Positions 1-64,000 of a DNA stretch of 64,000 bases are shown here, one piece after another. The notes under the pieces are model-generated. The model was not told the DNA's origin. It was given only the letters and a program-made list of their open reading frames with translations, and did not search any database. The position numbers and the translations under genes are program-made. Each line of letters begins with the position of its first letter. The stretch's first letter is position 1. Origin of the DNA: Ruegeria halocynthiae. Its GTDB lineage: Bacteria; Pseudomonadota; Alphaproteobacteria; Rhodobacterales; Rhodobacteraceae. The stretch covers positions 357,593 through 421,592 of the forward strand of contig NZ_JQEZ01000003.1 of the NCBI RefSeq assembly GCF_000743705.1. The letters run 5' to 3'.

Positions 1-1528
1 CCGGGCGTTGGGTCAGCCCGATGTTGCTGCGCGTACCCCAGACCAGGGGCTGCACGTACATCGGAACATAAACCTGCTCATCCTGAATTATCTGCGCGAC
101 CTCGTCCAGCATGGCCTGCCGTTTGACCGCGTCCAGCTCGGACTGGATGGCGGGCAGCAGCTCATCCACGCGGGGGTTGGAAAAGCCGCCGAAGTTCCAG
201 CTGCCCAGCTTCTTTTCCTCGTTGGGCGTCGCGACCAGAAAGCGCACAGGATGTTCTGCGTCAAAGGTGCCCGGGCTCCAACCCAGAAGGTACATGTCGT
301 AATTGCCTTCGCGCAGTTCCGGCCAGTAATTGCGCACCGGCATCGCATCCAGTTCCGCCGTGACCCCGATCTGAGCCAGCATGCTGACCACCGCCTGACA
401 GACGGCTTCGTCGTTCAGGTACCGATCGTTGGGGCATTTCAACCCGAATGAAAAGCCGTCGTCATAGCCCGCCTCGGCCAGCAGGGCCTTGGCCGCCTGA
501 ACATCATACGCGGGACGCTCGGCATTGGCCTCGGAATAACCGCTCATCGCAGGGCTGACCAGTTGCGAGGCGGCTTCGGCGTTGCCACGCATGATGGTGG
601 CCAGAATGGCATCGACATTCACCGCCTGTGCCACCGCCCTGCGCACGCGCGGGTCGCGGAACGGGTTGGGCTTGCCCGCGTCATCCGTATACTTCAGCAC
701 TTCGGCCTGATGATCGAAACCCAGCATGATCACCCGCGCCTCGATCCCCTGAATGACATCGACATCGGCGTTTCCGGTCAGGCGGGCCACATCCTGAATC
801 GGCACCGGGTTGATCATGTCCACATCACCCGAAAGAAGCGCCGCAACCGCGGTGGCCGGATTTTGAATCGGATTGAACTCGGCCCGGGTAATGTTGTGCT
901 CGGCCTCATCCCACCAGCCATCAAATGGTTCCAGCTCGGTTTTCAGCCCCGGCTCGCGCGCGGTGACCTTGAACGCGCCGGTGCCATTGGCATTGATGGT
1001 CGCAAAATTGCCGGTTTCCTTGTCCGGCACGACGGCGTCATTGGCCTCGGTCCAGGCCTGATCCATGATCATCCAGTTGGCGATTGAGGACGGGAACAGC
1101 GGATTTGGCGCGATGGTCATGAAATCAATTGTATAGTCATCCACGACGTTGACCTCGCGGATCGGCGCAAACCAGCTGCGGGTGTCCGCCGCCTCGCCCG
1201 AGGCGCGCTGATAACTGAACAGAACGTCCTGCGCATCGAAATCGCCGCCGTCGTGGAATGTTACCCCCTGACGCAGGTGGAACCGCCAGCCCTCACCATC
1301 GCCGATGGGTTCCCAGCTTGTCGCCAGCGCGGGTTCAACGCGCATGTCCTTGTCGCGCCGAACCAGCCCTTCGTACACGTTGTTGAGAAACCCCAGAACC
1401 GGGGCAGAGTTGACCGCATGTGGGTCCATCGTCTGCGGATCGGTGGTCGAGGCCCATTTGAAATCGGCAGCTTGAACGCTGGTGGCAGCCAGCAGGGCCA
1501 GACCGATTGCACTGTTCCTGAGGATCAT
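1..1528 (-). CDS. Peptide-type ABC transporter solute-binding protein (family 5), C-terminus cut by window edge
   Basis: Periplasmic solute-binding protein of an ABC importer of the dipeptide/oligopeptide type (SBP family 5, DppA/OppA-like), which captures a substrate and delivers it to a membrane permease. The ATG has GGAG eight bases upstream, and residues 1-20 form a Sec signal peptide ending VQA before ADFKW. Family hallmarks follow: an EPALATSW segment, FHDGGDF, and a late YVQPLVWG stretch. About 509 codons are present. Compared with the neighbouring paralogue, only roughly 10-20 C-terminal residues run off the left edge. It lies downstream of the second SBP gene on the same strand, and no permease or ATPase gene for either is visible. 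The substrate cannot be deduced. Confidence 0.88.
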   Translation of the reverse strand, partial: MILRNSAIGLALLAATSVQAADFKWASTTDPQTMDPHAVNSAPVLGFLNNVYEGLVRRDKDMRVEPALATSWEPIGDGEGWRFHLRQGVTFHDGGDFDAQDVLFSYQRASGEAADTRSWFAPIREVNVVDDYTIDFMTIAPNPLFPSSIANWMIMDQAWTEANDAVVPDKETGNFATINANGTGAFKVTAREPGLKTELEPFDGWWDEAEHNITRAEFNPIQNPATAVAALLSGDVDMINPVPIQDVARLTGNADVDVIQGIEARVIMLGFDHQAEVLKYTDDAGKPNPFRDPRVRRAVAQAVNVDAILATIMRGNAEAASQLVSPAMSGYSEANAERPAYDVQAAKALLAEAGYDDGFSFGLKCPNDRYLNDEAVCQAVVSMLAQIGVTAELDAMPVRNYWPELREGNYDMYLLGWSPGTFDAEHPVRFLVATPNEEKKLGSWNFGGFSNPRVDELLPAIQSELDAVKRQAMLDEVAQIIQDEQVYVPMYVQPLVWGTRSNIGLTQRP

Positions 1529-1652
1529 GGCGATTTCTCCCTGACTATGGACCAAGTGTTCTTGGTTTTTCGTGTTGGTGCAAGGAAATCCCGATTTCAC
1601 GCCGGAATCTCAGGGCGTGGACCCTGGCCATCGGCCCAGCGATGCAGATAAA

Positions 1653-1681
1653 CAGCAGGGCGCGAAAGCCGCGCCCTGCCT
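1653..1681 (-). terminator. Stem-loop terminator after the second solute-binding protein gene
   Basis: A 10-bp GC-rich stem (GCAGGGCGCG paired with its complement) with a five-base loop starts about 20 bases beyond the stop codon of the 1701-3281 gene. On the minus strand it is followed by the T-rich run TGTTTATC. The T-run is short, so it may act as a partial terminator or an mRNA 3'-end stabiliser between the two SBP genes. Confidence 0.5.
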
Positions 1682-1700
1682 GATCATTGAAATGATCGCC

Positions 1701-3281
1701 TTAGTTCAAAGTGAAATATTTGATCTTGGGCGAATCTTCTGGCTCGACCACCGTGCCCACGTCTGACTTCATCCCCCAGTTCAGCACCTGATGGTGGATC
1801 GGGATATACAGCTGTTCGTCCTGCACCACCTGCCAGATGTCGGCGATCTGCTTGTCACGCTCGGGCAGGTTGGTTTCCGAGGCCAGCGCCACGATCTTGG
1901 CGTCCAGCTCGGGGTTCGAATAGCGGGTGCCGTTCCACGAACCGTACTTCTCACCCTTGGTGTGTGCCAGGAAGTTGAAAATATACTCGGAATCGTAGGT
2001 CGGAACCCCCCAGCCCAGCATGTAGAAGTCGGTTTCCAGATTGTTGATCAGCGGGAAGTGCTGCGCCTTGGGTTTGGCATCCAGATTCACCGTGACGCCG
2101 ATCTGCGCCAGCATACCAACTGCCGCCTGACAGATCGCCTCGTCGTTGACATAGCGATCGTTCGGGCAGTCCAGCGTCAGCGAGAACCCGTCGCTATATC
2201 CAGCCTCGGCCATCAGGGCCTTGGCCTTTTCGACATCGGTGGCGGATGAGCTGTCCATCGCCTCGTCCCAGCCGTTCACGAACGGCGGGGCAATCATGCC
2301 CGCCGGTGCCGACTGACCGCGCATGACGACCTGCTTGATCGCATCGCGGTTGATCGCCATCGACATGGCCTGACGCACACGCACGTCGGACAGGGGGTTC
2401 TTGCCGTCGACATTGTCCGACGTCAGATCCGCATCGCCCATGTTCATTCCAAAGAAGATGACCCGGTTCTGCGGTGCCGTGCGCACGTCCAGGCCATCGG
2501 TTCCTGCAACGCGCTCAAGATCCTGCACCGGCACGTCCTGAATGAAATCAACCTCGCCCGACAACAGCGCCGCAACGCGGGTCGCTGCGTTCTGGATCGG
2601 GGTATAGACGATTTCGGTCACCTGCAGCGGGAACTCATCCTTGCCCCAATAGCTGTCGTTGGCAGCCAACACGGTCTTTACGTCCGGCTCGCGGCTGACC
2701 AGCTTATACGGGCCGGTGCCATTGGCGTTCTTGGCGGCAAAGGTATCTTCGCCACCCTCATAGTCCTGAACCTTGACCGCGTTGTTGGCCTCGGCCCAAC
2801 CTTTGTCCATCATGAACATGTTGGTCAGGTTGTTGGGCATGATCGGGTTCGGACCATCGGTTTCGATCTCGACGGTATACTTATCCGGCGCGCGCACCTC
2901 TTTGACCGAGGCCAGCAGTTCCTTGTAATCGGAATCAGGTGTCATCGCACGATTCAGCGAAAAGACGACATCCTCGCTGTCGAACTCGGCCCCATCGTGG
3001 AAGGTGACGCCCTCGCGCAGCTTGAACACCCAGACATTCGGGTTCGCCTCGGACGGGGCCCATTCGGTCGCCAGCGCAGGCACAAGGGCGCCGGAATGGT
3101 CACGCATGACCAGCGGCTCCATGATCTGGTGGGCCAGGGCCGATGTCGGGCCTTCGTTCTGCGCGTGCGGATCAAGCGTCAACGAGTCGCCCGCCCGCGC
3201 CCAGCGCAGGGTTTCAGCCGATGCACCCGCCGCCATTATCGCAGTCGCGCTGGCGGCAATCATCAGGTTTCTCAGGATCAT
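1701..3281 (-). CDS. Peptide-type ABC transporter solute-binding protein (family 5)
   Basis: A 526-residue periplasmic binding protein of the DppA/OppA class, paralogous to the gene next to it (both begin MILRN and share the same block order). The start was set at the ATG with GGGGAG seven to eight bases upstream. A longer in-frame opening to 3455 exists but lacks a ribosome site and would bury the signal peptide. Residues 1-22 are a Sec signal peptide ending ASA. EPLVMRDHSG, FHDGAEFDSEDVVFSLNRA and a C-terminal LNWGMKSDVG segment are typical of SBP family 5. The length is normal for the family. Two paralogues side by side suggest tandem duplication with diverged ligand preference; the ligands are not predictable here. 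Confidence 0.92.
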   Translation of the reverse strand: MILRNLMIAASATAIMAAGASAETLRWARAGDSLTLDPHAQNEGPTSALAHQIMEPLVMRDHSGALVPALATEWAPSEANPNVWVFKLREGVTFHDGAEFDSEDVVFSLNRAMTPDSDYKELLASVKEVRAPDKYTVEIETDGPNPIMPNNLTNMFMMDKGWAEANNAVKVQDYEGGEDTFAAKNANGTGPYKLVSREPDVKTVLAANDSYWGKDEFPLQVTEIVYTPIQNAATRVAALLSGEVDFIQDVPVQDLERVAGTDGLDVRTAPQNRVIFFGMNMGDADLTSDNVDGKNPLSDVRVRQAMSMAINRDAIKQVVMRGQSAPAGMIAPPFVNGWDEAMDSSSATDVEKAKALMAEAGYSDGFSLTLDCPNDRYVNDEAICQAAVGMLAQIGVTVNLDAKPKAQHFPLINNLETDFYMLGWGVPTYDSEYIFNFLAHTKGEKYGSWNGTRYSNPELDAKIVALASETNLPERDKQIADIWQVVQDEQLYIPIHHQVLNWGMKSDVGTVVEPEDSPKIKYFTLN

Positions 3282-3456
3282 TTTAGTCTCCCCAGTTTTT
3301 TGTTCGCACCGTTTCGAAAAACGATGGACCGTCTTGTTACGGTCTTGGTGATCCTGATCATCCAGATCATTGTCACGGTTGCAACAACAGATTGTGACTA
3401 TCGCCCACACAATGGGCTTTGCGTCGGATTTCCCTGCCCGTTTCCCAATCGCCACC

Positions 3457-4428
3457 TCAGCTTATGATGACCGAGCGTTGGTGCGCATCATGTGGAAAAA
3501 CACGGCCTGATTGCACGCATTGGAAGATATGCCGGAACACCTGACCGGCCTCGCCGCCGGGCTTGATCGCTCCGAAATATTTGTGCCCGGTCGGGCTGTC
3601 GTACCGGGTGTTGACGTCGTCGCAGTCAACCTGAAACACGTTGCGCGGCGTGCGGTCGATGGCTTCTGGCCCCGTGTGCCCCAACCTGCGCGAGGCCACT
3701 TTGTTCCTGAGGTTTGCGGCCTTGCTGGCCCGCAGTGCCAGATCGTCGGACGCATAGTAAACCACCACATTGCGCGAGGCATGGCTGATCAGAACGCCCG
3801 GCTCATCCTCGTGCACCGATTCATTGACCACATCGGCGGCGACCATGAAGGTGTTTCGGAACAACAGCGGCACGCCGGACGCCAGATCATAGCGATCCCA
3901 TGCGGTCAACGTCTGCCGCAGCACCCGGTTTCCCATCGAATGCGCCAGCAGATTGATCCGTTTCAGACATGGGTCGACGTCGGGCGCGTTGTCTTCACTG
4001 TTGCGCCATTCCAGAAACCGTTCCAGCACGCGGGCAAAGGAAAACCCGCTTTGATCGGCGGATTTCTGGTCATCCCAGTACTTTTGAACGATGCCTTCTT
4101 CGGCGTCGCTGGGCCAGATCAACGGCAGCACCAGAACCTCATTCGGCTTGGCCCCGTCGCTGAGCCGCTGAAGTTCGGCCGCGGTTTCAAACACGTCTTC
4201 GGGCAGGTTGTTGAAACCGTGCAGATACAGCAGGATTTGCCTGCACCGGCTGTCGCGCACGCGGCGCAGCAGCTCTTTGCTGGTGATTTCGGTGTGATGC
4301 CCATCCTCGCCCTTTTCACAATAAAAGACCGAATTGGACGGCGCATTGTTGTTGAGGTCGAAGGTAAAACGGCGCCCTTTGCGGGTGCGGATACTTTGGG
4401 TCGGAAATCGGTTGGTGATGAAAAGCAT
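3457..4428 (-). CDS. Alpha/beta-hydrolase of the DUF900 type
   Basis: A 323-residue cytoplasmic protein with an alpha/beta-hydrolase core. The oxyanion-side strand reads LYLHGFNN (residues 67-74) and the nucleophile elbow reads AHSMGNR, placing the catalytic serine near residue 164; an acid and a histidine are expected in the C-terminal half. This layout matches the DUF900 group of putative lipase/esterase-like hydrolases, whose substrates are mostly unknown. The ATG chosen has CGGAG upstream; an earlier in-frame ATG at 4476 has no such site. It has no signal peptide and no operon partner: the next genes are an SBP on the same strand 175 bases downstream and a divergent secreted protein. Confidence 0.78.
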   Translation of the reverse strand: MLFITNRFPTQSIRTRKGRRFTFDLNNNAPSNSVFYCEKGEDGHHTEITSKELLRRVRDSRCRQILLYLHGFNNLPEDVFETAAELQRLSDGAKPNEVLVLPLIWPSDAEEGIVQKYWDDQKSADQSGFSFARVLERFLEWRNSEDNAPDVDPCLKRINLLAHSMGNRVLRQTLTAWDRYDLASGVPLLFRNTFMVAADVVNESVHEDEPGVLISHASRNVVVYYASDDLALRASKAANLRNKVASRRLGHTGPEAIDRTPRNVFQVDCDDVNTRYDSPTGHKYFGAIKPGGEAGQVFRHIFQCVQSGRVFPHDAHQRSVIIS

Positions 4429-4753
4429 GTGAAAACTCCGGGCTGAAAAAGGCTCTGGATAGGGCCAGAGTATCAATCCGGGGCTGATCTGTCAGCAGCC
4501 GGGCTCAGGACACATAACCAACAAATGGCATGCGCCGCGCGGGCGAAGGCAAGGCTCTCGGGTGGTGCGTGCGTGCTGAAATAGTGGCTGACCATCGCAG
4601 AACGCGCGGTCTTTAGGACGGGTGCGAAAATTCCCCTAAAATCAAAGTTAAACTGTTGATTTAAGGCCAAGTTTCGACACAACCGCAGCACATGGGGCAC
4701 CCTGTCGGCCGCTATCTGACTCTCAGTTCGTCAACGAAACCGGAGATCAGACG
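4429..4753. other. Divergent intergenic region, 325 bases
   Basis: This spacer separates two divergent genes and must hold both promoters. An AT-rich stretch around 4635-4665 contains the inverted pair TTAAA / TTTAA separated by seven bases (4648-4664), which could be an operator half-site pair. I found no convincing -35/-10 pair. A 75-codon minus-strand opening in it shows no gene-like features. Confidence 0.35.
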
Positions 4754-5275
4754 ATGCTGACAGCTGCATCAGGCCTATGGGCGCCATTCCGAAAACCTTG
4801 TGTCAGACCAACACGCCACACGGCCCGTTTTCCGGCGTCACTTTGCGGGGTCGTAATGGCAATGGCTGCTGCGTTGCCCCCTTCGGACGTCGCCGCGCAA
4901 CAGTCTTATGTTGTCGGCAGTGATCGCGGTGGGTTTCTGCATGATCGTCTGATCGAGCTTGAAAACCTTCGCCGCAATGGTGTGCAGGTCGAAATTCGCG
5001 GGCGTGTTTGTTACTCGACCTGCACCATGTTTCTGGGTCTGCCCAAAACCTGCGTGACCCCGGACACGGTTTTTGGATTTCACGGTCCGTCCCGCAGTGG
5101 TCGCCGGTTGGCGCAACGGGATTTCGATTACTTCAGCCAGGTCATGGCGGATTTCTATCCCGAGCCGTTGAAAACCTGGTTCATGCAGAAAGGTCGCAAC
5201 CGGGTATTTGGCGTGCATAAAATTAAGGGCAGTGAGATTATTCGCATGGGCGTTCCGGCCTGCAGAACGGCCTGA
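4754..5275 (+). CDS. Secreted ClpP-like protein (COG3904 type)
   Basis: A 173-residue protein with a long basic N-terminus followed by a hydrophobic stretch (about residues 29-48), consistent with export to the periplasm. The core has CYSTCTMFLGL (residues 86-96) and, after a short gap, FGFHGPS (108-114). This spacing of a Cys-x-Ser-x-Cys-Thr motif followed by a Phe-His pair is seen in the small periplasmic proteins grouped as COG3904 with a ClpP/crotonase-like fold, where the serine and histidine resemble protease active-site positions. The start ATG has GGAG upstream. Activity is not established for this family and I infer none. Cysteines at 86, 90 and 100 could form a disulfide. Confidence 0.6.
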   Translation: MLTAASGLWAPFRKPCVRPTRHTARFPASLCGVVMAMAAALPPSDVAAQQSYVVGSDRGGFLHDRLIELENLRRNGVQVEIRGRVCYSTCTMFLGLPKTCVTPDTVFGFHGPSRSGRRLAQRDFDYFSQVMADFYPEPLKTWFMQKGRNRVFGVHKIKGSEIIRMGVPACRTA

Positions 5276-5380
5276 GGGTGGGCTTGTCCCTGTCAGTTGA
5301 GATCGCTATCAGATGACGATCCATCGCGGCCGGACACACCAATTCAGGCCGCATCACGCCAAACAGGGGATCCGCACACC

Positions 5381-6112
5381 GTGCTGTCATCCTTTCTTCA
5401 AAGGTTCGCGCGGCGGACGCCTTTTGATGTTCCCACGCCTTCAGAACCTCTTTGCGTGATCGGCGACGTGCATGGTTGCATCGTGCAGTTGGAAAAGCTG
5501 TTGCACCAGGTGCCACAAGGGTTTCGGACAATTCTGGTGGGGGACTACATCGACCGGGGTGAACACAGCGCCGAGGTGCTGCAGCTTTTAAGCTCACACA
5601 ATGATTTGACCTGTCTGATGGGCAATCACGAAGAGATGTTGTTGCAATTCTTGCGTGACCCCGAACGCCATGGCGCGCGGTGGGTCCGCTATGGGGGTTT
5701 GCAAACGCTTGCCTCATTTGGCATCCGCGGCGCGCGCCCCGAAATGGCCGGCACCGAATTGAAAGACGCGCGTGACAGGTTGCGGGATACGATGGGCGAG
5801 ACCCTGTGTGTCTGGCTGAAGCAGCTGGGCCGATCAGAGATTTCCGGCAATGTTTTGGTTACCCATGCGGGGGCCGACCCCAATCTCTCGCCAGATCAGC
5901 AGCCGGACGAAACGCTGACCTGGGGACATCCGCAATTTCGAACAGCGGACAGAAAGGACGGGGCTTGGGTTGTGCATGGCCACACCATTGTCGACGTGGC
6001 GACAGCGCGTCGGGGGCGGATTTCGATCGACACTGGCGCTTATGCGACAGGAACGTTAAGCGCGGTTTGTCTGACCGGGGCAGAACCCACATTTCTGACG
6101 GCACGGGTCTAA
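5381..6112 (+). CDS. PPP-family metallophosphoesterase (serine/threonine phosphatase-like)
   Basis: Cytosolic metallophosphatase of the bacterial PPP group (similar to PrpA/PrpB), about 243 residues. The metal-binding signatures appear in order: GDVHG (about residues 28-32), GDYIDRG (54-60), GNHE (81-84), then THAGADP and VVHGHT for the last two histidines. Such enzymes remove phosphate from phospho-Ser/Thr proteins or hydrolyse small dinucleotides; the substrate is not visible. No ATG fits. I chose the GTG preceded at ten bases by AGGGGA, and a TTG at 5297 in the same frame is the alternative. It lies about 100 bases after the ClpP-like gene on the same strand. Confidence 0.82.
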   Translation: MLSSFLQRFARRTPFDVPTPSEPLCVIGDVHGCIVQLEKLLHQVPQGFRTILVGDYIDRGEHSAEVLQLLSSHNDLTCLMGNHEEMLLQFLRDPERHGARWVRYGGLQTLASFGIRGARPEMAGTELKDARDRLRDTMGETLCVWLKQLGRSEISGNVLVTHAGADPNLSPDQQPDETLTWGHPQFRTADRKDGAWVVHGHTIVDVATARRGRISIDTGAYATGTLSAVCLTGAEPTFLTARV

Positions 6113-6271
6113 GTTTTTACGCGGTTGACGCCTTTGATCACCCGTCAGCGGCATACCGCGCACAACCTCAGGACTAATCACTCTTTTTTCGGGTTGAAAT
6201 CCCCTCACCCTTGTCAGGACCAGCACCATTCAATAAGACAAGGGCAAAACAGACTATTAATAGAGATTTTT

Positions 6272-7720
6272 ATGTTGATAACACCTGTCCTGCTATGCGG
6301 AGGGTCCGGAACACGACTGTGGCCCCTGTCGCGTAAAAGCTATCCCAAGCAATTTGTTCCGCTTGTTGGTGACGAGACATTGTTCCAGGCGTCGGCGCTG
6401 CGGCTTTCGGGCGTAGGGTCAGGCTTGGAATTTGCCTCGCCCATGGTTGTGACCAACACGGATTTCCGCTTTATCGTCGCCGAACAGCTGGTGGCAATCG
6501 GAATAGACCCCGGAACGATTTTGATCGAACCCGAAGGGCGCAATACGGCACCTGCCATCCTGGCCGCGGCGCTGCACGCGTTTAGCGCAGATCAGGATGC
6601 GGTTTTGCTGGTCGCGCCGTCGGATCACGTTGTGCCGGATGCGGATGCGTTCCGCGCAGCGGTCGTGCGTGGGCTGGATGCCCTTAAGCAGGGGAAGCTT
6701 GTCACATTCGGGATCACGCCGACACATGCGGAAACGGCATACGGGTATCTTGAACTGGCAGAGACGCCGGACAATTCCGGTGCTCCGGTTCCATTGAAGC
6801 AGTTTGTCGAAAAACCCGATGCACAGCGCGCGGCCGAGATGCTGGCGGCCGGGAATTTCAAATGGAACGCCGGGATTTTTCTGTTCCGCGCCTCAGATAT
6901 TCTGGCAGCCTACCGGACACATGCGCCCGAATTGCTTGCCCCTGTCGAAGCCGCGCTTGCCACCGCCACGCCGGATCTTGGCTTTTTGCGGTTGGACCCT
7001 GAACCCTGGGCGCAGGCCGATGATATTTCCATCGACTATGCGGTTATGGAAAAATCTTCCAACCTTTCGGTTGTGCCGTTTGATGCGGCCTGGTCAGACC
7101 TTGGTGGTTGGGATGCGGTCTGGCGCGAGACCGGGCCAGATGAAAACGGGGTTGTCACCAGCGGCGACGCCACGGCCATCGAATGCCAGAACTCGTTGCT
7201 GCGGTCAGACAGTGACCAGTTAGAGCTTGTGGGGATCGGGCTGGAAAACATCATTGCCGTGGCAATGAACGACGCCGTTCTGGTTGCGGATGCGTCCCGG
7301 GCACAGGATGTGAAAAAGGCGGTCGTGGCCCTAAAGGAAAAAGGTGCGCCACAGGCCACGACATTCCCCAAGGATCACCGCCCTTGGGGTTGGTTCGAAA
7401 GCCTTGTGGTCGGCAACCGGTTCCAGGTGAAACGAATCATGGTTCACCCCGGCGCATCATTGAGCCTGCAAAGCCATTTCCACAGGTCCGAGCATTGGAT
7501 CGTGGTCGAAGGCACCGCGCGGGTGACCATTGATGATGACGTGAAACTGGTGACAGAAAATCAATCGGTTTACATCCCCTTGGGTGCGGTGCACCGGATG
7601 GAGAACCCGGGCAAGGTGCCGATGGTTCTGATCGAAGTGCAAACCGGAGCTTATGTGGGCGAAGACGATATCGTCCGCTACGAAGACAAATATGCCCGCG
7701 GGCAGGGTGCCAAGGGCTGA
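6272..7720 (+). CDS. manC: Mannose-1-phosphate guanylyltransferase / mannose-6-phosphate isomerase
   Basis: Makes GDP-mannose from mannose 1-phosphate and GTP for surface polysaccharides; the C-terminal cupin half usually adds phosphomannose isomerase activity. The 482-residue length is normal for the bifunctional type II enzyme. The nucleotidyltransferase signature LLCGGSGTRLWPLSR lies at residues 7-21 with YPKQF just after, then FVEKPD and KWNAGIF. The cupin part shows RPWGWFESL, a KRIMVHPGASLSLQ segment and HRSEHWIVVEGTA near the C-terminus. The start ATG was chosen because it opens directly on the conserved N-terminus; the frame is open upstream to 6125. No other polysaccharide gene is adjacent. 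Confidence 0.93.
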   Translation: MLITPVLLCGGSGTRLWPLSRKSYPKQFVPLVGDETLFQASALRLSGVGSGLEFASPMVVTNTDFRFIVAEQLVAIGIDPGTILIEPEGRNTAPAILAAALHAFSADQDAVLLVAPSDHVVPDADAFRAAVVRGLDALKQGKLVTFGITPTHAETAYGYLELAETPDNSGAPVPLKQFVEKPDAQRAAEMLAAGNFKWNAGIFLFRASDILAAYRTHAPELLAPVEAALATATPDLGFLRLDPEPWAQADDISIDYAVMEKSSNLSVVPFDAAWSDLGGWDAVWRETGPDENGVVTSGDATAIECQNSLLRSDSDQLELVGIGLENIIAVAMNDAVLVADASRAQDVKKAVVALKEKGAPQATTFPKDHRPWGWFESLVVGNRFQVKRIMVHPGASLSLQSHFHRSEHWIVVEGTARVTIDDDVKLVTENQSVYIPLGAVHRMENPGKVPMVLIEVQTGAYVGEDDIVRYEDKYARGQGAKG

Positions 7721-7729
7721 CCTGTGAAG

Positions 7730-7758
7730 GGGTCAGCCATTTATGCGATGGCTGGCCC
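7730..7758 (+). terminator. Stem-loop after manC
   Basis: An 11-bp stem (GGGTCAGCCAT against ATGGCTGGCCC, one G-U pair) with a seven-base loop begins ten bases past the manC stop codon. The downstream run is only moderately T-rich (TGATTTTC), so terminator strength is uncertain. Confidence 0.45.
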
Positions 7759-7845
7759 TGATTTTCAGTGCCGAATAAGGCGCGAGCCGCCGCCATTTCA
7801 GGGAACCCTGCGCGTTGCCGGATTGGCGCGTGGCGCTCGAAAAAA

Positions 7846-7874
7846 TTGACTAAACAGTAAAATAATGTTGGCAT
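7846..7874 (+). promoter_or_regulatory. Candidate promoter/operator of the nucleoside-uptake operon
   Basis: TTGACT (7846-7851) is a good -35 element; 17 bases later TGGCAT is a weak -10. Inside it, GACTaaacAGT forms a short inverted pair, giving an AT-rich site of the kind bound by TetR- or GntR-type regulators. The position, 22-50 bases before the first gene of the operon, fits control of uptake by a nucleobase-sensing repressor. This is inference from position and pattern only. Confidence 0.35.
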
Positions 7875-7895
7875 CCTCTGAAACAGGAGGAAAAA

Positions 7896-8885
7896 ATGGC
7901 CAATTTCAACGTGACGCGAAGGGTAATGCTTGCTGCGGTCGCAGCGGCGTCCACCCTGTTTTCAGCCGGTGTGGCGGCTGCCGAAACCGTGAAAGTGGCG
8001 GCGATTTACACGCTGCCCGTCGAACAGCAATGGATCAGCCGCATTCACCAGGCGCTGAACACCGCGGCCGAACGCGGCGACATTGAATATGTCTTCTCTG
8101 AAAACGTCGCCAACACGGATTATGAGCGCGTGATGCGCGAATATGCCGAACAGGGCGCACAGCTAGTCGTGGGTGAGGTGTTTGGTTTGGAGCGCGCCGC
8201 GCGCAAGGTAGCGAAGGATTATCCCGACACCGCCTTTCTGATGGGGTCGTCTTTTGGGCCGGTCGGACCCAATTTCTCGGTCTTTGACAACTGGATTCAC
8301 GAACCTTCGTATCTGAGCGGCATGGTGGCTGGCGCGGCGACTGAATCGAATGTGATCGGTATGGTCGGCGGCTATGCCATCCCCGAGGTCAACCGCCTGA
8401 TGAACGCCTTCATGGATGGCGCGCGCGAGGTGAACCCGGATGTTACCTTCCTGGTGACCTTTATCGACAGCTGGTACGACCCGCCCAAAGCCAAGGAAAG
8501 CGCCATCGCCATGATGGATGCAGGTGCTGACATCATGTACGCGGAACGCTTTGGCGTCTCGGATGCGGCGGTTGAACGTGGGGTGAAGGCTGTGGGCAAT
8601 GTCATCGACACCTCGGGCGATTACCCCGGTACAATCATGGCCTCGGCCCTGTGGCATATGGAGCCGACCATCGACAAGGCCATCGCCAACGTCGCGAACG
8701 GATCATTCGAGGCTGCGGATTATGGCCAATACAGTTTCATGGGATATGGCGGCGGTTCGCTGGTTCTGGACGAAGCACTGGTTCCCGCCGACATGCTTGA
8801 GGCGGTGAATGCCCGCCAGGCCGAGATTCTGGATGGCCTGTATCGTGTCAACGTGAACGATGATCGCCCGGTTTCAGACAATTGA
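7896..8885 (+). CDS. BMP-family solute-binding protein of a nucleoside/nucleobase ABC importer
   Basis: A 329-residue periplasmic binding protein of the Bmp/PnrA-like family, whose members bind purine or other nucleosides. Residues 1-29 form an export signal with TRR before the hydrophobic core and an AAA/E cleavage region. The family pattern follows: VAAIYTLPVEQQWISRIHQAL, a DYERVMREYAEQGAQLVVGEVFG block, GSSFGPVGPNF, and YLSGMVAGAATESNVIGMVGG. A strong AGGAGG lies six bases before the ATG. It is the first gene of a five-gene operon with ATPase, two permeases and a deaminase, which points to nucleobase or nucleoside uptake feeding catabolism or salvage. Confidence 0.9.
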   Translation: MANFNVTRRVMLAAVAAASTLFSAGVAAAETVKVAAIYTLPVEQQWISRIHQALNTAAERGDIEYVFSENVANTDYERVMREYAEQGAQLVVGEVFGLERAARKVAKDYPDTAFLMGSSFGPVGPNFSVFDNWIHEPSYLSGMVAGAATESNVIGMVGGYAIPEVNRLMNAFMDGAREVNPDVTFLVTFIDSWYDPPKAKESAIAMMDAGADIMYAERFGVSDAAVERGVKAVGNVIDTSGDYPGTIMASALWHMEPTIDKAIANVANGSFEAADYGQYSFMGYGGGSLVLDEALVPADMLEAVNARQAEILDGLYRVNVNDDRPVSDN

Positions 8886-8893
8886 TGGCAACA

Positions 8894-8915
8894 GGGTCGG
8901 CCGCTGCGCCGACCC
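8894..8915 (+). other. Intercistronic hairpin between binding-protein and ATPase genes
   Basis: GGGTCGGC pairs perfectly with GCCGACCC across a six-base loop, in the 39-base gap between the two genes. No T-run follows. Such hairpins commonly protect the upstream message from 3' exonucleases, so the binding protein is made in excess over the membrane parts. Confidence 0.5.
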
Positions 8916-8924
8916 GCTTTCACA

Positions 8925-10442
8925 ATGACGGATTCAACAGTTCTCAAGCTCAACGGGCTAAGCAAGCAGTTCGGCCCGGTTGTTGCCAATGACGACGTCA
9001 GCCTGACCCTGAACCGGGGCGAGGTGCTGGCGCTTTTGGGCGAAAACGGCGCGGGCAAGACCACGCTGATGAACATGCTGTTCGGGCATTACCTGCCCGA
9101 TTCCGGCACGATCGAGGTCGCGGATACAGCGGGTCAATTGCAGCCGCTGCCGCTGGGCCATCCGCAACTGGCGCTGGCGGCGGGCGTGGGTATGGTGCAT
9201 CAGCATTTCACGCTGGCCGAGAACATCTCGGCACTGGATAACATCACGCTGGGGTCCGAACCACTGTTTTCCCTGCGTCGCAACCGGCGCGCGGCGCGGC
9301 GCAGGGTCGAAGAGATCATCGCCCAAAGTGGGCTGAACGCGCCGCTGGATACGCCTGTGGGGCGGTTGTCAGTGGGCGAAAGGCAGCGGGTCGAGATCCT
9401 CAAGGCGCTGTATCGGCAGGCGCGGATACTGGTTTTGGATGAACCCACCGCCGTTTTGACCCCGCAAGAGGCCGACACCCTGTTCGAAAACATCCGCATG
9501 ATGACGAATGACGGGCTGTCGGTGATTTTCATCAGCCACAAATTGCGTGAAGTTCTGGCGTTTTCCGACCGAATCGCAGTGCTGCGCCATGGACGCAAGG
9601 TTGGCGAAATGGCAACGTCCGAGGCTGATGAGACATCCATTGCCCGAATGATGGTCGGGGCGGAAACGCCGGAACTTGCCAGTGCGGCGATGACCCCGGG
9701 CGCGCCGGTACTGACCATGTCCGATGTGTCGGTGGCGGGCCGGTCCAAGCGCGATACGCTCAACGGCGTCAATCTGACCGTACATGCGCATGAAATCCTT
9801 GGGATTGCCGGGGTTTCAGGCAACGGACAAAGCGGGTTGGCCGATGTGATCTCGGGTCTGGCGCATCCTGAACAGGGTCTAATCAAGGTAAATGAGGTGG
9901 AAATTGACACCCTCAGCCCGGCTGCCATGGTGCAGGCGGGCGTGGGCCGCATTCCCGAAGATCGCCACCGCGAAGGTATCGTCGGCGCGATGAGCGTAGC
10001 CGAGAATATGATCATCGAACGTCTGGATGACGGTGGCGTGCAGTCGCGCGGCCTGCTGCGGCGCGAGGCGATGCAAGCCAACGCCGAACGTCTGGCCCAA
10101 GCCTATGATGTGCGCGGGCCAGGCGTGAATGCCCCGGCGCGGCTGCTGTCGGGGGGCAATATCCAGAAACTCATCCTCGCGCGCGTGTTTGACCGCGCGC
10201 CGCAGCTGATCCTGGCCAATCAGCCCACCCGTGGTCTGGATATGGGGGCCGCAGCCGAGGTCGGGCGACGATTGCTTGAGGCGCGCGAACGCGGTGCAGG
10301 AGTGGTGCTGGTCTCGGAAGATCTGGACGAAATTCTGGGTCTTGCCGACCGGATCATGGTGATCCGCGACGGCGAATTGCACCAGACCCCCGGCCGTGAC
10401 CGCGAACAGATTGGCCTGATGATGGCAGGAGAACCGGCATGA
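8925..10442 (+). CDS. ABC transporter ATP-binding protein with two ATPase domains (nucleoside type)
   Basis: A 505-residue cytoplasmic ATPase of the RbsA/MglA/YufO type, powering uptake by the adjoining permeases. The N-terminal domain has Walker A GENGAGKTT (residues 39-47), an LSVGERQR signature near 148 and Walker B LVLDEPT near 168. The second domain starts near residue 262 and has, as usual in this group, a degenerate P-loop (GVSGNGQSG), an intact LLSGGNIQK signature, and ANQPT in place of the Walker B acidic pair, so hydrolysis probably occurs mainly at one site. Its stop codon overlaps the next start by ATGA, indicating coupled translation. Confidence 0.93.
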   Translation: MTDSTVLKLNGLSKQFGPVVANDDVSLTLNRGEVLALLGENGAGKTTLMNMLFGHYLPDSGTIEVADTAGQLQPLPLGHPQLALAAGVGMVHQHFTLAENISALDNITLGSEPLFSLRRNRRAARRRVEEIIAQSGLNAPLDTPVGRLSVGERQRVEILKALYRQARILVLDEPTAVLTPQEADTLFENIRMMTNDGLSVIFISHKLREVLAFSDRIAVLRHGRKVGEMATSEADETSIARMMVGAETPELASAAMTPGAPVLTMSDVSVAGRSKRDTLNGVNLTVHAHEILGIAGVSGNGQSGLADVISGLAHPEQGLIKVNEVEIDTLSPAAMVQAGVGRIPEDRHREGIVGAMSVAENMIIERLDDGGVQSRGLLRREAMQANAERLAQAYDVRGPGVNAPARLLSGGNIQKLILARVFDRAPQLILANQPTRGLDMGAAAEVGRRLLEARERGAGVVLVSEDLDEILGLADRIMVIRDGELHQTPGRDREQIGLMMAGEPA

Positions 10443-11512
10443 TCCGCATAGAACCGCGTCAGACCCAATCGCGGGCCTTTACGCTGGGCGTTCCCATCCT
10501 GTCCGCCGTGATCGCGCTGGCCTTTGCGGCGATCCCCCTGCTGGCCGCCGGGGCCAATCCAATCGCAGCCTACGCCGAGATGTATCGTGGGGTGTTCGGC
10601 TCAGTCTTTGCCTTTTCCGAAGTGCTGACCCGCGCCACGCCGCTGATCTTTACCGGCCTGGCCGCCGCTTTGGCGTTCCGCGCCAAACTGTGGAACATCG
10701 GGGCCGAAGGGCAGCTGTATCTGGGTGCAATGGCCGCCGTTGCCATCGGATCGGGGGTGTTGGATGTGTCCGGTATCCTGCTGTTACCGCTGATCGTGGT
10801 GCTGGGCGCAGCGGCAGGCGCGGCGGGGATGGTTGCGCCGACATATCTAAAAACACGGTTTGGCGCGGATGAGGTGGTCACCACCTTGCTGCTGAATTTC
10901 ATCATTCTGATCTTTGTGCAGATGATGCTGGAAGGCCCGTTACAGGACCCGATGAGCCTGGGTTGGCCACAATCGGCACCCGTTTTGGAGCAGGGAATGC
11001 TGCCGCCCTTGTTGGAGCGGATGCGGGTCCATTCCGGGTTGATTCTGGCTCTGATACTGGCCGGGATGGCCCAATTCATGCTGGCGCGTTCGGTTTGGGG
11101 GTTCCGGTTGCGGGCCGTTGGGGAAAACGCTGCCGCCGCGCGCCATGCGGGGATCAACGTGAAACGCTCGTTGTATGGTGTGGCCATCTTGTCGGGTGGT
11201 CTGGCCGGTTTGGCCGGGGTCAGCGAGGTGGCGGGCCTCAAAGGGTATCTGACCGCCGACCTGTCGCCCGGCTTTGGCTATACCGGTATCGTCGTGGCGA
11301 TGCTGGCGGGCCTGTCGCCGGTGGGCGTCGTGATTGCGGCTTTGTTCATCGCCTCGGTCTTTGTCGGGGCCGACAGCATGAGCCGCGCCATGGGGGTGTC
11401 GTCCTTTCTGGCGGACCTCGTGGTTTCAATGTCGTTACTGTGCGTTCTGGTTGGCGGGTTCGTGGCACGTTATCGGATCGTCCGGGCCAGCACCGCGAGG
11501 GCAGCGTCATGA
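10439..11512 (+). CDS. ABC transporter permease (nucleoside/nucleobase importer, subunit 1)
   Basis: A 357-residue inner-membrane permease of the branched-chain/ribose/nucleoside group (BPD_transp_2). It has about nine hydrophobic helices. The core RAKLWNIGAEGQLYLGAMAAV and the coupling region RAVGENAAAARHAGI, followed by a glycine-rich LSGGLAGLAG helix, are family features; the coupling region contacts the ATPase. It overlaps both the preceding ATPase and the following permease genes by four bases, so three transport genes are translationally linked. Confidence 0.92.
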   Translation: MIRIEPRQTQSRAFTLGVPILSAVIALAFAAIPLLAAGANPIAAYAEMYRGVFGSVFAFSEVLTRATPLIFTGLAAALAFRAKLWNIGAEGQLYLGAMAAVAIGSGVLDVSGILLLPLIVVLGAAAGAAGMVAPTYLKTRFGADEVVTTLLLNFIILIFVQMMLEGPLQDPMSLGWPQSAPVLEQGMLPPLLERMRVHSGLILALILAGMAQFMLARSVWGFRLRAVGENAAAARHAGINVKRSLYGVAILSGGLAGLAGVSEVAGLKGYLTADLSPGFGYTGIVVAMLAGLSPVGVVIAALFIASVFVGADSMSRAMGVSSFLADLVVSMSLLCVLVGGFVARYRIVRASTARAAS

Positions 11513-12453
11513 TGGATATCCTCAATATCCTGTTGTCCGAGAGCTTTTGGGCCGCCTCGCTGCGCATCGCGACGCCGCTGATCTTTGGCGTGCTGGGTGC
11601 GCTGATCTGTGAACGTGCCGGCGTGCTGAACCTTGGGATTGAGGGCATCTTTGTCGTCGGCGCCATGTGCGGATGGATGGCCGTCTGGCTGGGCGCTGGC
11701 CTGTGGGGTGGAGTGTTGGTCGCCGCGCTTGCAGGCGCATTCTTTGGCCTGCTGCACGCCATCCTGACCGTTCCGTTGGGACTGTCGCAGCATGTTTCGG
11801 GGTTGGGGATTACGCTGTTTGCCACCTCGGTCAGCTATTACACCTATCGCACCGCGCTGCCGAATGTATCTTCGCCGCCCAGGATTGAGCCGTTCCAGCC
11901 GCTGGACCTGCCGATCCTGTCTGATTTACCCTTTTTAGGGTCTGTTTTATTCCAGCAAACCGCGCTGACATGGCTGGCGCTGCTGCTGGTGGCGGTGGTC
12001 TGGTACGTGATGAACCGCACGGCGCTGGGTGTGGCGATTCAGGCGGTGGGCGACAACCCCGACAGCGTTGATGCACAGGGGCTGTCAGTCTATGCGTTGC
12101 GGATGGGCGCGGTCGCTGTCGGGTCTGCCCTGATGGCACTGGGCGGGGCCTTCCTGACCATGAGCGCCTTTGACGCCTTTTTCTTCGGCATGGTCAACGG
12201 ACGTGGCTGGGTATGCATCGCTCTGGTGATCTTTGCCAGTTGGCGACCGGGCAAGGCGCTGCTGGGCGCGTTGCTGTTCGGCGCATTCGATGCGTTGCAG
12301 GTGCGGCTACAGACTGAGATCGGCGCGCTTGTTCCCGGTCAGGTGTTCCTGATGGCACCTTATATCCTGTCGATCATCGCGCTTGTGATCGCCGCACGCT
12401 CGGCGGATTATCCGCGTGCATTGCTTACCCCCTGGTTCAAAGGCCAACGATAA
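11509..12453 (+). CDS. ABC transporter permease (nucleoside/nucleobase importer, subunit 2)
   Basis: A 314-residue inner-membrane permease, partner of the preceding one and of the same BPD_transp_2 family. The conserved block CERAGVLNLGIEGIF lies near the N-terminus and the coupling segment QAVGDNPDSVDAQGLSV in the C-terminal half; about eight to nine membrane helices are visible. The frame is open far upstream, but the true start is the ATG in the ATGA overlap with the upstream permease stop, since the conserved region begins there. The deaminase gene starts two bases after its stop. Confidence 0.92.
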   Translation: MMDILNILLSESFWAASLRIATPLIFGVLGALICERAGVLNLGIEGIFVVGAMCGWMAVWLGAGLWGGVLVAALAGAFFGLLHAILTVPLGLSQHVSGLGITLFATSVSYYTYRTALPNVSSPPRIEPFQPLDLPILSDLPFLGSVLFQQTALTWLALLLVAVVWYVMNRTALGVAIQAVGDNPDSVDAQGLSVYALRMGAVAVGSALMALGGAFLTMSAFDAFFFGMVNGRGWVCIALVIFASWRPGKALLGALLFGAFDALQVRLQTEIGALVPGQVFLMAPYILSIIALVIAARSADYPRALLTPWFKGQR

Positions 12454-12455
12454 TC

Positions 12456-13793
12456 ATGTTCGATCTGCTCATCAAAAACGCCACCCTGACCGACGGACAG
12501 ACCGGTGTGGATATCGCCTGCAAGGACGGCAAGATCGCTGCGGTCGAGGCCGGGATCACCGCCGAAGCGGCTGAGGTGATCGACGCCGGAGGTCAGCTGG
12601 TCTCACCCCCTTTTGTCGATCCGCATTTTCATATGGATGCAACCCTGTCGCTGGGCACGCCACGCATGAATGTCTCGGGCACCTTGCTTGAAGGCATCGC
12701 GCTGTGGGGCGAGCTGAAGCCGATCCAGACGGTTGATGACATCGTCGCCCGCGCTCTGCGGTACTGTGAGCTGGCCGTAGCCAAGGGGATCGGCGCGATC
12801 CGCAGCCATGTGGACACCTGCGATGATGAATTGAAGGGTGTGCAAGCCCTGTTGCAGGTCCGCGCGCAGGTAAAAGACTATCTGGACCTGCAATTGGTGG
12901 CCTTTCCGCAGGACGGGGTTCTGCGCGATCCTACCGCGATGCAAAACACCATCCGCGCGCTGGATATGGGGGTGGATGTCGTGGGTGGCATTCCGCATTT
13001 CGAACGCACCATGGCCGAAGGCGCGGAATCCGTGCGTCTGCTGTGTGAAATCGCAGCCAAGCGGGGCCTGATGGTCGACATGCATTGCGACGAAAGCGAC
13101 GATCCCCAAAGCCGCCATATCGAAACGCTGGCCTGCGAAACCCAACGTTTGGGTCTGAATGGTCGGGTGGCGGGCTCGCATCTGACGTCGATGCATTCGA
13201 TGGACAACTACTATGTCTCCAAGCTGATCCCGCTGATGGTCGAGGCCGGGGTGCATGCGATCCCGAACCCGTTGATCAACATCATGCTTCAGGGCCGCCA
13301 TGATAGCTATCCCAAGCGCCGCGGCCAGACCCGCGTGCGCGAGTTGCGCGATGCCGGGATTACTGTGGGCTTCGGGTCGGATTGCGTGATGGACCCGTGG
13401 TATTCGCTGGGCAAGGCCGACATGCTGGATGTGGCCTTCATGGGCCTGCATGTGGGGCAATTGTCCAGCCGCGCCGATATGGCGTGGTGTTTCGATGCGG
13501 TCACGGAAAATTCGGCGCGGATCATGGGGTTGCAGGGCTATGGCGTGGCCAAAGGGTGCGCGGCAAATTTCGTGCTGTTGCAGGCCACCGACCCGATCGA
13601 GGCGATCCGGCTACGCGCCCATCGTTTGGCTGTGGTGCGCAAGGGGCGCGTTATTGCGCGGTCGAATCCGGTGATCCACGAGGTGAACCTGGGTGCTGGC
13701 CAAAAGCCGCTGGACGAAGCGCGGGTGCCCTTTGTGTCCGAGGGCCCGGACCCGGTGATTTCTGGTGGAATTCGTGATTCACGGTTCGAATGA
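12456..13793 (+). CDS. Cytosine-deaminase-like amidohydrolase
   Basis: A 445-residue cytoplasmic metal-dependent hydrolase of the CodA branch of the amidohydrolase superfamily, expected to deaminate cytosine or a related nucleobase to a keto base plus ammonia. Metal ligands are visible as PHFHMD (H57, H59), HCDE (H210, with E213 the likely proton shuttle) and D309 in GSDCVMDPWY. AFPQ and the PNPLINIMLQGRHDSYPKRRG block match E. coli CodA closely. The residue after the metal aspartate is Cys310, where E. coli CodA has Asp314. That position shapes substrate choice, so the natural substrate may differ from cytosine. As the last gene of the uptake operon it would process the imported compound. 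Confidence 0.85.
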   Translation: MFDLLIKNATLTDGQTGVDIACKDGKIAAVEAGITAEAAEVIDAGGQLVSPPFVDPHFHMDATLSLGTPRMNVSGTLLEGIALWGELKPIQTVDDIVARALRYCELAVAKGIGAIRSHVDTCDDELKGVQALLQVRAQVKDYLDLQLVAFPQDGVLRDPTAMQNTIRALDMGVDVVGGIPHFERTMAEGAESVRLLCEIAAKRGLMVDMHCDESDDPQSRHIETLACETQRLGLNGRVAGSHLTSMHSMDNYYVSKLIPLMVEAGVHAIPNPLINIMLQGRHDSYPKRRGQTRVRELRDAGITVGFGSDCVMDPWYSLGKADMLDVAFMGLHVGQLSSRADMAWCFDAVTENSARIMGLQGYGVAKGCAANFVLLQATDPIEAIRLRAHRLAVVRKGRVIARSNPVIHEVNLGAGQKPLDEARVPFVSEGPDPVISGGIRDSRFE

Positions 13794-14222
13794 CGGGTGG
13801 TAAACGTGTCTGGTCTTTTCAGGTTGACCAGCGCGCAGATGGCACGTCTTGAACCCTCCTCTCCAAGCCCCACGGCAAACCTCGTGCCAATGTCAGGCGT
13901 GTTCCGAGGAGGATTACCGTCGTAAATCGCAATGGCTGACGTTGACAGGATGGATCGAAGAAATCTGTTGTGGTGCTGCCACAAAGATCAAAACCGAGCT
14001 ATGTGGATTGCGCGATCAGCACGTACCCCAGGGCCGCTATCTCTCGTTTTTTGGCAGTATCGCATGAGGAGAACCTCATCGCAGCATTTATAGTTGTTAT
14101 GCTACCGCGACGTGTATGGAGCGGCCATCGAGAGGCAGCTTCCGAACCCGTTGGCATTGTCTTGTTGCACTCCAGCCAAATACGGTCTCTGCTGCAAGAG
14201 AACCGCATTTTAAGAGGTCACA
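13794..14222. other. Intergenic region, 429 bases, no gene recognised
   Basis: Short openings exist on both strands, but none has a ribosome site plus recognisable protein. A small hairpin, ATGAGG-agaa-CCTCAT, sits at 14065-14080. The region must contain the promoter of the downstream reductase; no clear -35/-10 pair was found. It may be decayed coding sequence. Confidence 0.35.
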
Positions 14223-15254
14223 ATGCCCCAAACATCCGACACCAATCGTCGTATTGTTCTTGCCGAACGCCCAAACGGACAGCCGGACGAAAATACGCTG
14301 CGCCTTGAAACCACGAGCGTTCCTGACCCTGGGCCAGCACAGATGCTGGTACGCACGGTGTATCTGTCGCTGGATCCTTATATGCGCGGCCGAATGAATG
14401 ATGCAAAATCCTATGCCGAACCCGTTTCGATTGACGGGGTTATGACGGGTCAGGTCGTGGGGCAGGTGGTCAAATCCAACATCGAAGGGTACGAAGCCGG
14501 AGACTATGTGCTCAACACAAGCGGGTGGCAGGACTTTGCGGTCTCAGATGGAACGCAGGTCGTCAAGTTGGGGAAATCCCCGGAAAACCCATCTTGGTCG
14601 CTCGGAATTCTCGGAATGCCGGGCTACACGGCTTATGCGGGGCTTTTGAAGATCGGGGAACCCAAGGCGGGTGAAACCGTTGTTGTGGCCGCCGCGGCCG
14701 GTCCGGTTGGCGCGACAGTCGGTCAGATCGCAAAGCTAAAAGGATGTCGCGTGGTGGGCATCGCAGGCGGTCCTGAAAAATGTGCACATGTCGTCGAAAA
14801 CCTTGGGTTTGATGCGTGTTTGGACCACCGGTCTGGCGATCTGGCGGCGCAATTGCGCGAGGCTTGCCCAGATGGAATTGACGTGTATTTTGAAAACGTT
14901 GGCGGCAAAGTTCTCTATGCCGTATTGCCGCTGTTGAATCCGTTTGCACGGGTGCCCGTCTGCGGAATTGTATCCTGGTACAACCTGCCCGGCCTACCGG
15001 ACGGCCCGGATATGGGCCCTGCGATCATAGGTACGATCCTGCGGATGAAAGTCAGAATGCAGGGTTTCATAATTTACGACAACTTCGGTGCCGACGTGTA
15101 TCAGGAGTTTGTCCGCGATATGACGGCCTGGCTCGACAACGGTTCAATAACCTACAAGGAACATGTGGTTGAGGGGCTGGAGAATGCTCCGGAAGCATTC
15201 AATCAGCTGCTGGTTGGCGGAAATTTTGGAAAAATGGTTGTCAAAGTTGGTTAA
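14223..15254 (+). CDS. Zinc-independent NADP-dependent reductase of the MDR superfamily (curcumin/alkenal reductase type)
   Basis: A 343-residue cytosolic oxidoreductase of the medium-chain family lacking zinc ligands, like E. coli CurA and the leukotriene/prostaglandin reductases, which reduce alpha,beta-unsaturated carbonyls with NADPH. The substrate-side motif VYLSLDPYMRGRM lies near residues 45-57. The nucleotide-binding fold shows the AAAAGPVGATVGQIAK glycine pattern near 158-173, and GIAGGPEKC follows as the cofactor phosphate loop. GMPGYTAYAGL is also typical. It appears monocistronic, with ordinary codon usage. A general detoxification role is inferred from family; the true substrate is unknown. 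Confidence 0.87.
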   Translation: MPQTSDTNRRIVLAERPNGQPDENTLRLETTSVPDPGPAQMLVRTVYLSLDPYMRGRMNDAKSYAEPVSIDGVMTGQVVGQVVKSNIEGYEAGDYVLNTSGWQDFAVSDGTQVVKLGKSPENPSWSLGILGMPGYTAYAGLLKIGEPKAGETVVVAAAAGPVGATVGQIAKLKGCRVVGIAGGPEKCAHVVENLGFDACLDHRSGDLAAQLREACPDGIDVYFENVGGKVLYAVLPLLNPFARVPVCGIVSWYNLPGLPDGPDMGPAIIGTILRMKVRMQGFIIYDNFGADVYQEFVRDMTAWLDNGSITYKEHVVEGLENAPEAFNQLLVGGNFGKMVVKVG

Positions 15255-15558
15255 CCGAACACGCGGCGTGACATGGTAACGCTCTTTGGATGGGTCCATC
15301 GTTAGCGTTGGGCCCAAAGTTGCCAGTCAGCGAATACCTCTGTTGCTTGGACAAGACCTGCAAGTCCGGGCCTTCGGTGCGACAGCGAAATCTTGAGTTG
15401 GCCGAACTTACAATTTGCGAGACGTGGCTGCCCTACCTCTGCCTTGCCCTTAAGCCTCACCTGATGCACCTTATATGCGAAGGAGGGATGTCCGTTTCAC
15501 GGCTGGTTCTGTTGGCAAACGGATCAGCGCGGTGCCATGTTTGGGGAAGGAGTGTGTC
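15255..15558. other. Intergenic region, 304 bases
   Basis: A spacer between two plus-strand genes. It contains no supportable gene and no clear terminator. TATATG at about 15474 is a possible -10, but I see no matching -35 at normal distance. A strong GGAAGGAG lies just before the downstream ATG. Confidence 0.3.
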
Positions 15559-16377
15559 ATGACATCCAAGACCAAAGGCTCCACACCACCGGACAATCCG
15601 AGGCCGCAGCAGCAGGCCATGCCCAAGGTCAACAAGGTGACTGCGGGTGATATAATCGCGTCACTGAAGGCCGGGTTTTCCGACTTTCTGGCTCGCCCCA
15701 TCATGAGCGGCTTCTTCGGCCTTTTCTATGCGGTTTTCGGAATCCTATTTGTCTGGAGCCTGGTCTGGCTCGGCAAGATCTGGATGATCATTCCCGCCAT
15801 TGTAGGCTTTCCGCTGGTCGCGCCTTTTGCTGCAGCCGGGCTTTATGAGATGTCCCGCCAATTGCAGAAGGGAGAGAGTTTCGGCTGGTCTGAAATCCTC
15901 ACCGTCATGGCAAATCAACGCAAGCGCGAAATGGGCTGGATGGCCTTTGTCACCCTGTTCATTTTCTGGGTTTGGATTTACCAGGTTCGGCTTTGGTTGG
16001 CGATCATCCTGCAGAACGCCTCCTTCTCGGATTTTGACGGTTTTTTGAACACTGTATTCTTCACACCTCAGGGCTGGACCTTCCTTGCTGTTGGCACCTG
16101 CGTCGGCGCGTTTCTGTCAGCTGCCCTGTTCTCGGTGACCGTCGTCGCCATGCCCATGTTGCTGGATCGGGAAACCAACTTTGTCTCCGCCATGTTAACG
16201 TCCATTCGCGTCGTCACGGAAAGTCCGGTGGTCATGCTCACCTGGGCTGCGATCATCTCGGTCACCATGCTGCTGTCACTGGTGTCGGCGTTCCTGGGCC
16301 TGATCTTCACCCTGCCGATCCTTGGTCACACCTCGTGGCATCTCTATCAGCGGGCCGTGTCGCCAGCGGAGGGGTGA
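15559..16377 (+). CDS. DUF2189-family integral membrane protein
   Basis: A 272-residue inner-membrane protein with five to six hydrophobic helices after a proline/glutamine-rich cytoplasmic N-terminus. The sequence around IIASLKAGFSDFLARP, followed by FGLFYAVFGILF and GFPLVAPFAAAGLYEMSRQL, is the DUF2189 pattern found widely in Rhodobacteraceae. The function is unknown. The ATG was chosen because GGAAGGAG lies upstream and the DUF homology starts soon after; the frame is open 28 codons further up. It has no operon partner: downstream lies an inverted-repeat element. Confidence 0.82.
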   Translation: MTSKTKGSTPPDNPRPQQQAMPKVNKVTAGDIIASLKAGFSDFLARPIMSGFFGLFYAVFGILFVWSLVWLGKIWMIIPAIVGFPLVAPFAAAGLYEMSRQLQKGESFGWSEILTVMANQRKREMGWMAFVTLFIFWVWIYQVRLWLAIILQNASFSDFDGFLNTVFFTPQGWTFLAVGTCVGAFLSAALFSVTVVAMPMLLDRETNFVSAMLTSIRVVTESPVVMLTWAAIISVTMLLSLVSAFLGLIFTLPILGHTSWHLYQRAVSPAEG

Positions 16378-16397
16378 TCTATCAAGTCATCGGAAAC

Positions 16398-16622
16398 GGC
16401 TGATTTTGTTGAAAAACTCAGTTTTTGGCGCAAGTTGGTGATTTTTTTTGCAGCACAGGGCGGGTCGCCGTTTTTGGCGAGGCGGTCGGCCAATTCCAAC
16501 CTCCGGCCCCGCAGCGCCGTCTCATAGTCTGTGAACCACAATCTGGCGTGACTTTCGCGGGCCATGCGATTTCTGCGGAAAATCACACTTTCACATTTTG
16601 GAGTTTTTCAACACAATCGGCT
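16398..16622. mobile_element. Small inverted-repeat element (MITE-like or insertion-sequence remnant)
   Basis: The left end (16398-16419) and right end (16601-16622) form terminal inverted repeats matching at 19 of 22 positions, both pointing inward through TGTTGAAAAACTC. Between them are about 180 bases encoding no full protein. A minus-strand opening crossing the left end (LADRLAKNGDPPC...) could be a transposase fragment. Size, repeat structure and location in a convergent intergenic gap suggest a non-autonomous transposable element or deleted insertion sequence. I did not identify an obvious target duplication. Confidence 0.55.
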
Positions 16623-16640
16623 CCAAGCCGAACTTCAAAG

Positions 16641-16680
16641 CAAAAAGCCCCACGCTTGTTTTGCGCGGGGCTTATCTTTT
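16641..16680 (-). terminator. Rho-independent terminator of the phytase-like gene
   Basis: AAGCCCC (16645-16651) pairs with GGGGCTT (16667-16673), with extra CG pairs inside the loop region. Read on the minus strand, the hairpin is followed by TTTTTG. It lies just past the stop codon at 16694. Confidence 0.7.
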
Positions 16681-16693
16681 GCAGGGGTGAACC

Positions 16694-18877
16694 TCAGTTC
16701 CCGGCCGTCACCGATCCGATTGACCAGAACATCGTCTCGCCCGAGGCATCGTCGACGCCGTCATTGTCGGTCATCACAAAGGCCTCGCCCGTGGGCAGGA
16801 TCGCCAGGCCCTCGATCTTGTCCAGAACATAACCGCCGGTCGATGTCAGGTCAGGCAGCAGGTCGCGGACCAGCTGTTTGCTGACCACGGGCAGGTCGCC
16901 GCCCAGCGGGGCCGGGGTCATTTCCGACAGCGGGATGCGATAGACCTTTTTGGTCACGGCACGGTGGTCGTGCTGGTTGTCGCGTTCGATGACATAGACA
17001 TGGTCGCCAAAGGCCACGATTTCCGACAGGCCAACCCAGCCGGTGTCAGGGTCTGCCTTGGGATAGTGCACGGCACCCCATTCCTTGGTCTCAAGGTTAT
17101 AGGACACCAGTTTCACGTGGTTCTTCGGATCGTCCATCCATTCGCGCTGAACCGCCATCCACAAGGTATCGCCGACGCGGGTGATACCCTCGAACCCAAA
17201 GCGTTTCTCAACCGCCATCAGTTCCGGCGGCAGGCCGATCTCACCCTTGCGGTCCTTGATCTTGCCGTCGGCGGACACGTGATAGATCGCGTGCGGAATG
17301 ACCCGGTCGGTGCGGCCTTCGGAGGCGACGTAGAACCCGCCTTTACCGTCCAGCGTGATGCCTTCCAGATCCAGCTTTTGCGCCGGGTTGCCGTCCTGGC
17401 GATGAATGCGGATCACGTCCACGATGCGCGCCGGGGTCTGGCTGGGGTCGATCTTGAAGATCGACGGCTGGAAGCCATAGAAGCTGTCGTTGACCGCATA
17501 GATCATGCCGTCTTCATCCGCCACCAGACCAGAGAGCGCGCCCCAGCCGATCAGCTCATCCGCGCCCTCGGACGTCAGATGCGGATAGGCGGCGGGGGCG
17601 TCTTGATATTCATAGATCATCACATGGGCGCGCGGGCCGCCGTCTTCGATCAGATCCTTTTCATTGGCCGAAACCAGCAGGTTGCGATCAGGGATTGCAA
17701 CATAACCTTCGGGACCAACGCCCGAGGGCAGCAGCTGCTTGAGCACCGGATTGGCCGGATCGGTGGCGTCATAGACACCAACGATTGACGCCCGCTCGGC
17801 CCCGACAAAGATCATCGGTGTGTCGCCGAAGGTGGCGGCGGTCACGCTTTCAGGCTCGACCCCTTTGCTGTCAGAGCGCTTGTCGGGGTAGTGGCCGATC
17901 TGGATGATCGCTTTTTCGAAATCCGTGCCGTTTTCATAAACAACGGTGCCGTCCTTGTGGAAGATCGTCCAACCGCGCGACCCGCCCTGATAGTCGCCTT
18001 CGTTGGCGGTGGCGAAGTGATCATCGTCGATCCATTTGACCGCGTCAGGCTCGCGCAAGCGGCCCATTTGGTTTTCGGTAAAGATCAGCGCGCCGCGCTC
18101 ATCGGTGGCGTCGATGCCGTCCAGATCCACGCTGCCAGCCGGGAAATGACTGATCACCGTGCCATGCTTGTCGACCACGGCGATATGGTTGTTTTCCTGC
18201 AGGGTGATGACGGTTTCACCCAGCGCGTTGATGTCCACGAATTCCGGTTCGGGGTCAGTTGGGGCAACCTCGGCCAGGCCGGTCAGGCCGACCATCTTCA
18301 TGCCCGCGCATTCCAGCGCGCCGTTTTTCAGCGGCACCAGCGCCAGCGAGCCGGCAGGCAGTTGCGGGATGAGGCCGTCATTCAGGTCTTCGTCGCGCTC
18401 ATTCTCGATGGCGACGGCGACAAAGCTGCCGTCGGGGGCCACCGCGACGCTGTCGGGCTGACCGCCCAGATCGCAGGCACCGGTTTCCGCCTTGCCCGCG
18501 ACGTCAACCGAGATCAGCTTGCCCGACGGGGCGGTGTAGCTATCCGATGTATTCACGCCCACAAAGGCCGTCGTGCCGATGATCCCAACGGAGGTCGGTT
18601 CACCGCCAACCTCCATCACGCCCAGCGGGGCCGGGTTGGCGGGGTCGGTGATGTCGATCATGCCAACCGCACCCAGCGGGCTGTCGGTATAGACCAGCGT
18701 CATGCCATCCGCAGTTGCCGCAATGATCTCGGGCGAGGTTTCGCGACTTGTATCCGCCCCTTCGGCCATGTTTTTGACGACGGGGAAGGATGCAATTCGG
18801 TTGAAATTCTTCTCTGCTATGGCCTGACCGGCGGTCAGGGCAAGGGCAGAGGTCAGGCAGGCAAGGCGCAATGACAT
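16694..18877 (-). CDS. Secreted esterase-like/phytase-like protein with N-terminal propeller
   Basis: A 727-residue exported protein. Residues 1-21 are a Sec signal peptide (ALTAGQAIA before EKN). The N-terminal part up to about residue 440 is built of repeats typical of a beta-propeller (VYTDSPLGAVGMIDITDPANPAP; GGQPDSVAVAPDGSFVAVAIEN). The C-terminal part matches the 'esterase-like activity of phytase' domain: KLDLEGITLDGKGGFYVASEG, FGFEGITRVGDTLW and KIEGLAILPTGEAFVMTDNDG. The ATG chosen has GAGAGAGGA upstream; an earlier frame start at 18928 is unlikely. A three-unit Pho box upstream suggests induction by phosphate starvation, fitting a role in releasing phosphate from organic esters. Confidence 0.8.
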   Translation of the reverse strand: MSLRLACLTSALALTAGQAIAEKNFNRIASFPVVKNMAEGADTSRETSPEIIAATADGMTLVYTDSPLGAVGMIDITDPANPAPLGVMEVGGEPTSVGIIGTTAFVGVNTSDSYTAPSGKLISVDVAGKAETGACDLGGQPDSVAVAPDGSFVAVAIENERDEDLNDGLIPQLPAGSLALVPLKNGALECAGMKMVGLTGLAEVAPTDPEPEFVDINALGETVITLQENNHIAVVDKHGTVISHFPAGSVDLDGIDATDERGALIFTENQMGRLREPDAVKWIDDDHFATANEGDYQGGSRGWTIFHKDGTVVYENGTDFEKAIIQIGHYPDKRSDSKGVEPESVTAATFGDTPMIFVGAERASIVGVYDATDPANPVLKQLLPSGVGPEGYVAIPDRNLLVSANEKDLIEDGGPRAHVMIYEYQDAPAAYPHLTSEGADELIGWGALSGLVADEDGMIYAVNDSFYGFQPSIFKIDPSQTPARIVDVIRIHRQDGNPAQKLDLEGITLDGKGGFYVASEGRTDRVIPHAIYHVSADGKIKDRKGEIGLPPELMAVEKRFGFEGITRVGDTLWMAVQREWMDDPKNHVKLVSYNLETKEWGAVHYPKADPDTGWVGLSEIVAFGDHVYVIERDNQHDHRAVTKKVYRIPLSEMTPAPLGGDLPVVSKQLVRDLLPDLTSTGGYVLDKIEGLAILPTGEAFVMTDNDGVDDASGETMFWSIGSVTAGN

Positions 18878-18937
18878 CGGTGGGTATCCTCTCTCACTTT
18901 GGATGCGAGGGGGATGGACGCAATACATTGCGGCGAT

Positions 18938-18966
18938 GTGACGGTTTTGTTTCGGTTGTATGACAA
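18938..18966 (-). promoter_or_regulatory. Pho box (PhoB-binding site) of the phytase-like gene
   Basis: Read on the minus strand, three 7-mers, TTGTCAT, CCGAAAC and CCGTCAC, are each separated by exactly four bases (11-base period), the architecture of PhoB sites (consensus CTGTCAT repeats). Outer units match well, the middle one poorly. The site ends 61 bases before the start codon, the usual place where it would replace a -35 element. Confidence 0.6.
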
Positions 18967-19108
18967 GATCGGGTCGCGGTACGGATCGGCAATTCCGATA
19001 AGTGGCGATTGAAACAGCCCTGCATTTTTCAACCCGTGGCCGTGGTATTGCGCCTTTCTTTTAAGGCCCGAGTTTGTCACAGTTTGCGGGAAACAGGGCC
19101 TGAGGGGG

Positions 19109-19147
19109 ATGTAAATCATTGTTACATTCCCTATCTTGCTAAGTAAT
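19109..19147 (+). promoter_or_regulatory. Candidate promoter with palindromic operator for the nine-gene operon
   Basis: TTGTTA (19119-19124) and AGTAAT (19142-19147) are 17 bases apart, each matching the sigma-70 consensus at four of six positions. Overlapping the -35 is a perfect inverted repeat, ATGTAA / TTACAT with a seven-base spacer (19109-19127). A regulator bound there would block polymerase. The start codon of the first gene is 23 bases past the -10. Confidence 0.4.
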
Positions 19148-19170
19148 TAAAGAAAAAGGGGATAGATGAG

Positions 19171-20250
19171 ATGTCGAACCAGCAATTTGACGCCTTGATT
19201 GAAGAGACGCAGCAAAAAGTGCGTGAAAGCCAGTCGCAGATTGCAGGGCTGACATCGCGAATTGACGCCGCGCGGGCCAAGATCGGCACCGCCGAGGCGG
19301 ATATCGACATCGAAAACGCCACGCTTGAGGATGTGCACGCCCATACCGAGGTGATGAATGCCAATATCGCCGAGCTGATCATGGGGCTGGATGACGTCAC
19401 CAGCGCGTTCTCCAAGGATTTTGACGAGATGCGCTCGAAATCCGGGTGGGAGGCGTTTGTCGGCATCTTCTCGAAAGGCAAATCTGAATCGATGCGGCAG
19501 GAGCGGATGCGCACCGCCAATATCGACGACAAGCTGCAAGACCTGATCGCCAAATCCGACGTGATCGTGCAACTGCTGCAAGGGCAGTTATCGGTGTTGG
19601 AAGAACAGCGGGTCAAAGTTGAGGACAACCTGACCGTCACGCTGGACGACCGCGAGGCGACGGTGGCCGAGTTGGAGGCCCTGCGCGCCGAGATTCAGGG
19701 CATGGACCCCGCGATCATCACGTTGGAGAACAAGATCAGCGTCGAACAGGACGCCGCCGCGCGCACCCAGCTGGAGACCGAATTGGCCGAGTTGAACAAG
19801 CAATACAACGCCAAGGTTCAGGAAGAGCAGGTCAAGCTGGCCAAATCGCAGACGCTGGAGCGCTATATCGAAAAGGGCAAGACCTGGGTCGACTCCCTAC
19901 AGAACCAGGCCGCGACGCAGATGGTGCTGATCAACAAGCTGCAAACAGACACCCAGCAGCGCGTGGTGTTGTATGACGCCCTGACCAAATCGCTGAAAAC
20001 AGCACAGCAGCAGGACGTGGCCCACCGCATCAACGAGATCGGCGTGCAGACCGACCAAGAGGCGCAGACCGCCATGGCCTCCATCGGTACCGCGACCAAC
20101 CAGAAAATGGCCGACATGCTTGAGGCGCACGAAGACCACATGGTCTTTGCCCGCGACGTGCTGGAGAAAAAGGCCAAGGCAGATGAACGCTTTGCGCGGC
20201 GGTTTGCCTCGATTGTCGAGAAGCATGATAAGAATTTGTATGGTGGGTGA
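19171..20250 (+). CDS. Coiled-coil protein of unknown function, first gene of the nine-gene operon
   Basis: A 359-residue soluble protein with no signal peptide, rich in Gln, Glu, Lys and Ala, and predicted almost wholly helical. Heptad-like stretches cover residues about 5-65, 125-250 and 310-350. A less helical SGWEAFVGIFSKGKSES insert lies near 90-106. The middle-to-late part (YIEKGKTWVDSLQNQAATQ, then VLINKLQTDTQQRVVLYDAL) faintly recalls TelA/KlaA toxic-anion-resistance proteins, but I do not consider that assignment secure. AAGGGG precedes the ATG. Its stop overlaps the next start. It could be a scaffold or membrane-associated filament partner for the AAA+ ATPase encoded downstream; that is inference. 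Confidence 0.8.
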   Translation: MSNQQFDALIEETQQKVRESQSQIAGLTSRIDAARAKIGTAEADIDIENATLEDVHAHTEVMNANIAELIMGLDDVTSAFSKDFDEMRSKSGWEAFVGIFSKGKSESMRQERMRTANIDDKLQDLIAKSDVIVQLLQGQLSVLEEQRVKVEDNLTVTLDDREATVAELEALRAEIQGMDPAIITLENKISVEQDAAARTQLETELAELNKQYNAKVQEEQVKLAKSQTLERYIEKGKTWVDSLQNQAATQMVLINKLQTDTQQRVVLYDALTKSLKTAQQQDVAHRINEIGVQTDQEAQTAMASIGTATNQKMADMLEAHEDHMVFARDVLEKKAKADERFARRFASIVEKHDKNLYGG

Positions 20251-20639
20251 TGTATAACCCTAGAATGAGAGCTTGCCTGGCGTTCGGACTATTTTTCTTT
20301 GCGCTGACGGCACTAATTTTTTCGGTACCAACTTATTTTTCGGAGTCGGTGAAAGTAGAATACAACAACGGTTTCACTGGGGAGTCTGGAGAATACACAG
20401 CTCCAGGTTCGCAACTTGTTGCGATGCTTGTCGCTTTTCCTGTTGTTTTTGGCCTATTTGGAGCGTTTTTTGGTTGGCAAGCGCGTAAGCAGCGCCAGTT
20501 AACCCTTTTGGCCGCTTCCAACCCAGTAGCACCGATATACTTGAAGAAAAAAATCAAAACGCGGTTCTTAGACCGAACTCTTTACCGATTGAACCTAGAC
20601 GGAACCGATATGCAGGTCGCTGGGATCAAAAATGACTGA
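20250..20639 (+). CDS. Small two-helix membrane protein, unknown
   Basis: A 129-residue protein with two hydrophobic helices (about residues 8-28 and 55-77) flanking an acidic, glycine-rich extracytoplasmic loop, then a basic cytoplasmic tail with KKKIKTR. Codon use and AT content are noticeably unlike the neighbouring soluble genes. Its ATG overlaps the upstream stop (TGATG), and its own stop overlaps the next start by eight bases, so it is translationally embedded in the operon. No family recognised. Confidence 0.75.
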   Translation: MYNPRMRACLAFGLFFFALTALIFSVPTYFSESVKVEYNNGFTGESGEYTAPGSQLVAMLVAFPVVFGLFGAFFGWQARKQRQLTLLAASNPVAPIYLKKKIKTRFLDRTLYRLNLDGTDMQVAGIKND

Positions 20640-21750
20640 CCCCACCCAAGACCATGTCGGCCTGACTGATACCTTCGCCTCGCGTCGCTATTTTCGTAAA
20701 TTCGAGGTGATCACCGTCCACCTCCTGCGCGTGGCTGCAACGATGGAGGCGGAGGGCGCGATCTCGAAACAAGAGGTGCGGATCGTGTCGCGTTACCTCT
20801 CGGGGCTGCTCTACACTTTCCGCGCGCTGTCCATGAAATACCTGCTGGTCGGGCGCAATACGGGGCGGTTCTTTGGCAGCCTCGCCATGGACAAGCGCGA
20901 CAGCGGGTTTCCCGTGGCGGCCGAGTTGCTGACAATGGCCAACGACGCGCAGCAGGCGCAGGTGCATCTGGCCAATATGCCGTCCGAGGATGAACTGAAA
21001 ACCGATATGGTCCGTACCATCATCAGCGACCGGGAAATCCCCACCAAGCTGCAATTCGCGCTGTCTCAAAGGCTCTATTACGAGGAATTGCTGAAAGGTC
21101 AGCTGTTCTGGGCCCGCAACGATCCCGAATGTCACTGGATCGGCAACGAAGGCGAACGGCGCAAATTTCTGATCCACTGGGCGGTCTATGACAGCCAGAT
21201 CAACCTGCCGGTCATCTACCTGTTGCAGCTTGAGGACAGCGGCAAAACCGCCCTGCCCAAAGACCAACGCCGCTGGCCCGAGGTTCAGGCGCATCTGATG
21301 GCGCAGGCGCTGGGCGGGTTGAAACTGGTGACCATCGCCAAAGGCTTCGATCAGGATTTCGACGATCTGCACCCGAAACATCTGCGCCGCATCCATGTGG
21401 GGCCGATGTATTCCTCGGCCTATACCGAACAGTCCGGTCCCTTGCGGCAAGTGTTGGAGGACGCGCAGGCGCCCGAAGGCCAAGACTGGGCGCTGGCCTG
21501 GACCACCGAAGAGCTAGAAAGCGAAGAGGTGATCGAAGAACGCGCTGGGTGGTTTTCCACCGTCGAGCGCGAGATTTTCGCGCTGGACCCGTTCGGAGGG
21601 CAGGGGGCCGAAACCGGGGCCACGCGCACCCAGCGATCGATCATCTTGCCGCAGCGCCCGTTTCAGGTACTGGCCGAACGTAACCCGCCGGGTTTTGGCG
21701 ATGTGCGCAAGTTCGTCGTCAGCAAGGCCGGGCAGGTCTTGAGATATTGA
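20632..21750 (+). CDS. Uncharacterised soluble protein of the nine-gene operon
   Basis: A 372-residue protein without signal peptide or membrane segments. The N-terminal half looks helical (YFRKFEVITVHLLRVAATMEAEGA; YLSGLLYTFRALSMKYLLVG). The middle has conserved-looking aromatic patches (GQLFWARNDPECHWIGNEGERRKFLIHWAVYDSQ, here split for description). The last 90 residues are acidic, with an SEEVIEE run before a basic tail. I recognise no domain. It starts inside the preceding gene and is followed 22 bases later by the AAA+ ATPase gene, so it is most likely a physical or functional partner of that ATPase. Confidence 0.75.
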   Translation: MTDPTQDHVGLTDTFASRRYFRKFEVITVHLLRVAATMEAEGAISKQEVRIVSRYLSGLLYTFRALSMKYLLVGRNTGRFFGSLAMDKRDSGFPVAAELLTMANDAQQAQVHLANMPSEDELKTDMVRTIISDREIPTKLQFALSQRLYYEELLKGQLFWARNDPECHWIGNEGERRKFLIHWAVYDSQINLPVIYLLQLEDSGKTALPKDQRRWPEVQAHLMAQALGGLKLVTIAKGFDQDFDDLHPKHLRRIHVGPMYSSAYTEQSGPLRQVLEDAQAPEGQDWALAWTTEELESEEVIEERAGWFSTVEREIFALDPFGGQGAETGATRTQRSIILPQRPFQVLAERNPPGFGDVRKFVVSKAGQVLRY

Positions 21751-21772
21751 AGACAGCAAAGGCGATTTTTCG

Positions 21773-23704
21773 ATGAGTTTGACGTCAGATCAGATGGAAT
21801 TGCGCGAAGACGACATTCGCAAGCATTATTCGGCAGCGACCGCCTTGCTGAACGGGTTTGAACACGCGCCGCGGATAGCCAAAGCGGTTGAGGTGGCGGT
21901 CGAGCGGTCTCCGGGCGTTTCAACTGGACGGCGGTTCCGCTCCACGACGCCGGGGCTGGTGACACGCCGAACCGTGCGCGCAGATGGAGTGCATCTGGTC
22001 GAACGGATCGAGGCCTCGGATGATGGCGATGTGTTGGTCTCGCCGCCTCAGGCGACCACGCAACAGGCCATTCGTCGGGCGATTGCCATCGCGTTGGCTG
22101 TGGCAGAGGCCTATGCGGAACAGACCCCGCTGGCCGACTTGAAGCGGGCGAACCTTGCTGGCGACTTGTCTGCCGCCCGCAAGACAGAATTCTCCGAACT
22201 GCTGACGGCGGAGGCGTTGATTACGTCGCACACGTTTGGCAATGCGCTCGCTTACCTGATGTCTTCGCATCTGGGCGAAACCACGGTCGACATTGGCGAG
22301 ATCGAAGAAGTTCTGACCGACAATGGCCAGCTTGCCCTGCACGGTGCGCTGTGGGAGCTGGATCAGACGCTGGCCAAACATGCGCCCGACGATGCCCACC
22401 TGATCGCCGCCACCAGTGCCTATTCTGAACAGCTGATGGAGAAATCCGCCCTACGTGCCCAGTCCGCAGGCCATCTGGCCCCGTTCCAGAACGCCGCTTG
22501 GCATATCGAAGCCGACGATCTGACCATTCGTGGCTTTGAACCCGCATCCAAGGCTAAATCCACCACCCTGACCATGACGTTCAAGAAACCCAACGAGGTG
22601 GTCGGCAACCACATTGCCAAGTATCAGGCGATGAAGCTGGCCAAGATGGTGATGGCCTATGATTTCGACCGCCGCCAGAACCCGTTCGCGGAACTCGGCG
22701 GGTTCATCTTTACCTTCATGGGCGACGGCAAGCCGGGCACCGGCAAGACGACCCTGATCCAGATGATGGCCGGGCTGATCAACGACTATTGCCAGAACGC
22801 GGGCTATCCGTTCCGCTATCAGAACCTGAGCACCGACAATATCGACAGCTATCAGGGCAAATCCGGCCAGAACGCCAAGGCCTTTATCAACACGATCATC
22901 GACCCCTCGGTCATCGGCTTCGGCACCATCGACGATATCGACCAGCTTGCAGGCAAGCGCGGCGACCGGCAGTCGTCAGCCGGTCAGCTTGAGATCACCG
23001 CCGTGCTGATGGAGAGCTTCGCGGGCGCCAATACCGTCGTGCGCGGCAACTGTACCTTTGGCATGTTCTCGAACTACCCCGAGAATGTGGACGACGCCCT
23101 GCGCCAGCGCGCGGGCGCGCGGTTCCTGGTGGACGGGCCGCAGACGCGTGAGGATTACATCGACATCCTTCACCTGCTGATGGGCCGCAACCACGACATC
23201 CCGCTGGGCGAGCACGAAGCCTATGCTGCGCAGGAGATCAAGAAGGCCGTTGCCGCCAGTTTCGAAAGCCACGCCCGCCCGCATGAGGACGCTTTGCTGC
23301 AGGTCTATGACCGGGTTCAGGGTCAGATCGGTCAGTTGGACACCATCGCCAAGATGGGCACCTACCTCAAGGCGATCCAAGCCGCGGATGAGCGGTTCAC
23401 CGGTCGCGCCATCAAGAACATCACCGACGCGGTCAAGGTCCGCGCGATGGATTTCGAACTGCCCGACGAATGGATGGAAAACCCCGACCTGTTCCTGTTC
23501 CGCGACTACGACACCAAGAAGGCCATGATTGAGGACCTGCGTCAGCCGATCACGGTTGAGATGGTGATGCAAGAGATCAACCGCTACGCCGACAGCGAGT
23601 TCCGCTATGCCGACAAGAGCGACGAGGTCGCCATCGAAAACGCCGTCCGCGAGATGGGCCGGATGGAAGAGGCTAAGCGGCGGTATCTGGAGGGGAAGGG
23701 GTGA
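21773..23704 (+). CDS. AAA+ ATPase of the nine-gene operon
   Basis: A 643-residue cytoplasmic protein: about 300 N-terminal residues of unknown fold, then an AAA+ module. Walker A reads GDGKPGTGKTT (about residues 316-326), Walker B-like GFGTIDDID near 380, sensor-1 FSN in GMFSNYPENVDDALRQRAGARF near 430, and the RQR arginines in that block are arginine-finger candidates. The last 200 residues are mainly helical and acidic-basic mixed. The family is not one I can name; it is neither a clear MoxR nor a FtsH/Clp protein. The preceding gene ends 22 bases upstream and the next gene overlaps its stop. It probably remodels a membrane-associated complex made by its neighbours. Confidence 0.82.
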   Translation: MSLTSDQMELREDDIRKHYSAATALLNGFEHAPRIAKAVEVAVERSPGVSTGRRFRSTTPGLVTRRTVRADGVHLVERIEASDDGDVLVSPPQATTQQAIRRAIAIALAVAEAYAEQTPLADLKRANLAGDLSAARKTEFSELLTAEALITSHTFGNALAYLMSSHLGETTVDIGEIEEVLTDNGQLALHGALWELDQTLAKHAPDDAHLIAATSAYSEQLMEKSALRAQSAGHLAPFQNAAWHIEADDLTIRGFEPASKAKSTTLTMTFKKPNEVVGNHIAKYQAMKLAKMVMAYDFDRRQNPFAELGGFIFTFMGDGKPGTGKTTLIQMMAGLINDYCQNAGYPFRYQNLSTDNIDSYQGKSGQNAKAFINTIIDPSVIGFGTIDDIDQLAGKRGDRQSSAGQLEITAVLMESFAGANTVVRGNCTFGMFSNYPENVDDALRQRAGARFLVDGPQTREDYIDILHLLMGRNHDIPLGEHEAYAAQEIKKAVAASFESHARPHEDALLQVYDRVQGQIGQLDTIAKMGTYLKAIQAADERFTGRAIKNITDAVKVRAMDFELPDEWMENPDLFLFRDYDTKKAMIEDLRQPITVEMVMQEINRYADSEFRYADKSDEVAIENAVREMGRMEEAKRRYLEGKG

Positions 23705-23997
23705 TGCTCGTTTACGCCATTTCCGTTCTGGCATTTGTGCTAGGCCTGATCTTGCCTCTTCGCTGGGGTGTGTTCGGATTTATTGGCGCCGTGGCGGTTC
23801 TGTTTCTGACCCAGTTCGGCGTGAACACAGGCAACGGGTTTGAGGGCACCACTTGGGAGGAATCCTTGATCCTGTTCGAAGGCAGCGTGGTGTCTTACAT
23901 CGGGTTCAACCTGCAGATTTCAGCGCGCGCGTTTGCATTGCCGCTGTTGGTTTTGGCGGTTGTGGTCGTTGGGCGGTTCAATAGAGCAGTGTTATGA
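23704..23997 (+). CDS. Small multi-helix membrane protein, unknown
   Basis: A 97-residue, strongly hydrophobic protein with three probable membrane helices (about residues 2-18, 20-37 and 76-92) and an amphipathic segment holding GNGFEGTTWEES. The ATG overlaps the ATPase stop (TGATG) and the gene ends in an ATGA overlap with the next. No family recognised. Confidence 0.72.
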   Translation: MLVYAISVLAFVLGLILPLRWGVFGFIGAVAVLFLTQFGVNTGNGFEGTTWEESLILFEGSVVSYIGFNLQISARAFALPLLVLAVVVVGRFNRAVL

Positions 23998-24230
23998 GTA
24001 AATTGATTTTTCTCACTCCCATTGTTATTTTTGCAGTCGTTTTGGCTGTATTCATGACAGTCACCATGTGCGGTTGGGAGGGATTGCTGCCCAAGAACTT
24101 TAGTATCATTGGCACATGTGCTGCGACGGACTCACCAAGCGAAGTATTTTTCAGCTTCCTGATGCTTGGAGGTATTCTCGGTGCCACCGGAATGTCGCTG
24201 GTTCTTTTTTGGCGGCGGGTGTCGAGATGA
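23994..24230 (+). CDS. Very small membrane protein, unknown
   Basis: A 78-residue protein with two membrane helices (about residues 5-25 and 50-72) and a short loop with two cysteines (TMCGWEG and GTCAAT) that could pair in the periplasm. The base composition is clearly more AT-rich than neighbouring genes. It overlaps the upstream gene by four bases, which supports its reality despite the small size. No family recognised. Confidence 0.65.
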   Translation: MSKLIFLTPIVIFAVVLAVFMTVTMCGWEGLLPKNFSIIGTCAATDSPSEVFFSFLMLGGILGATGMSLVLFWRRVSR

Positions 24231-24297
24231 TGCACGTCGCATTGATGCAAACACTGTGCGCTGACCATCACAACCGTTGTGCGCAAAGGCAAATGTC

Positions 24298-25635
24298 ATG
24301 ATCCGCCTCATCGAAAAAGGCCTGATGTTCGGCAATCTCGTCCACATCTCCAGCCCGGCTCTGGTCGAGCGGTATAACCGCGCGCTGCAGCATCTGGCGG
24401 GCAAGACCACGGCGCTGACGGATTTTCATGTCGATATCTCGGGCTATTCGCCCGAGGTGGGGATTGAGCTGGAGGACGAGCTCTACCTCAACCCCAACGG
24501 GGTCAACCGACAGTTCATCCTGCTGACGACCGAACAGAAACGCGCGCCTTTGCTGAACGTCAAATTCTCGACCTCGCGCGATATCCTGCGCGAATTCATC
24601 GAGATGAACGAGGCGCAGCTGTTTGCCCTGACCGCCACCGATGCCGTGGCCGGAGAGCTGGTGAACTCGGTCATCAAACTCTCCACGCCACGCGATCTGC
24701 TGAACCTGCGCAAGATCGAGATCGAGGCCGACACCGCAGGCGGCACCCTGCGCAAGGCGCAGCAACTGGCGGGCATGGTCGAGCGGTTCAAGACCGAAGA
24801 GGACGCCTGGTTCGACGATGTGCTGATTGCGAAGATGATCGAAACGGCCAAAGAAACCGGCGACGTCACACGCAACCCCGTCCGCCTGCGCCATACCGCG
24901 TTTGAGCAACGCAATTTCTGGACGGCGCATTTCGGCGGGCTCTATCTGTTCCCCGATCTCGATCACCCGGCAGCGATCTGCATGGGTGAAAAGCCTGACG
25001 AAATGCCGATCAAATACGTCTTCGACCCGTCGCAACGGAACAAGATCGCCAAGTTTCTTGGGCTGAACGATCTGGTCGAAACGATTATCGAAGCGCGCGG
25101 CGTGAATTCCGCCGCGATCCTGCAACAAAAGATGGATTTTCTGACCGTCGACGCTGCCGCTGGCGCGGGCGTTGACCTGACGGGGCTGGATCGCAACGAC
25201 ATGCGGCGTCTGGCGCGCAATCATGCGGATCGCCTGCCCAAGGCGTATCACGGCCTTGCCCAATTGCTGCGCTGGGCGAAAGATGGCGGTCCGTGGCCGC
25301 GCATCACGTCGGATCACCCGGCCTATTTCTATACGTTGCGCGCGACCGATACGCCCAATCGTGATCTGGTGAACATGCTACTGGCCGAGCTTGCACCCCT
25401 GGACCCGCGCCAGATGTTCATCTGCCACAAAGAACTGTTCTACAGCACCTATTCCACATGGCCCGAGGCCAAGAAAGCCTATGTTGCCGATTTCCTCGTG
25501 CGCGAGTATCAGGTGGACAAGGCGGGCGCCCGCACCGCTTTGTTCGGACACGAACCGGACATGAGCGGAACCGACAGGGTCAGCGATGACATCATCGCCC
25601 GCGTCGGCCCCTGGGGCGCGGTAGGGAGAAGTTGA
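24298..25635 (+). CDS. DUF6638-like soluble protein of the nine-gene operon
   Basis: A 445-residue cytoplasmic protein. The N-terminus, MIRLIEKGLMFGNLVHISSPALVERYNRAL, and the following GKTTALTDFHVDISGYSPEVG and YLNPNGVNRQFILL blocks match proteins I know from Rhodobacteraceae as DUF6638. No catalytic role is known. The GKTT string is not part of a P-loop (no upstream G-x4 turn). The frame opens at a TTG at 24277, but the ATG at 24298 has AAGG upstream and starts the conserved region. The gap of 67 bases to the preceding gene is the largest in the operon; the next gene begins immediately after the stop. Confidence 0.75.
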   Translation: MIRLIEKGLMFGNLVHISSPALVERYNRALQHLAGKTTALTDFHVDISGYSPEVGIELEDELYLNPNGVNRQFILLTTEQKRAPLLNVKFSTSRDILREFIEMNEAQLFALTATDAVAGELVNSVIKLSTPRDLLNLRKIEIEADTAGGTLRKAQQLAGMVERFKTEEDAWFDDVLIAKMIETAKETGDVTRNPVRLRHTAFEQRNFWTAHFGGLYLFPDLDHPAAICMGEKPDEMPIKYVFDPSQRNKIAKFLGLNDLVETIIEARGVNSAAILQQKMDFLTVDAAAGAGVDLTGLDRNDMRRLARNHADRLPKAYHGLAQLLRWAKDGGPWPRITSDHPAYFYTLRATDTPNRDLVNMLLAELAPLDPRQMFICHKELFYSTYSTWPEAKKAYVADFLVREYQVDKAGARTALFGHEPDMSGTDRVSDDIIARVGPWGAVGRS

Positions 25636-25902
25636 ATGTTCGTCGCACTGCGTTTTCTGATCCCGCTGCTGATTTTTCTGACGATCCTCTATGTCGGAGT
25701 GTCGATCTATTCCCGCTGGGTGCGGCGCGGTAAACTGATCGCGCATTGGGAAAAGAAGGGGCTGACCGGCGACCGCGATGCTTTTGTCCGGCGCGGGCTG
25801 GAAAAATATGACGGATCGTTTCGCCGTAAACTGATCCTGGGGATTTACGTGGTGCCGCTGGGCCTGATCGCAATCCTGATTTATGTTACGAATTTCATGT
25901 GA
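25636..25902 (+). CDS. Small membrane protein with basic loop, unknown
   Basis: An 88-residue protein with two membrane helices (about residues 4-24 and 66-86) joined by a basic, probably cytoplasmic loop (RRGKLIAHWEKKGLTGDRDAFVRRGLEKYDG, given in part). Its ATG abuts the upstream stop codon without a gap. No family recognised; position and topology make it a membrane component of the same set. Confidence 0.72.
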   Translation: MFVALRFLIPLLIFLTILYVGVSIYSRWVRRGKLIAHWEKKGLTGDRDAFVRRGLEKYDGSFRRKLILGIYVVPLGLIAILIYVTNFM

Positions 25903-25913
25903 GGGTTTCGCGG

Positions 25914-26561
25914 ATGCGTTACATCAAATGGGCCATCATCTTTCTGTTCTGGGGCACGATTGCTGCGGTACTTAATTACACCCTGCCGCAGCAGGACGTG
26001 GTACGGGTTGTCAAAACCGAGGTGCGCCGGGTCGACTTCGGCGAGAACTCGATTTTTTGGGCGCAGCAGGACACAGGTCAGGAGACCGCGCAGGCAGTCA
26101 ACCGCGATGTGCGTTTCGTCGAAACGTTCCGCCCCAATGGAAAGCCGCGGGTCTATCGCAACGAGGATACTGGCTGGGGCTGGCCACCCTATTTCAAGCT
26201 CGACAGTTCGAACCTACAGGCCGAACTGACCAATCTTGTGTCCACTGCGGATAACCCGAAATGGGTAGTGTTGCGCCATTATGGCTGGCGTAATCAGCTT
26301 ATGTCGATCTTCCCCAACGTAGTCTCGGTGCGCCCGGTGGACAGCCCAGATGTGCGGTTGATCCCGTGGTTCAACATTATCTTCCTGACCATGTTCTTTG
26401 CGATCATCTGGGCCATCTGGGTGCGCTGGCGCCGGTTCCGCGAGGCCCGCGTCGATCCGGTGCTCGAGAACATGGAAGACGGGCTCTACGCCGCAGGTGA
26501 CGCAATCGAAGAAAAAAGCAGCCGGTTCAAGAAATGGTTGGACAGCTGGAAATCCAAGTGA
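25914..26561 (+). CDS. DUF1523-family membrane protein, last gene of the nine-gene operon
   Basis: A 215-residue protein with an N-terminal membrane helix (residues 4-22), a 120-residue extracytoplasmic domain containing RPNGKPRVYRNEDTGWGWPP, a second helix near 145-165, and a basic, amphipathic C-terminal tail. This is the DUF1523 pattern, common in Rhodobacteraceae and uncharacterised. I chose the ATG with GAGGG eight bases upstream rather than the GTG at 25899. Its extracytoplasmic domain would be the part of the system that meets the periplasm. Confidence 0.78.
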   Translation: MRYIKWAIIFLFWGTIAAVLNYTLPQQDVVRVVKTEVRRVDFGENSIFWAQQDTGQETAQAVNRDVRFVETFRPNGKPRVYRNEDTGWGWPPYFKLDSSNLQAELTNLVSTADNPKWVVLRHYGWRNQLMSIFPNVVSVRPVDSPDVRLIPWFNIIFLTMFFAIIWAIWVRWRRFREARVDPVLENMEDGLYAAGDAIEEKSSRFKKWLDSWKSK

Positions 26562-26606
26562 TCGCGCGAAGCGTCTGTTCCTGCCAGCGCGCCTGCGACT
26601 GCCTGG

Positions 26607-27701
26607 TTATCGGACCACAAACTCGGCATGTAACGCCCCGGCGGCTTTGATCGTTTTCAGAATGTCGATCATGTCGCGCGGTGATACGCCCAGGGCGTTC
26701 AATCCGGCCACGACCTCGGACAATGTGGTGGCTTCGGGTATCTCGGCCAGCCCGGTACCTTCCTCTTCTTCGATGCCTGCGATTGTGCGGGGCACAACAA
26801 CCGTTTCACCACGCGCGAACGGGTTGGGTTGCACTGCAATCGGGGCCTCTTCAACCGTCAGGGTCAGATTACCCTGCGAGACTGCCACCCGTGAAATGCG
26901 CACCTCTTGCCCCATGACGATCGTGCCCGAGCGTTGGTCGACAACGACACGCGCTTTGGCTTCTGGTTCAACCAGGATGTTTTCGATCCGGCCCAGCGCA
27001 TGTGCGGTCGAGACTGCCTGAGTAGCTGCAATGTTCAGCTCGACTGTTCCGGAATCGCGCATGATGGCCACGGCGCGATTGAATTCGGCGTTGATGGCGG
27101 CCTCAATCCGGCCTGCGGTGGTGAAATCAGGCTCTCGCAAGGCCAGACGCATTTGCGTCAGCGTGGCTAGTTCAAAATCAATCTCGCGCTCGACCCGGGC
27201 ACCAGACGGGATCACACCGGATGTCGGAACCCCCCGGACGACCGAGGCCGCCTGACCTTCGGCAACGGCACCGCCTGCCAGAACAGTGCCCTGAGATACC
27301 GCATAAATCTGACCATCGGCCGCATTGAGCGGCGTCATGATCAAGGTCCCACCCAGCAAGCTTTTGGAATCCCCGATGGCCGACACCGTCACGTCGATTT
27401 GGCCGCCGACGCGCGCAAAGGGCGGCAGGCTGGCCGTGACCAACACTGCGGCCACGTTTTTGGGGCGGAAATCCTCGCCCGTGACGTTCACGCCAAGCCG
27501 TTCAAGGATGTTGGACATGATCTCGGCCGTGAAGGGTGAATTTCGCAGGCCATCACCTGTTCCGTTCAAGCCCACAACCAAGCCATAGCCCACCAGATCG
27601 TTGCCCCGCACCCCGTCGAAATCCACAAGGTCCTTCAGCCGGATTGCACCTGCAAAAGCCACGCTTGGAAAAAATGCGAGCAAGAAGACAAAAAGTTTCA
27701 T
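26607..27701 (-). CDS. flgI: Flagellar P-ring protein
   Basis: Forms the periplasmic P-ring around the flagellar rod, in the peptidoglycan layer. The 364-residue length is standard. A Sec signal peptide ends VAFA before GAIRLKDL. The family N-terminus (DFDGVRGNDLVGYGLVVGL, then LNGTGDGL and FTAEIMSNILERLGV) is complete, as is the C-terminal VVAGLNALGVSPRDMIDILKTI. It is the last gene of the fliI-motB-flgE-flgK-flgL-flgI strand, and its ATG overlaps the flgL stop by four bases. It ends convergently against the nine-gene operon, only 45 bases away. Confidence 0.96.
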   Translation of the reverse strand: MKLFVFLLAFFPSVAFAGAIRLKDLVDFDGVRGNDLVGYGLVVGLNGTGDGLRNSPFTAEIMSNILERLGVNVTGEDFRPKNVAAVLVTASLPPFARVGGQIDVTVSAIGDSKSLLGGTLIMTPLNAADGQIYAVSQGTVLAGGAVAEGQAASVVRGVPTSGVIPSGARVEREIDFELATLTQMRLALREPDFTTAGRIEAAINAEFNRAVAIMRDSGTVELNIAATQAVSTAHALGRIENILVEPEAKARVVVDQRSGTIVMGQEVRISRVAVSQGNLTLTVEEAPIAVQPNPFARGETVVVPRTIAGIEEEEGTGLAEIPEATTLSEVVAGLNALGVSPRDMIDILKTIKAAGALHAEFVVR

Positions 27702-28705
27702 CTCAGAAAATTCACCAGTGATAGGTTCGCGTTGCGAACGGTGACGGAATAAAGGCTTTCCAGCTGGAACTGGATGGTTTGCAGTTGCGCCGCAGTTTCA
27801 TAAGGGTCTGCGGCAATCAGCTGGTTGCGGCTGTGTTCCAGACTGGTTCGCGCCGCACTGTTCCGCGTTGCCGCCTGTTCAATTCTGGCTTCTGCCGTCC
27901 CCACCTGAGCCCGAAGGTTCACCGTGTCGTTTTGTGTATTCGCCAGGTCGACGCCCAACTGCTTGAACAATACCGTGCGTTGATTTGACGGCAGCGCCAG
28001 ACGGTCGTCGGAAACCAATGCGGCAACGGCAATATCCCGTATCGCGGTCTTGATCGCCGGGTCCGTCGCCCGGAGTGAAAGCGTGACGTTCTCATTCTCG
28101 GATACCTGCATCGGCGCAAGGCTGGAGGCCGAACCCTGATAAATCACCGCGTCAAACCCGGCAGGATCGTTGAACCAGTCTTCGGCCGCCTGCCGGATAT
28201 CCGTGGCAGTGGTCAACCCGGTCAATTGCGCCTCTAACGCGGATAGCACCGTGTCCGTCGATGGCAGCGGCGAGACATCGGTGGCAGTCCCCGAGAACAG
28301 GCTGCGCCCACCTGCGCGCGTATTCAGTGCTGATATGATCGTATCCAGCTTATTTTCAGCCTGATCCGATGCGTTCTCGTGTGTCACAGCCTGATTTGAC
28401 GTTCCAAAGGACAGCAGGGACGCGGTGATTTCACCAACTGACTCGCTGATTGTGGCCAGGCTCAGTTGCATGGCGTCCATGAACAGGCCTGCCTCGGCGG
28501 TCGAGACCTTAAACGCGTCCAGCCGCGACAAGCTGCGATCCAAATCCAGAAGATGGGAATAATCGCCATCCAGATGGCCGGAAATGTCCTGAACCTTACC
28601 CGTGGACAGTTCGTACGAAAGGGTTTCGATCTGGCTTTTGATTTCCGTGGAACGAGTTCGCAATGTCAAACCCCGCGCCAGGTCACCGATAGAAGTCAAC
28701 GTCAT
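27698..28705 (-). CDS. flgL: Flagellar hook-filament junction protein FlgL
   Basis: The second hook-associated protein (HAP3), linking hook to filament; exported through the flagellar type III apparatus without a cleaved signal. It has 335 residues with a flagellin-like coiled N-terminus (GDLARGLTLRTRSTEIKSQI), a variable centre, and a C-terminal helix QLQTIQFQLESLYSVTVRNANLSLVNFLR (quoted in part). The family's usual N- and C-terminal helices are therefore intact. It starts two bases after the flgK stop and overlaps flgI. Confidence 0.9.
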   Translation of the reverse strand: MTLTSIGDLARGLTLRTRSTEIKSQIETLSYELSTGKVQDISGHLDGDYSHLLDLDRSLSRLDAFKVSTAEAGLFMDAMQLSLATISESVGEITASLLSFGTSNQAVTHENASDQAENKLDTIISALNTRAGGRSLFSGTATDVSPLPSTDTVLSALEAQLTGLTTATDIRQAAEDWFNDPAGFDAVIYQGSASSLAPMQVSENENVTLSLRATDPAIKTAIRDIAVAALVSDDRLALPSNQRTVLFKQLGVDLANTQNDTVNLRAQVGTAEARIEQAATRNSAARTSLEHSRNQLIAADPYETAAQLQTIQFQLESLYSVTVRNANLSLVNFLR

Positions 28706-28707
28706 GA

Positions 28708-30159
28708 TTACAACCTCAGCAAAGTGTCCATCAGCTCATCAACCACCGAGATGAGCCTTGCATTGGCGGCATAGATTTTTTCGATCTGCATCAGGCGCTG
28801 CAGTTCCTGATCCGTGTCCACACCTTGTTCGGCCTCGATTTTTGTCATCTCGATCTGCGCACCGCTGGCAAACACCTTGCGCGCGTCGGCTGTGTGGGCG
28901 TCCGCGCCGGCCCGCGACAGAAGGGCTTCGGTGATCTCGGCTGCGCGCATGTTGCCGGTGCCAAAGATTGCTCCGGCGACTGGCCGCGCGTCGTTCAGGA
29001 CAGCACCGAAAGCCCGCAACTGCGTTGCATCTCCAGGGTCGCCGGGGGTTGCCGCACCCAAACCGGCACGCAGCCTCCAGCTGTCGCCGCCTGTGTCTGG
29101 ATCAACGATGTCGTTCAAGCTGACACGCGACGCCAGCCCAGTGACGGCGGTGGTGTCGAACCGGCCCCCGCCATCAGTGAACAGCCCCGGATCGGTTGCA
29201 CTGGCGGTTGGATCAACTCCTGGCGTTTCAAAACGCTCAATCAGATCGCGGGCGAGGGTGTCCAGGTTGACCTGAGCATCCAGCGTAAGCGCATCGCGAA
29301 TTTCGAATTGCGCCATCAACGCGCCGCCGCGGATCTGAGCGTTGTCGCCGCTGGTTCGCACAGGATTCCCGTTCATTTCCAGCCCCGACAACAGGCCGTT
29401 GGCAACCGTCATATGAGGTTTCGTATCGCCGGTTACGGAAAACGAAAATTCTGCGGCTTTGCCCTCAAGCAGGATCAAACCGCCATCCGAGTATATTGAA
29501 ACCTGATCGTTGCTCCGGGGGACAACATTCACCGGAACCAGCGTATTGAGCTGATCAATAAGCACCTGCCGTTGATCCAGCAAGGCACCGATGTCGCTGC
29601 CTGCGTTTTTGATCGCCGGTATCTTGGCGTTCAACTTTTCGATGTCGTGGAGGGTCTGGTTCAGAGTCTGGACCTGTTTGCCGATCGTCCGATCCGAGTC
29701 TGATCTTAGCTGACGAAGCCCCTCGGATGCCACGTTCAGGCTTGTGGACAAGCCGCGCCCGGCCCGCGCCACCTGATCCAGCCGCTGAGTCGAATCCGGC
29801 AGGCTGGCTGCGGTAATCAGGCTGTTGTCGAAATCTGCAAGCCGCGTGGCCAGCGATGTCGACTGATCGGCCGATCCCACAAGCCCTTCAAGCCGAGTGT
29901 GAAAATCGGAAATAGCGGATTGGCGGGCCAGGTCTGCGTCGGTTTCGCGGCGATTGGCGGTCAGAACCGGATCGTGATGCCGGACCACTCCGACCGTGCG
30001 GACCCCGTGGCCCGCGATCGTGTTCGTTGCCAGTTCAAGAGACCTGCGCGCGTAACCCGGCGTCAACGCGTTGGCGACATTGCCCGAGACCACAGCAGCG
30101 CCGCGGCTGGCGGCGGTCAACCCGCCCAATGCGTTGTTTAAAGCTGTCGACATATTCAT
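28708..30159 (-). CDS. flgK: Flagellar hook-associated protein FlgK
   Basis: HAP1, the hook-proximal junction protein. It has 483 residues. The N-terminus ALNNALGGLTAASRGAAVVS, ending in NVANALTPGYARR, is the flagellar rod/hook motif, and the C-terminus EIEMTKIEAEQGVDTDQELQ-type region closes with YAANARLISVVDELMDTLLRL. The latter matches the axial-protein C-terminal helix pattern. It lies 33 bases after flgE and directly before flgL. Confidence 0.93.
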   Translation of the reverse strand: MNMSTALNNALGGLTAASRGAAVVSGNVANALTPGYARRSLELATNTIAGHGVRTVGVVRHHDPVLTANRRETDADLARQSAISDFHTRLEGLVGSADQSTSLATRLADFDNSLITAASLPDSTQRLDQVARAGRGLSTSLNVASEGLRQLRSDSDRTIGKQVQTLNQTLHDIEKLNAKIPAIKNAGSDIGALLDQRQVLIDQLNTLVPVNVVPRSNDQVSIYSDGGLILLEGKAAEFSFSVTGDTKPHMTVANGLLSGLEMNGNPVRTSGDNAQIRGGALMAQFEIRDALTLDAQVNLDTLARDLIERFETPGVDPTASATDPGLFTDGGGRFDTTAVTGLASRVSLNDIVDPDTGGDSWRLRAGLGAATPGDPGDATQLRAFGAVLNDARPVAGAIFGTGNMRAAEITEALLSRAGADAHTADARKVFASGAQIEMTKIEAEQGVDTDQELQRLMQIEKIYAANARLISVVDELMDTLLRL

Positions 30160-30192
30160 GAGACAGATCCCCTTTTGCGATCAGTTCCCGGA

Positions 30193-31488
30193 TCAGCGTT
30201 TGATATTGGTGGTTTCCTGAAGCATTTCGTCCACGGTCTGAATCACCTTGGCGCTGGATGAATAGGCGCGCTGCGTCTGAATCATCGACGTCAGCTCGGT
30301 GGCCACGTCCGTGGTTGATTCCTCTCGCGCGAAGGACACCAGATCGCCGGTTGGGCCATCGCCCGCATTCCACAAAAAGAAGGTGCCGCTTTCCCGCGAT
30401 GGCGCATATGTCTGACTGTCGAGCGCGCTTAAGCCGTTGGGGTTCGGCACATCGGCCAGCGGGATCTGGAACATGCGGCGGCTGACACCCGTATCGTAAA
30501 ACGCATAGACGTATCCGTTTTCATCCACCTGAACGCTGGTCATCGTACCCACGGCGGACCCGTCACGCGTGATCGACACCGGCGCGAAGGTATCGGACAG
30601 CTGGGTGATACCGTCCGCGTCGCCGATCTGACCGATGTTGATCTCCATCGGGCCGCCCGCAACGTTGACCACAAGGCTGCCGGTGGCCGGATCATAGGCC
30701 CCGCCCGAAACCGTGGTGACACTGGCCAGCGTGCCGCCTGCCGTCCGACTGTCGGTAAAGGTCAGCGTATACTCTCCGATAACAGCCCCGCCCGACGCGG
30801 AATCGCGCAGGGTCATTGTCCATTCATTGCTGGATCCGGTGGCCGGAACGGTCGGGGCAAGCTGAATGTCGACGCTTTCGGATTTTCCCAGGTTGTCGAA
30901 GTATTCAACAGACAAGGGTTGCGTGTCCCCCGAAGCCCCGGCATCGGTTGCCGTCGCCGGAAGGTTCATGCGCAGGTTCATCTGGGTCGTGGGGGCGCCC
31001 GACAATTGGTTGACGCTCAGCTGAATGGGTTCCAACGCCGCAGGCGTGTCGCGTGGGACTGGCGGAATTGAACCATCGGCTGCCGCGCGCCATCCCAACA
31101 GGACCAGACCGGATTCGGTGACCAGATAGCCTTCTTCATTCGTGCGGAATGACCCTGTGGTGGTCAGCAGCATTTCGTTCGACCCCCCCGCGATTTGCGA
31201 ACTTGGGCGGACGGGCAGCATGCCCCGGCCACGTACGGCCAGATCGGTCGAATTGTTGGTTGTGACCAACGATCCGCGCTGGTCGATCAAACGCTGGCTG
31301 GTGGTTCTGACGCCGCCTGCCGAATAGCTGCCGCCCTGGCCGGACGTGACCATCGAGTGGAAATCCGTTTCAACCCGCTTGTACCCAAAGGTCGAGGAAT
31401 TGGCGATGTTATCCGAAATCGTGGCCAACCGGTTGGCGTTGGCCTTCAATGCGGCCACACCGGCATTCAGCGAAGAGGAAATTGTCAT
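30193..31488 (-). CDS. flgE: Flagellar hook protein FlgE
   Basis: The main hook subunit, 431 residues, exported through the type III apparatus. The N-terminal rod/hook motif is MTISSSLNAGVAALKANANR followed by SDNIANSSTFGYKRVE. The C-terminus (SMIQTQRAYSSSAKVIQTVDEML) is the matching axial helix. The start is this ATG because the conserved region begins there; the frame is open for 60 more codons with no homology. The gene is longer than rod genes, as expected, with a variable surface domain in the middle. A CtrA-like box lies 54 bases upstream. Confidence 0.95.
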   Translation of the reverse strand: MTISSSLNAGVAALKANANRLATISDNIANSSTFGYKRVETDFHSMVTSGQGGSYSAGGVRTTSQRLIDQRGSLVTTNNSTDLAVRGRGMLPVRPSSQIAGGSNEMLLTTTGSFRTNEEGYLVTESGLVLLGWRAAADGSIPPVPRDTPAALEPIQLSVNQLSGAPTTQMNLRMNLPATATDAGASGDTQPLSVEYFDNLGKSESVDIQLAPTVPATGSSNEWTMTLRDSASGGAVIGEYTLTFTDSRTAGGTLASVTTVSGGAYDPATGSLVVNVAGGPMEINIGQIGDADGITQLSDTFAPVSITRDGSAVGTMTSVQVDENGYVYAFYDTGVSRRMFQIPLADVPNPNGLSALDSQTYAPSRESGTFFLWNAGDGPTGDLVSFAREESTTDVATELTSMIQTQRAYSSSAKVIQTVDEMLQETTNIKR

Positions 31489-31541
31489 TGGCACGCCCTT
31501 CTGTTGCGTCAATCCTTGTGCAACAGGTAACGCGCCGGGCC

Positions 31542-31557
31542 TTAACAGCGCGCTAAC
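31542..31557 (-). promoter_or_regulatory. CtrA-like site upstream of flgE
   Basis: TTAA-N7-CTAAC (one mismatch to the CtrA full site TTAA-N7-TTAAC) lies 54 bases upstream of the flgE ATG. CtrA controls flagellar genes in many Rhodobacteraceae, which makes this site plausible. Confidence 0.45.
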
Positions 31558-31585
31558 AGGTAAAATGCGTCCTATCCTTTTGCCG

Positions 31586-32422
31586 TCAGGACGCGCGCAG
31601 GAATATGATCTCGATCCTGTTGTTGCGGGGCGCCATCGGATTTTCGTCGGACAGTTTCCGGTCAGCATGGCCCGTTACGCGGTGCAGGCGCGGTTCCGCC
31701 ACGCCCTTGTCCTCAAGCAGTTGGCGCACCACCTGCGCCCGCGAGGTCGATAAATCCCAGGCCGGATTCTGTGCCAATACCACCGGCGACGCACCGACAT
31801 GCCCTTCGACGGCCATGGCATTCGTCACCAGATCAGAGGATCGCGCAACCAACAAAGACAAGGCGCGCAACATTGGCGTCGGCTGGTTTGTGCCCGATTC
31901 GAACAGTGGCTGATCCTTGGTCGCGAACAGTTCCACCACCAATCCCTGGTCCGTGACGCGGGTTACGATGTGCTTGAGAACTTTGTCGGACACCATGCTT
32001 TCGCCCGTGCGCCCCAGCAACTGGGCCTCGAGCGAGGAAAAATCCTCGTGGCTGTCTCTGCCGCCATCCATGTTCACCCCGACCGACCCGCGCGCCTTGC
32101 GGGCAACTGTCGGTGTCCGTTTGCTGGCGCCCGAGCCATCCATGACCATGGTTTTCTCGGAAAACATGTTGTTGCCGCCAAATGCTCCATCACCGCCGCC
32201 CGACACCGGGTTGACCGGAATCGTCGGCGAAAAGTAATCCGCCAGCCCCTTGCGTTGCTTTTCCGTCGTTGCATTCAGCAGCCACATCAACATGAAGAAC
32301 GCCATCATGGCCGTGACAAAGTCGGCATATGCGACCTTCCACGCGCCACCGTGATGGCCATCGCCACCTGACACACGTTTCTTCTTGATGATGATTGGCG
32401 CCGCATTGGTTTGCGCACCCAT
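31586..32422 (-). CDS. motB: Flagellar motor stator protein MotB
   Basis: Stator subunit that anchors the proton-driven motor to peptidoglycan. It has 278 residues. The short cytoplasmic start is followed by GAWKVAYADFVTAMMAFFMLMWLL, the single membrane helix with the proton-binding Asp in YADF. The C-terminal OmpA-like domain shows VEGHVGASPV and DLSTSRAQVVRQLL and ends NRIEIIFL. I chose the ATG beginning MGAQTN, eight bases after an AGG run; an in-frame ATG seven codons upstream is possible. The MotA partner is not in this window. A CtrA box lies 49 bases upstream. Confidence 0.93.
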   Translation of the reverse strand: MGAQTNAAPIIIKKKRVSGGDGHHGGAWKVAYADFVTAMMAFFMLMWLLNATTEKQRKGLADYFSPTIPVNPVSGGGDGAFGGNNMFSEKTMVMDGSGASKRTPTVARKARGSVGVNMDGGRDSHEDFSSLEAQLLGRTGESMVSDKVLKHIVTRVTDQGLVVELFATKDQPLFESGTNQPTPMLRALSLLVARSSDLVTNAMAVEGHVGASPVVLAQNPAWDLSTSRAQVVRQLLEDKGVAEPRLHRVTGHADRKLSDENPMAPRNNRIEIIFLRAS

Positions 32423-32470
32423 CTCCACCACCTTTTCTATCACCCAGTTACAGGCGTAGCGGGATAGGTC

Positions 32471-32486
32471 TTAAGGGGCGCTTAAC
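32471..32486 (-). promoter_or_regulatory. CtrA box upstream of motB
   Basis: A perfect TTAA-N7-TTAAC full site (N7 = GGGGCGC), followed by a further TTAA three bases on. It lies in the 86-base gap between fliI and motB, 49 bases before the motB start codon. This indicates a separate CtrA-controlled promoter inside the fliI-flgI strand. Confidence 0.6.
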
Positions 32487-32508
32487 ACTTAAAACTGTCT
32501 TGATTTCC

Positions 32509-33846
32509 CTAGCGCGGCAGGGTGGCTCCGGCGCGCCGCAGGATCAGTTGCAGGTGGTTGAAACTGTTCTGGATACCCTCGGCCTCGGGCTTGCCAAAGA
32601 ACGCGTCCAAATCGTCATGCACCCGCACCGCCTGATCCAGCAGCGGGTCGGCACCTTCGGCGTAAAGCCCGGCCTTGATCATAACTTCGGATTGCTCATA
32701 ACTGCCGACCAGCTTGCGCGCCTCAGAGATCATCCGGTTCTCTTCCTCTGACGCCGCCGCAGGCAGGCTGCGTGAGACAGAGCGGCTGAGGTCGATGGCC
32801 GGGAAACGCCCGCGCTCGGCAATCCCGCGGTTCAGTACAATGTGCCCGTCCAGCACGCCGCGCAGAATATCTGCGACCGGTTCATCCATGTCCGATCCGG
32901 CGACCAGAACGCTGAACACAGCAGTGATGTCGCCCTGATCCGCGGTGCCGGGACCAGCCCGTTCACACAGCCCGGCAATCAGCGGCGTGACCGAGGGGGG
33001 GAAGCCGCGCAGCGAGGGTGCTTCACCCATTGCGACGGCGATTTCCCGGTGCGCTTCGGCAAAGCGGGTCACCGAATCGGCCAGAAACAGCACGTTCAGC
33101 CCCTGATCGCGCAAGAATTCCGCCACCGCCATCGCAGACCAGGCACAGCGGCGGCGTGCCAGGGCGGATTGATCCGAGGTGGCCGCGACAACGACCGCTC
33201 GTTTCATCCCCTCGGCCCCCAGCGCATGTTCGACAAACTCGTTCACTTCGCGCCCGCGTTCGCCGACCAGCGCCACGACGACCGCGTCCACCTGCATTGA
33301 TTTGGCCAGCGTCGCCAGCAGGGTGGATTTGCCCACGCCCGATCCGGCGAACAACCCGATGCGCTGCCCCTGAACCACCGGCAGCATGGTATTGAGCATG
33401 GCCAGCCCGGTTTCCATCCGCGCGCCCAGCGGTTTGCGCGCCACCGCCGGGGGCGGCGCGCGCATGATGTCCTGTTCCCGTGCGCCCGACAGCAGGGGTT
33501 TGCCGTCCAGCGGTTTGCCAAAGGGATCGACCACCCGCCCCAGCCAGTGCATTCCCGGGGCAAAGGCAGGCGTCTGGTCCAGAATTACCTGATCGCCCAG
33601 GCAAACCCCATCGGGCGCGGCGGTCGGCATCATGTGAATCATCTCAGCTTCGACATGCAGCACCTCGCCCGGTAATTCCGGCCCGCTGCGCCGCCGCAGG
33701 GTCAGGTGATCGCCGATGCGGGCCTGCCCCTCAAGCCCTTGTATTTCAATGACACCTCGTGCCACGCCGCAGACGCGACCCATGTGGCGCGTGGCGGACA
33801 GCCGGTCGAATTCGCATTTCAGAAGCATCGGGTCGAGATCGGACAT
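32509..33846 (-). CDS. fliI: Flagellum-specific ATPase FliI
   Basis: The export ATPase of the flagellar type III apparatus, 445 residues, related to F1-beta. Walker A is AGSGVGKST (residues 167-175) and Walker B is LNVLFLADSVTRFA near 250. The GLCERAGPG arginine-bearing block and a C-terminal KAGLYAEGADPLLDQAV segment are typical. The start is the ATG with GGAGAA eight bases upstream; the frame is open 136 codons further up without homology. It is divergent from flgB; the shared 87-base gap holds both promoters. Confidence 0.95.
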   Translation of the reverse strand: MSDLDPMLLKCEFDRLSATRHMGRVCGVARGVIEIQGLEGQARIGDHLTLRRRSGPELPGEVLHVEAEMIHMMPTAAPDGVCLGDQVILDQTPAFAPGMHWLGRVVDPFGKPLDGKPLLSGAREQDIMRAPPPAVARKPLGARMETGLAMLNTMLPVVQGQRIGLFAGSGVGKSTLLATLAKSMQVDAVVVALVGERGREVNEFVEHALGAEGMKRAVVVAATSDQSALARRRCAWSAMAVAEFLRDQGLNVLFLADSVTRFAEAHREIAVAMGEAPSLRGFPPSVTPLIAGLCERAGPGTADQGDITAVFSVLVAGSDMDEPVADILRGVLDGHIVLNRGIAERGRFPAIDLSRSVSRSLPAAASEEENRMISEARKLVGSYEQSEVMIKAGLYAEGADPLLDQAVRVHDDLDAFFGKPEAEGIQNSFNHLQLILRRAGATLPR

Positions 33847-33895
33847 CGTGGGTTCTCCAACGGGTTTCTGAAAACTCTTTCTAAAGGAATCGGGG

Positions 33896-33910
33896 TTAAG
33901 CCTTGATTGA
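33896..33910 (+). promoter_or_regulatory. CtrA-like half-matching site upstream of flgB
   Basis: TTAA-N7-TTGA, one mismatch from a CtrA full site, lies between the divergent fliI and flgB genes, 24 bases before the flgB ATG. It is close to the start codon, so its role is uncertain. Confidence 0.3.
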
Positions 33911-33933
33911 AATTGATCGAGGGAGAAGCCCCG

Positions 33934-34320
33934 ATGTTCTATGACCTGAACGTCTTTAAGACAGCGTACGCAATGGCAACCCATGCCGGGCAACGGCAGG
34001 CCGTCATCGCGCGCAACATGGCCAATGCAGATACGCCGGGCTATCAGCCCCGCGATATCGAGGCCTTTCAGAAAGCCTTTGAAAACACCGGCCGTGAGGT
34101 TGCCATGACCGTCACGCGGCCGGGCCATCTGCACGGTGCCACTGTCCAACAGCCCTGGGCCGAGTTTGAGGCCGCGCCCTCGGGCGACCCCAATGGCAAC
34201 GGCGTATCCGTTGAAGAAGAGATGTTCAAAGCGGTTGAGGTCAAGCGTCAGCATGATCGCGCGCTGACCATCTATAAATCCTCGATGAACATACTGCGCA
34301 GCAGCCTGGGCCGGGCATAA
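33934..34320 (+). CDS. flgB: Flagellar proximal rod protein FlgB
   Basis: The first rod subunit, 128 residues, joining the MS ring to the rod. The motif AVIARNMANADTPGYQPRDI (residues 24-43) is the axial-protein N-terminal signature, and the C-terminus VKRQHDRALTIYKSSMNILRSSLG is its helix partner. The ATG with AGGGAGAAG upstream was chosen; the frame begins nine codons earlier. flgC follows after 12 bases. It is the first gene of the plus-strand flagellar operon. Confidence 0.95.
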   Translation: MFYDLNVFKTAYAMATHAGQRQAVIARNMANADTPGYQPRDIEAFQKAFENTGREVAMTVTRPGHLHGATVQQPWAEFEAAPSGDPNGNGVSVEEEMFKAVEVKRQHDRALTIYKSSMNILRSSLGRA

Positions 34321-34332
34321 AGGGGTTGAAGG

Positions 34333-34719
34333 ATGAGCGATTTTTCACATTCACTTGCCGCCTCGACCAACGCCCTGCGCGCGCAATCGACCCGGTTGCG
34401 CCATGTGTCCGAAAACATCTCGAACGCGGATACGCCGGGCTATCGCCGCAAGTCGGTGCCCTTTGAGACCGTGCAGAAAAACGGGCAAGAGGTGGTGCAG
34501 GCCGGGCGCGTCAAGCTGGATCGCCGCGACGGGTCGCGCATCTATGACCCCAGCCACCCGATGGCTGATGAAAGCGGTCATTTCCGGGGCTCGAACGTCG
34601 ACCTGATGATCGAGATCGCCGACGCTCGCGAGGCGCAGCGCAGTTACGAAGCCAATCTCAAGATGTTCGACCAGACACGCCAAATGTCGTCGAGCCTGAT
34701 GGAACTCCTCAGAAAATAA
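34333..34719 (+). CDS. flgC: Flagellar proximal rod protein FlgC
   Basis: Rod subunit of 128 residues, with the axial signature RLRHVSENISNADTPGYRRK at 22-41 and a C-terminal DAREAQRSYEANLKMFDQTR. Its two end helices pair in the rod. GAAGG precedes the ATG. It sits 12 bases after flgB and 11 bases before fliE, the usual flgB-flgC-fliE order. Confidence 0.95.
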   Translation: MSDFSHSLAASTNALRAQSTRLRHVSENISNADTPGYRRKSVPFETVQKNGQEVVQAGRVKLDRRDGSRIYDPSHPMADESGHFRGSNVDLMIEIADAREAQRSYEANLKMFDQTRQMSSSLMELLRK

Positions 34720-34730
34720 AGGACACCAGA

Positions 34731-35021
34731 ATGGATATCCGATCCCTGACCGCCGCGCAGAACTATGCCGTTGCGCGCCCTGCCACCCAGGCCGACCCCG
34801 ACCACGCCGGAATGGCGCAGGGGCTGCGATCGACCTTTCAGGATTTTGCGTCGACGCTGAAACAGTCCGAGCAGATGTCGCAGGCCGCCATGACCGGGCA
34901 GGCCGATCCACACGCGCTGGTGCAGGCGCTGGCGCAGACCGAGCTGGCCGTGGAAACGGCGGTGATCGTGCGCAACAAAGTGGTCGAGGCGTATCAGGAA
35001 ATCCTGCGGATGCCGGTCTGA
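34731..35021 (+). CDS. fliE: Flagellar hook-basal body protein FliE
   Basis: The adapter between MS ring and rod, 96 residues. A variable N-terminus is followed by SFTFQDFASTLKQSEQMSQA-type helix sequence and by the conserved C-terminal LVQALAQTELAVETAVIVRNKVVEAYQEILRM (quoted in part). Position between flgC and fliQ supports the call. Confidence 0.93.
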   Translation: MDIRSLTAAQNYAVARPATQADPDHAGMAQGLRSTFQDFASTLKQSEQMSQAAMTGQADPHALVQALAQTELAVETAVIVRNKVVEAYQEILRMPV

Positions 35022-35025
35022 CCCG

Positions 35026-35298
35026 ATGCTAAGCGAGGGTCTTTTCTATGACATCGTGCGTCAGGCGCTGTGGGTCGCGGTGATCACCTCGGTCCCGATC
35101 CTGGCGGTGGCGCTGATCTCGGGCCTGGTCGTCGGTCTGTTTCAGGCGCTGACCTCGGTGCAAGAGATGACGCTGACCTTCGTGCCCAAGCTGATTGCCA
35201 TCGTCATCGTGTTCTGGATTTCGATGGGTTTCATGACCCAGACTTTGGTGACGTTTTTCACCACAACCCTGATCCCACTGATCGCAGGAGGTCGTTGA
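35026..35298 (+). CDS. fliQ: Flagellar export gate protein FliQ
   Basis: Inner-membrane gate component, 90 residues with two long hydrophobic helices. Conserved patches are ALWVAVITSVPILAVALISG, VGLFQALTSVQEMTL and the FVPK turn. The stop codon overlaps the flgF ATG (TGATG). FliP is not in the window. Confidence 0.95.
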   Translation: MLSEGLFYDIVRQALWVAVITSVPILAVALISGLVVGLFQALTSVQEMTLTFVPKLIAIVIVFWISMGFMTQTLVTFFTTTLIPLIAGGR

Positions 35299-36008
35299 TG
35301 GATACCGCCTATGTCACCCTGTCCCGCCAATCCGGGCTGATGAATGAAATGCGGCTGGTGGCGAATAATATCGCCAATGCCAATACCACCGGATACCGGG
35401 CGCAGGGTCTGGTGTTTTCCGAGTTCGTCCGCGACATGCCGGGCAACCCGTCCCTGTCCATGAGCCGGGCAGAGGTGCGCAACACCTCGTTGCAGCAGGG
35501 TCTGCTGACCGAGACCGGAGGCCAGTTCGATTTCGCCATCGAAGGCGACGGGTTTTTCATGGTCGAAACCCCGTCGGGCAACCGGCTGACGCGGGCGGGG
35601 GCGTTTTCCCCCAGCGCCGAGGGCGATCTGGTCACCATGGATGGACATCGGGTTCTGGACAGCAATGGGGCACCGGTCTTCATCCCGCCTGATGCCGCCT
35701 CGATTGATGTGGGCGGTGACGGCACGCTCAGTATCGAAGGGCAACTTCTGGGGCAGATCGGGGTCTACCGTGTGGCCGATCCCAAGACACTGGTGCGCGA
35801 GGGCAGCACCCAGTTCCGGGCCGAGGGCGAGATTGATCCGGTGGAAGCCCCCGTGGTCCTGCACCGTTTCCTCGAAGGGTCCAACGTCAACGCGGTTCAG
35901 CAGGTGACCCGACTGGTCGAAATCCAGCGCGCGTACGAGTTGGGGCAAAGCTTTCTGGAAACCGAAGACGAACGCGTTCGCGGGGCGCTCAAGGCGCTGA
36001 TGCGCTGA
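35298..36008 (+). CDS. flgF: Flagellar distal/proximal rod protein FlgF
   Basis: A rod subunit of 236 residues. The axial N-terminal motif LVANNIANANTTGYRAQGL lies at about 20-38, then the FAIEGDGFFMVETPSG block that marks FlgF/FlgG-type proteins, and the C-terminal EIQRAYELGQSFLETEDER. The longer reading frame opening at 35070 is an extension through fliQ; the true start is the ATG overlapping the fliQ stop. Followed by flgG 22 bases later. Confidence 0.94.
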   Translation: MDTAYVTLSRQSGLMNEMRLVANNIANANTTGYRAQGLVFSEFVRDMPGNPSLSMSRAEVRNTSLQQGLLTETGGQFDFAIEGDGFFMVETPSGNRLTRAGAFSPSAEGDLVTMDGHRVLDSNGAPVFIPPDAASIDVGGDGTLSIEGQLLGQIGVYRVADPKTLVREGSTQFRAEGEIDPVEAPVVLHRFLEGSNVNAVQQVTRLVEIQRAYELGQSFLETEDERVRGALKALMR

Positions 36009-36030
36009 TTTGTGAAAAGGAGATTTCAAC

Positions 36031-36816
36031 ATGCGGGCTTTGAAAATCGCAGCGACGGGCATGACCGCGCAGCAGATGCGGGTCGAGACGATCTCGAACA
36101 ATCTGGCGAACACCAATACGACCGGGTACAATGCGCGCCGGGCCGAATTCGCGGATTTGCATTATCAGCAGATGGCGCGGGCCGGGGCGGTGAACGCCAG
36201 TGACGGGACGGTTCTGCCGACCGGCATTCAGTTGGGTCTGGGCGTGCGCCCGGCGGCGGTGACGGTGCAACTGGAACAGGGGGCACTGGCGGCCACCGGC
36301 AATGATCTGGACGTTGCCATCGAAGGCCGTGGTTATCTTGAGGTGACGCTGGCCAATGGTCAGCCCGGATATACCCGCGATGGCAGTCTGAAACGCTCTG
36401 CCGAGGGGTTGATCGTCACCTCGGACGGCTATGCCGTCGCCCCCGAGATCACCATTCCCGACGATGCCCGGTCGATCTCGATCAACGCCTCGGGCGAGGT
36501 TTACGCCTATTTTGACGACACCGCCGACGGGCAGTTGCTGGGCGAGATCACGCTGGCCAGTTTTTCGAACGCCAAGGGCCTTGAGGCGATTGGCAGCAAC
36601 CTGTTCAAAGAGACCGAAGCCTCGGGCGCGCCGGTGGCTGGCACCCCCGGCGAAGACGGTTTGGGCACCCTGCGGCAAGGCTATCTTGAGGGCAGCTCGG
36701 TCGATGCGGTGCGCGAGGTGACCGAACTGATCGAGGCGCAGCGGGGATATGAGATGAACGCCAAAGTCATTTCCGCCGTCGATCAGATGATGGGCGCAAC
36801 GACGCAGGTGCGGTGA
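36031..36816 (+). CDS. flgG: Flagellar distal rod protein FlgG
   Basis: The distal rod, 261 residues. MRALKIAATGMTAQQMRVE, the axial motif SNNLANTNTTGYNARRAEF, the DVAIEGRGYLEV block and the C-terminal ELIEAQRGYEMNAKVISAVDQ (quoted in part) all match FlgG. The conserved YQQM..AGA region after residue 45 is specific for it. A strong AAGGAG precedes the ATG. Overlaps flgA. Confidence 0.96.
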   Translation: MRALKIAATGMTAQQMRVETISNNLANTNTTGYNARRAEFADLHYQQMARAGAVNASDGTVLPTGIQLGLGVRPAAVTVQLEQGALAATGNDLDVAIEGRGYLEVTLANGQPGYTRDGSLKRSAEGLIVTSDGYAVAPEITIPDDARSISINASGEVYAYFDDTADGQLLGEITLASFSNAKGLEAIGSNLFKETEASGAPVAGTPGEDGLGTLRQGYLEGSSVDAVREVTELIEAQRGYEMNAKVISAVDQMMGATTQVR

Positions 36817-37232
36817 TGCGGGGGCTGTTCATAGTGTTGGCCTTGTTAGGGCCGATTTCTGCGCAGGCAGAGATCGTTGTCCCGACCCGAACCATTCGCG
36901 CCAAGGAAGTCATTTCGGTCGCGGATCTTGAGGTGAAAGCCCAACAGGTGCCCGGCGCTGTGACGGACGTGGATCACCTGATCGGGCAGGAAGCGCGCGT
37001 GGCTTTGTATCCGGGCCGCCCCATTCGCGAAGGTGACGTGGGCCCGCCAGCCATCGTCGACCGAAATGATCTTGTTGTTCTGGTCTTTGATCGCCAGCCC
37101 CTGTCCATCACTGCCGAAGGCCGTGCGTTGGGCCGGGGTGCGGTCGGGGATCGTATTCGGGTCATGAACCTGTCCTCCCGCACGACGGTTACAGGCTTCA
37201 TCCGGTCCGATGGTCAAATCGAGGTAAAATGA
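36816..37232 (+). CDS. flgA: Flagellar P-ring assembly chaperone FlgA
   Basis: Periplasmic helper for FlgI polymerisation, 138 residues. Residues 1-18 are a Sec signal peptide (ISAQA before EIVVP). The SAF-type core includes RTIRAKEVISVADLEVKA, LIGQEARVALYPGRPI and a C-terminal VMNLSSRTTVTGFIRSDG. This is the short form common in alphaproteobacteria, lacking the long N-terminal extension of enterobacterial FlgA. The ATG overlapping the flgG stop was preferred over the adjoining GTG. Overlaps flgH. Confidence 0.92.
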   Translation: MRGLFIVLALLGPISAQAEIVVPTRTIRAKEVISVADLEVKAQQVPGAVTDVDHLIGQEARVALYPGRPIREGDVGPPAIVDRNDLVVLVFDRQPLSITAEGRALGRGAVGDRIRVMNLSSRTTVTGFIRSDGQIEVK

Positions 37233-37963
37233 TGTCTGCACTTACAAAATCAATGTTGCTGACCGCCATCGCTCTGTCGGCTTGCGGGCGTGTCGATCAC
37301 CTCGGAAAACCGCCCAGCTTCACTCCGAACGAAGAATCGCCTGAACATGTCGCCATGTTGTGGCCGGGTCTGCCGTTGCACACGCAGCCACAGCGCCATG
37401 TTGACCAATCCTCGCTTTGGAGTGGTGGCCAGCAGTCTTTGCTGGGGGATCAGCGGGCGATCAAAAAAGGGGATATCCTGACGGTGGTGATCGAGCTGGA
37501 CGAAAAAGCCGAAATCTCGAATGACACCAACCGGTCGCGGGCCGGATCTGAGAGCTTGGAGGTTCCCGGGTTGCTCGGGTTACCTCAGCGGGCACAGAAA
37601 CACCTGCCCGATGGCGCATCCCTTGACGAGGCCGTGTCGATTGACTCGGCATCGGTCAGCAAAGGCAAAGGGTCGGTGAAACGCAAGGAAAAGCTGACGC
37701 TGCGGGTTGCAGCGACCGTGATCGACGTACTGCCGAACGGGGTGCTTTCAATCTCGGGCTCGCAAGAGCTGCGGGTCAATTTCGAGCTGCGAGAGCTGCT
37801 GGTCGCCGGGTATGTGCGGCCGCAGGATATCTCGCGCCAGAATGAGATTACCTACGACAAGATCGCCTCGGCGCGGGTGTCTTATGGTGGGCGTGGGCAG
37901 ATCACCGATGTACAGCAACCGCGTTACGGGCAGCAGGTCCTGGATACGTTGCTGCCGTTCTGA
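37229..37963 (+). CDS. flgH: Flagellar L-ring lipoprotein FlgH
   Basis: Forms the outer-membrane L-ring, 244 residues. The lipoprotein signal has a lipobox (ALSAC) placing the acylated cysteine at residue 19. The mature part has SLWSGGQQSLLGDQRAIKKG, VVIELDEKAEI and the late YVRPQDISRQNEITYDKIASARVSYGG (quoted in part) typical of FlgH. Two overlapping ATG codons are possible starts. The preceding FlgA stop lies within them. fliL follows 11 bases later. Confidence 0.95.
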   Translation: MMSALTKSMLLTAIALSACGRVDHLGKPPSFTPNEESPEHVAMLWPGLPLHTQPQRHVDQSSLWSGGQQSLLGDQRAIKKGDILTVVIELDEKAEISNDTNRSRAGSESLEVPGLLGLPQRAQKHLPDGASLDEAVSIDSASVSKGKGSVKRKEKLTLRVAATVIDVLPNGVLSISGSQELRVNFELRELLVAGYVRPQDISRQNEITYDKIASARVSYGGRGQITDVQQPRYGQQVLDTLLPF

Positions 37964-37974
37964 GGGGGGATAGG

Positions 37975-38493
37975 ATGAAAAAACTGATACCCGTGGTCTT
38001 TCTGCTGATCGGGCTTGCAGGTGGGATCGGTGCCGGGATGATCCTGGCGCCCTCGGCTGAGACGAAAGAGGGCGCGAAAGAGAAAAAAGCCGAAACCAAA
38101 GCGGATAAATCCAAGGATAAATCTGCCAAGTCTAAGTCCGGTAAGGCTGGGAAAAAGGAAAAGCAGGGTGAATTCGAATATCTAAAGATCACCAAGCAGT
38201 TCGTGATTCCAGTTGTGGATGCTGATCGAATTTCAGCCCTTGTTACCATGTCGCTGAGTCTGGAAGTCACACCCGGCATGACCGAGGCTTTCTATGCGAT
38301 TGAGCCCAAGCTGCGCGATGGTTTTTTGCAAGTCATGTTCGATCACGCCAACACGGGCGGCTTTGATGGTGCATTCACCGAGTCTGATAACCTGAAAGTG
38401 TTGCGGCAAGCTTTATGGGAAGTTGCGCGCAAGGATCTTGGCGATGACGTTTCACAGGTTTTAATCATGAGTGTCAGCCGTCAGGATACCTGA
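37975..38493 (+). CDS. fliL: Flagellar basal body-associated protein FliL
   Basis: A single-pass inner-membrane protein (helix at about residues 4-26) whose periplasmic domain strengthens the stator-rotor link. It has 172 residues. Between the helix and the domain lies an unusually lysine-rich linker of about 35 residues made almost entirely of K, A, E, S and D. After it the conserved FEYLKITKQFVIPVVD start of the FliL domain appears, then TMSLSLEVTPGM and a C-terminal QVLIMSVSRQDT. It is the last gene of the plus-strand flagellar operon and faces a convergent gene 22 bases away. Confidence 0.9.
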   Translation: MKKLIPVVFLLIGLAGGIGAGMILAPSAETKEGAKEKKAETKADKSKDKSAKSKSGKAGKKEKQGEFEYLKITKQFVIPVVDADRISALVTMSLSLEVTPGMTEAFYAIEPKLRDGFLQVMFDHANTGGFDGAFTESDNLKVLRQALWEVARKDLGDDVSQVLIMSVSRQDT

Positions 38494-38515
38494 CGGCCCG
38501 CGCCGGCAGCGCGTT

Positions 38516-38902
38516 TTACAGAGACGACAGCTTTTTGTTCTGCGCCCGCCGGCGGGCCTCTTTGTGATCCGCCGACAAGGTGGCGACGGCTTGTTTCCGC
38601 CCGAAGGCAACGCGCAAGGCGTCCAGCGCTGACAACTTTTGCGCCCGCAACCGGGCAAGTTCCATGTTCAGTTGGCGACGCGTTGCCGATTCCCATCCGT
38701 TCCACAAAACATCAGTGCCGGTGACACGATACCCTTGCGCCGACACGCCATCGTGACGGGTTTGCTGTACCTGCGCATCCAGACGGGTCAGTTGGTTCTG
38801 CACCCGGGCTTCTGCCTCGAGCAGGGGGCGCAAGGTGATATACTCTTTCTGGAATGCGGCTTCGGTGACCTTTTCCAGATCGGAGATCCCAGCCTGTCTC
38901 AT
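38516..38902 (-). CDS. Coiled-coil protein behind flhB, candidate FliJ-like export factor
   Basis: A 128-residue protein, charged and helical along its whole length, with no signal peptide. Positions 5-60 and 72-125 look like two long helices joined near the YRVTGTDVLWNGWE turn. This size and two-helix shape match FliJ/YscO stalk proteins, which link the export ATPase to the FlhA gate; sequence identity to known FliJ is not something I can see. Its ATG overlaps the flhB stop (ATGA), so it is made together with FlhB, FliR and FlhA. Function as FliJ is inferred from size, shape and place. Confidence 0.7.
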   Translation of the reverse strand: MRQAGISDLEKVTEAAFQKEYITLRPLLEAEARVQNQLTRLDAQVQQTRHDGVSAQGYRVTGTDVLWNGWESATRRQLNMELARLRAQKLSALDALRVAFGRKQAVATLSADHKEARRRAQNKKLSSL

Positions 38903-39987
38903 TGTATTTTCCCCTTGGCCTTCTTGCGCATTGCCTCAGCAAATCTGATGGCGGCGGCGACAGGGCGGAAATGCTCTTCCGCGATTTCCTGCCCGATTTC
39001 GATCGTGGCATACAGCGCGCGCGCGGTGGGTGGATCGGAATGAATCGGAATGCCGGATTCGGCCGCACGGGCACGGATCGCGGCGGCCACCTCATCCACG
39101 CCCTTGGCCACGCAGACCGGCGCAGAACCTGCGGCTCTGGACCATTTCAGGGCTACTGCAAAGTGGGTTGGGTTGACGATGACCACATCTGCCTTGGGAA
39201 CATCCGACATCATCTGGTTCGTGGCGATGTCCTGCGCCCGCTGGCGGCGTTGCTGTTTGACATGCGGATCGCCCTCGGCATCTTTGGTTTCGTCCTGAAT
39301 TTCCTTGCGCGACATGCGGTTCTTGCGCATGTGCTCGGAGTATTGCCAAAGATAGTCCACCACCCCGATCGCCAGCGCCACGGCGATGACGATGAACAGG
39401 AAGCGAAACAGGAAGTTCATCATCAGCATCACCGATGACCGTACGGGTGCGGCGCTGGCCGAGAGGATCTCGCTCAGGTTCGAGCGCAGGAACAGGGCCA
39501 GACAGGTGCCGTAGATCACCAGTTTCACAAAGCTTTTGGCAAACTCGAACAACCCGCCACGCCCGAATTTGTTCTTGGCATTCGAGAGGATCGAAATGCG
39601 AGAGAGTTTTGGTTTCAGCTTGCTGGGGGCGAAGATCAACGCGCGCTGGGCGATCAGGCTTAGTAAGACGGCGCTGGCGGGCAGGGCAAACAGGAATGCG
39701 ACTGAAAGCAGCGCTGTTTTTGCCATCCCCCCGACCGGGCTGGCGGCAGGGCCGTCGGTCAGCAGGGGGGCAATCTTATCCGCCTGGTCGATCAGGACGA
39801 CAAACAGGGTGCCCAAGCGCTGAACACCGTATTGACCGGCGGCAAACAGGGCAATGAGAAATCCGGTATAGGCGGCAACGACGGACAGGTCGGTGGATTT
39901 GGCGACCTCACCCTTTTCCCGCGCTTTCTGAAGTTTCTGCGGCGTTGGTTCATGGGATTTGTCGCTGTCGTCGTCCGATCCGCTCAT
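38899..39987 (-). CDS. flhB: Flagellar export gate and substrate-switch protein FlhB
   Basis: Inner-membrane gate protein that switches export from hook to filament substrates. It has 362 residues with four membrane helices (starting near 36, 88, 150 and 190). The N-terminus EPTPQKLQKAREKGEVAKS is diagnostic. The self-cleaving site NPTH is at residues 272-275 within VVIVNPTHFAVALKW, so autocleavage should work. It overlaps the fliR stop and the following FliJ-like gene. Confidence 0.96.
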   Translation of the reverse strand: MSGSDDDSDKSHEPTPQKLQKAREKGEVAKSTDLSVVAAYTGFLIALFAAGQYGVQRLGTLFVVLIDQADKIAPLLTDGPAASPVGGMAKTALLSVAFLFALPASAVLLSLIAQRALIFAPSKLKPKLSRISILSNAKNKFGRGGLFEFAKSFVKLVIYGTCLALFLRSNLSEILSASAAPVRSSVMLMMNFLFRFLFIVIAVALAIGVVDYLWQYSEHMRKNRMSRKEIQDETKDAEGDPHVKQQRRQRAQDIATNQMMSDVPKADVVIVNPTHFAVALKWSRAAGSAPVCVAKGVDEVAAAIRARAAESGIPIHSDPPTARALYATIEIGQEIAEEHFRPVAAAIRFAEAMRKKAKGKIQ

Positions 39988-40757
39988 CTTGTGCCCTCAA
40001 GCGGGTTCAGCATGAAGGCGAACAGGGCATCGGACCAGACCGACAGGATCAGCGGCGTGCCCGCGAACAACAAAAACAGCCCGGCAAACGTAATGGCCGG
40101 GGCACCGACAAAGGCCACCATCAGCTGCGGCATTGCGCGGTTGATGACCCCAAGCGCAAGGTTATAGATCAGCGAGGCTATGACAAACGGCATGGCCAGC
40201 GCAAAGGCCAAGCCAAAGCTGCGGGCGATCCGTTGCACACCCCACTGCGACAGATCTGCTGCCAGCGGGGCCGTGCCCATCGGGAACAATGTGTAGCTGT
40301 GGATCAGAAACTGGGCGACGCGGATATGCAGGCCAAGCAACACGGCCAGGGTCAGGCCCGCGAGGGTCAGCAGATACCCCATCGCGGGCACCGGATCCGC
40401 CGCGGCCCCGCCGAGAATCTGGGACAAGGACGTCGCCTGCGCAGCGATCGAGCCCGCCGTTTGCAAGGCCAGCACGAACAACCGCAGCGCCAGTCCAAGG
40501 GTCACGCCGATCAAGATTTCGGTCAGAACCATCCGCGTCACGGTAAACAAGCCGGGCTCTAAGGGCGGAGGTGAAACCGCTGGTGCCACAATCAGCGTAA
40601 AGGCCGCGTCGATCCCCAGTTTGACCCGGGTCGGGATGCTGCGCTCGCCAAAGGCGGGCAGCAGTGACACCATCGCCGAGACTCGCAGAAAGACGACAAA
40701 GAGGTGCCACAAACCTTCGCTTAACTGCGGCAGAAGCTCTGGCGGCAGGGCAATCAC
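39984..40757 (-). CDS. fliR: Flagellar export gate protein FliR
   Basis: Gate component in the basal body core, 257 residues with six hydrophobic helices. Recognisable blocks are FLRVSAMVSLLPAFGERSIPTRVK (quoted in part), ILIGVTLGLALRLFVLALQTAGSI, and AFVGAPAITFAGLFLLFAG at the end. It overlaps the flhA stop by four bases and the flhB start by four. Confidence 0.94.
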   Translation of the reverse strand: MIALPPELLPQLSEGLWHLFVVFLRVSAMVSLLPAFGERSIPTRVKLGIDAAFTLIVAPAVSPPPLEPGLFTVTRMVLTEILIGVTLGLALRLFVLALQTAGSIAAQATSLSQILGGAAADPVPAMGYLLTLAGLTLAVLLGLHIRVAQFLIHSYTLFPMGTAPLAADLSQWGVQRIARSFGLAFALAMPFVIASLIYNLALGVINRAMPQLMVAFVGAPAITFAGLFLLFAGTPLILSVWSDALFAFMLNPLEGTR

Positions 40758-42841
40758 GCGGGCACCGTTCCAACCAGCGCGGGGCGGGCTTCAAGCCCGA
40801 TTTCCTCAAACGACAGCACCGGGTTGGCCACACCGCGCGCGTGCATGATCGTGCGCAGCAATCTGCGCCGCCGGGTTGAGGTGACAAGGGCCGGAAACAG
40901 CCCGTGATCGGCAGATTGCGCGACACTGTCGACCACGCCGTCGGCCAGCTTGTTGAACAGGTTTGGCGGCAGCGCAACGTCCAGCCCCGCATTGGGCGCG
41001 TCGATCTGATAGGTGGCGAAGGTATCCTCCCACTCTGGGGCAAGCTGGATCAGCGGGATCGAGCCATCCTCGCGCTTCATTTCGGCGATCAGCTGAAACC
41101 CCAACCGCTGTCGCACCAGTTCACAGATGCCTTCGGGTTGGGTTGTGGTCAATCGCGCCTCGGCCACGCTTTCCAGAATCAGGGCCATGTTGCGGATCGA
41201 GACCCTTTCATCCAGCAACAGGCGCAGCACCGCGTGCAGCGTGTCGATTGGCACCTTGTCGGGGATCAGCTCATCCAGCAGCTTGCGGTTGGCTTCGGCC
41301 CGGACCGGATCGCTGAGCCGTGTCATCTCGGACAGCAGGCGGCGCAGCGATTTCAGCGTCAACAGGCGAGAGAAGTTCTGTTTGATGATCTCAAGCAGAT
41401 GGGTGGCCAGAATTTCGGGCGGCGAAACAATTGTGGCCCCGCTCAGCGCTGCGGCCTCTTGATCCTTGGGCAAAATCCAGCGAGCAGGCGCGCCATACAC
41501 GGGTTCAGTCACGTCGTTGCCTTCGGGCAGCACGTCATGCCCGTCTTGTACCAGCGCCAGCACCAGGTCGGAGTTCAACACCCCGCGCGCCTGTTCGACG
41601 CCCTGTACCTTGACCACATAGGTGCCCATGGGCAGATCGGCGCGGTCGGTCAGGCGGATATCGGGCAGGATCAGGCCAAAGCTTGAGGCGACATAGGTCC
41701 GCATGTTGGCAATCCGCGCGTCCAGTCCGGTGCCGGGATTCAAGACCAAGCTGACCAGGTCCGGCGCGAATTCCAGATGGACATCATCCAGATCCAGAAT
41801 ATCGCCGATGGCCTGCGATATCGGCGCGTCATCCTGTGGCGTCGGGCTCAGGGCCTCCTCCGCCTCGGCCTTTTGTTTGCGGTTCACGGTGTAGGCCGAA
41901 TAGCCCAGCACGCCCGCCCCCAGAATAAACGGCAGGAAGGGCAGGCCGGGCACCAGCGCGAACAGCACCATCAGCAGCGCAACCGTCGCCAGCGCCGCCG
42001 GATGCCGCCCCAGCTGCGAGAAGATCGCGCTGTCGGTCGCCCCCTGCGTGCCACCCCGCGCCAGCAGCAAGGCAGACGCGATTGAGATGATCACCGCCGG
42101 TATCTGCGACACCAGCCCGTCGCCCACGGTCAGGATGGCATAGGTCTCAAACGCCGAGGATATTGGCATTCCGTGCACGATCACGCCCATGATCAGACCC
42201 ATCACAAGGTTCAGCAGCGTGATCAGCAGCCCGGCAACTGCGTCCCCTTTGACGAATTTCGACGCCCCGTCGAGCGAGCCGAAGAATGTCGTCTCTTGCT
42301 GTTCGCGTTCGCGGCGTTCCTTGGCCTGTTGGTGGTCGATGGCCCCGGCGGACATGTCACTGTCGATGGCCAGCTGTTTGCCGGGCATCCCGTCCAAAGC
42401 AAAGCGCGCGCCAACCTCGGCCATGCGGGCGGCGCCCTTGGTGATAACCATGAAGTTCACGATCAGCAGCACGCCGAACACCACAAGGCCCAGAAAAACG
42501 CTGCCACCCATGACGAAATTGGCAAAGCCTTCGATCACATCCCCGGCGGCGCTCGGGCCGGTGTGACCCTGACCGATGATCAGCTTGGTCGAGGACACGT
42601 TCAGCGACAACCGCAACATCAGCGAGGCCAGCAGGATGGTCGGGAAGGATGAAAAATCCAGCGGCCGTTCAATGAACAGGGTCAGCGTAAAGATCAGGAT
42701 CGCCAGCGCGAATGACGTCGCCAGCCCGACGTCCAGCACCCATGCGGGCATCGGCAGGATCATCATCACGATGACCGTCATCAGCGCCAGCGCCAGCAGC
42801 ACGGTCGGAGAGAACAGGGAGCGGATGTCGATATTGGGCAC
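40754..42841 (-). CDS. flhA: Flagellar export protein FlhA
   Basis: The large export-gate protein, 695 residues. The N-terminal half has eight membrane helices, with the conserved ILIFTLTLFIERPLDFSSFPT and MRLSLNVSSTKLII blocks and the PGKQLAIDSDMSAG cytoplasmic loop. The C-terminal half is the cytoplasmic ring domain that receives chaperone-substrate complexes (GTYVVKVQGVEQARG, EPVYGAPARWI and IKQNFSRLL blocks). Length is normal. Nine bases separate it from the upstream transglycosylase gene. Confidence 0.97.
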   Translation of the reverse strand: MPNIDIRSLFSPTVLLALALMTVIVMMILPMPAWVLDVGLATSFALAILIFTLTLFIERPLDFSSFPTILLASLMLRLSLNVSSTKLIIGQGHTGPSAAGDVIEGFANFVMGGSVFLGLVVFGVLLIVNFMVITKGAARMAEVGARFALDGMPGKQLAIDSDMSAGAIDHQQAKERREREQQETTFFGSLDGASKFVKGDAVAGLLITLLNLVMGLIMGVIVHGMPISSAFETYAILTVGDGLVSQIPAVIISIASALLLARGGTQGATDSAIFSQLGRHPAALATVALLMVLFALVPGLPFLPFILGAGVLGYSAYTVNRKQKAEAEEALSPTPQDDAPISQAIGDILDLDDVHLEFAPDLVSLVLNPGTGLDARIANMRTYVASSFGLILPDIRLTDRADLPMGTYVVKVQGVEQARGVLNSDLVLALVQDGHDVLPEGNDVTEPVYGAPARWILPKDQEAAALSGATIVSPPEILATHLLEIIKQNFSRLLTLKSLRRLLSEMTRLSDPVRAEANRKLLDELIPDKVPIDTLHAVLRLLLDERVSIRNMALILESVAEARLTTTQPEGICELVRQRLGFQLIAEMKREDGSIPLIQLAPEWEDTFATYQIDAPNAGLDVALPPNLFNKLADGVVDSVAQSADHGLFPALVTSTRRRRLLRTIMHARGVANPVLSFEEIGLEARPALVGTVPA

Positions 42842-42850
42842 GCGGGCCTC

Positions 42851-43546
42851 CTAGTTGAACGGAATAAAGGCCGAAGCTGTGCCCGACGACGGCACCAGTG
42901 ATCCCAGCCTGCCCGCGCCCGATTGTGACAGGTTCACCGGGATCAGAGGGGCGGCGGCGGTGGTGAATGGATCGCCTGCATCCGCTTCCGGTGATACGGG
43001 CAAATTCTGATCCAGCTGCGCCATCACCGTCTGAAACCGACCGGAATAGGCATGGGCCAGCGACGGTGTGCGGGAATGATAAGCCCCCACCGCGGCGGGC
43101 CACGAGCCGAGCTCGGCATGCAGTTCCTTCAGGAAGCGGGCGGCATAGGTGGCGTTTTCATCCGGGTCGAACATGGCGTCGATGGACCGGAACGCCTTGC
43201 CGTGCCAGCGGTAGTTGATCTGGAAACAGCCGATGTCAAAGCTGCGTTTGCCCGCCTTGAAGATGTTGAAGACATAAGTCTTGGCCTCGAACTCTGAGGT
43301 GAACCAATATCCCTGTCCTTCGACGTTGATGGTCCAGGGCCAGGGTTCCAGCCGCCCATCCCGGACACGCCCGGTTTCCACCCGCGCAATCGCGCGCAGC
43401 ACGGCCAGCGGTACGCCCTCGGACTGGGCGGCGCGCCGTGCGGCGGTGTCGCAAATCCCCGCCACGCGGGCATCAGGCATGGCAAGGCCCTGTTGCGCCA
43501 TACACAGCGCAAGGAAGCTTAGTCCGAAAATCAAACGATGGGGCAT
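42851..43546 (-). CDS. Soluble lytic transglycosylase of the flagellar locus (SltF-like)
   Basis: A 231-residue exported muramidase that would cut peptidoglycan to let the rod through. Signal peptide residues 1-22 end GLA before MPDAR. The SLT core has RAIARVETGRV with the catalytic glutamate, FDIGCFQINYRWHG, and NATYAARFLKEL, ending in AVGAYHSRTP. Rhodobacter sphaeroides has a flagellum-specific lytic transglycosylase, SltF. Position directly before flhA suggests the same job here; equivalence is inferred. A palindromic hairpin overlaps its ribosome-binding region. Confidence 0.85.
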   Translation of the reverse strand: MPHRLIFGLSFLALCMAQQGLAMPDARVAGICDTAARRAAQSEGVPLAVLRAIARVETGRVRDGRLEPWPWTINVEGQGYWFTSEFEAKTYVFNIFKAGKRSFDIGCFQINYRWHGKAFRSIDAMFDPDENATYAARFLKELHAELGSWPAAVGAYHSRTPSLAHAYSGRFQTVMAQLDQNLPVSPEADAGDPFTTAAAPLIPVNLSQSGAGRLGSLVPSSGTASAFIPFN

Positions 43547-43555
43547 TCTGCCGGT

Positions 43556-43577
43556 CCGGGATTCTGATCAATCCCGG
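43556..43577 (-). other. Hairpin next to the start of the transglycosylase gene
   Basis: CCGGGATT pairs perfectly with AATCCCGG across a six-base loop, ending about ten bases before the start codon at 43546. It may be a weak terminator for the upstream Lrp gene or may mask the ribosome site of the transglycosylase gene, which lacks a clear Shine-Dalgarno sequence. No T-run. Confidence 0.4.
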
Positions 43578-43619
43578 CCAAGCTAGGCGCGTATCGGTTT
43601 ACAGAGGGTTATCAGCCGT

Positions 43620-44048
43620 TCAGATTCGATCAATCCGCCGCCCGAACACGACGCTGGTGTTGGTGCGCGATACGCCGGGGATTTTGGCCAGTTCATCGAC
43701 CAGAATATCCAGATCCTCGATCCTTGGGGCCTCAGCCGACAACAGCAGGTCGAACTCACCATTGATCGACAGGCAGAGTTTGACCTCGGGATAGGCCTCA
43801 AGCCGTTTGATAATACGCTTGGTTTCCTTTTGCTGCACTTCCAGCAACACGACAACCTGCACGCGCGGGGCGTCTTCGGGGCTGTTCAGCACCACCGAGT
43901 ATCCGGCGATCACGCCGCTCTGTTCCATCCGGCTGATGCGTTCATGCACGGTGGTCCGGGCCACGCCCAGTTTTGCGGCGATCTTGGTGGTCGACGCGCG
44001 GGCGTTGTGTTGAAGGGCGGCGATAATGCGACGGTCTAGCTGATCCAT
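43620..44048 (-). CDS. Lrp/AsnC-family transcriptional regulator
   Basis: A 142-residue DNA-binding protein. The N-terminal helix-turn-helix is in MDQLDRRIIAALQHNARASTTKIAAKLGVARTTVHERI (quoted in part), and the C-terminal RAM domain carries YPEVKLCLSINGEFDLLL, the ligand and oligomer interface. Members respond to amino acids. It lies just downstream of the MFS exporter gene on the same strand, 36 bases after that gene's stop, so it may control that transporter; this is inferred from linkage only. Confidence 0.92.
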   Translation of the reverse strand: MDQLDRRIIAALQHNARASTTKIAAKLGVARTTVHERISRMEQSGVIAGYSVVLNSPEDAPRVQVVVLLEVQQKETKRIIKRLEAYPEVKLCLSINGEFDLLLSAEAPRIEDLDILVDELAKIPGVSRTNTSVVFGRRIDRI

Positions 44049-44084
44049 GATGCATCAAGGTGTAATGCACGGGGGCAGGGGCAC

Positions 44085-45314
44085 TCAAGACATGTCAGCG
44101 CGTTCTTTTGAAACGGCTTTCCGCCCCTTTGGCCAGATCAACACGGCGGCCAGCAATCCGGGCACGGCGGCCAGCGTCATCCAGCCAAGTGTTGCGGCCA
44201 CGCTGGTGGTGGTCATGATCCAACCGGCCAGAGGGTACAGCACCAGCCAGCAAGCGTGCGACAGGGTGAACTGGGCGGCAAACACCGCCGGTCGATCCTC
44301 GGGGCGGGCCGAGCGGGTTAGCAACCGGCCCGAGGGTGTCAGCGCTGCGGAATAGCCGAACCCGATGCAGGCCCACATCAGCGCCAGCCCGGTCAGCGAC
44401 ACCGGAAAGGCCGCGAACAAACCTGCCGCGACGCCCATGGTGATTGTGCCGAACACGGCCCCGGTCAGCATGATTGTGCGGTCCTTGAATCGGCCCAGCA
44501 GGCCGGGCAAGGCAAAGGCGGCCAGCATCGAGCCGCCGCCAAACCCGGCCAGCGCAATGGCAACGGCGCTTTCGGACAGGCCCAGTTCGGTACGCACGAT
44601 GACCACGGTGTTGACGATGACCATCGCGCTGAGCGCCGCCGCCGTCCAGCTGAGGGCCAGCAATCCGCGCAGGCGCGGGGTGTTCAGATACAATCGAATG
44701 CCGCGCGTGGTACGGTCATAAATCCCCCGTCGCCGGGTTGGTCTGGGCGAGGGCAGAGCAACGGAGACAACCAGCACAGCCGAGGCGACAAAGCCCAGCC
44801 CGGTGCCCCAGAACAGGCTGTCGGAACTGATGAAAACCAGCAGCGCAGCCGCCAGCATCGGGCTCAGCAAGCTTTCCATATCCACTGCAAGGCGCGACAG
44901 AGACAGGGCTTTGGTGTACTCCTGCTCATCCGTCAGCACGTCGGGGATTGTGGCCTGAAAGGCCGGGGTGAACCCCGCCGAGGCCGATTGCAGGACAAAG
45001 ATCAGCACATAGATCTGCCAGATATCAGTCACAAACGGCAGGCAAAGGGCAACGGCCGCGCGCACCAGATCCAGTGCCACCAACATGCGCCGCCGGTCGA
45101 TCCGCTGGGCAAAAGCAGCCGCCAGCGGGGCGATTGTCACATAAGCCACCATCTTGATCGTCAGCGCCGTGCCCAGCACCAGACCGGCGGCATCCCCCGC
45201 CAGATCATAGGCCAGCAGGCCCAGCGCAACGGTCGCCAACCCGGTGCCCGTCAAAGCAACGACCTGAGCCGCCAGAAGATGGCGATAAACGCGATTGTGT
45301 AGAATGCTCAGCAT
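44085..45314 (-). CDS. MFS exporter (EntS/MFS_3-like)
   Basis: A 409-residue inner-membrane protein with about twelve helices. The N-terminal ALTGTGLATVALGLLAYDLA, an APLAAAFAQRIDRRRMLVALD loop (motif-A-like) and a C-terminal RLLTRSARPEDRPAVFAAQF block are like the EntS-type group, which expels siderophores or drugs. I chose the ATG beginning MLSILHN because the first helix follows directly; the frame opens 20 codons upstream. The substrate is unknown. Confidence 0.85.
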   Translation of the reverse strand: MLSILHNRVYRHLLAAQVVALTGTGLATVALGLLAYDLAGDAAGLVLGTALTIKMVAYVTIAPLAAAFAQRIDRRRMLVALDLVRAAVALCLPFVTDIWQIYVLIFVLQSASAGFTPAFQATIPDVLTDEQEYTKALSLSRLAVDMESLLSPMLAAALLVFISSDSLFWGTGLGFVASAVLVVSVALPSPRPTRRRGIYDRTTRGIRLYLNTPRLRGLLALSWTAAALSAMVIVNTVVIVRTELGLSESAVAIALAGFGGGSMLAAFALPGLLGRFKDRTIMLTGAVFGTITMGVAAGLFAAFPVSLTGLALMWACIGFGYSAALTPSGRLLTRSARPEDRPAVFAAQFTLSHACWLVLYPLAGWIMTTTSVAATLGWMTLAAVPGLLAAVLIWPKGRKAVSKERADMS

Positions 45315-45524
45315 GGCGTGTGGGGGCCTTACGTTCGAGTGGAAATACACCGCCGATGCAAGCTTAGGTCGCATGGGCCGGGAGCAATGTGCGTGGATTC
45401 CATTTTCCCGCCAATCGCTTTGGCGTCAAGAAATCTGCGCATATTGGTCGCATTCGACTGATGGCGTTGAGTTTGCGGGCCAAACCTCCTATCTCGGGGG
45501 CGATAGCGGACAAAGGAAGACCCC

Positions 45525-46139
45525 GTGGCGAACCATCTGTATAAAAACGACCTGCCGGACGGGTTGGATATGGGCCCTGTAGTGGCCATTGATTGCGAAA
45601 CCATGGGTCTGAACCCGCACCGCGACCGCCTGTGCGTGATCCAGATGTCGGGCGGCGACGGCAACAGCCACATCGTGCAGGTGGAAAAGGGTCAGGCACA
45701 GGCCCCGAACCTGTGCGCGATGTTGGAAAACCCAGAGGTGCTGAAGCTGTTTCACTTTGGCCGGTTCGATATCGCCGCCATGTACCACGCTTTCGGCGCG
45801 CTGGCAGCACCAGTCTATTGCACCAAGATCGCCAGCCGCCTTGTGCGCACCTATACTGACCGGCACGGGCTGAAGAACCTGTGTCAGGAACTGATCGGCG
45901 TCGACATCTCGAAGCAACAGCAAATGAGCGACTGGGGGGCCGAGACCCTGACCGACGCGCAGCTGGACTATGCGGCCTCGGATGTTTTGTACCTGCACCG
46001 CTTGCGCGAGGCGCTGGACGGTCGACTGGCCCGCGAAGGCCGGACCGAAATGGCGCAGGCCTGTTTTGACTTCCTGCCGATGCGTGCGAAACTTGACCTC
46101 GCCGGTTGGCCCGAAACGGATATTTTTGCGCACTCATGA
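45525..46139 (+). CDS. rnd: Ribonuclease D-type 3'-5' exonuclease
   Basis: RNA-trimming exonuclease of the DEDDy class, 204 residues. AIDCETMGL gives the first acidic pair (D23, E25), HFGRFDIAAMY gives the second motif, and LDYAASDVLYL gives the tyrosine/aspartate of motif III. It is shorter than E. coli RNase D because it lacks the HRDC domains, the usual form in alphaproteobacteria. It starts with GTG, preceded by AAGGAAG. Its stop overlaps the next gene (ATGA). Confidence 0.9.
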   Translation: MANHLYKNDLPDGLDMGPVVAIDCETMGLNPHRDRLCVIQMSGGDGNSHIVQVEKGQAQAPNLCAMLENPEVLKLFHFGRFDIAAMYHAFGALAAPVYCTKIASRLVRTYTDRHGLKNLCQELIGVDISKQQQMSDWGAETLTDAQLDYAASDVLYLHRLREALDGRLAREGRTEMAQACFDFLPMRAKLDLAGWPETDIFAHS

Positions 46140-47104
46140 CCGATACCAAAGCATTCCTGAGCACCGCCAGACAGGTCATCACCGATGAAGCCCGCGCGCT
46201 GGACGTGCTGGCCGAAGGGCTGAACGACGACTTTGCTGAGGCCGTGCAACTGATCCTGCAGGCCAAGGGTCGCATCATCATCAGCGGCATCGGAAAATCC
46301 GGCCACATCGGCCACAAGATTGCCGCCACGCTGGCCAGCACCGGCACACCCGCCTATTTCGTGCATCCGGCCGAGGCCAGCCATGGCGATCTGGGCATGG
46401 TGTCGAAGGGTGACGTGGTTCTGGCGATTTCCAACTCGGGCGAGGCACCGGAACTGGTGAACATGCTGGCGTTCACGCGCCGCTTTGGCATTCCGCTGAT
46501 CGGGTTGTCCAGCAAGCCGGAAAGCACGTTGATGCAACAGGCGGATGTGCATCTGCTGATCCCCTCGTTGGGCGAGGCCTGCGGCTTTGGCATGGTGCCG
46601 TCGATTTCAACCACGCTGACGCTGGCCATGGGTGACGCGCTGGCAATTGCGCTGATGAAATACCGTGATTTCAAGCCCGAGGATTTCCGCGCCTTCCATC
46701 CCGGCGGCAAACTGGGCGCACAGTTAAGCACGGTGAGAGATCTGATGCATTCGGGTTCGGCGTTGCCTTTGGTGGCAGCCGACACACCGATGAGCGACGC
46801 ACTGATAGAGATCAGCCAGAAAGGTTTTGGCGTTGCTGGTGTCACGGATGCGCAGGGGTGGCTGCAAGGCATCATTACCGATGGTGACCTGCGGCGGCAT
46901 ATGGATGGCCTGCTGGACAAGACGAGCAGCCAGGTCATGACCGAAGACCCCACGACGATCAGCCCGAAGGCATTGGCCGAAGAGGCTGTTGCGATCATGA
47001 ATGACCGCAAGATCACCTCGCTTTTTGTCGTCGATCCCGACGCGAACAGGGGGGCCGAAGGCCTGTTGCACATCCACGACTGCCTGCGCGTCGGGCTGGG
47101 CTAG
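46136..47104 (+). CDS. kdsD: Arabinose-5-phosphate isomerase KdsD
   Basis: Converts ribulose 5-phosphate to arabinose 5-phosphate, the first step to Kdo for lipopolysaccharide. It has 322 residues. The SIS domain has SGIGKSGHIGHKIAATLAST and PAEASHGDLGM (residues about 45-90), and two CBS domains fill the C-terminal part (VRDLMHSGSALPLV; QVMTEDPTTISP). Its ATG overlaps the RNase D stop, and the following lptC gene starts 14 bases on, so Kdo synthesis and lipopolysaccharide export are linked. Confidence 0.94.
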   Translation: MTDTKAFLSTARQVITDEARALDVLAEGLNDDFAEAVQLILQAKGRIIISGIGKSGHIGHKIAATLASTGTPAYFVHPAEASHGDLGMVSKGDVVLAISNSGEAPELVNMLAFTRRFGIPLIGLSSKPESTLMQQADVHLLIPSLGEACGFGMVPSISTTLTLAMGDALAIALMKYRDFKPEDFRAFHPGGKLGAQLSTVRDLMHSGSALPLVAADTPMSDALIEISQKGFGVAGVTDAQGWLQGIITDGDLRRHMDGLLDKTSSQVMTEDPTTISPKALAEEAVAIMNDRKITSLFVVDPDANRGAEGLLHIHDCLRVGLG

Positions 47105-47118
47105 GCGGGGGCTGAACA

Positions 47119-47718
47119 GTGGACAGTCACTCTCGTATGGTGCAATTCCTCAAGGTGCTGTTGCCCCTTGCGGCCATCTTGCTGCTGGCGACCGTGTTTC
47201 TGTTGTCCCGCAGCATAGAAACCAACGTGTCGGTTCCGTTCACGCAAAGAGATATTGAGGAACGTCTGGCGGATCAGGTGGTGACGCTGCCGAACTACCT
47301 TGGGACCACCCGAAAGGGTGAGAGTATTCAGATCGAGGCGACCCGGGCTGCACAGGGTACGGAGAATGCCGTGCCAACGGCTGCGGATTTTCAAGGTCGT
47401 ATGGGCCTTTCGGATGGCGGTATGATAACGCTGGATTCCAACTCGGGGATGATCCGCCCGGACAAGAACACCGCGACCTTTGTCGGAGATGTGGTTATCA
47501 CCACGACTGACGGTATCGAGGTCACGACCGATCTTTTGAACACCGCGCTTGACGAAATCCGCGGTGATACACCCGGTCAGGTCAATGGAACCGGGATCAT
47601 TGGGGATTTCACCGCAGGTCGAATGACGTTTGGGACTGAAAAAAACGATGGTCCGGTCCATATTCTTTTTACAGATGGCGTTAAGCTGATATATGAGCCT
47701 GAAAAAACAGAAAGATAA
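47119..47718 (+). CDS. lptC: Lipopolysaccharide export protein LptC
   Basis: Inner-membrane-anchored bridge component of the Lpt system, 199 residues. A single N-terminal helix (about residues 10-27, FLKVLLPLAAILLLATVF) is followed by a beta-jellyroll periplasmic domain (GVDTKNT-like ATFVGDVVITTTDGIEVTTDLL repeats). The start is GTG, with an ATG six codons later as an alternative. Located between kdsD and lptA, the classical order. Confidence 0.88.
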   Translation: MDSHSRMVQFLKVLLPLAAILLLATVFLLSRSIETNVSVPFTQRDIEERLADQVVTLPNYLGTTRKGESIQIEATRAAQGTENAVPTAADFQGRMGLSDGGMITLDSNSGMIRPDKNTATFVGDVVITTTDGIEVTTDLLNTALDEIRGDTPGQVNGTGIIGDFTAGRMTFGTEKNDGPVHILFTDGVKLIYEPEKTER

Positions 47719-47721
47719 CCT

Positions 47722-48213
47722 GTGTTTTATTTTCGATTTCTCCTAATAGGTTTCGCTCTGGTTACGGGTGCCCTTTCTGCGACAGCGCAGGAAACTCAGG
47801 TGGCATTCGGGGCGGTAAAAGCCGACCCAAGCCTTCCGGTCGAAGTGACCTCGGAAAAGCTGAACGTGAATCAGGAAGACGGATCAGCCGAATTTCAGGG
47901 CAATGTCATCGTCATTCAAGGTGAGATGCGCCTGACGGCTGAACGGGTGCTGGTCATCTATAACGCCGACCGTTCGGGTATCGACCGGCTGGAAGCGACC
48001 GAGGACGTGGTTCTGGTCAGCCCACCGGATGCGGCCGAAGGCGACTGGGCCGAATACACGATCGATTCCGGTGTAATTGTCATGAAGGGCAATGTGTTGC
48101 TGACGCAGGGGCCCAGCATTATCAGCGGCGATCAGATGAACGCGAACCTGACGACAGGTACGGCAACGATGACCGGACGGGTCAAAACCATCCTGCAACC
48201 GGGTGACAATTGA
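47722..48213 (+). CDS. lptA: Lipopolysaccharide transport periplasmic protein LptA
   Basis: Forms the periplasmic bridge carrying lipopolysaccharide from LptC to LptD; 163 residues. A Sec signal peptide (residues 1-22) ends ATAQ before ETQVAF. The OstA-type beta-jellyroll follows: PVEVTSEKLNVNQEDGSAEFQGNVIV, then MRLTAERVLVIY. GTG is the start codon. Its stop overlaps the lptB ATG. Confidence 0.9.
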   Translation: MFYFRFLLIGFALVTGALSATAQETQVAFGAVKADPSLPVEVTSEKLNVNQEDGSAEFQGNVIVIQGEMRLTAERVLVIYNADRSGIDRLEATEDVVLVSPPDAAEGDWAEYTIDSGVIVMKGNVLLTQGPSIISGDQMNANLTTGTATMTGRVKTILQPGDN

Positions 48214-48971
48214 TGGCACAGCCAAATTTGTCAGTTTCTGAGGGCAGCTCTGGCCTCAGGATCGAAAAGCTGCGGAAATCCTATCGCAAGAAGACCGTGA
48301 TCCGGGATGTTTCGATGACGTTGGACCGGTCCGAAGTGGTGGCCTTGCTGGGGCCAAACGGATCGGGCAAGACCACGACATTCTATTCCGTGGCCGGTTT
48401 GGTGTTTCCCGAAGCCGGGACCGTTACAATTGACGGGCAGGCGGTCACAACCTTGCCGATGTATCGGCGTGCGCGCCTTGGAATCGGCTATCTGCCGCAG
48501 GAAATGTCGATCTTTCGCGGCATGAGCGTCGAAGACAACATTGCCGCCGTTCTGGACATCACGATCAGCCATGCGCATCGCCGCAAAGAACGGCTGGAAG
48601 AACTGCTGTCGGATTTTTCGATCGAACATCTGCGCCGCGCTCCTGCGCTGGCGCTGTCAGGGGGTGAGCGGCGGCGGGTCGAGATTGCGCGCTGTCTGGC
48701 GGCCGATCCGAAATACCTGTTGCTGGATGAACCCTTTGCAGGTGTCGACCCGATCAGCGTGGGCGATATCCGTCACCTTGTGGCAGATCTGAAAAAGCGC
48801 GGAATCGGCGTGCTGATCACCGATCACAACGTCCGCGAAACGCTCGAGATCGTGGACCGTGCCTATATCCTGCATGATGGTCAGGTGCTGATGTCCGGCA
48901 CCCCTGACGAGGTTGTTGAAAACGAAAACGTGCGCCGGGTCTATCTGGGCGAAAATTTCCGTATTTCATAG
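48213..48971 (+). CDS. lptB: Lipopolysaccharide export ATPase LptB
   Basis: The cytoplasmic ATPase of the Lpt extractor, 252 residues. Walker A GPNGSGKTT near residues 47-55, the LSGGERRRVEIAR signature near 148, Walker B LLLDEPFAGVDP near 170, and the H-loop VLITDHNVRET near 205. Y-L-P-Q-E in GIGYLPQEMS is the Q-loop. The ATG overlaps the lptA stop; a TTG immediately upstream is not needed. The Lpt permeases LptF/LptG are not in the window. Confidence 0.95.
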   Translation: MAQPNLSVSEGSSGLRIEKLRKSYRKKTVIRDVSMTLDRSEVVALLGPNGSGKTTTFYSVAGLVFPEAGTVTIDGQAVTTLPMYRRARLGIGYLPQEMSIFRGMSVEDNIAAVLDITISHAHRRKERLEELLSDFSIEHLRRAPALALSGGERRRVEIARCLAADPKYLLLDEPFAGVDPISVGDIRHLVADLKKRGIGVLITDHNVRETLEIVDRAYILHDGQVLMSGTPDEVVENENVRRVYLGENFRIS

Positions 48972-49223
48972 GCTTGCGCAGGAATGCGCCGACCGCATGG
49001 CGGAAATCGCGTATATACACACCTGTTTTGATTGACTCTTCCGCCGTCTCTTGCCTCAATTGGGTCATGGCATTTCCTCGGTTCCAGTCTGGATCACGAT
49101 GCCCCTTCTTCGAAGGGCTTAGGGTTCGGCTACCGCAGGTCATGCCGATACCCCCCACCCGATAAAAACAAGTGTGCCACGTTACGTGGCGTCAGAATGG
49201 GTGTGAATTGTGAAGGAGATCAC

Positions 49224-49787
49224 ATGCGTTACCAAATCAGCGGAAAACAGATCGACATCGGCGAAGCACTTCAGACCCATGTGCAGACCGAACTTGGCGA
49301 GGTTGTTGGCAAATATGCCCAGCGGCCGACCGATGCCAACGTCGTCTTTTCCCGTTCTGCGCATGAATATGTGTGCGAGACTACCGTGCATCTTTCCACG
49401 GGCCTGACGGCGCAGGCCAAAGCACATGCGACCGAAATCTACGCAGCGTTCGAAGGTTGCTGCGATAAAATGGAAACACAGCTGCGCCGTTACAAGCGCC
49501 GTCTCAAGGATCACCACAAGGACCGGGCAGAGCCGGTTGAACTCTTTGGTGCATCCTCATATATCCTCGCGTCTGACGAATCAGAGGCGGCGGTTGAACC
49601 CGATTCCCTGCAGCCGATGATTGTGGCCGAGATGGAAACCAAAATCCCATCTCTGAGTGTTGGTGAAGCCGTTATGCAGATGGAACTGGCTGGTGCCCCG
49701 GTGCTGGTGTTCCGCAATGAAAACAAGGACGGATTGAACGTCGTGTACCGTCGCGAAGACGGCAATATCGGTTGGATCGATCCGTAA
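49224..49787 (+). CDS. hpf: Long-form ribosome hibernation promoting factor
   Basis: Binds the 30S decoding centre and dimerises ribosomes into inactive 100S particles in stationary phase. It has 187 residues, the long form: the N-terminal HPF/RaiA domain (MRYQISGKQIDIGEALQTHV) and a C-terminal dimerisation domain (about 125-187) with KIPSLSVGEAVMQMELAG. GAAGGAG lies before the ATG. The 252-base gap after lptB must carry its promoter; a GCCACG-tta-CGTGGC hairpin sits just upstream at 49173-49187. ptsN follows. Confidence 0.93.
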   Translation: MRYQISGKQIDIGEALQTHVQTELGEVVGKYAQRPTDANVVFSRSAHEYVCETTVHLSTGLTAQAKAHATEIYAAFEGCCDKMETQLRRYKRRLKDHHKDRAEPVELFGASSYILASDESEAAVEPDSLQPMIVAEMETKIPSLSVGEAVMQMELAGAPVLVFRNENKDGLNVVYRREDGNIGWIDP

Positions 49788-49847
49788 CAGGCAAGAATAG
49801 CAAGGCACGCCCCTGCGCAAGCGGGGGCCTCGCCGTGGAGCGTGACC

Positions 49848-50312
49848 ATGGAGCTTTCGAGCATACTGAAGCCCGAAGCAGTACGTGTATTGTCCGCCGC
49901 TTCCAGCAAGAAGCGGTTGTTTCAGGAAATCGGCGATATCGCTGCGGCTACCCTGGGTCTTGAGACTCAGGTCGTTGTTGACGGATTGCTGGAACGCGAA
50001 AGCCTTGGGCCTACTGGCGTTGGTCATGGGGTGGCTTTGCCACACGCCCGGATGACAGAGCTTGAGGCCGTTTCCGGCGTTTTCGTGATGCTTGAAAAGC
50101 CAATTGATTTCGGCTCGGTCGACCGACAGCCGGTGGACATTGCGTTCGCGTTGTTTGCGCCGGAAGAGGCCGGGGTAGACCATCTGAAGGCGCTTGCGTT
50201 GGTATCCCGGACCCTGCGCGATACGGCGGTCTGCGCAAAGCTGCGGGCCAACCCGGACCCGGTCAAATTATATGCTATTCTAACCGAAGCGCAGTCCATG
50301 CAGGCGGCTTGA
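49848..50312 (+). CDS. ptsN: PTS IIA-like nitrogen-regulatory protein PtsN
   Basis: Phosphoacceptor protein of the nitrogen PTS, 154 residues. GVGHGVALPHARM holds the phosphorylated histidine near residue 66. LERESLGPTGVG and VFVMLEKPIDFGSVDRQPVDI are family features. The ATG with GGAG eight bases upstream was preferred over the GTG two codons earlier. It follows hpf by 60 bases. A strong terminator lies 30 bases beyond the stop. Confidence 0.93.
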   Translation: MELSSILKPEAVRVLSAASSKKRLFQEIGDIAAATLGLETQVVVDGLLERESLGPTGVGHGVALPHARMTELEAVSGVFVMLEKPIDFGSVDRQPVDIAFALFAPEEAGVDHLKALALVSRTLRDTAVCAKLRANPDPVKLYAILTEAQSMQAA

Positions 50313-50341
50313 TCGCCCTACCTGACTTGCGCTGCAGACAC

Positions 50342-50372
50342 AAAAAAGCCCCCGAATTTCGGGGGCTTTTTT
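50342..50372. terminator. Bidirectional terminator between ptsN and the CAP-domain gene
   Basis: AGCCCCCGAA pairs with TTCGGGGGCT, with A-runs on the left and T-runs on the right, so it functions in both directions. It separates convergent genes. Confidence 0.88.
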
Positions 50373-50393
50373 CGTGTGTCGTGACTGGCGGGG

Positions 50394-50909
50394 TTACCCG
50401 CCTGCGCCCATTTCCAGTGTCCACCAGATTTTACCGCCGCCTTCCTGATGCCAGGAAAACCCCATCTGTGTGGCTTTGGGGTCCATGATCACCGATCGCG
50501 GTCCGGGCTCCTGCATCCACGCGGCCAGGGTTTCGGTTTCCGTCTCGAAGGTCTCGGAAATCGCTTCGCCCAGGAAGGTGCCGTAATATCCGACGCGTGT
50601 TGCGCGATCCAATGGGGATGATCCGTCTGAGCCAAAATGCCAGGGGCGGTTCTGCCGCGCCATATCCTTGGCGTGGGTGGCCGCAGCCGCATTCAGCTGC
50701 GCGTTCAGCTGCACCGCCTGCAGGCCCTGCGCCTGACGCAGCGCGTTGACCGAATCAAGCATACGGAACTGAAGCTTTTCTGGATTGCCCCGGATTTTAT
50801 AGACCGTGGGCAATGGTCGCCCATCCGCCCCATAGGACGGGGTGCCGCTGGGGGTACATGCAGAAAGTGCAATGAAGCAAACGAACAGTACAGAAAGAAT
50901 ACGCGTCAT
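50394..50909 (-). CDS. CAP-domain (SCP-like) lipoprotein
   Basis: A 171-residue outer-membrane or periplasmic lipoprotein. The signal peptide ends in a lipobox ALSAC with the acylated cysteine at residue 18. A CAP (SCP/PR1-like) domain follows: LDSVNALRQAQGLQAVQLNAQLN, AAATHAKDMA with its conserved histidine, then GYYGTFLGEAISE and WHQEGGGKIWWTLEM. Bacterial CAP proteins have been tied to binding of lipids or peptides; the role here is unknown. Divergent from the L,D-transpeptidase gene. Confidence 0.83.
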   Translation of the reverse strand: MTRILSVLFVCFIALSACTPSGTPSYGADGRPLPTVYKIRGNPEKLQFRMLDSVNALRQAQGLQAVQLNAQLNAAAATHAKDMARQNRPWHFGSDGSSPLDRATRVGYYGTFLGEAISETFETETETLAAWMQEPGPRSVIMDPKATQMGFSWHQEGGGKIWWTLEMGAGG

Positions 50910-51077
50910 GATCGACCTGATTATTGTGTCGCCCTAGGGCATAGCGTGACAAACCGTCTTGGGCAAACGCACATTGACCTTGTTCTGCGTGATTCTGCCG
51001 GTTTGATTTGCGACTGAAGCATTCTGGCAATAAAATGACCCCAATTTCCAAGTTCGCCTTAGCAAAGGACCGCCATC

Positions 51078-51677
51078 ATGGTCAAAAAGTACATTCACTC
51101 GTCAACGCGCCGCGGTTTTCTGACTGGCGCGTCGGCGTTGTTGGCATCGCCCGCGATCGCCCAATACATTCCCGGCGATCCGTTGCGCCCCGCAGCCGAT
51201 CCGGAACCAGAGGTGCGCCGCAATATCTCGGGGTTCCGAGCGCTGGACTGGCAGCCGTACTTCTCGAATACAAACAACGGGGCCATTCTGGTCGATACCG
51301 TTTCACGCGCGCTGCATTATTGGTCGGATGACCAAAGCGTGTACAAGCTCTACCCCTCTTCCGTGCCACTGACCGAGGAGCTGACCCGTCGCGGGCGCAC
51401 CAGTGTGATCCGCAAGGTCGAAGGGCCAAGCTGGTCGCCAACACCGTCAATGAAGAAAAGAAATCCAGAATGGCCGGATCACATACCGCCAGGACCGGAT
51501 AACCCCTTGGGAACGCACGCTTTGTACCTGAGCTGGAAATATTATCGCATCCACGGCACCCATGATACGCGCAAAATCGGGCGCAGATCGTCAAATGGCT
51601 GTATTGGTCTGTTCAATCAGGACATCGCCGAGCTGTTCTCGATGGCCAAGGTTGGCACGCAAGTGTTGCTAATTTGA
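51078..51677 (+). CDS. Tat-exported L,D-transpeptidase
   Basis: Cross-links peptidoglycan or attaches proteins to it. It has 199 residues. The N-terminus STRRGFLTG followed by a hydrophobic stretch is a Tat signal. The YkuD catalytic motif appears as HGTHDTRKIGRRSSNGCIGL with the nucleophilic cysteine near residue 175 in SNGC. Upstream residues TLPSS-like AHALYLSW form the rest of the fold. It is monocistronic; an alternative start is not needed. Substrate partners are not visible. Confidence 0.9.
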   Translation: MVKKYIHSSTRRGFLTGASALLASPAIAQYIPGDPLRPAADPEPEVRRNISGFRALDWQPYFSNTNNGAILVDTVSRALHYWSDDQSVYKLYPSSVPLTEELTRRGRTSVIRKVEGPSWSPTPSMKKRNPEWPDHIPPGPDNPLGTHALYLSWKYYRIHGTHDTRKIGRRSSNGCIGLFNQDIAELFSMAKVGTQVLLI

Positions 51678-51816
51678 CGACATTTTCTCGCTCGAACCCG
51701 CTTGCGGCGTAAGTTGCAATTGCATTCCCGGCGGATAGCTGGTTAGAAAAAAACACGAGGTAAGTCTTGGGTGTGCGGTTTCGCTATTTGGAACCGTGCG
51801 AATTCTGGAGGTTAAT

Positions 51817-51999
51817 ATGAAGAAACTCGTTCTCGCCGCTGCGCTGACTGCTGCTGCTTCCACCGCATTTGCCGGTAACCTGGAAGAGCCGGTTGTTGAA
51901 GCACCGGTTGTTGTTGAAGAAACTCAGGGTTCGTCGCAGGGCATCATCCTGCCGCTGATCCTGCTGGTCGTCGTTGCAGCTGCTGTTGCAGCAAGCTAA
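51817..51999 (+). CDS. Very small secreted/membrane-anchored protein, unknown
   Basis: A 60-residue protein with a signal peptide (residues 1-19, ALTAAASTAFA before GNLEEP), a central valine/glutamate-rich stretch with a repeated PVVE unit, and a C-terminal hydrophobic helix (ILPLILLVVVAAAVAAS). A strong GGAGG seven bases before the ATG, short gene and efficient terminator suggest high expression. No family recognised. Frame start 51796 lacks a ribosome site, so I begin at 51817. Confidence 0.72.
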   Translation: MKKLVLAAALTAAASTAFAGNLEEPVVEAPVVVEETQGSSQGIILPLILLVVVAAAVAAS

Positions 52000-52020
52000 T
52001 TTGACGAGCATCATCTAGAG

Positions 52021-52052
52021 AAAAGGCGGTGGATTTATCCACCGCCTTTTTT
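52021..52052. terminator. Bidirectional terminator
   Basis: A 13-bp stem, AAAAGGCGGTGGA paired with its complement, with a four-base loop, flanked by A and T runs. It ends the 60-residue gene and, on the other strand, hemH. Confidence 0.9.
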
Positions 52053-52074
52053 CATGTCTGAATGGTCGGGTTGG

Positions 52075-53124
52075 TTACGCCAGCCAGCCGCTTAGATTGT
52101 CTTCAATGACTTTCCCCAGCGCCGCGATGTGCAAATCATCGTCGTTGAGGCAGGGGATATAAGCAAAGCCCTCGCCGCCTGCTTCCTCAAAGCTTTCCTT
52201 GATCTCTTCGTTGATTTCTTCCAGCGTTTCGATGCAATCGGCGGAAAACGCCGGTGCGATGACGGCGATGTTCTTCTTACCCTGCCGGGCCAGTTCGGCC
52301 ACGTGTTCCACCGTGTAAGGTTTCAGCCATTCCTCGGGTCCAAATCGCGACTGGAAGGTTGACACAAGCTGATCGTCCGACCAGCCCAGCCGTTCTTTCA
52401 GCAACCGGGTCGTTTTCGCGCATTGGCAGTGATAGGGGTCGCCCTGCTGCAAATAGCGTTCCGGCATCCCGTGGTATGAACAGACCAGAACGTCTGGTTT
52501 CGTCTCCATCGCGGCATAGGCTTTTTCCACCGAACTGGCCAAAGCGTCGATATAGGCGGGCTCATCAAAATAGGCGGGGACGGTACGGGCGGCCGGTTGC
52601 CGGGCCTCCCCCATCAGGGCGCGGAAGAACTGATCGTTTGCCGTGGCCGTCGTCGCACCTGCGTATTGCGGATAAAGCGGGAAGAACAGGATGCGGTCAC
52701 ACCCCGCAGCCACCATGTCGCGCACTTTGGATTTGGTCGACGGGTTGCCGTAACGCATGCAGAAATCAACCATCACCTGATCGCCATATCGGGCCTGCAT
52801 CGCCGCGCGTATCTTGGCGGTCTGGTCCTTGGTGATCGTCATCAGCGGGCTTTCGCCCTTGTCGTGGTTCCAGATCGACTTATACGCTTGGCCCGAGCTG
52901 AAGGGGCGTTTGGTCAGGATGATACCCTGCAGGATTGGCTGCCATTTCCACTTGGGATAGTCGATCACGCGCTGGTCTGACAGAAACTCGTTCAGATATC
53001 GGCGCATCGGCCAATAGCTGTAGTCATCCGGCGTGCCAAGATTGGCCAGCAGAATGCCGACACGGCCCATCTTGACCTTGGGATGGTCAGCGGGTGCATG
53101 TGATGGGCGAGTGGCGTCAAACAT
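52075..53124 (-). CDS. hemH: Ferrochelatase
   Basis: Inserts iron into protoporphyrin IX, the last step of heme synthesis. It has 349 residues. The N-terminus RVGILLANLGTPDDYSYWPM, followed by RRYLNEFLSDQRVID, is typical. The catalytic histidine lies in CSYHGMPERYLQQGDPY, and the active-site glutamate in SADCIETLEEI. Length is normal. The first residues (MFDATRPSHAP) vary and the start is the only good one. Monocistronic. Confidence 0.95.
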   Translation of the reverse strand: MFDATRPSHAPADHPKVKMGRVGILLANLGTPDDYSYWPMRRYLNEFLSDQRVIDYPKWKWQPILQGIILTKRPFSSGQAYKSIWNHDKGESPLMTITKDQTAKIRAAMQARYGDQVMVDFCMRYGNPSTKSKVRDMVAAGCDRILFFPLYPQYAGATTATANDQFFRALMGEARQPAARTVPAYFDEPAYIDALASSVEKAYAAMETKPDVLVCSYHGMPERYLQQGDPYHCQCAKTTRLLKERLGWSDDQLVSTFQSRFGPEEWLKPYTVEHVAELARQGKKNIAVIAPAFSADCIETLEEINEEIKESFEEAGGEGFAYIPCLNDDDLHIAALGKVIEDNLSGWLA

Positions 53125-53181
53125 TTGGGGCTTCCTGAGGTTTCTCTGTATCGGGCTGAAATAACCGGAATTATCCGGTCG

Positions 53182-54012
53182 TCAATTGGACAGTTTGCCT
53201 TCTTTTGTGCCTAAAGCGTCAGCAAGACGTGCCTGTGCCGATCCCGGGCGCAACGGCTTCTGCTGACTGTCGTCGGGGGACCAGCCGGTCAGGCAGATCA
53301 ACTCGAACGTGGCTGGCAGGCGCCCCTGCGGCGTAGTGAAATGATCGGCATAGATCTGCTGCGCCCGTTCAAACACCTGTCGGCGGGTTGGGTGCTTGAC
53401 CCGGTCTATAAGGCTGTTGGCCTCGCCCATCGCGCGCAGGTCGCGCATCAGATGGGTCAGATCGCGATACTCCGCCGTCATGCGCGCGGTGTCGGCCACC
53501 GGCAGCGCAAAGCCCGCGCGTTGCAGCAAGCCACCCAGATCGCGCAGCTCGGCCATCGGGGCAATGCGGGGGCTGAGGCCCCCGGCCACCTCGATCTCGG
53601 CCTGACCCAGCGCGGCGCGCAGCTCGTGCAGGGTTTCGCCGCCCAGACACACCACCAGCAGCAGCCCGTCGGGTTTAAGGGCGCGGTGGCATTGGATCAG
53701 CTGCCCGACCGGGTCATTGGCCCAATGCAGCGCCATGGCATGAATCACCAAGTCATGCGCGCCGGGGGTCAGGGCCAGAACGTCGTCATCGGTGGCCATT
53801 TCCGCCTCGGGCAGAACGTCGCGCCAGATATGTGAAAACGGAGTCACGATCGCCGGGGCCGTAAAGGTTTTATTAACCATGGAGAGCCGATCCTGAACCT
53901 CGTCCACGGCGGCGCGGTGCAGGAACAGCGCCTCGTCGCGCGCGCGGGCGCGGTGCAGGGCCAGGGCCGGGCGGTCAAACAAAGAGGGTGCGTTGGATTC
54001 AGGCAGTTTCAT
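53182..54012 (-). CDS. NDUFAF5/BioC-like methyltransferase-fold protein
   Basis: A 276-residue protein resembling the bacterial relatives of mitochondrial NDUFAF5, a complex I assembly factor that hydroxylates an arginine in NDUFS7. LFDRPALALHRARA at the N-terminus, then AHDLVIHAMALHWANDPVGQL, HRALKPDGLLLVVCLGGETLHELR and a SPRIAPMAELRDLGGLLQRAGFALP segment are characteristic. The glycine-rich S-adenosylmethionine loop (motif I) that should precede the DDVL motif is absent, so cofactor binding may differ. The start is the ATG reading MKLPESN. Divergent from comF with only 16 bases between start codons. Confidence 0.75.
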   Translation of the reverse strand: MKLPESNAPSLFDRPALALHRARARDEALFLHRAAVDEVQDRLSMVNKTFTAPAIVTPFSHIWRDVLPEAEMATDDDVLALTPGAHDLVIHAMALHWANDPVGQLIQCHRALKPDGLLLVVCLGGETLHELRAALGQAEIEVAGGLSPRIAPMAELRDLGGLLQRAGFALPVADTARMTAEYRDLTHLMRDLRAMGEANSLIDRVKHPTRRQVFERAQQIYADHFTTPQGRLPATFELICLTGWSPDDSQQKPLRPGSAQARLADALGTKEGKLSN

Positions 54013-54028
54013 AGGCCGCAAGTACCGC

Positions 54029-54757
54029 ATGTCGCAGCGGATTCAAACCGCTGTCGCGCTGATCTACCCGCCGCGTTGTCTGGGATGCGGTGATCTGACC
54101 GAATCCGATTTCGGCCTGTGTGGCCCATGTTGGCGTGAAACACCGTTCATCGGTGGGGTGGTGTGCGAAAGCTGCGGTGTGCCCCTGCCCGGAGCGGCCG
54201 ATGGCCACCGGATCGAATGCGATGACTGCATGAAAGCACCGCGCCCCTGGTCGGATGGGCGCGCGGCGCTGTTGTATGACGGCAAAGCGCGGGCGCTGAT
54301 TTTGGCGTTGAAACACGGGGATAGGCCGGAACTGGCCCGCCCGGCGGCGCGCTGGATGGCGCAGGCCGGAAGCGACCTGATCCAAAGCGATATGCTGATC
54401 GCGCCGGTGCCGTTGCATTGGTCGCGGCTGCTCAAACGGCGGTACAACCAGTCGGCGCTGTTGGCGCAGCATCTGGGGCGGCAGACCGGGCTGGATGTAT
54501 GCCCTGATCTGCTGGTGCGGCGGGTCCGAACCCCTGTGCTGGATGGGAAAACAGCGGCTGAGCGGGCGGAAACCTTGTCGGATGCAATCACGGCGCACCC
54601 GAAACGCCGAAAAAACATGCAGGGGCGCGATGTTTTGCTGGTGGATGACGTCATGACATCGGGGGCGACGCTGACGGCCTGCGCGCGCGCATGTCTTGCT
54701 GCCGGGGCAAATCATATTTTCGTGTTGGTACTGGCACGCGTTGCCAAGGATGCCTAA
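54029..54757 (+). CDS. comF: ComF-family amidophosphoribosyltransferase-like protein
   Basis: A 242-residue protein related to the DNA-uptake factor ComF/GntX. The N-terminus has zinc-binding pairs (CLGCGD, CGPC, CESC, CDDC within the first 75 residues), and the C-terminal PRTase domain has VLLVDDVMTSGATL with the phosphate-binding loop. The role in competence is established only in some bacteria. Divergent from the NDUFAF5-like gene. The frame opens 12 codons earlier, inside the neighbour; ATG at 54029 is preferred. Confidence 0.88.
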   Translation: MSQRIQTAVALIYPPRCLGCGDLTESDFGLCGPCWRETPFIGGVVCESCGVPLPGAADGHRIECDDCMKAPRPWSDGRAALLYDGKARALILALKHGDRPELARPAARWMAQAGSDLIQSDMLIAPVPLHWSRLLKRRYNQSALLAQHLGRQTGLDVCPDLLVRRVRTPVLDGKTAAERAETLSDAITAHPKRRKNMQGRDVLLVDDVMTSGATLTACARACLAAGANHIFVLVLARVAKDA

Positions 54758-54794
54758 TTCGCTCAAGATTATGCGAAACCCGAAGGGACGGATT

Positions 54795-55052
54795 ATGAAA
54801 CCCGTAGAAATCTATACCTCGCCGCTGTGCGGTTTTTGCCATGCGGCCAAGCGTTTGCTGAAACAGAAAGGCGTCGAGTTCAAAGAGGTCGACGTGCTGA
54901 TACACCCCAAGCGCAAGCCCGAGATGATCAAACGCGCCGGTGGCAAGCGTACTGTGCCGCAGATTTTTGTTGGGGCGACCCATGTGGGCGGCTGTGACGA
55001 ATTGTATGAGCTGGAACGTCAGGGCAAGCTGGACCGTCTGCTGGCGGCCTGA
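54795..55052 (+). CDS. grxC: Glutaredoxin 3
   Basis: A dithiol glutaredoxin, 85 residues. The active site CGFC is at residues 12-15 (unusual: the common form is CPYC). The cis-proline and GSH-binding residues appear in TVPQIFVGATHVGGCDEL. GAAGGGA precedes the ATG. Its stop overlaps the nitrilase gene start (TGATG), so the two genes are coupled, and comF is 37 bases upstream. Confidence 0.93.
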   Translation: MKPVEIYTSPLCGFCHAAKRLLKQKGVEFKEVDVLIHPKRKPEMIKRAGGKRTVPQIFVGATHVGGCDELYELERQGKLDRLLAA

Positions 55053-55882
55053 TGAAAACCGCGCTGCTGCAGATCACCGCATCGGACGATCCGGCCGAAA
55101 ACCTGGACATGGTGTGTGCCATGATGGCCGAGGCGGCAGATCAGGGGGCGCAGTTCATCCTGACGCCCGAGGTTACGAACTGTGTCTCGACCAGCACCAC
55201 GCGGCAGCGCGAGGTTTTGCAGCACGAAGAAGATGACATTACCCTGGCCGGGCTGCGTGTGCAGGCCGCCCGGCTGGGTGTCTGGCTGCTGATCGGTTCG
55301 TTGGGGATCAAGTCCCACGATCCCGATGGGCGCTTTGCCAACCGGTGTTTCATGATCGGCCCGCAGGGGCAGATCGTGGCGCGGTATGACAAGATTCATA
55401 TGTTCGACGTACAGGTCACCGAGACCGAGACCTTTCGCGAATCAAAGAATTACCGCGCTGGCGACAAGGCGGTCGTGGCCGAGACCGAGTTCGGCAAGGT
55501 GGGGCTGACCATCTGCTACGACATCCGCTTTCCGCATCTCTACGCCGCGCTGGCACAGGCGGGGGCGCGGATTCTGACGGTTCCGGCCGCGTTTTCTCCG
55601 GTCACCGGGGCGGCGCACTGGGAATCACTGCTGCGCGCGCGGGCGATTGAAACCGGCTGTTGGGTGCTGGCCCCGGCGCAAACGGGTGAACATCCCAAAA
55701 CGCGCGGAAAAACGCGCTATACCTACGGTCACAGCATGGTTGTGACCCCATGGGGAGAGGTCGTTGTCGACGCAGGCACCGATCCAGGCATTCACTTTTT
55801 CGATTTGGATGATAGTTCTGTGACAGAGGCGCGCCGCCGCGTGCCCTCATTGACGCACACCCGTCGCTTTGACGGACCCTGA
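55052..55882 (+). CDS. Carbon-nitrogen hydrolase (Nit1/Nit2-type amidase)
   Basis: A 276-residue member of the nitrilase superfamily. The catalytic Glu-Lys-Cys triad is visible: E40 in TPE, K114 in YDKIHMFD, C155 in ICYDIRFP. The KIHMFDV and VPAAFSPVTGAAHWE blocks place it with deaminated-glutathione amidase (Nit1/YbeM-like). The neighbouring grxC gene supports a role in glutathione chemistry, which is inference. Fused Fhit domains are absent. Confidence 0.87.
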   Translation: MKTALLQITASDDPAENLDMVCAMMAEAADQGAQFILTPEVTNCVSTSTTRQREVLQHEEDDITLAGLRVQAARLGVWLLIGSLGIKSHDPDGRFANRCFMIGPQGQIVARYDKIHMFDVQVTETETFRESKNYRAGDKAVVAETEFGKVGLTICYDIRFPHLYAALAQAGARILTVPAAFSPVTGAAHWESLLRARAIETGCWVLAPAQTGEHPKTRGKTRYTYGHSMVVTPWGEVVVDAGTDPGIHFFDLDDSSVTEARRRVPSLTHTRRFDGP

Positions 55883-55896
55883 TCCAGAACGGGACT

Positions 55897-56337
55897 ATGA
55901 CTGACGAACACAATGCCCTGGCGGTCACGCTGTTCAGCGAGATTCTGACCGCAGATCAACTGTTGCGCAACCGGTTGAGCCGGGTGCTGCCCAAGGGCAT
56001 GGAAATCTCGCATTTCTCGGTGCTGAACCATCTGGTCTTTGTCGGGGATGAGCGCAGTCCGGCGCAGCTGGCCAATACGTTCCACGTCACCCGAGGCGCG
56101 ATGACCAACACCTTGGCCAAGCTGGAATGGGCCGGATACATCCACATCCGCCCCGATTGGGACGACGCCCGCCGCAAGATGGTTGCGATTAGCCCCGCTG
56201 GTCGCCGCGCGCGGGATCAGGCGATTTCCTCGATCGCGCCGCTGATCAACCGCGTGGTCGGAGAGCTGGGGCTGGAGCGCGTTCGCAGCACGCTGCCCGT
56301 GCTTCGTGATTTGCGATTGCAGTTGGAGGGGGAGTAG
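55897..56337 (+). CDS. MarR-family transcriptional regulator
   Basis: A 146-residue winged-helix repressor. The recognition region is RSPAQLANTFHVTRGAMTNTLAKLEWAGYIHIRPDWDDARRKMVAISPAG (quoted in short form), with the typical wing D-x-R-R-K. A helical dimer interface covers both ends. It is 15 bases after the nitrilase gene on the same strand and probably belongs to that operon; its ligand is unknown. Confidence 0.9.
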   Translation: MTDEHNALAVTLFSEILTADQLLRNRLSRVLPKGMEISHFSVLNHLVFVGDERSPAQLANTFHVTRGAMTNTLAKLEWAGYIHIRPDWDDARRKMVAISPAGRRARDQAISSIAPLINRVVGELGLERVRSTLPVLRDLRLQLEGE

Positions 56338-56344
56338 GAAGGTC

Positions 56345-57115
56345 ATGCGTTGGTTTAGGAAGCGACGGAAATCCAGGGGGCTTTCAGAGAACGTGACTTC
56401 GCCAACCTCTTCGGCGGCATCCGCTGACGAAGATCAACAAAATCGATCTAACCTGAAGACTGCAAAGCCGAGTGGCGCAATCTGGGTTAGCGATGTTTAT
56501 CAAAGACATGAACTCAGCATTGGTTTTGTCACTGAACCAATGCGAAACAAGATCACTTCGATCAAGTTTCGCGACGAAGATGTCGAAATCGCTAAGAAAC
56601 ATAGTGATGGAAACAAAAAAAATTCCCGCGGCGAGCATGTCGATCCAGGCGCGGTGCCGAGTGAACTATATTGGAACCTAAGCGAGGCATCACCTAGCAC
56701 TATCCCGCCGGTTTTCAACGCAGGGCACCCAATGTTGCGTGCGGATATCGCAGAGATTTTTAAGCATCATGATTTAGGTCAAGCACGTCTGCAAGAAACG
56801 CAACTTTTTGGCTGTGATGCGGAAGCACCGCTTGATTATGTCGCCTATGCTCTGATTTTCCAGAATCAAGGCCATGCTATCGATATAGCAAAGAGCGATG
56901 TGGAGCCTGTATGGCCTGGGCGCGAGGTGTTTAAGCCTAAACCAGATGCCTCACTTGCTGATTGCCTTGTGCCGGATACCAGAACGGTAAATGGTCCAGC
57001 AATCTGGATTGATCCCAATATGTTCAGGTATTTTTTCCTTAGTGACGCACTTGGCAGCGAACTAGCAGCAGCTGGTTTTGGTCCTGCTTTTGGACTGACC
57101 CGTTTGGAATTTTAA
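56345..57115 (+). CDS. Imm11-like (DUF1629) protein, possibly an orphan immunity gene
   Basis: A 256-residue cytoplasmic protein. The C-terminal half has the Imm11 pattern: AIWIDPNMFRYFFLSDALGSEL followed by FGLTRLEF. Imm11-type proteins (PF07791) often protect against polymorphic toxins or appear as orphan immunity genes. The N-terminus is basic (MRWFRKRRKSRG) and then low-complexity Ser/Ala-rich up to residue about 45. The gene is clearly more AT-rich than its neighbours, with unusual codon use, suggesting horizontal acquisition. No toxin gene is adjacent: upstream lies the MarR gene, downstream a palindromic repeat and ubiG. ATG with GGAAGG upstream. Confidence 0.7.
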   Translation: MRWFRKRRKSRGLSENVTSPTSSAASADEDQQNRSNLKTAKPSGAIWVSDVYQRHELSIGFVTEPMRNKITSIKFRDEDVEIAKKHSDGNKKNSRGEHVDPGAVPSELYWNLSEASPSTIPPVFNAGHPMLRADIAEIFKHHDLGQARLQETQLFGCDAEAPLDYVAYALIFQNQGHAIDIAKSDVEPVWPGREVFKPKPDASLADCLVPDTRTVNGPAIWIDPNMFRYFFLSDALGSELAAAGFGPAFGLTRLEF

Positions 57116-57121
57116 GAAATC

Positions 57122-57190
57122 GTAGGATGGGTGCTTGCACCCATCGCCTGCGTTTGTCGTCGGAATGATGGGTGTAGACACCCATCCTAC
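57122..57190. repeat. Palindromic intergenic repeat
   Basis: GTAGGATGGGTG (57122-57133) and CACCCATCCTAC (57179-57190) form a perfect 12-base inverted repeat. Each arm is also its own hairpin: GATGGGTGC-tt-GCACCCATC on the left and GATGGGTGT-ag-ACACCCATC on the right. The spacer is 45 bases. The element sits between two convergent genes and looks like a REP/BIME-type unit. Its right end supplies the ubiG stop codon. Confidence 0.75.
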
Positions 57191-57933
57191 CCCGGCTTCA
57201 CACTCGCCGTCACATAGTTCACGCTCAGATCCCGGTCCGAGATCGACCAGTTCCACAGGATCGGGTTGAACACGAAGCCCTTGCGGTCCACCGGGTCCAG
57301 TCCGGCCTGACGCAGCAGGTCGAATAGCTCATCCGGAGTGATGAACTTGTTCCATTCATGCGTGCCGCGCGGCAGCCAGCGCATGACGACCTCGGCCCCG
57401 AATATGGCCATGGCATAGGATTTTGGGTTGCGGTTGATGGTCGAGCAGATCAGCAGCCCGCCCGGTTTCAACAACTGCTGCGAGGCGGTCAGGAACCCTA
57501 AAGGATCGGCCACGTGCTCGACCACTTCCATGTTCAGCACCACGTCGAATTGTTCGCCAGCGGCCGCCATGTCCTCGGCGGTGGTGTGGCGATAGTCGAT
57601 TTCCAGCCCGGATTGCTCGGCATGGATGCGCGCGACGGGCAGGTTGCCTTCGGCGGCGTCGGCCCCGACCACAGTTGCCCCAAGGCGGGCCATGGGTTCG
57701 CTCAGCAACCCGCCACCGCAACCGATATCGAGCAGGCGCAGGCCCTGAAACGGGTTCGGGGCCTTCAAATCCCGGTCAAACTCACCTGCAATCTGCTGTG
57801 TGATATAATCCAGACGACAAGGATTCAGCATATGCAGGGGCTTGAATTTCCCATGCGGGTCCCACCATTCTGCCGCCATCGCTTCGAATTTTGCGATCTC
57901 GGACGGGTCGACCGTGTTCGGATGCGCTTGCAT
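57187..57933 (-). CDS. ubiG: Ubiquinone biosynthesis O-methyltransferase
   Basis: Carries out the two O-methylation steps of ubiquinone synthesis using S-adenosylmethionine. It has 248 residues. The N-terminal [24 protein letters not shown], the motif [35 protein letters not shown] and [14 protein letters not shown] (with [14 protein letters not shown]) are diagnostic. The C-terminus ends VTASVKPG, and its TAG stop lies within the palindromic repeat. It is divergent from the proline iminopeptidase gene. Confidence 0.95.
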
Positions 57934-57981
57934 TCCTGTCTCCGTGTGCTCTTTTACGTTTAACGACTATATAGGGCCATA

Positions 57982-58959
57982 ATGGACAAGTACCCGGACC
58001 AAAAGCGCGCAGTTCAATATCTGTACCCGCCGATCGACCCGTTTGATCAGCGTATGGTCGATGTGGGCGATGGACACCGTATTTATATGGAACAATGCGG
58101 CAATCCGGACGGGATTCCGGTTGTCGTGCTGCACGGCGGGCCGGGCGGCGGATGCAGCCCGGCGATGCGGCGTTACTTTGATCCAAACGTGTTTCGGGTG
58201 ATTCTTTTTGATCAGAGAGGCTGTGGACGCTCGCGCCCGCACGCGTCGGTCACAGACAACACAACCTGGCATCTGGTCGCTGACATCGAGCGGCTGCGCA
58301 CCCTTTTGGATATCGACGACTGGACAGTGTTTGGCGGCAGCTGGGGCGCGACATTGGCGCTGATCTATGCGCAGGCACATCCCGACCGGGTGAATCGTCT
58401 GGTGTTGCGCGGCGTGTTTCTGGCCACTCAGGCCGAGCTGGATTGGTTTTACGGCGGCGGCGCGGGCAAATTCTGGCCCGAGCAATGGGCCAAGTTCACA
58501 TCCCTGCTGACCGAGGGTGAGCTGACCGATGCAATCGGCGCGTATAACAGGCGTCTGTTTTCAGGCGATCACGCAACAGAGGTTCTGTATGCGCGGGCCT
58601 GGTCGGCATGGGAAAACGCGCTGGCTTCGATCCATTCGAACGCCCCGGCCGGAGAAAGCCCCGGCGAATACGCGCGCGCCTTTGCGCGGCTTGAGAACCA
58701 CTATTTTATCAATGGCGCGTTTCTTGAGGAAGACGGGCAGATTTTGAATCAGGTGGACAGAATCGCGCATATCCCCGGCCATATTGTTCAGGGCCGTTAT
58801 GACATGATCTGCCCGCCGCAGGCCGCCTGGAATCTTGCCGAGCGTTGGCCCAATGCCGAACTGAAGATGGTGCGCAACGCTGGCCACGCCTTGTCGGAAC
58901 CGGGCATCAGCGCAGAATTGGTGCGCATCATGGACCGTGTGGCGGAGGGCGTGGCATGA
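57982..58959 (+). CDS. pip: Proline iminopeptidase
   Basis: Removes N-terminal proline from peptides; alpha/beta-hydrolase of 325 residues. HGGPGGGCSPAMRRYFDP is the oxyanion-side motif, DQRGCGRSRPH follows, and the nucleophile is S120 in GGSWGATL. The catalytic acid is in GRYDMICP and the histidine in NAGHALSE. Length and order match the S33 family. Its stop codon overlaps the next gene by ATGA, so it is coupled to a solute-binding-like protein; peptide use is the common theme. Confidence 0.92.
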   Translation: MDKYPDQKRAVQYLYPPIDPFDQRMVDVGDGHRIYMEQCGNPDGIPVVVLHGGPGGGCSPAMRRYFDPNVFRVILFDQRGCGRSRPHASVTDNTTWHLVADIERLRTLLDIDDWTVFGGSWGATLALIYAQAHPDRVNRLVLRGVFLATQAELDWFYGGGAGKFWPEQWAKFTSLLTEGELTDAIGAYNRRLFSGDHATEVLYARAWSAWENALASIHSNAPAGESPGEYARAFARLENHYFINGAFLEEDGQILNQVDRIAHIPGHIVQGRYDMICPPQAAWNLAERWPNAELKMVRNAGHALSEPGISAELVRIMDRVAEGVA

Positions 58960-59777
58960 CCCGGATCGACCGTCGTGCTTTGTTTGCTTCGGGTGCCGCA
59001 GCTGCATTGCTGGCGGCCACGGGGACCTCGCTGGCGGATACGCCGAAATCGGGCGGTATGTTGCGTCTGGCAGTTCCGCGCGATGACAGTTTGGAACAAC
59101 TCGCCCGTGGTGCCGTGTTCGATACCCTGACTGAGATCGCACCCGATGGCACCCTGCGCGGCGAACTCGCGACCAGTTGGCAGACTGACGCCCAGGCGCG
59201 GGTCTGGAGCTTTGATCTGCGTGAGGATGTCGTGTTCCACGATGGTGCGGCGCTGGACGTGGGCGATGTGCTTGCAGTTCTGAACGCTGTCGGACGGGCC
59301 GAGGCTGTGACGCCGAACGCGATACGGCTGGAGCTGGCAGAGGCCAATCCGGGTCTGCCGTTCCTGTTGGCTGACAGCCGTTTTGTCATCACGCGGGACG
59401 GGCAGGGCGTAACGCCGCTGCACGCGGCCAATGGCACGGGATGTTATCGCGTTGAGCGGGCCGAGGACGGGCGGCATTTTCTGGGGCGCAAGATGGCGGA
59501 TCATTACAAGGCCGGGTCAGCAGGCTGGGCAGATGCGGTGGAAATCATCGTCATCCCCGACGCCCGTGTCCGGGCCGAGGCCCTGCGGGACGGGTATGTG
59601 GATATCGCGGCACTGCCGGCAGGTGACGATCTGAGGGGCCGCCGAGGATTGCGTTTTCACCCAGGCGAATCGGATATGGCGCTGGCTGTCGCCTCGCATG
59701 TGGGCATGCCGCGCCAGGTCGGCGGGGGGCGTGCGCTGGATGATGGGCGGATCGCCGAACGGTGGTGGCTGGCGTAA
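58956..59777 (+). CDS. Half-length peptide-type solute-binding-like protein
   Basis: A 273-residue exported protein with an RR-containing signal peptide (MTRIDRRALFASGAAAALL, cleavage near residue 27). The N-terminal half resembles family-5 substrate-binding proteins: GTLRGELATSW, FDLREDVVFHDGAALDVGDVL, HAANGTGCYRVERA. The second half, which normally completes the binding cleft, is missing: full-length relatives have about 500 residues. It could be a shortened, still functional protein or a decaying gene; the reading frame is intact and coupled to pip, which favours function. Confidence 0.72.
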   Translation: MTRIDRRALFASGAAAALLAATGTSLADTPKSGGMLRLAVPRDDSLEQLARGAVFDTLTEIAPDGTLRGELATSWQTDAQARVWSFDLREDVVFHDGAALDVGDVLAVLNAVGRAEAVTPNAIRLELAEANPGLPFLLADSRFVITRDGQGVTPLHAANGTGCYRVERAEDGRHFLGRKMADHYKAGSAGWADAVEIIVIPDARVRAEALRDGYVDIAALPAGDDLRGRRGLRFHPGESDMALAVASHVGMPRQVGGGRALDDGRIAERWWLA

Positions 59778-59802
59778 ATCCGATCACGAATCCCGCCGGG
59801 GG

Positions 59803-59831
59803 TTGCAGATTCGGGAAACCCTGCGTATATG
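59803..59831 (+). promoter_or_regulatory. Candidate promoter of the rimP-nusA-infB operon
   Basis: TTGCAG (59803-59808) and TATATG (59826-59831) are 17 bases apart, a good sigma-70-like spacing, 106 bases before the rimP start codon. An intrinsic terminator-like hairpin lies downstream within the leader. Confidence 0.45.
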
Positions 59832-59886
59832 CAGTTTCAACAGCGGCGCGTCGGACTTCTGGTTCGGGGCTCCACCGGAAATTTCG

Positions 59887-59909
59887 ACGGGCCGCGCGCC
59901 CGTTTTTTT
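59887..59909 (+). terminator. Terminator-like hairpin in the leader of rimP
   Basis: ACGGGC (59887-59892) pairs with GCCCGT (59898-59903) over a five-base loop and is followed directly by seven T residues. It may end transcription of the upstream solute-binding gene or attenuate the rimP operon; a promoter candidate lies upstream of it, so attenuation is possible. Confidence 0.65.
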
Positions 59910-59936
59910 GTGCCCGGATGAAGGGTAGAGAACCTG

Positions 59937-60527
59937 ATGACAAACGACCTGATAGCCAAAGCAGCAATTGACCGGCGACTGGCCGAAATCATTACTCCAG
60001 TGATCGAAGATCTGGGGTACGAACTTGTGCGCATCCGTCTGATGAGCGGCAAGCAGACCACGCTGCAGATCATGGCCGACAAGCCCGATGGCGGTATCGA
60101 AGTGGACGGTTGCGCCGAAATCTCGAATGCGGTCAGCGCCACGCTGGATGTCGAGGATCCGATCCTGGACGCCTATGCGCTGGAAGTGTCCAGCCCCGGC
60201 ATCGACCGCCCGCTGACCCGTCTCAAGGATTTTGAGATGTTCGAAGGGTATGAGGCCAAGATCGAGACCACGGAACTGATCGACGGTCGCCGCCGCTTTA
60301 AGGGTGAGCTGGCCGGGATCGAAGGGGACGAGGTTCTGATCAATATCTCTGAAGGGGATGAGACGATCACCATCGGTCTGCAATTCGACTGGCTGAGCGA
60401 CGCAAAGCTGGTTTTGACCGACGACCTGATCAAGGAAATGCTGCGCCAGCGCAAAGACGCCGGTGCCCTGAACGAAAACGCTTTCGACGAGATTGAGACC
60501 GAAGGGTCCGAAGAGGAGACGAACTGA
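59937..60527 (+). CDS. rimP: Ribosome maturation factor RimP
   Basis: Aids 30S maturation. It has 196 residues. The N-terminal alpha/beta domain shows [24 protein letters not shown] and the [21 protein letters not shown] block; the C-terminal domain with [30 protein letters not shown] (quoted in part) is SH3-like. The length and the acidic C-terminal extension are typical for alphaproteobacteria. GAAGGGTAG precedes the ATG. Its stop overlaps nusA (TGATG). Confidence 0.95.
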
Positions 60528-62140
60528 TGGCAATCACCTCAGCCAACCAGCTGGAGCTGCTGCAGACCGCCGAGGCCGTGGCCCGCGAAAAGATGATCGA
60601 CCCCGGTCTGGTTGTCGAAGCAATGGAAGAATCGCTCGCCCGTGCCGCCAAAAGCCGTTACGGGGCCGAGATGGACATCCGCGTGTCGATTGACCGCAAA
60701 ACCGGCAAGGCGACCTTTACCCGCGTCCGCACAGTGGTCGAGGATGAAGAGCTGGAGAACTATCAGGCCGAGATGACCGTCGAACAGGCCAAGCAGTACA
60801 TGGAAGCGCCCGAAGTCGGCAACGTCTATGTCGAAGAAGTCCCCCCGGTTGAAATGGGCCGGATCGCCGCGCAATCAGCGAAACAGGTGATCCTGCAAAA
60901 GGTCCGCGAAGCCGAGCGGGACCGTCAGTTCGAAGACTTCAAGGATCGCGCAGGCACCATCATCAACGGTGCCGTCAAACGCGAAGAGTTTGGCAATGTT
61001 ATCGTCGATCTGGGTGGGGCCGAGGCCGTTCTGCGCCGCAATGACAAGATCGGCCGCGAAAGCTATCGCCCGAATGACCGTGTGCGCGCCTATATCAAGG
61101 AAGTCCGCCGCGAGGTACGTGGCCACCAGATCTTCCTGTCGCGCACCGCGCCGGAATTCATGGCCGAGCTGTTCAAGATGGAAGTGCCGGAAATCTATGA
61201 TGGCATCATCGAGGTCAAGGCCGTGGCCCGTGACCCCGGTTCGCGCGCCAAGATTGCTGTGATCTCTTACGACGGGTCGATTGATCCGGTCGGTGCTTGC
61301 GTTGGTATGCGCGGCAGCCGCGTGCAGGCCGTTGTGAACGAGCTGCAGGGTGAAAAAATCGACATCATCCCGTGGAACGAAGATCAGCCGACATTCCTGG
61401 TGAATGCGCTGCAGCCCGCCGAGGTTTCCAAGGTGGTTCTGGACGAAGAAGCCGGCAAGATCGAAGTTGTGGTTCCCGAGGAACAGCTGAGCCTGGCCAT
61501 CGGTCGTCGCGGTCAGAACGTGCGCCTGGCCAGCCAGTTGACCAATCTGGACATCGACATCATGACCGAGGCCGAGGAATCGGCGCGCCGTCAGAAAGAA
61601 TTCGAAGCCCGCACCGGCCTGTTCATGGAAAGCCTGGACCTGGACGAGTTCTTTGCACAGCTTCTGGTGTCCGAAGGTTTCACCAACCTCGAAGAGGTTG
61701 CCTATGTGGAACTTGACGAGCTGCTGGTAATCGACGGTGTCGACGAAGGCACAGCCCAAGAGCTGCAGACCCGCGCCCGTGAACACCTGGAAGCACAGGC
61801 CAAGGCGGCGCTGGACGCGGCGCGCGCGCTGGGTGTCGAGGATAGCCTTATTGAATTCGAAGGCCTGACGCCCCAGATGGTAGAGGCACTGGCCAAGGAC
61901 GATGTGAAGACTCTGGAAGACTTCGCGACCTGTGCCGACTGGGAACTGGCCGGTGGCTGGACCACGGTCGATGGTGAACGCATCAAAGATGACGGCGTGC
62001 TGGAGCCTTTGGGCGTTACGCTGGAAGAGGCTCAGGATCTGGTCATGACCGCCCGTATCATGCTGGGTTGGGTTGATCCGGCCGAGCTGGAACAGGCCGA
62101 AGATGACGGCGAAGCTGTTGAAGAGGAGGCCGAGGCCTGA
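60527..62140 (+). CDS. nusA: Transcription termination/antitermination factor NusA
   Basis: Binds RNA polymerase and nascent RNA. It has 537 residues. The N-terminal polymerase-binding domain (1-130), S1 domain (about 140-200; [24 protein letters not shown]), two KH domains (about 210-345; [28 protein letters not shown], quoted in part) and a C-terminal helix-hairpin-helix acidic region can be read in order. Length and order match alphaproteobacterial NusA. The stop is followed 22 bases later by the next gene. Confidence 0.97.
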
Positions 62141-62162
62141 TCTCGGGCTTCGGGTAGCACGT

Positions 62163-62786
62163 ATGAGTCGCGGTGGCGTCCATAAGGATCGGTCCGACGG
62201 ACCTGAGCGGAAATGCATCGCCACGGGCGAAATTCAGCCTAAATATGGGTTGATACGCTTTGTGACGGGGCCGGACGGTCAGGTCTTTCCCGATGTCGCG
62301 GCAAAATTGCCGGGGCGCGGGGTCTATGTGGCAGCAGATCGCGCCGCATTGGACAAAGCCGTCGGCAAAAAGCTGTTTGCACGGGGTTTCAAGGCGCAGG
62401 TGACCGTGCCACAGAATCTGACCGATGAGGTCGAGCGCCAGGTTTTGCGCCGTGTAATCGAACTGTTGAGCCTTGCGCGCAAATCCGGTGACGCGGTCGC
62501 GGGCTATGAAAAGGTCAAGGCGTGGCTGGACCGGGAAGAGGCCCAGGTTCTGATTCAGGCCGCAGACGGATCAGGGCGCGGAAAGTCCAAACTGAGCACG
62601 CCGCATTTTGGCAAATACATCGGTTGGCTGACTGCGGACGAGTTAGGACAGGCATTTGGGCGCCAAACCGTGATTCATGCGGCGCTGGCCTCTGGCGGAC
62701 TCGCCAAACGTGTTGTAGAGGAAGCGCAGCGCCTGCGTGGCTTGCGCGAAACGGATGACGGCGGCAAGGGCCGCGCGGAAGGGTAA
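62163..62786 (+). CDS. YlxR-type RNA-binding protein (DUF448) with L7Ae-like C-terminus
   Basis: A 207-residue protein located between nusA and infB, where YlxR sits in most bacteria. The N-terminus [21 protein letters not shown] and [19 protein letters not shown] are the DUF448 signature. The C-terminal half with [21 protein letters not shown] is ribosomal L7Ae-like. The precise function is not well established; RNA or RNase P regulation has been proposed for YlxR. The ATG at 62163 was chosen as the DUF448 homology begins right after; the frame opens upstream within nusA. Confidence 0.88.
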
Positions 62787-62794
62787 GAAGCTTT

Positions 62795-64000
62795 ATGAGC
62801 GATAGTGACGGCAAAAAGACATTGGGTCTTCGTGGCGGGGCACGCCCCGGAAATGTGAAACAGAGTTTCAGCCACGGGCGCACCAAGAATGTCGTGGTGG
62901 AAACCAAACGCAAACGCGTGGTGGTCCCCAAGCCGGGTGCGGGAAAGCCGGGGGGCGGTGCGTCGCCGTCGGGTGATCCGTCGCGTCGCCCTGCGGGAAT
63001 TTCCGACGCCGAGATGAGCCGCCGCCTGAAGGCGTTGCAGGCTGCCAAGGCGCGTGAGGCCGAAGAGGCCGCTGCCCGTGTGGCCGAAGAAAAGGCCCGC
63101 GAAGAAGATCGCGCCCGTCGTCGTGCCGAGCTAGAGGCCAAGGAACGCGAACAGCGCGAAGCCGAAGAGCGCGTCCGCGCCAAGGCCGAAGAAGAAGAAC
63201 GCAAGCGCAAGGAAGCTGAAGATGCTGCCAAGCGCGCTGCGACGGCCCCTGCTGCACCACAAGAACCCAAGGCGGCACGCCCTGCGGCGAACAAGCCTGC
63301 GCCGGCGGCAACACCGCGCAAGCAGGATCGTGAACGCGATCAGCGCGGCAACCGCGGTAAAGGTCGCGACGACAACCGCCGCTCGGGCAAGCTGACACTG
63401 GGTCAGGCGACGGGTGGCGAAGGCAATCGTCATCGTTCGATGGCTGCGATGAAGCGTAAGCAAGAGCGTGCGCGTCAAAAAGCCATGGGCGGTGCGGTTG
63501 AACGGGAAAAGGTGATCCGTGACGTACAACTGCCCGAGGCGATCGTCGTCTCTGAGCTGGCCAACCGTATGGCCGAGCGTGTGTCGGATGTTGTCAAATC
63601 GCTGATGAACATGGGCATGATGGTCACGCAGAACCAGACCATCGACGCTGATACTGCCGAGCTGATCATCGAAGAATTCGGCCACAAGGTGACCCGCGTA
63701 TCCGATTCGGATGTTGAGGACGTCATCAAAGAGGCCGAAGACGACGATAAAGATCTGCAGCCGCGTCCACCGGTCATTACCATCATGGGTCACGTCGACC
63801 ACGGCAAGACCTCGTTGCTGGATGCAATTCGCGATGCGCGCGTTGTTGCGGGCGAGGCCGGGGGCATCACCCAGCATATCGGTGCCTACCAGGTAAAAAC
63901 CGACGGTGGTGCCACGCTGACCTTCCTGGATACGCCGGGCCACGCGGCCTTTACCTCGATGCGCTCTCGTGGTGCTCAGGTCACGGATATCGTGGTTCTG
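62795..64000 (+). CDS. infB: Translation initiation factor IF-2, C-terminus beyond window
   Basis: GTPase that positions initiator tRNA on the ribosome. The first 402 codons are present: a highly charged N-terminal region rich in Ala/Glu/Arg/Lys (about residues 85-155), the IF2_N domain (about 235-300, [21 protein letters not shown]), and the start of the G domain with P-loop [11 protein letters not shown] (near 334-344) and DTPGHAAF (near 380). The rest runs off the right edge. It is the last visible gene of the rimP-nusA-ylxR-infB operon, 8 bases after ylxR. Confidence 0.96.

Follow-up and report, generated by a model that had tools for sequence, protein, structure and literature searches.

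The window, a stretch of 64,000 nucleotides from Ruegeria halocynthiae, contains nine closely packed genes (A to I), which have a FlgI gene and a phytase-like gene as neighbours. The question raised by this locus is whether the nine genes form a single fixed machine around an ATPase, as the sequence-only reading suggested, and what such a machine could do.

Organization of the operon

All nine ORFs claimed from the letters alone were found in the sequence, all on the plus strand. A (19171..20250) encodes a helical, coiled-coil-like protein of 359 aa and is followed by B (20250..20639; 129 aa, with 2 predicted membrane helices), C (20632..21750; 372 aa, alpha+beta) and D (21773..23704), a classic AAA+ ATPase of 643 aa. 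Two further genes for small membrane proteins, E (23704..23997; 97 aa, 3 predicted membrane helices) and F (23994..24230; 78 aa, 2 predicted membrane helices), precede G (24298..25635; 445 aa, DUF6638), and the series ends with the membrane proteins H (25636..25902; 88 aa) and I (25914..26561; 215 aa, DUF1523).

The junctions A/B and D/E are formed by TGATG and E/F by ATGA, B overlaps C by 8 bases, and C and D are separated by 22 bases. There is no base between G and H, and 11 bases lie between H and I, which become a 4-base overlap if I starts at the GTG at 25899. Seven of the eight junctions are thus overlapping or shorter than 25 bases, in agreement with the earlier claim, the sole exception being F/G with 67 bases (46 when the alternative TTG start of G at 24277 is used). 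Since promoter and terminator scans of the operon gave signals no better than shuffles, it is from spacing alone that we infer a single transcript for the nine genes.

A conserved core of six genes

The order A-C-D-G-H-I was kept in 97 of the 100 family genomes fetched and in all 51 genus genomes with the locus. C occupies the same place in 97/100 family genomes, and H directly follows G in 97/100, as well as in a genome of another class (G523), while A-C-D-G was also found in rhizobia and Vibrio. D is present in 119 of the 295 family genomes sampled and in 51 of 54 from the genus, and G (DUF6638) in 20 of 299 phylum genomes. These six genes are therefore a constant core, of which H and I belong to the core in Rhodobacteraceae. 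The idea of an ATPase-centred operon with membrane proteins stands for this core, which stays together in relatives when gene neighbourhoods are compared. It does not stand for the nine genes as one fixed machine, since B, E and F are swappable and are not kept.

In the Pfam search, D matches PF00004 above the cut-off (E 1.4e-11). The 10 D proteins compared, which span Ruegeria to rhizobia and Vibrio, all retain Walker A (PGTGK), Walker B (IDDID or VDDID), sensor-1 and the SRH arginines, the Vibrio protein deviating slightly in the sensor/SRH stretch. The proposed AAA+ ATPase with Walker A, Walker B, sensor and arginine-finger candidates is thus confirmed, its N-terminal part of ~300 aa being of an unassigned kind. 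The statement that none of the proteins is a known member was too strong, since G covers the entire profile of PF20343/DUF6638 (positions 1-439 of 439, E 2.7e-230, 765 bits) and I that of PF07509/DUF1523 (positions 1-176 of 176, E 2.8e-72, 242 bits). To our knowledge, neither family has a known function. A literature search returned nothing naming DUF6638, DUF6384 or DUF6635, and the papers naming DUF1523 appear, from their titles, to be unrelated. A search on defence in Rhodobacterales likewise gave no match.

A was assigned to no family in profile searches, Pfam and PADLOC among them. Across the 97 family loci with conserved order its length is 356 to 364 aa, and homologues are present in Vibrio and Sinorhizobium. 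The pN/pS values are 0.04 for A (14 Ruegeria-like loci), 0.05 for C, 0.40 for H and 0.27 for I, with very strong constraint acting on A, C and D. The faint TelA-like signal once noticed in A found no support in Pfam, where no TelA (PF05816) match appeared up to E 1, nor in the genome profile search, where the only PF05816 match lies on contig C1 and the operon on C3. The hhalign comparison of A with TelA, a weak test given a small and little diverse TelA set, gave a probability of 0.15% and an E of 0.4, at the level of the controls (4 of 5 column shuffles scored 0.1 to 0.4% and one gave no score; the reversed profile scored 0.2%). PspA_IM30 and Snf7 were also considered for A and rejected, with no Pfam match up to E 1; the PspA_IM30 (PF04012) match of this genome is located on another contig, C1.

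The predicted structures (AF2) of C and G have pLDDT values of 87 and 80, and Foldseek searches with both models gave no PDB match at E<=0.001. In the VIA rows, C resembles tunnelling-fold enzymes, urate oxidase among them (best Z 5.3, residues ~173-336), and G reaches a best Z of 5.8 over ~50 helical residues. Neither score is high enough to be informative, and we assign no fold to either protein.

Hypervariable slots between core genes

B, E and F lie outside this core and occupy two hypervariable internal slots, A-C and D-G; variable genes are seldom seen between C and D. Among 190 Ruegeria pairs, the content of the A-C slot is common to 7 and that of the D-G slot to 3, while D is common to all 190. 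Whole slot genes differ between close relatives; they are read in the direction of the operon, and their ends are fitted into codons of the core genes themselves: in 30 of 40 genus loci the stop of the last A-C slot gene and the start of C share 8 or 4 bases, and in 31 of 45 the stop of the last D-G slot gene overlaps the start of G as ATGA. It is on these stop-side overlaps that the argument for a seamless fit relies, and not on the slot ORFs beginning exactly on the D stop (34 ORFs in 83 D-G slots; 24/45 in genus loci), an excess partly inflated because the ORF finder picks a GTG that is often supplied by the GGGTGA ending of D.

All 18 multi-member slot families of the genus are confined to one slot each. 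The B family, common to few Ruegeria loci, occurs in 5 of 51 genus loci and only in the A-C slot (pN/pS 0.27), and the F family in 4 of 51, only in the D-G slot (pN/pS 0.37). E was found in 11 of 54 genus genomes, always within ~350 bases behind D (pN/pS 0.23), and the L033-type gene in 9 of 54, only behind D and never together with E. Neither of these last two families occurs elsewhere in the 54 genomes. In nine of the 97 family loci every slot measures 150 bases or less, so the core can exist without cargo. Between G, H and I we found no cargo in the 97 family loci, the gaps ranging from -10 to 52 and from 3 to 33 bases.

The slot families common to several species are under purifying selection, yet their rate of change is several times that of A, C and D. 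This could suggest that the slots hold the same few orthologues, whose similarity was lost by fast evolution with nothing exchanged. We consider this highly improbable and already largely refuted, since lengths, helix numbers, genes per slot and domains differ outright, as between a membrane protein and an Mrr nuclease or AbiJ. For the slot genes of the window itself, no sign of recent movement from one genus to another was seen: shared slot proteins are less alike between genera than the core proteins.

Nature of the cargo

The cargo consists mostly of small membrane proteins, some products being lipoprotein-like, nucleases or of Abi type, and most of it belongs to no known family. By a simple hydropathy count, 79 of 104 genus slot ORFs have at least 2 predicted membrane helices; these ORFs were picked mechanically and a few may be spurious, chiefly in GC-rich loci. 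One 2TM module is joined to differing C-terminal parts. In the D-G slot, 3 of the 51 genus loci have Mrr and 1 has AbiJ_NTD4, and relatives carry putAbiC, Schlafen AlbA_2, DUF559, HNH-like and HEPN-like genes there. DUF559 is not specifically a defence family. Matches to PADLOC models were obtained for 5 of the 75 cargo proteins of the family and for 1 of the 75 controls from the flanks, a difference that is not significant (one-sided Fisher 0.10).

The abundance of membrane proteins in the slots, together with H and I, would also suit an envelope-stress or membrane-remodelling machine, its slot genes being fast-changing membrane subunits or adaptors with no immune role. The strong constraint on A, C and D and the presence of the core in 51 of 54 genus genomes fit this as well, and membrane operons with AAA+ and PspA are described in bacteria (10.1128/msystems.00847-23). 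However, genes of Mrr, AbiJ, putAbiC and Schlafen type in the same slot do not look like envelope subunits, and the Pfam search up to E 1 matched A to neither PspA nor TelA. The membrane-remodelling or stress-response role first imagined for the operon has a rather low probability, and defence is suggested by what the slots contain at least as strongly.

Cargo of other kinds was also seen, such as a thioredoxin-like protein and a DUF3825 protein in addition to the Abi-type and nuclease genes, a 526-aa multi-membrane protein in a C-D slot, and large unrelated inserts. Relatives of AbiJ-type and of L202-type cargo occur on plasmids of alphaproteobacteria; plasmid searches with B and with L033- and L038-type cargo, and phage searches with E and D, gave no match. 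Such varied cargo with plasmid relatives could mean that the operon serves as a permissive landing site with good expression, in which accessory genes, including some for defence, were recombined via the conserved flanks and have no working link to the core. We find this unlikely, since slot families are confined to one slot, two of them exclusively in the 54 genomes, and no cargo lies between G, H and I in the 97 measured loci.

A proposed modular machine with exchangeable effectors

We suggest, with a probability of about 40%, that an AAA+ core works here with exchangeable effectors, probably against phages. A modular machine is favoured because the core order is constant while slots are seldom common to Ruegeria pairs, and a defence role because the recognisable D-G cargo leans to nuclease and Abi types. 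D, with A, C and G, would form an ATP-driven cytoplasmic switch that docks at the inner membrane via H-I. This switch would detect an insult, phage infection being the most probable one, and would hold the effectors encoded in the slots in check or release them. The effectors may be membrane-disrupting small proteins or nucleases, and an arms race would drive their exchange. Against defence, almost every genus genome carries the core (51/54), which has FlgI and phytase-like neighbours, unlike a mobile defence island. PADLOC 2.0 gave no system-specific match for the core proteins (the best, TRIP13 for D at 5.3e-6, is a weak general AAA-type match).

Modular defence systems such as CBASS and Avs combine a constant core with alternative effectors, having membrane or nuclease cargo, and the present operon resembles them in both respects. 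It differs in that its core has no specific PADLOC match, and in that the cargo sits in several fixed, overlapped slots within the operon. P2 phages and P4 satellites are reported to carry hotspots of antiviral genes (PMC9122126), which likewise place variable genes, some of them antiviral, between conserved ones. In our case the slots are internal to a single chromosomal operon with all genes in one direction, and the two slot families checked for this are dedicated to it. The ESCRT-like operons of PspA/Snf7 with AAA+ ATPases (PMC11237479) also unite a helical protein, an AAA+ ATPase and membrane proteins, but a PspA match for our A is absent up to E 1 and the PspA_IM30 match of the genome is on another contig.

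More tentatively, the locus may represent a new class of bacterial immune machine, in which an AAA+ core with possibly unseen folds (C and G) and an H-I membrane anchor drives slot-specific effectors, small membrane proteins from A-C and membrane proteins or nucleases from D-G, whose complete coding sequences are swapped and fit between the overlapping start and stop codons.

The seamless exchange of whole genes within an overlapped operon whose core is under strong purifying selection is unusual even if it does not serve defence, and the slots provide swap experiments made by nature, from which the role of the core could be learned. If the proposed reading is true, 119 of the 295 family genomes sampled would carry an immune or stress machine unrecognised by PADLOC, and a large pool of orphan membrane proteins would be the likely effectors of its core.

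Organization and conservation of the operon

The nine plus-strand ORFs at 19171-26561 (A to I) and their junctions are as the sequence-only reading described them, and its assignment of D to the AAA+ ATPases is borne out by a PF00004 match (1.4e-11, classic AAA+). Profile searches identified G as DUF6638 (2.7e-230) and I as DUF1523 (2.8e-72). For A, B, C, E, F and H there was no match above cut-off in Pfam or NCBIfam, and only weak ones in PADLOC, a library of defence-system models. At E<0.005, PHROGs returned AAA-type matches to D and nothing else. A phytase-like gene lies upstream and FlgI downstream. The predicted fold of C is confident (pLDDT 87, pTM 0.87) and that of G fair (pLDDT 80, pTM 0.74); a Foldseek search of the PDB (E<=0.001) found nothing similar to either, a hint that both folds may be uncommon.

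D was found in 119 of 295 Rhodobacteraceae genomes, in 51 of 54 Ruegeria genomes and in 3 of 190 genomes of the class, all three being Rhodobacteraceae. The named relatives nearest to the window are Ruegeria, with D identities mostly of 95-98%. From the 119 genomes, 100 operons were sampled, the 19 excluded comprising the genome of the window and further ones whose matches are mostly close to contig ends or fragmented. The order A-C-D-G-H-I is intact in 97 of the 100, so that the proposed unit holds together in the family as far as these six core genes are concerned; the genes in the slots between them (B in A-C, E and F in D-G) are exchanged. The exceptions are L239, which runs off its contig, L180/L274, where large unrelated ORFs intervene and G-H-I follows D only after 5.9 kb (in L274, 1144-7059, reverse complement, 327-aa and 1314-aa ORFs separate D from G), and L236/L275, with no G within about 15 kb. 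The core is complete in 51 of 51 Ruegeria genomes (49 fetched, L162 and the window). Among 80 named loci, the best of 579 confirmed and therefore biased toward close relatives, all six genes were recognised in 73; four of the other seven are short loci, L093 has only H undetectable, in L057 none of G, H and I is visible, and in L054 D is the only core gene.

In the 97 family loci, core gene lengths are nearly invariant, and the median gaps are 1 base for G-H and 10 bases for H-I. The other gaps range from -11 to 1005 bases (A-C), -1 to 1595 (C-D) and -4 to 1734 (D-G); slots of at least 150 bases are found in 45, 14 and 83 loci, respectively, and 9 loci have none.

DUF6638 occurs in 20 of 299 genomes of the phylum, 10 of them outside Rhodobacteraceae, and all ten of these loci, all fetched, keep the order A-C-D-G. 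It is also found on ten plasmid records; in the five examined (3 Vibrio, 2 Sinorhizobium), A, C, D and G are present in order. In S. meliloti pSymB (L244, 4955-11517), D and G are separated by a gene with an endonuclease domain and by an IS4-type element, and the position after G, taken by H-I in Rhodobacteraceae, is occupied by a DUF2333 protein. In three Vibrio loci (L242, 5670-13218 region; L243; L246), a slot-less A-C-D-G core directly precedes mfd. Their very large replicons have 0.88-0.94 Mb; L242 showed a secA gene there as well, and two of the three carry a gene of the RNase H family.

Exchange of slot genes

Among 20 Ruegeria-like loci (19 named plus the window; 190 pairs, DNA alignment over at least half the length), D and H-I align in all 190 pairs, the 3 kb upstream in 95 and the 3 kb downstream in 154. 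The A-C slot aligns in 7 pairs and the D-G slot in 3, and that slot genes have merely diverged in place is very improbable. Where an A-C gene is present, the final one shares 8 or 4 bases with the start of C in 30 of 40 Ruegeria loci and 20 of 34 family loci; in the D-G slot, the stop of the final gene and the start of G form ATGA in 31/45 and 48/76; in the window, B/C obeys this rule and F/G does not. Whole coding sequences have thus been replaced and the overlaps retained, presumably via recombination in the flanking core genes. In 118 of the 139 slots, the longest ORF is read in the same direction as the operon.

Mean slot GC is 0.48-0.49 in Ruegeria, against 0.59-0.60 in the core of the named Ruegeria loci (95-97% group). 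Across the 97 family loci the differences are small: 0.587 against 0.607 for A-C (slot lower in 27/45) and 0.576 against 0.614 for D-G (54/83).

That the operon is simply a landing site for accessory genes seems unlikely to us, considering how the slot genes are tied to it. E occurs in 11 and an L033-type gene (a cargo family named after its locus) in 9 of 54 Ruegeria genomes, with a single match each and never together; all 20 matches lie at most about 350 bases behind D, on the same strand. The 104 slot ORFs of at least 70 aa in 51 Ruegeria genomes form 41 families (23 singletons), and all 18 multi-member families are confined to one slot; in a mixed locus set, one single-linkage cluster did contain proteins from both A-C and D-G. 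For the 13 slot families having at least three members, pN/pS is 0.23-0.71, with 0.27, 0.23 and 0.37 for B, E and F. Core values, from 14 of 51 loci, are 0.04 (A), 0.05 (C), 0.06 (D) and 0.11 (G), with 0.40 for H and 0.27 for I; these last two (25636-26561) have a fixed position, yet their rate of change is similar to that of slot genes.

Cargo and possible function

Two or more membrane helices are predicted in 79 of the 104 Ruegeria slot ORFs, and one in 10. The reading that this is an envelope machine whose membrane subunits change seems doubtful to us, somewhat less so than the landing site. The Ruegeria cargo includes an Mrr nuclease (3 of 51 loci; Mrr_cat about 1e-32) and AbiJ_NTD4 (1 of 51; 8.4e-9). 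Other relatives carry DUF2971/PDC-S31 (PADLOC 1.2e-23), HNH (PADLOC 2.5e-5; Pfam 0.0012, below cut-off), weakly HEPN-like (1.7e-4) and DrmA-like ATPase (7.6e-9) proteins. Among 75 cargo proteins of at least 120 aa from the 97 family loci (Pfam, E<=0.001), DUF559 was found in 5, MTES_1575 in 3, AbiJ_NTD4 in 2, and Mrr_cat, Mrr_N, putAbiC, Schlafen AlbA_2, NA-iREase1, DUF3825, HATPase and two thioredoxin-like models in one each. The majority of the cargo is orphan. PADLOC gave eleven model matches in five of the 75, four of them identified individually and the fifth AbiP-type; of 75 control ORFs taken from 187 in the flanks, one matched (one-sided Fisher 0.10, not significant).

The putAbiC protein of L170 (3.4e-16) and the L033-type family have a common 2TM N-terminal module and different C-terminal parts. 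The module is present in 24 cargo proteins; the 22 whose C-terminal parts are of sufficient length for comparison divide into three groups, with 20, 1 and 1 members. Individual scans of four proteins, L033-type or related 2TM/soluble ones, gave nothing above the Pfam cut-off. A cluster of five D-G cargo proteins of family loci (L115, L121, L123, L129, L131) is taken, from sequence, to be the five DUF559 matches; one member's end is a repeat-like reading frame, and the gene is perhaps mobile and repeat-linked. The D-G cargo of L202 (4569-5204, minus strand) encodes 212 aa without Pfam family, and its relatives are on 17 alphaproteobacterial plasmid records, 8 typed conjugative.

The operon has a constant core, exchanged slots, precise ends and two dedicated families. 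We tentatively favour a defence system with exchangeable effectors, at a probability of about 0.4. Its overall design is like that of modular defence systems, but the core matches no defence model and is not part of any system that PADLOC models. Also against defence are the near universality of the core in Ruegeria, the flagellar neighbour gene, the existence of cores without cargo and the lack of significant cargo enrichment. For neither DUF6638 nor DUF1523 did the searched literature give a function. In such a defence system, A, C, D and G would form a complex that D powers and H-I anchor, the slot products would act as its effectors and phages may drive their exchange. The core with its slots might possibly represent a new class, though we consider this rather unlikely.
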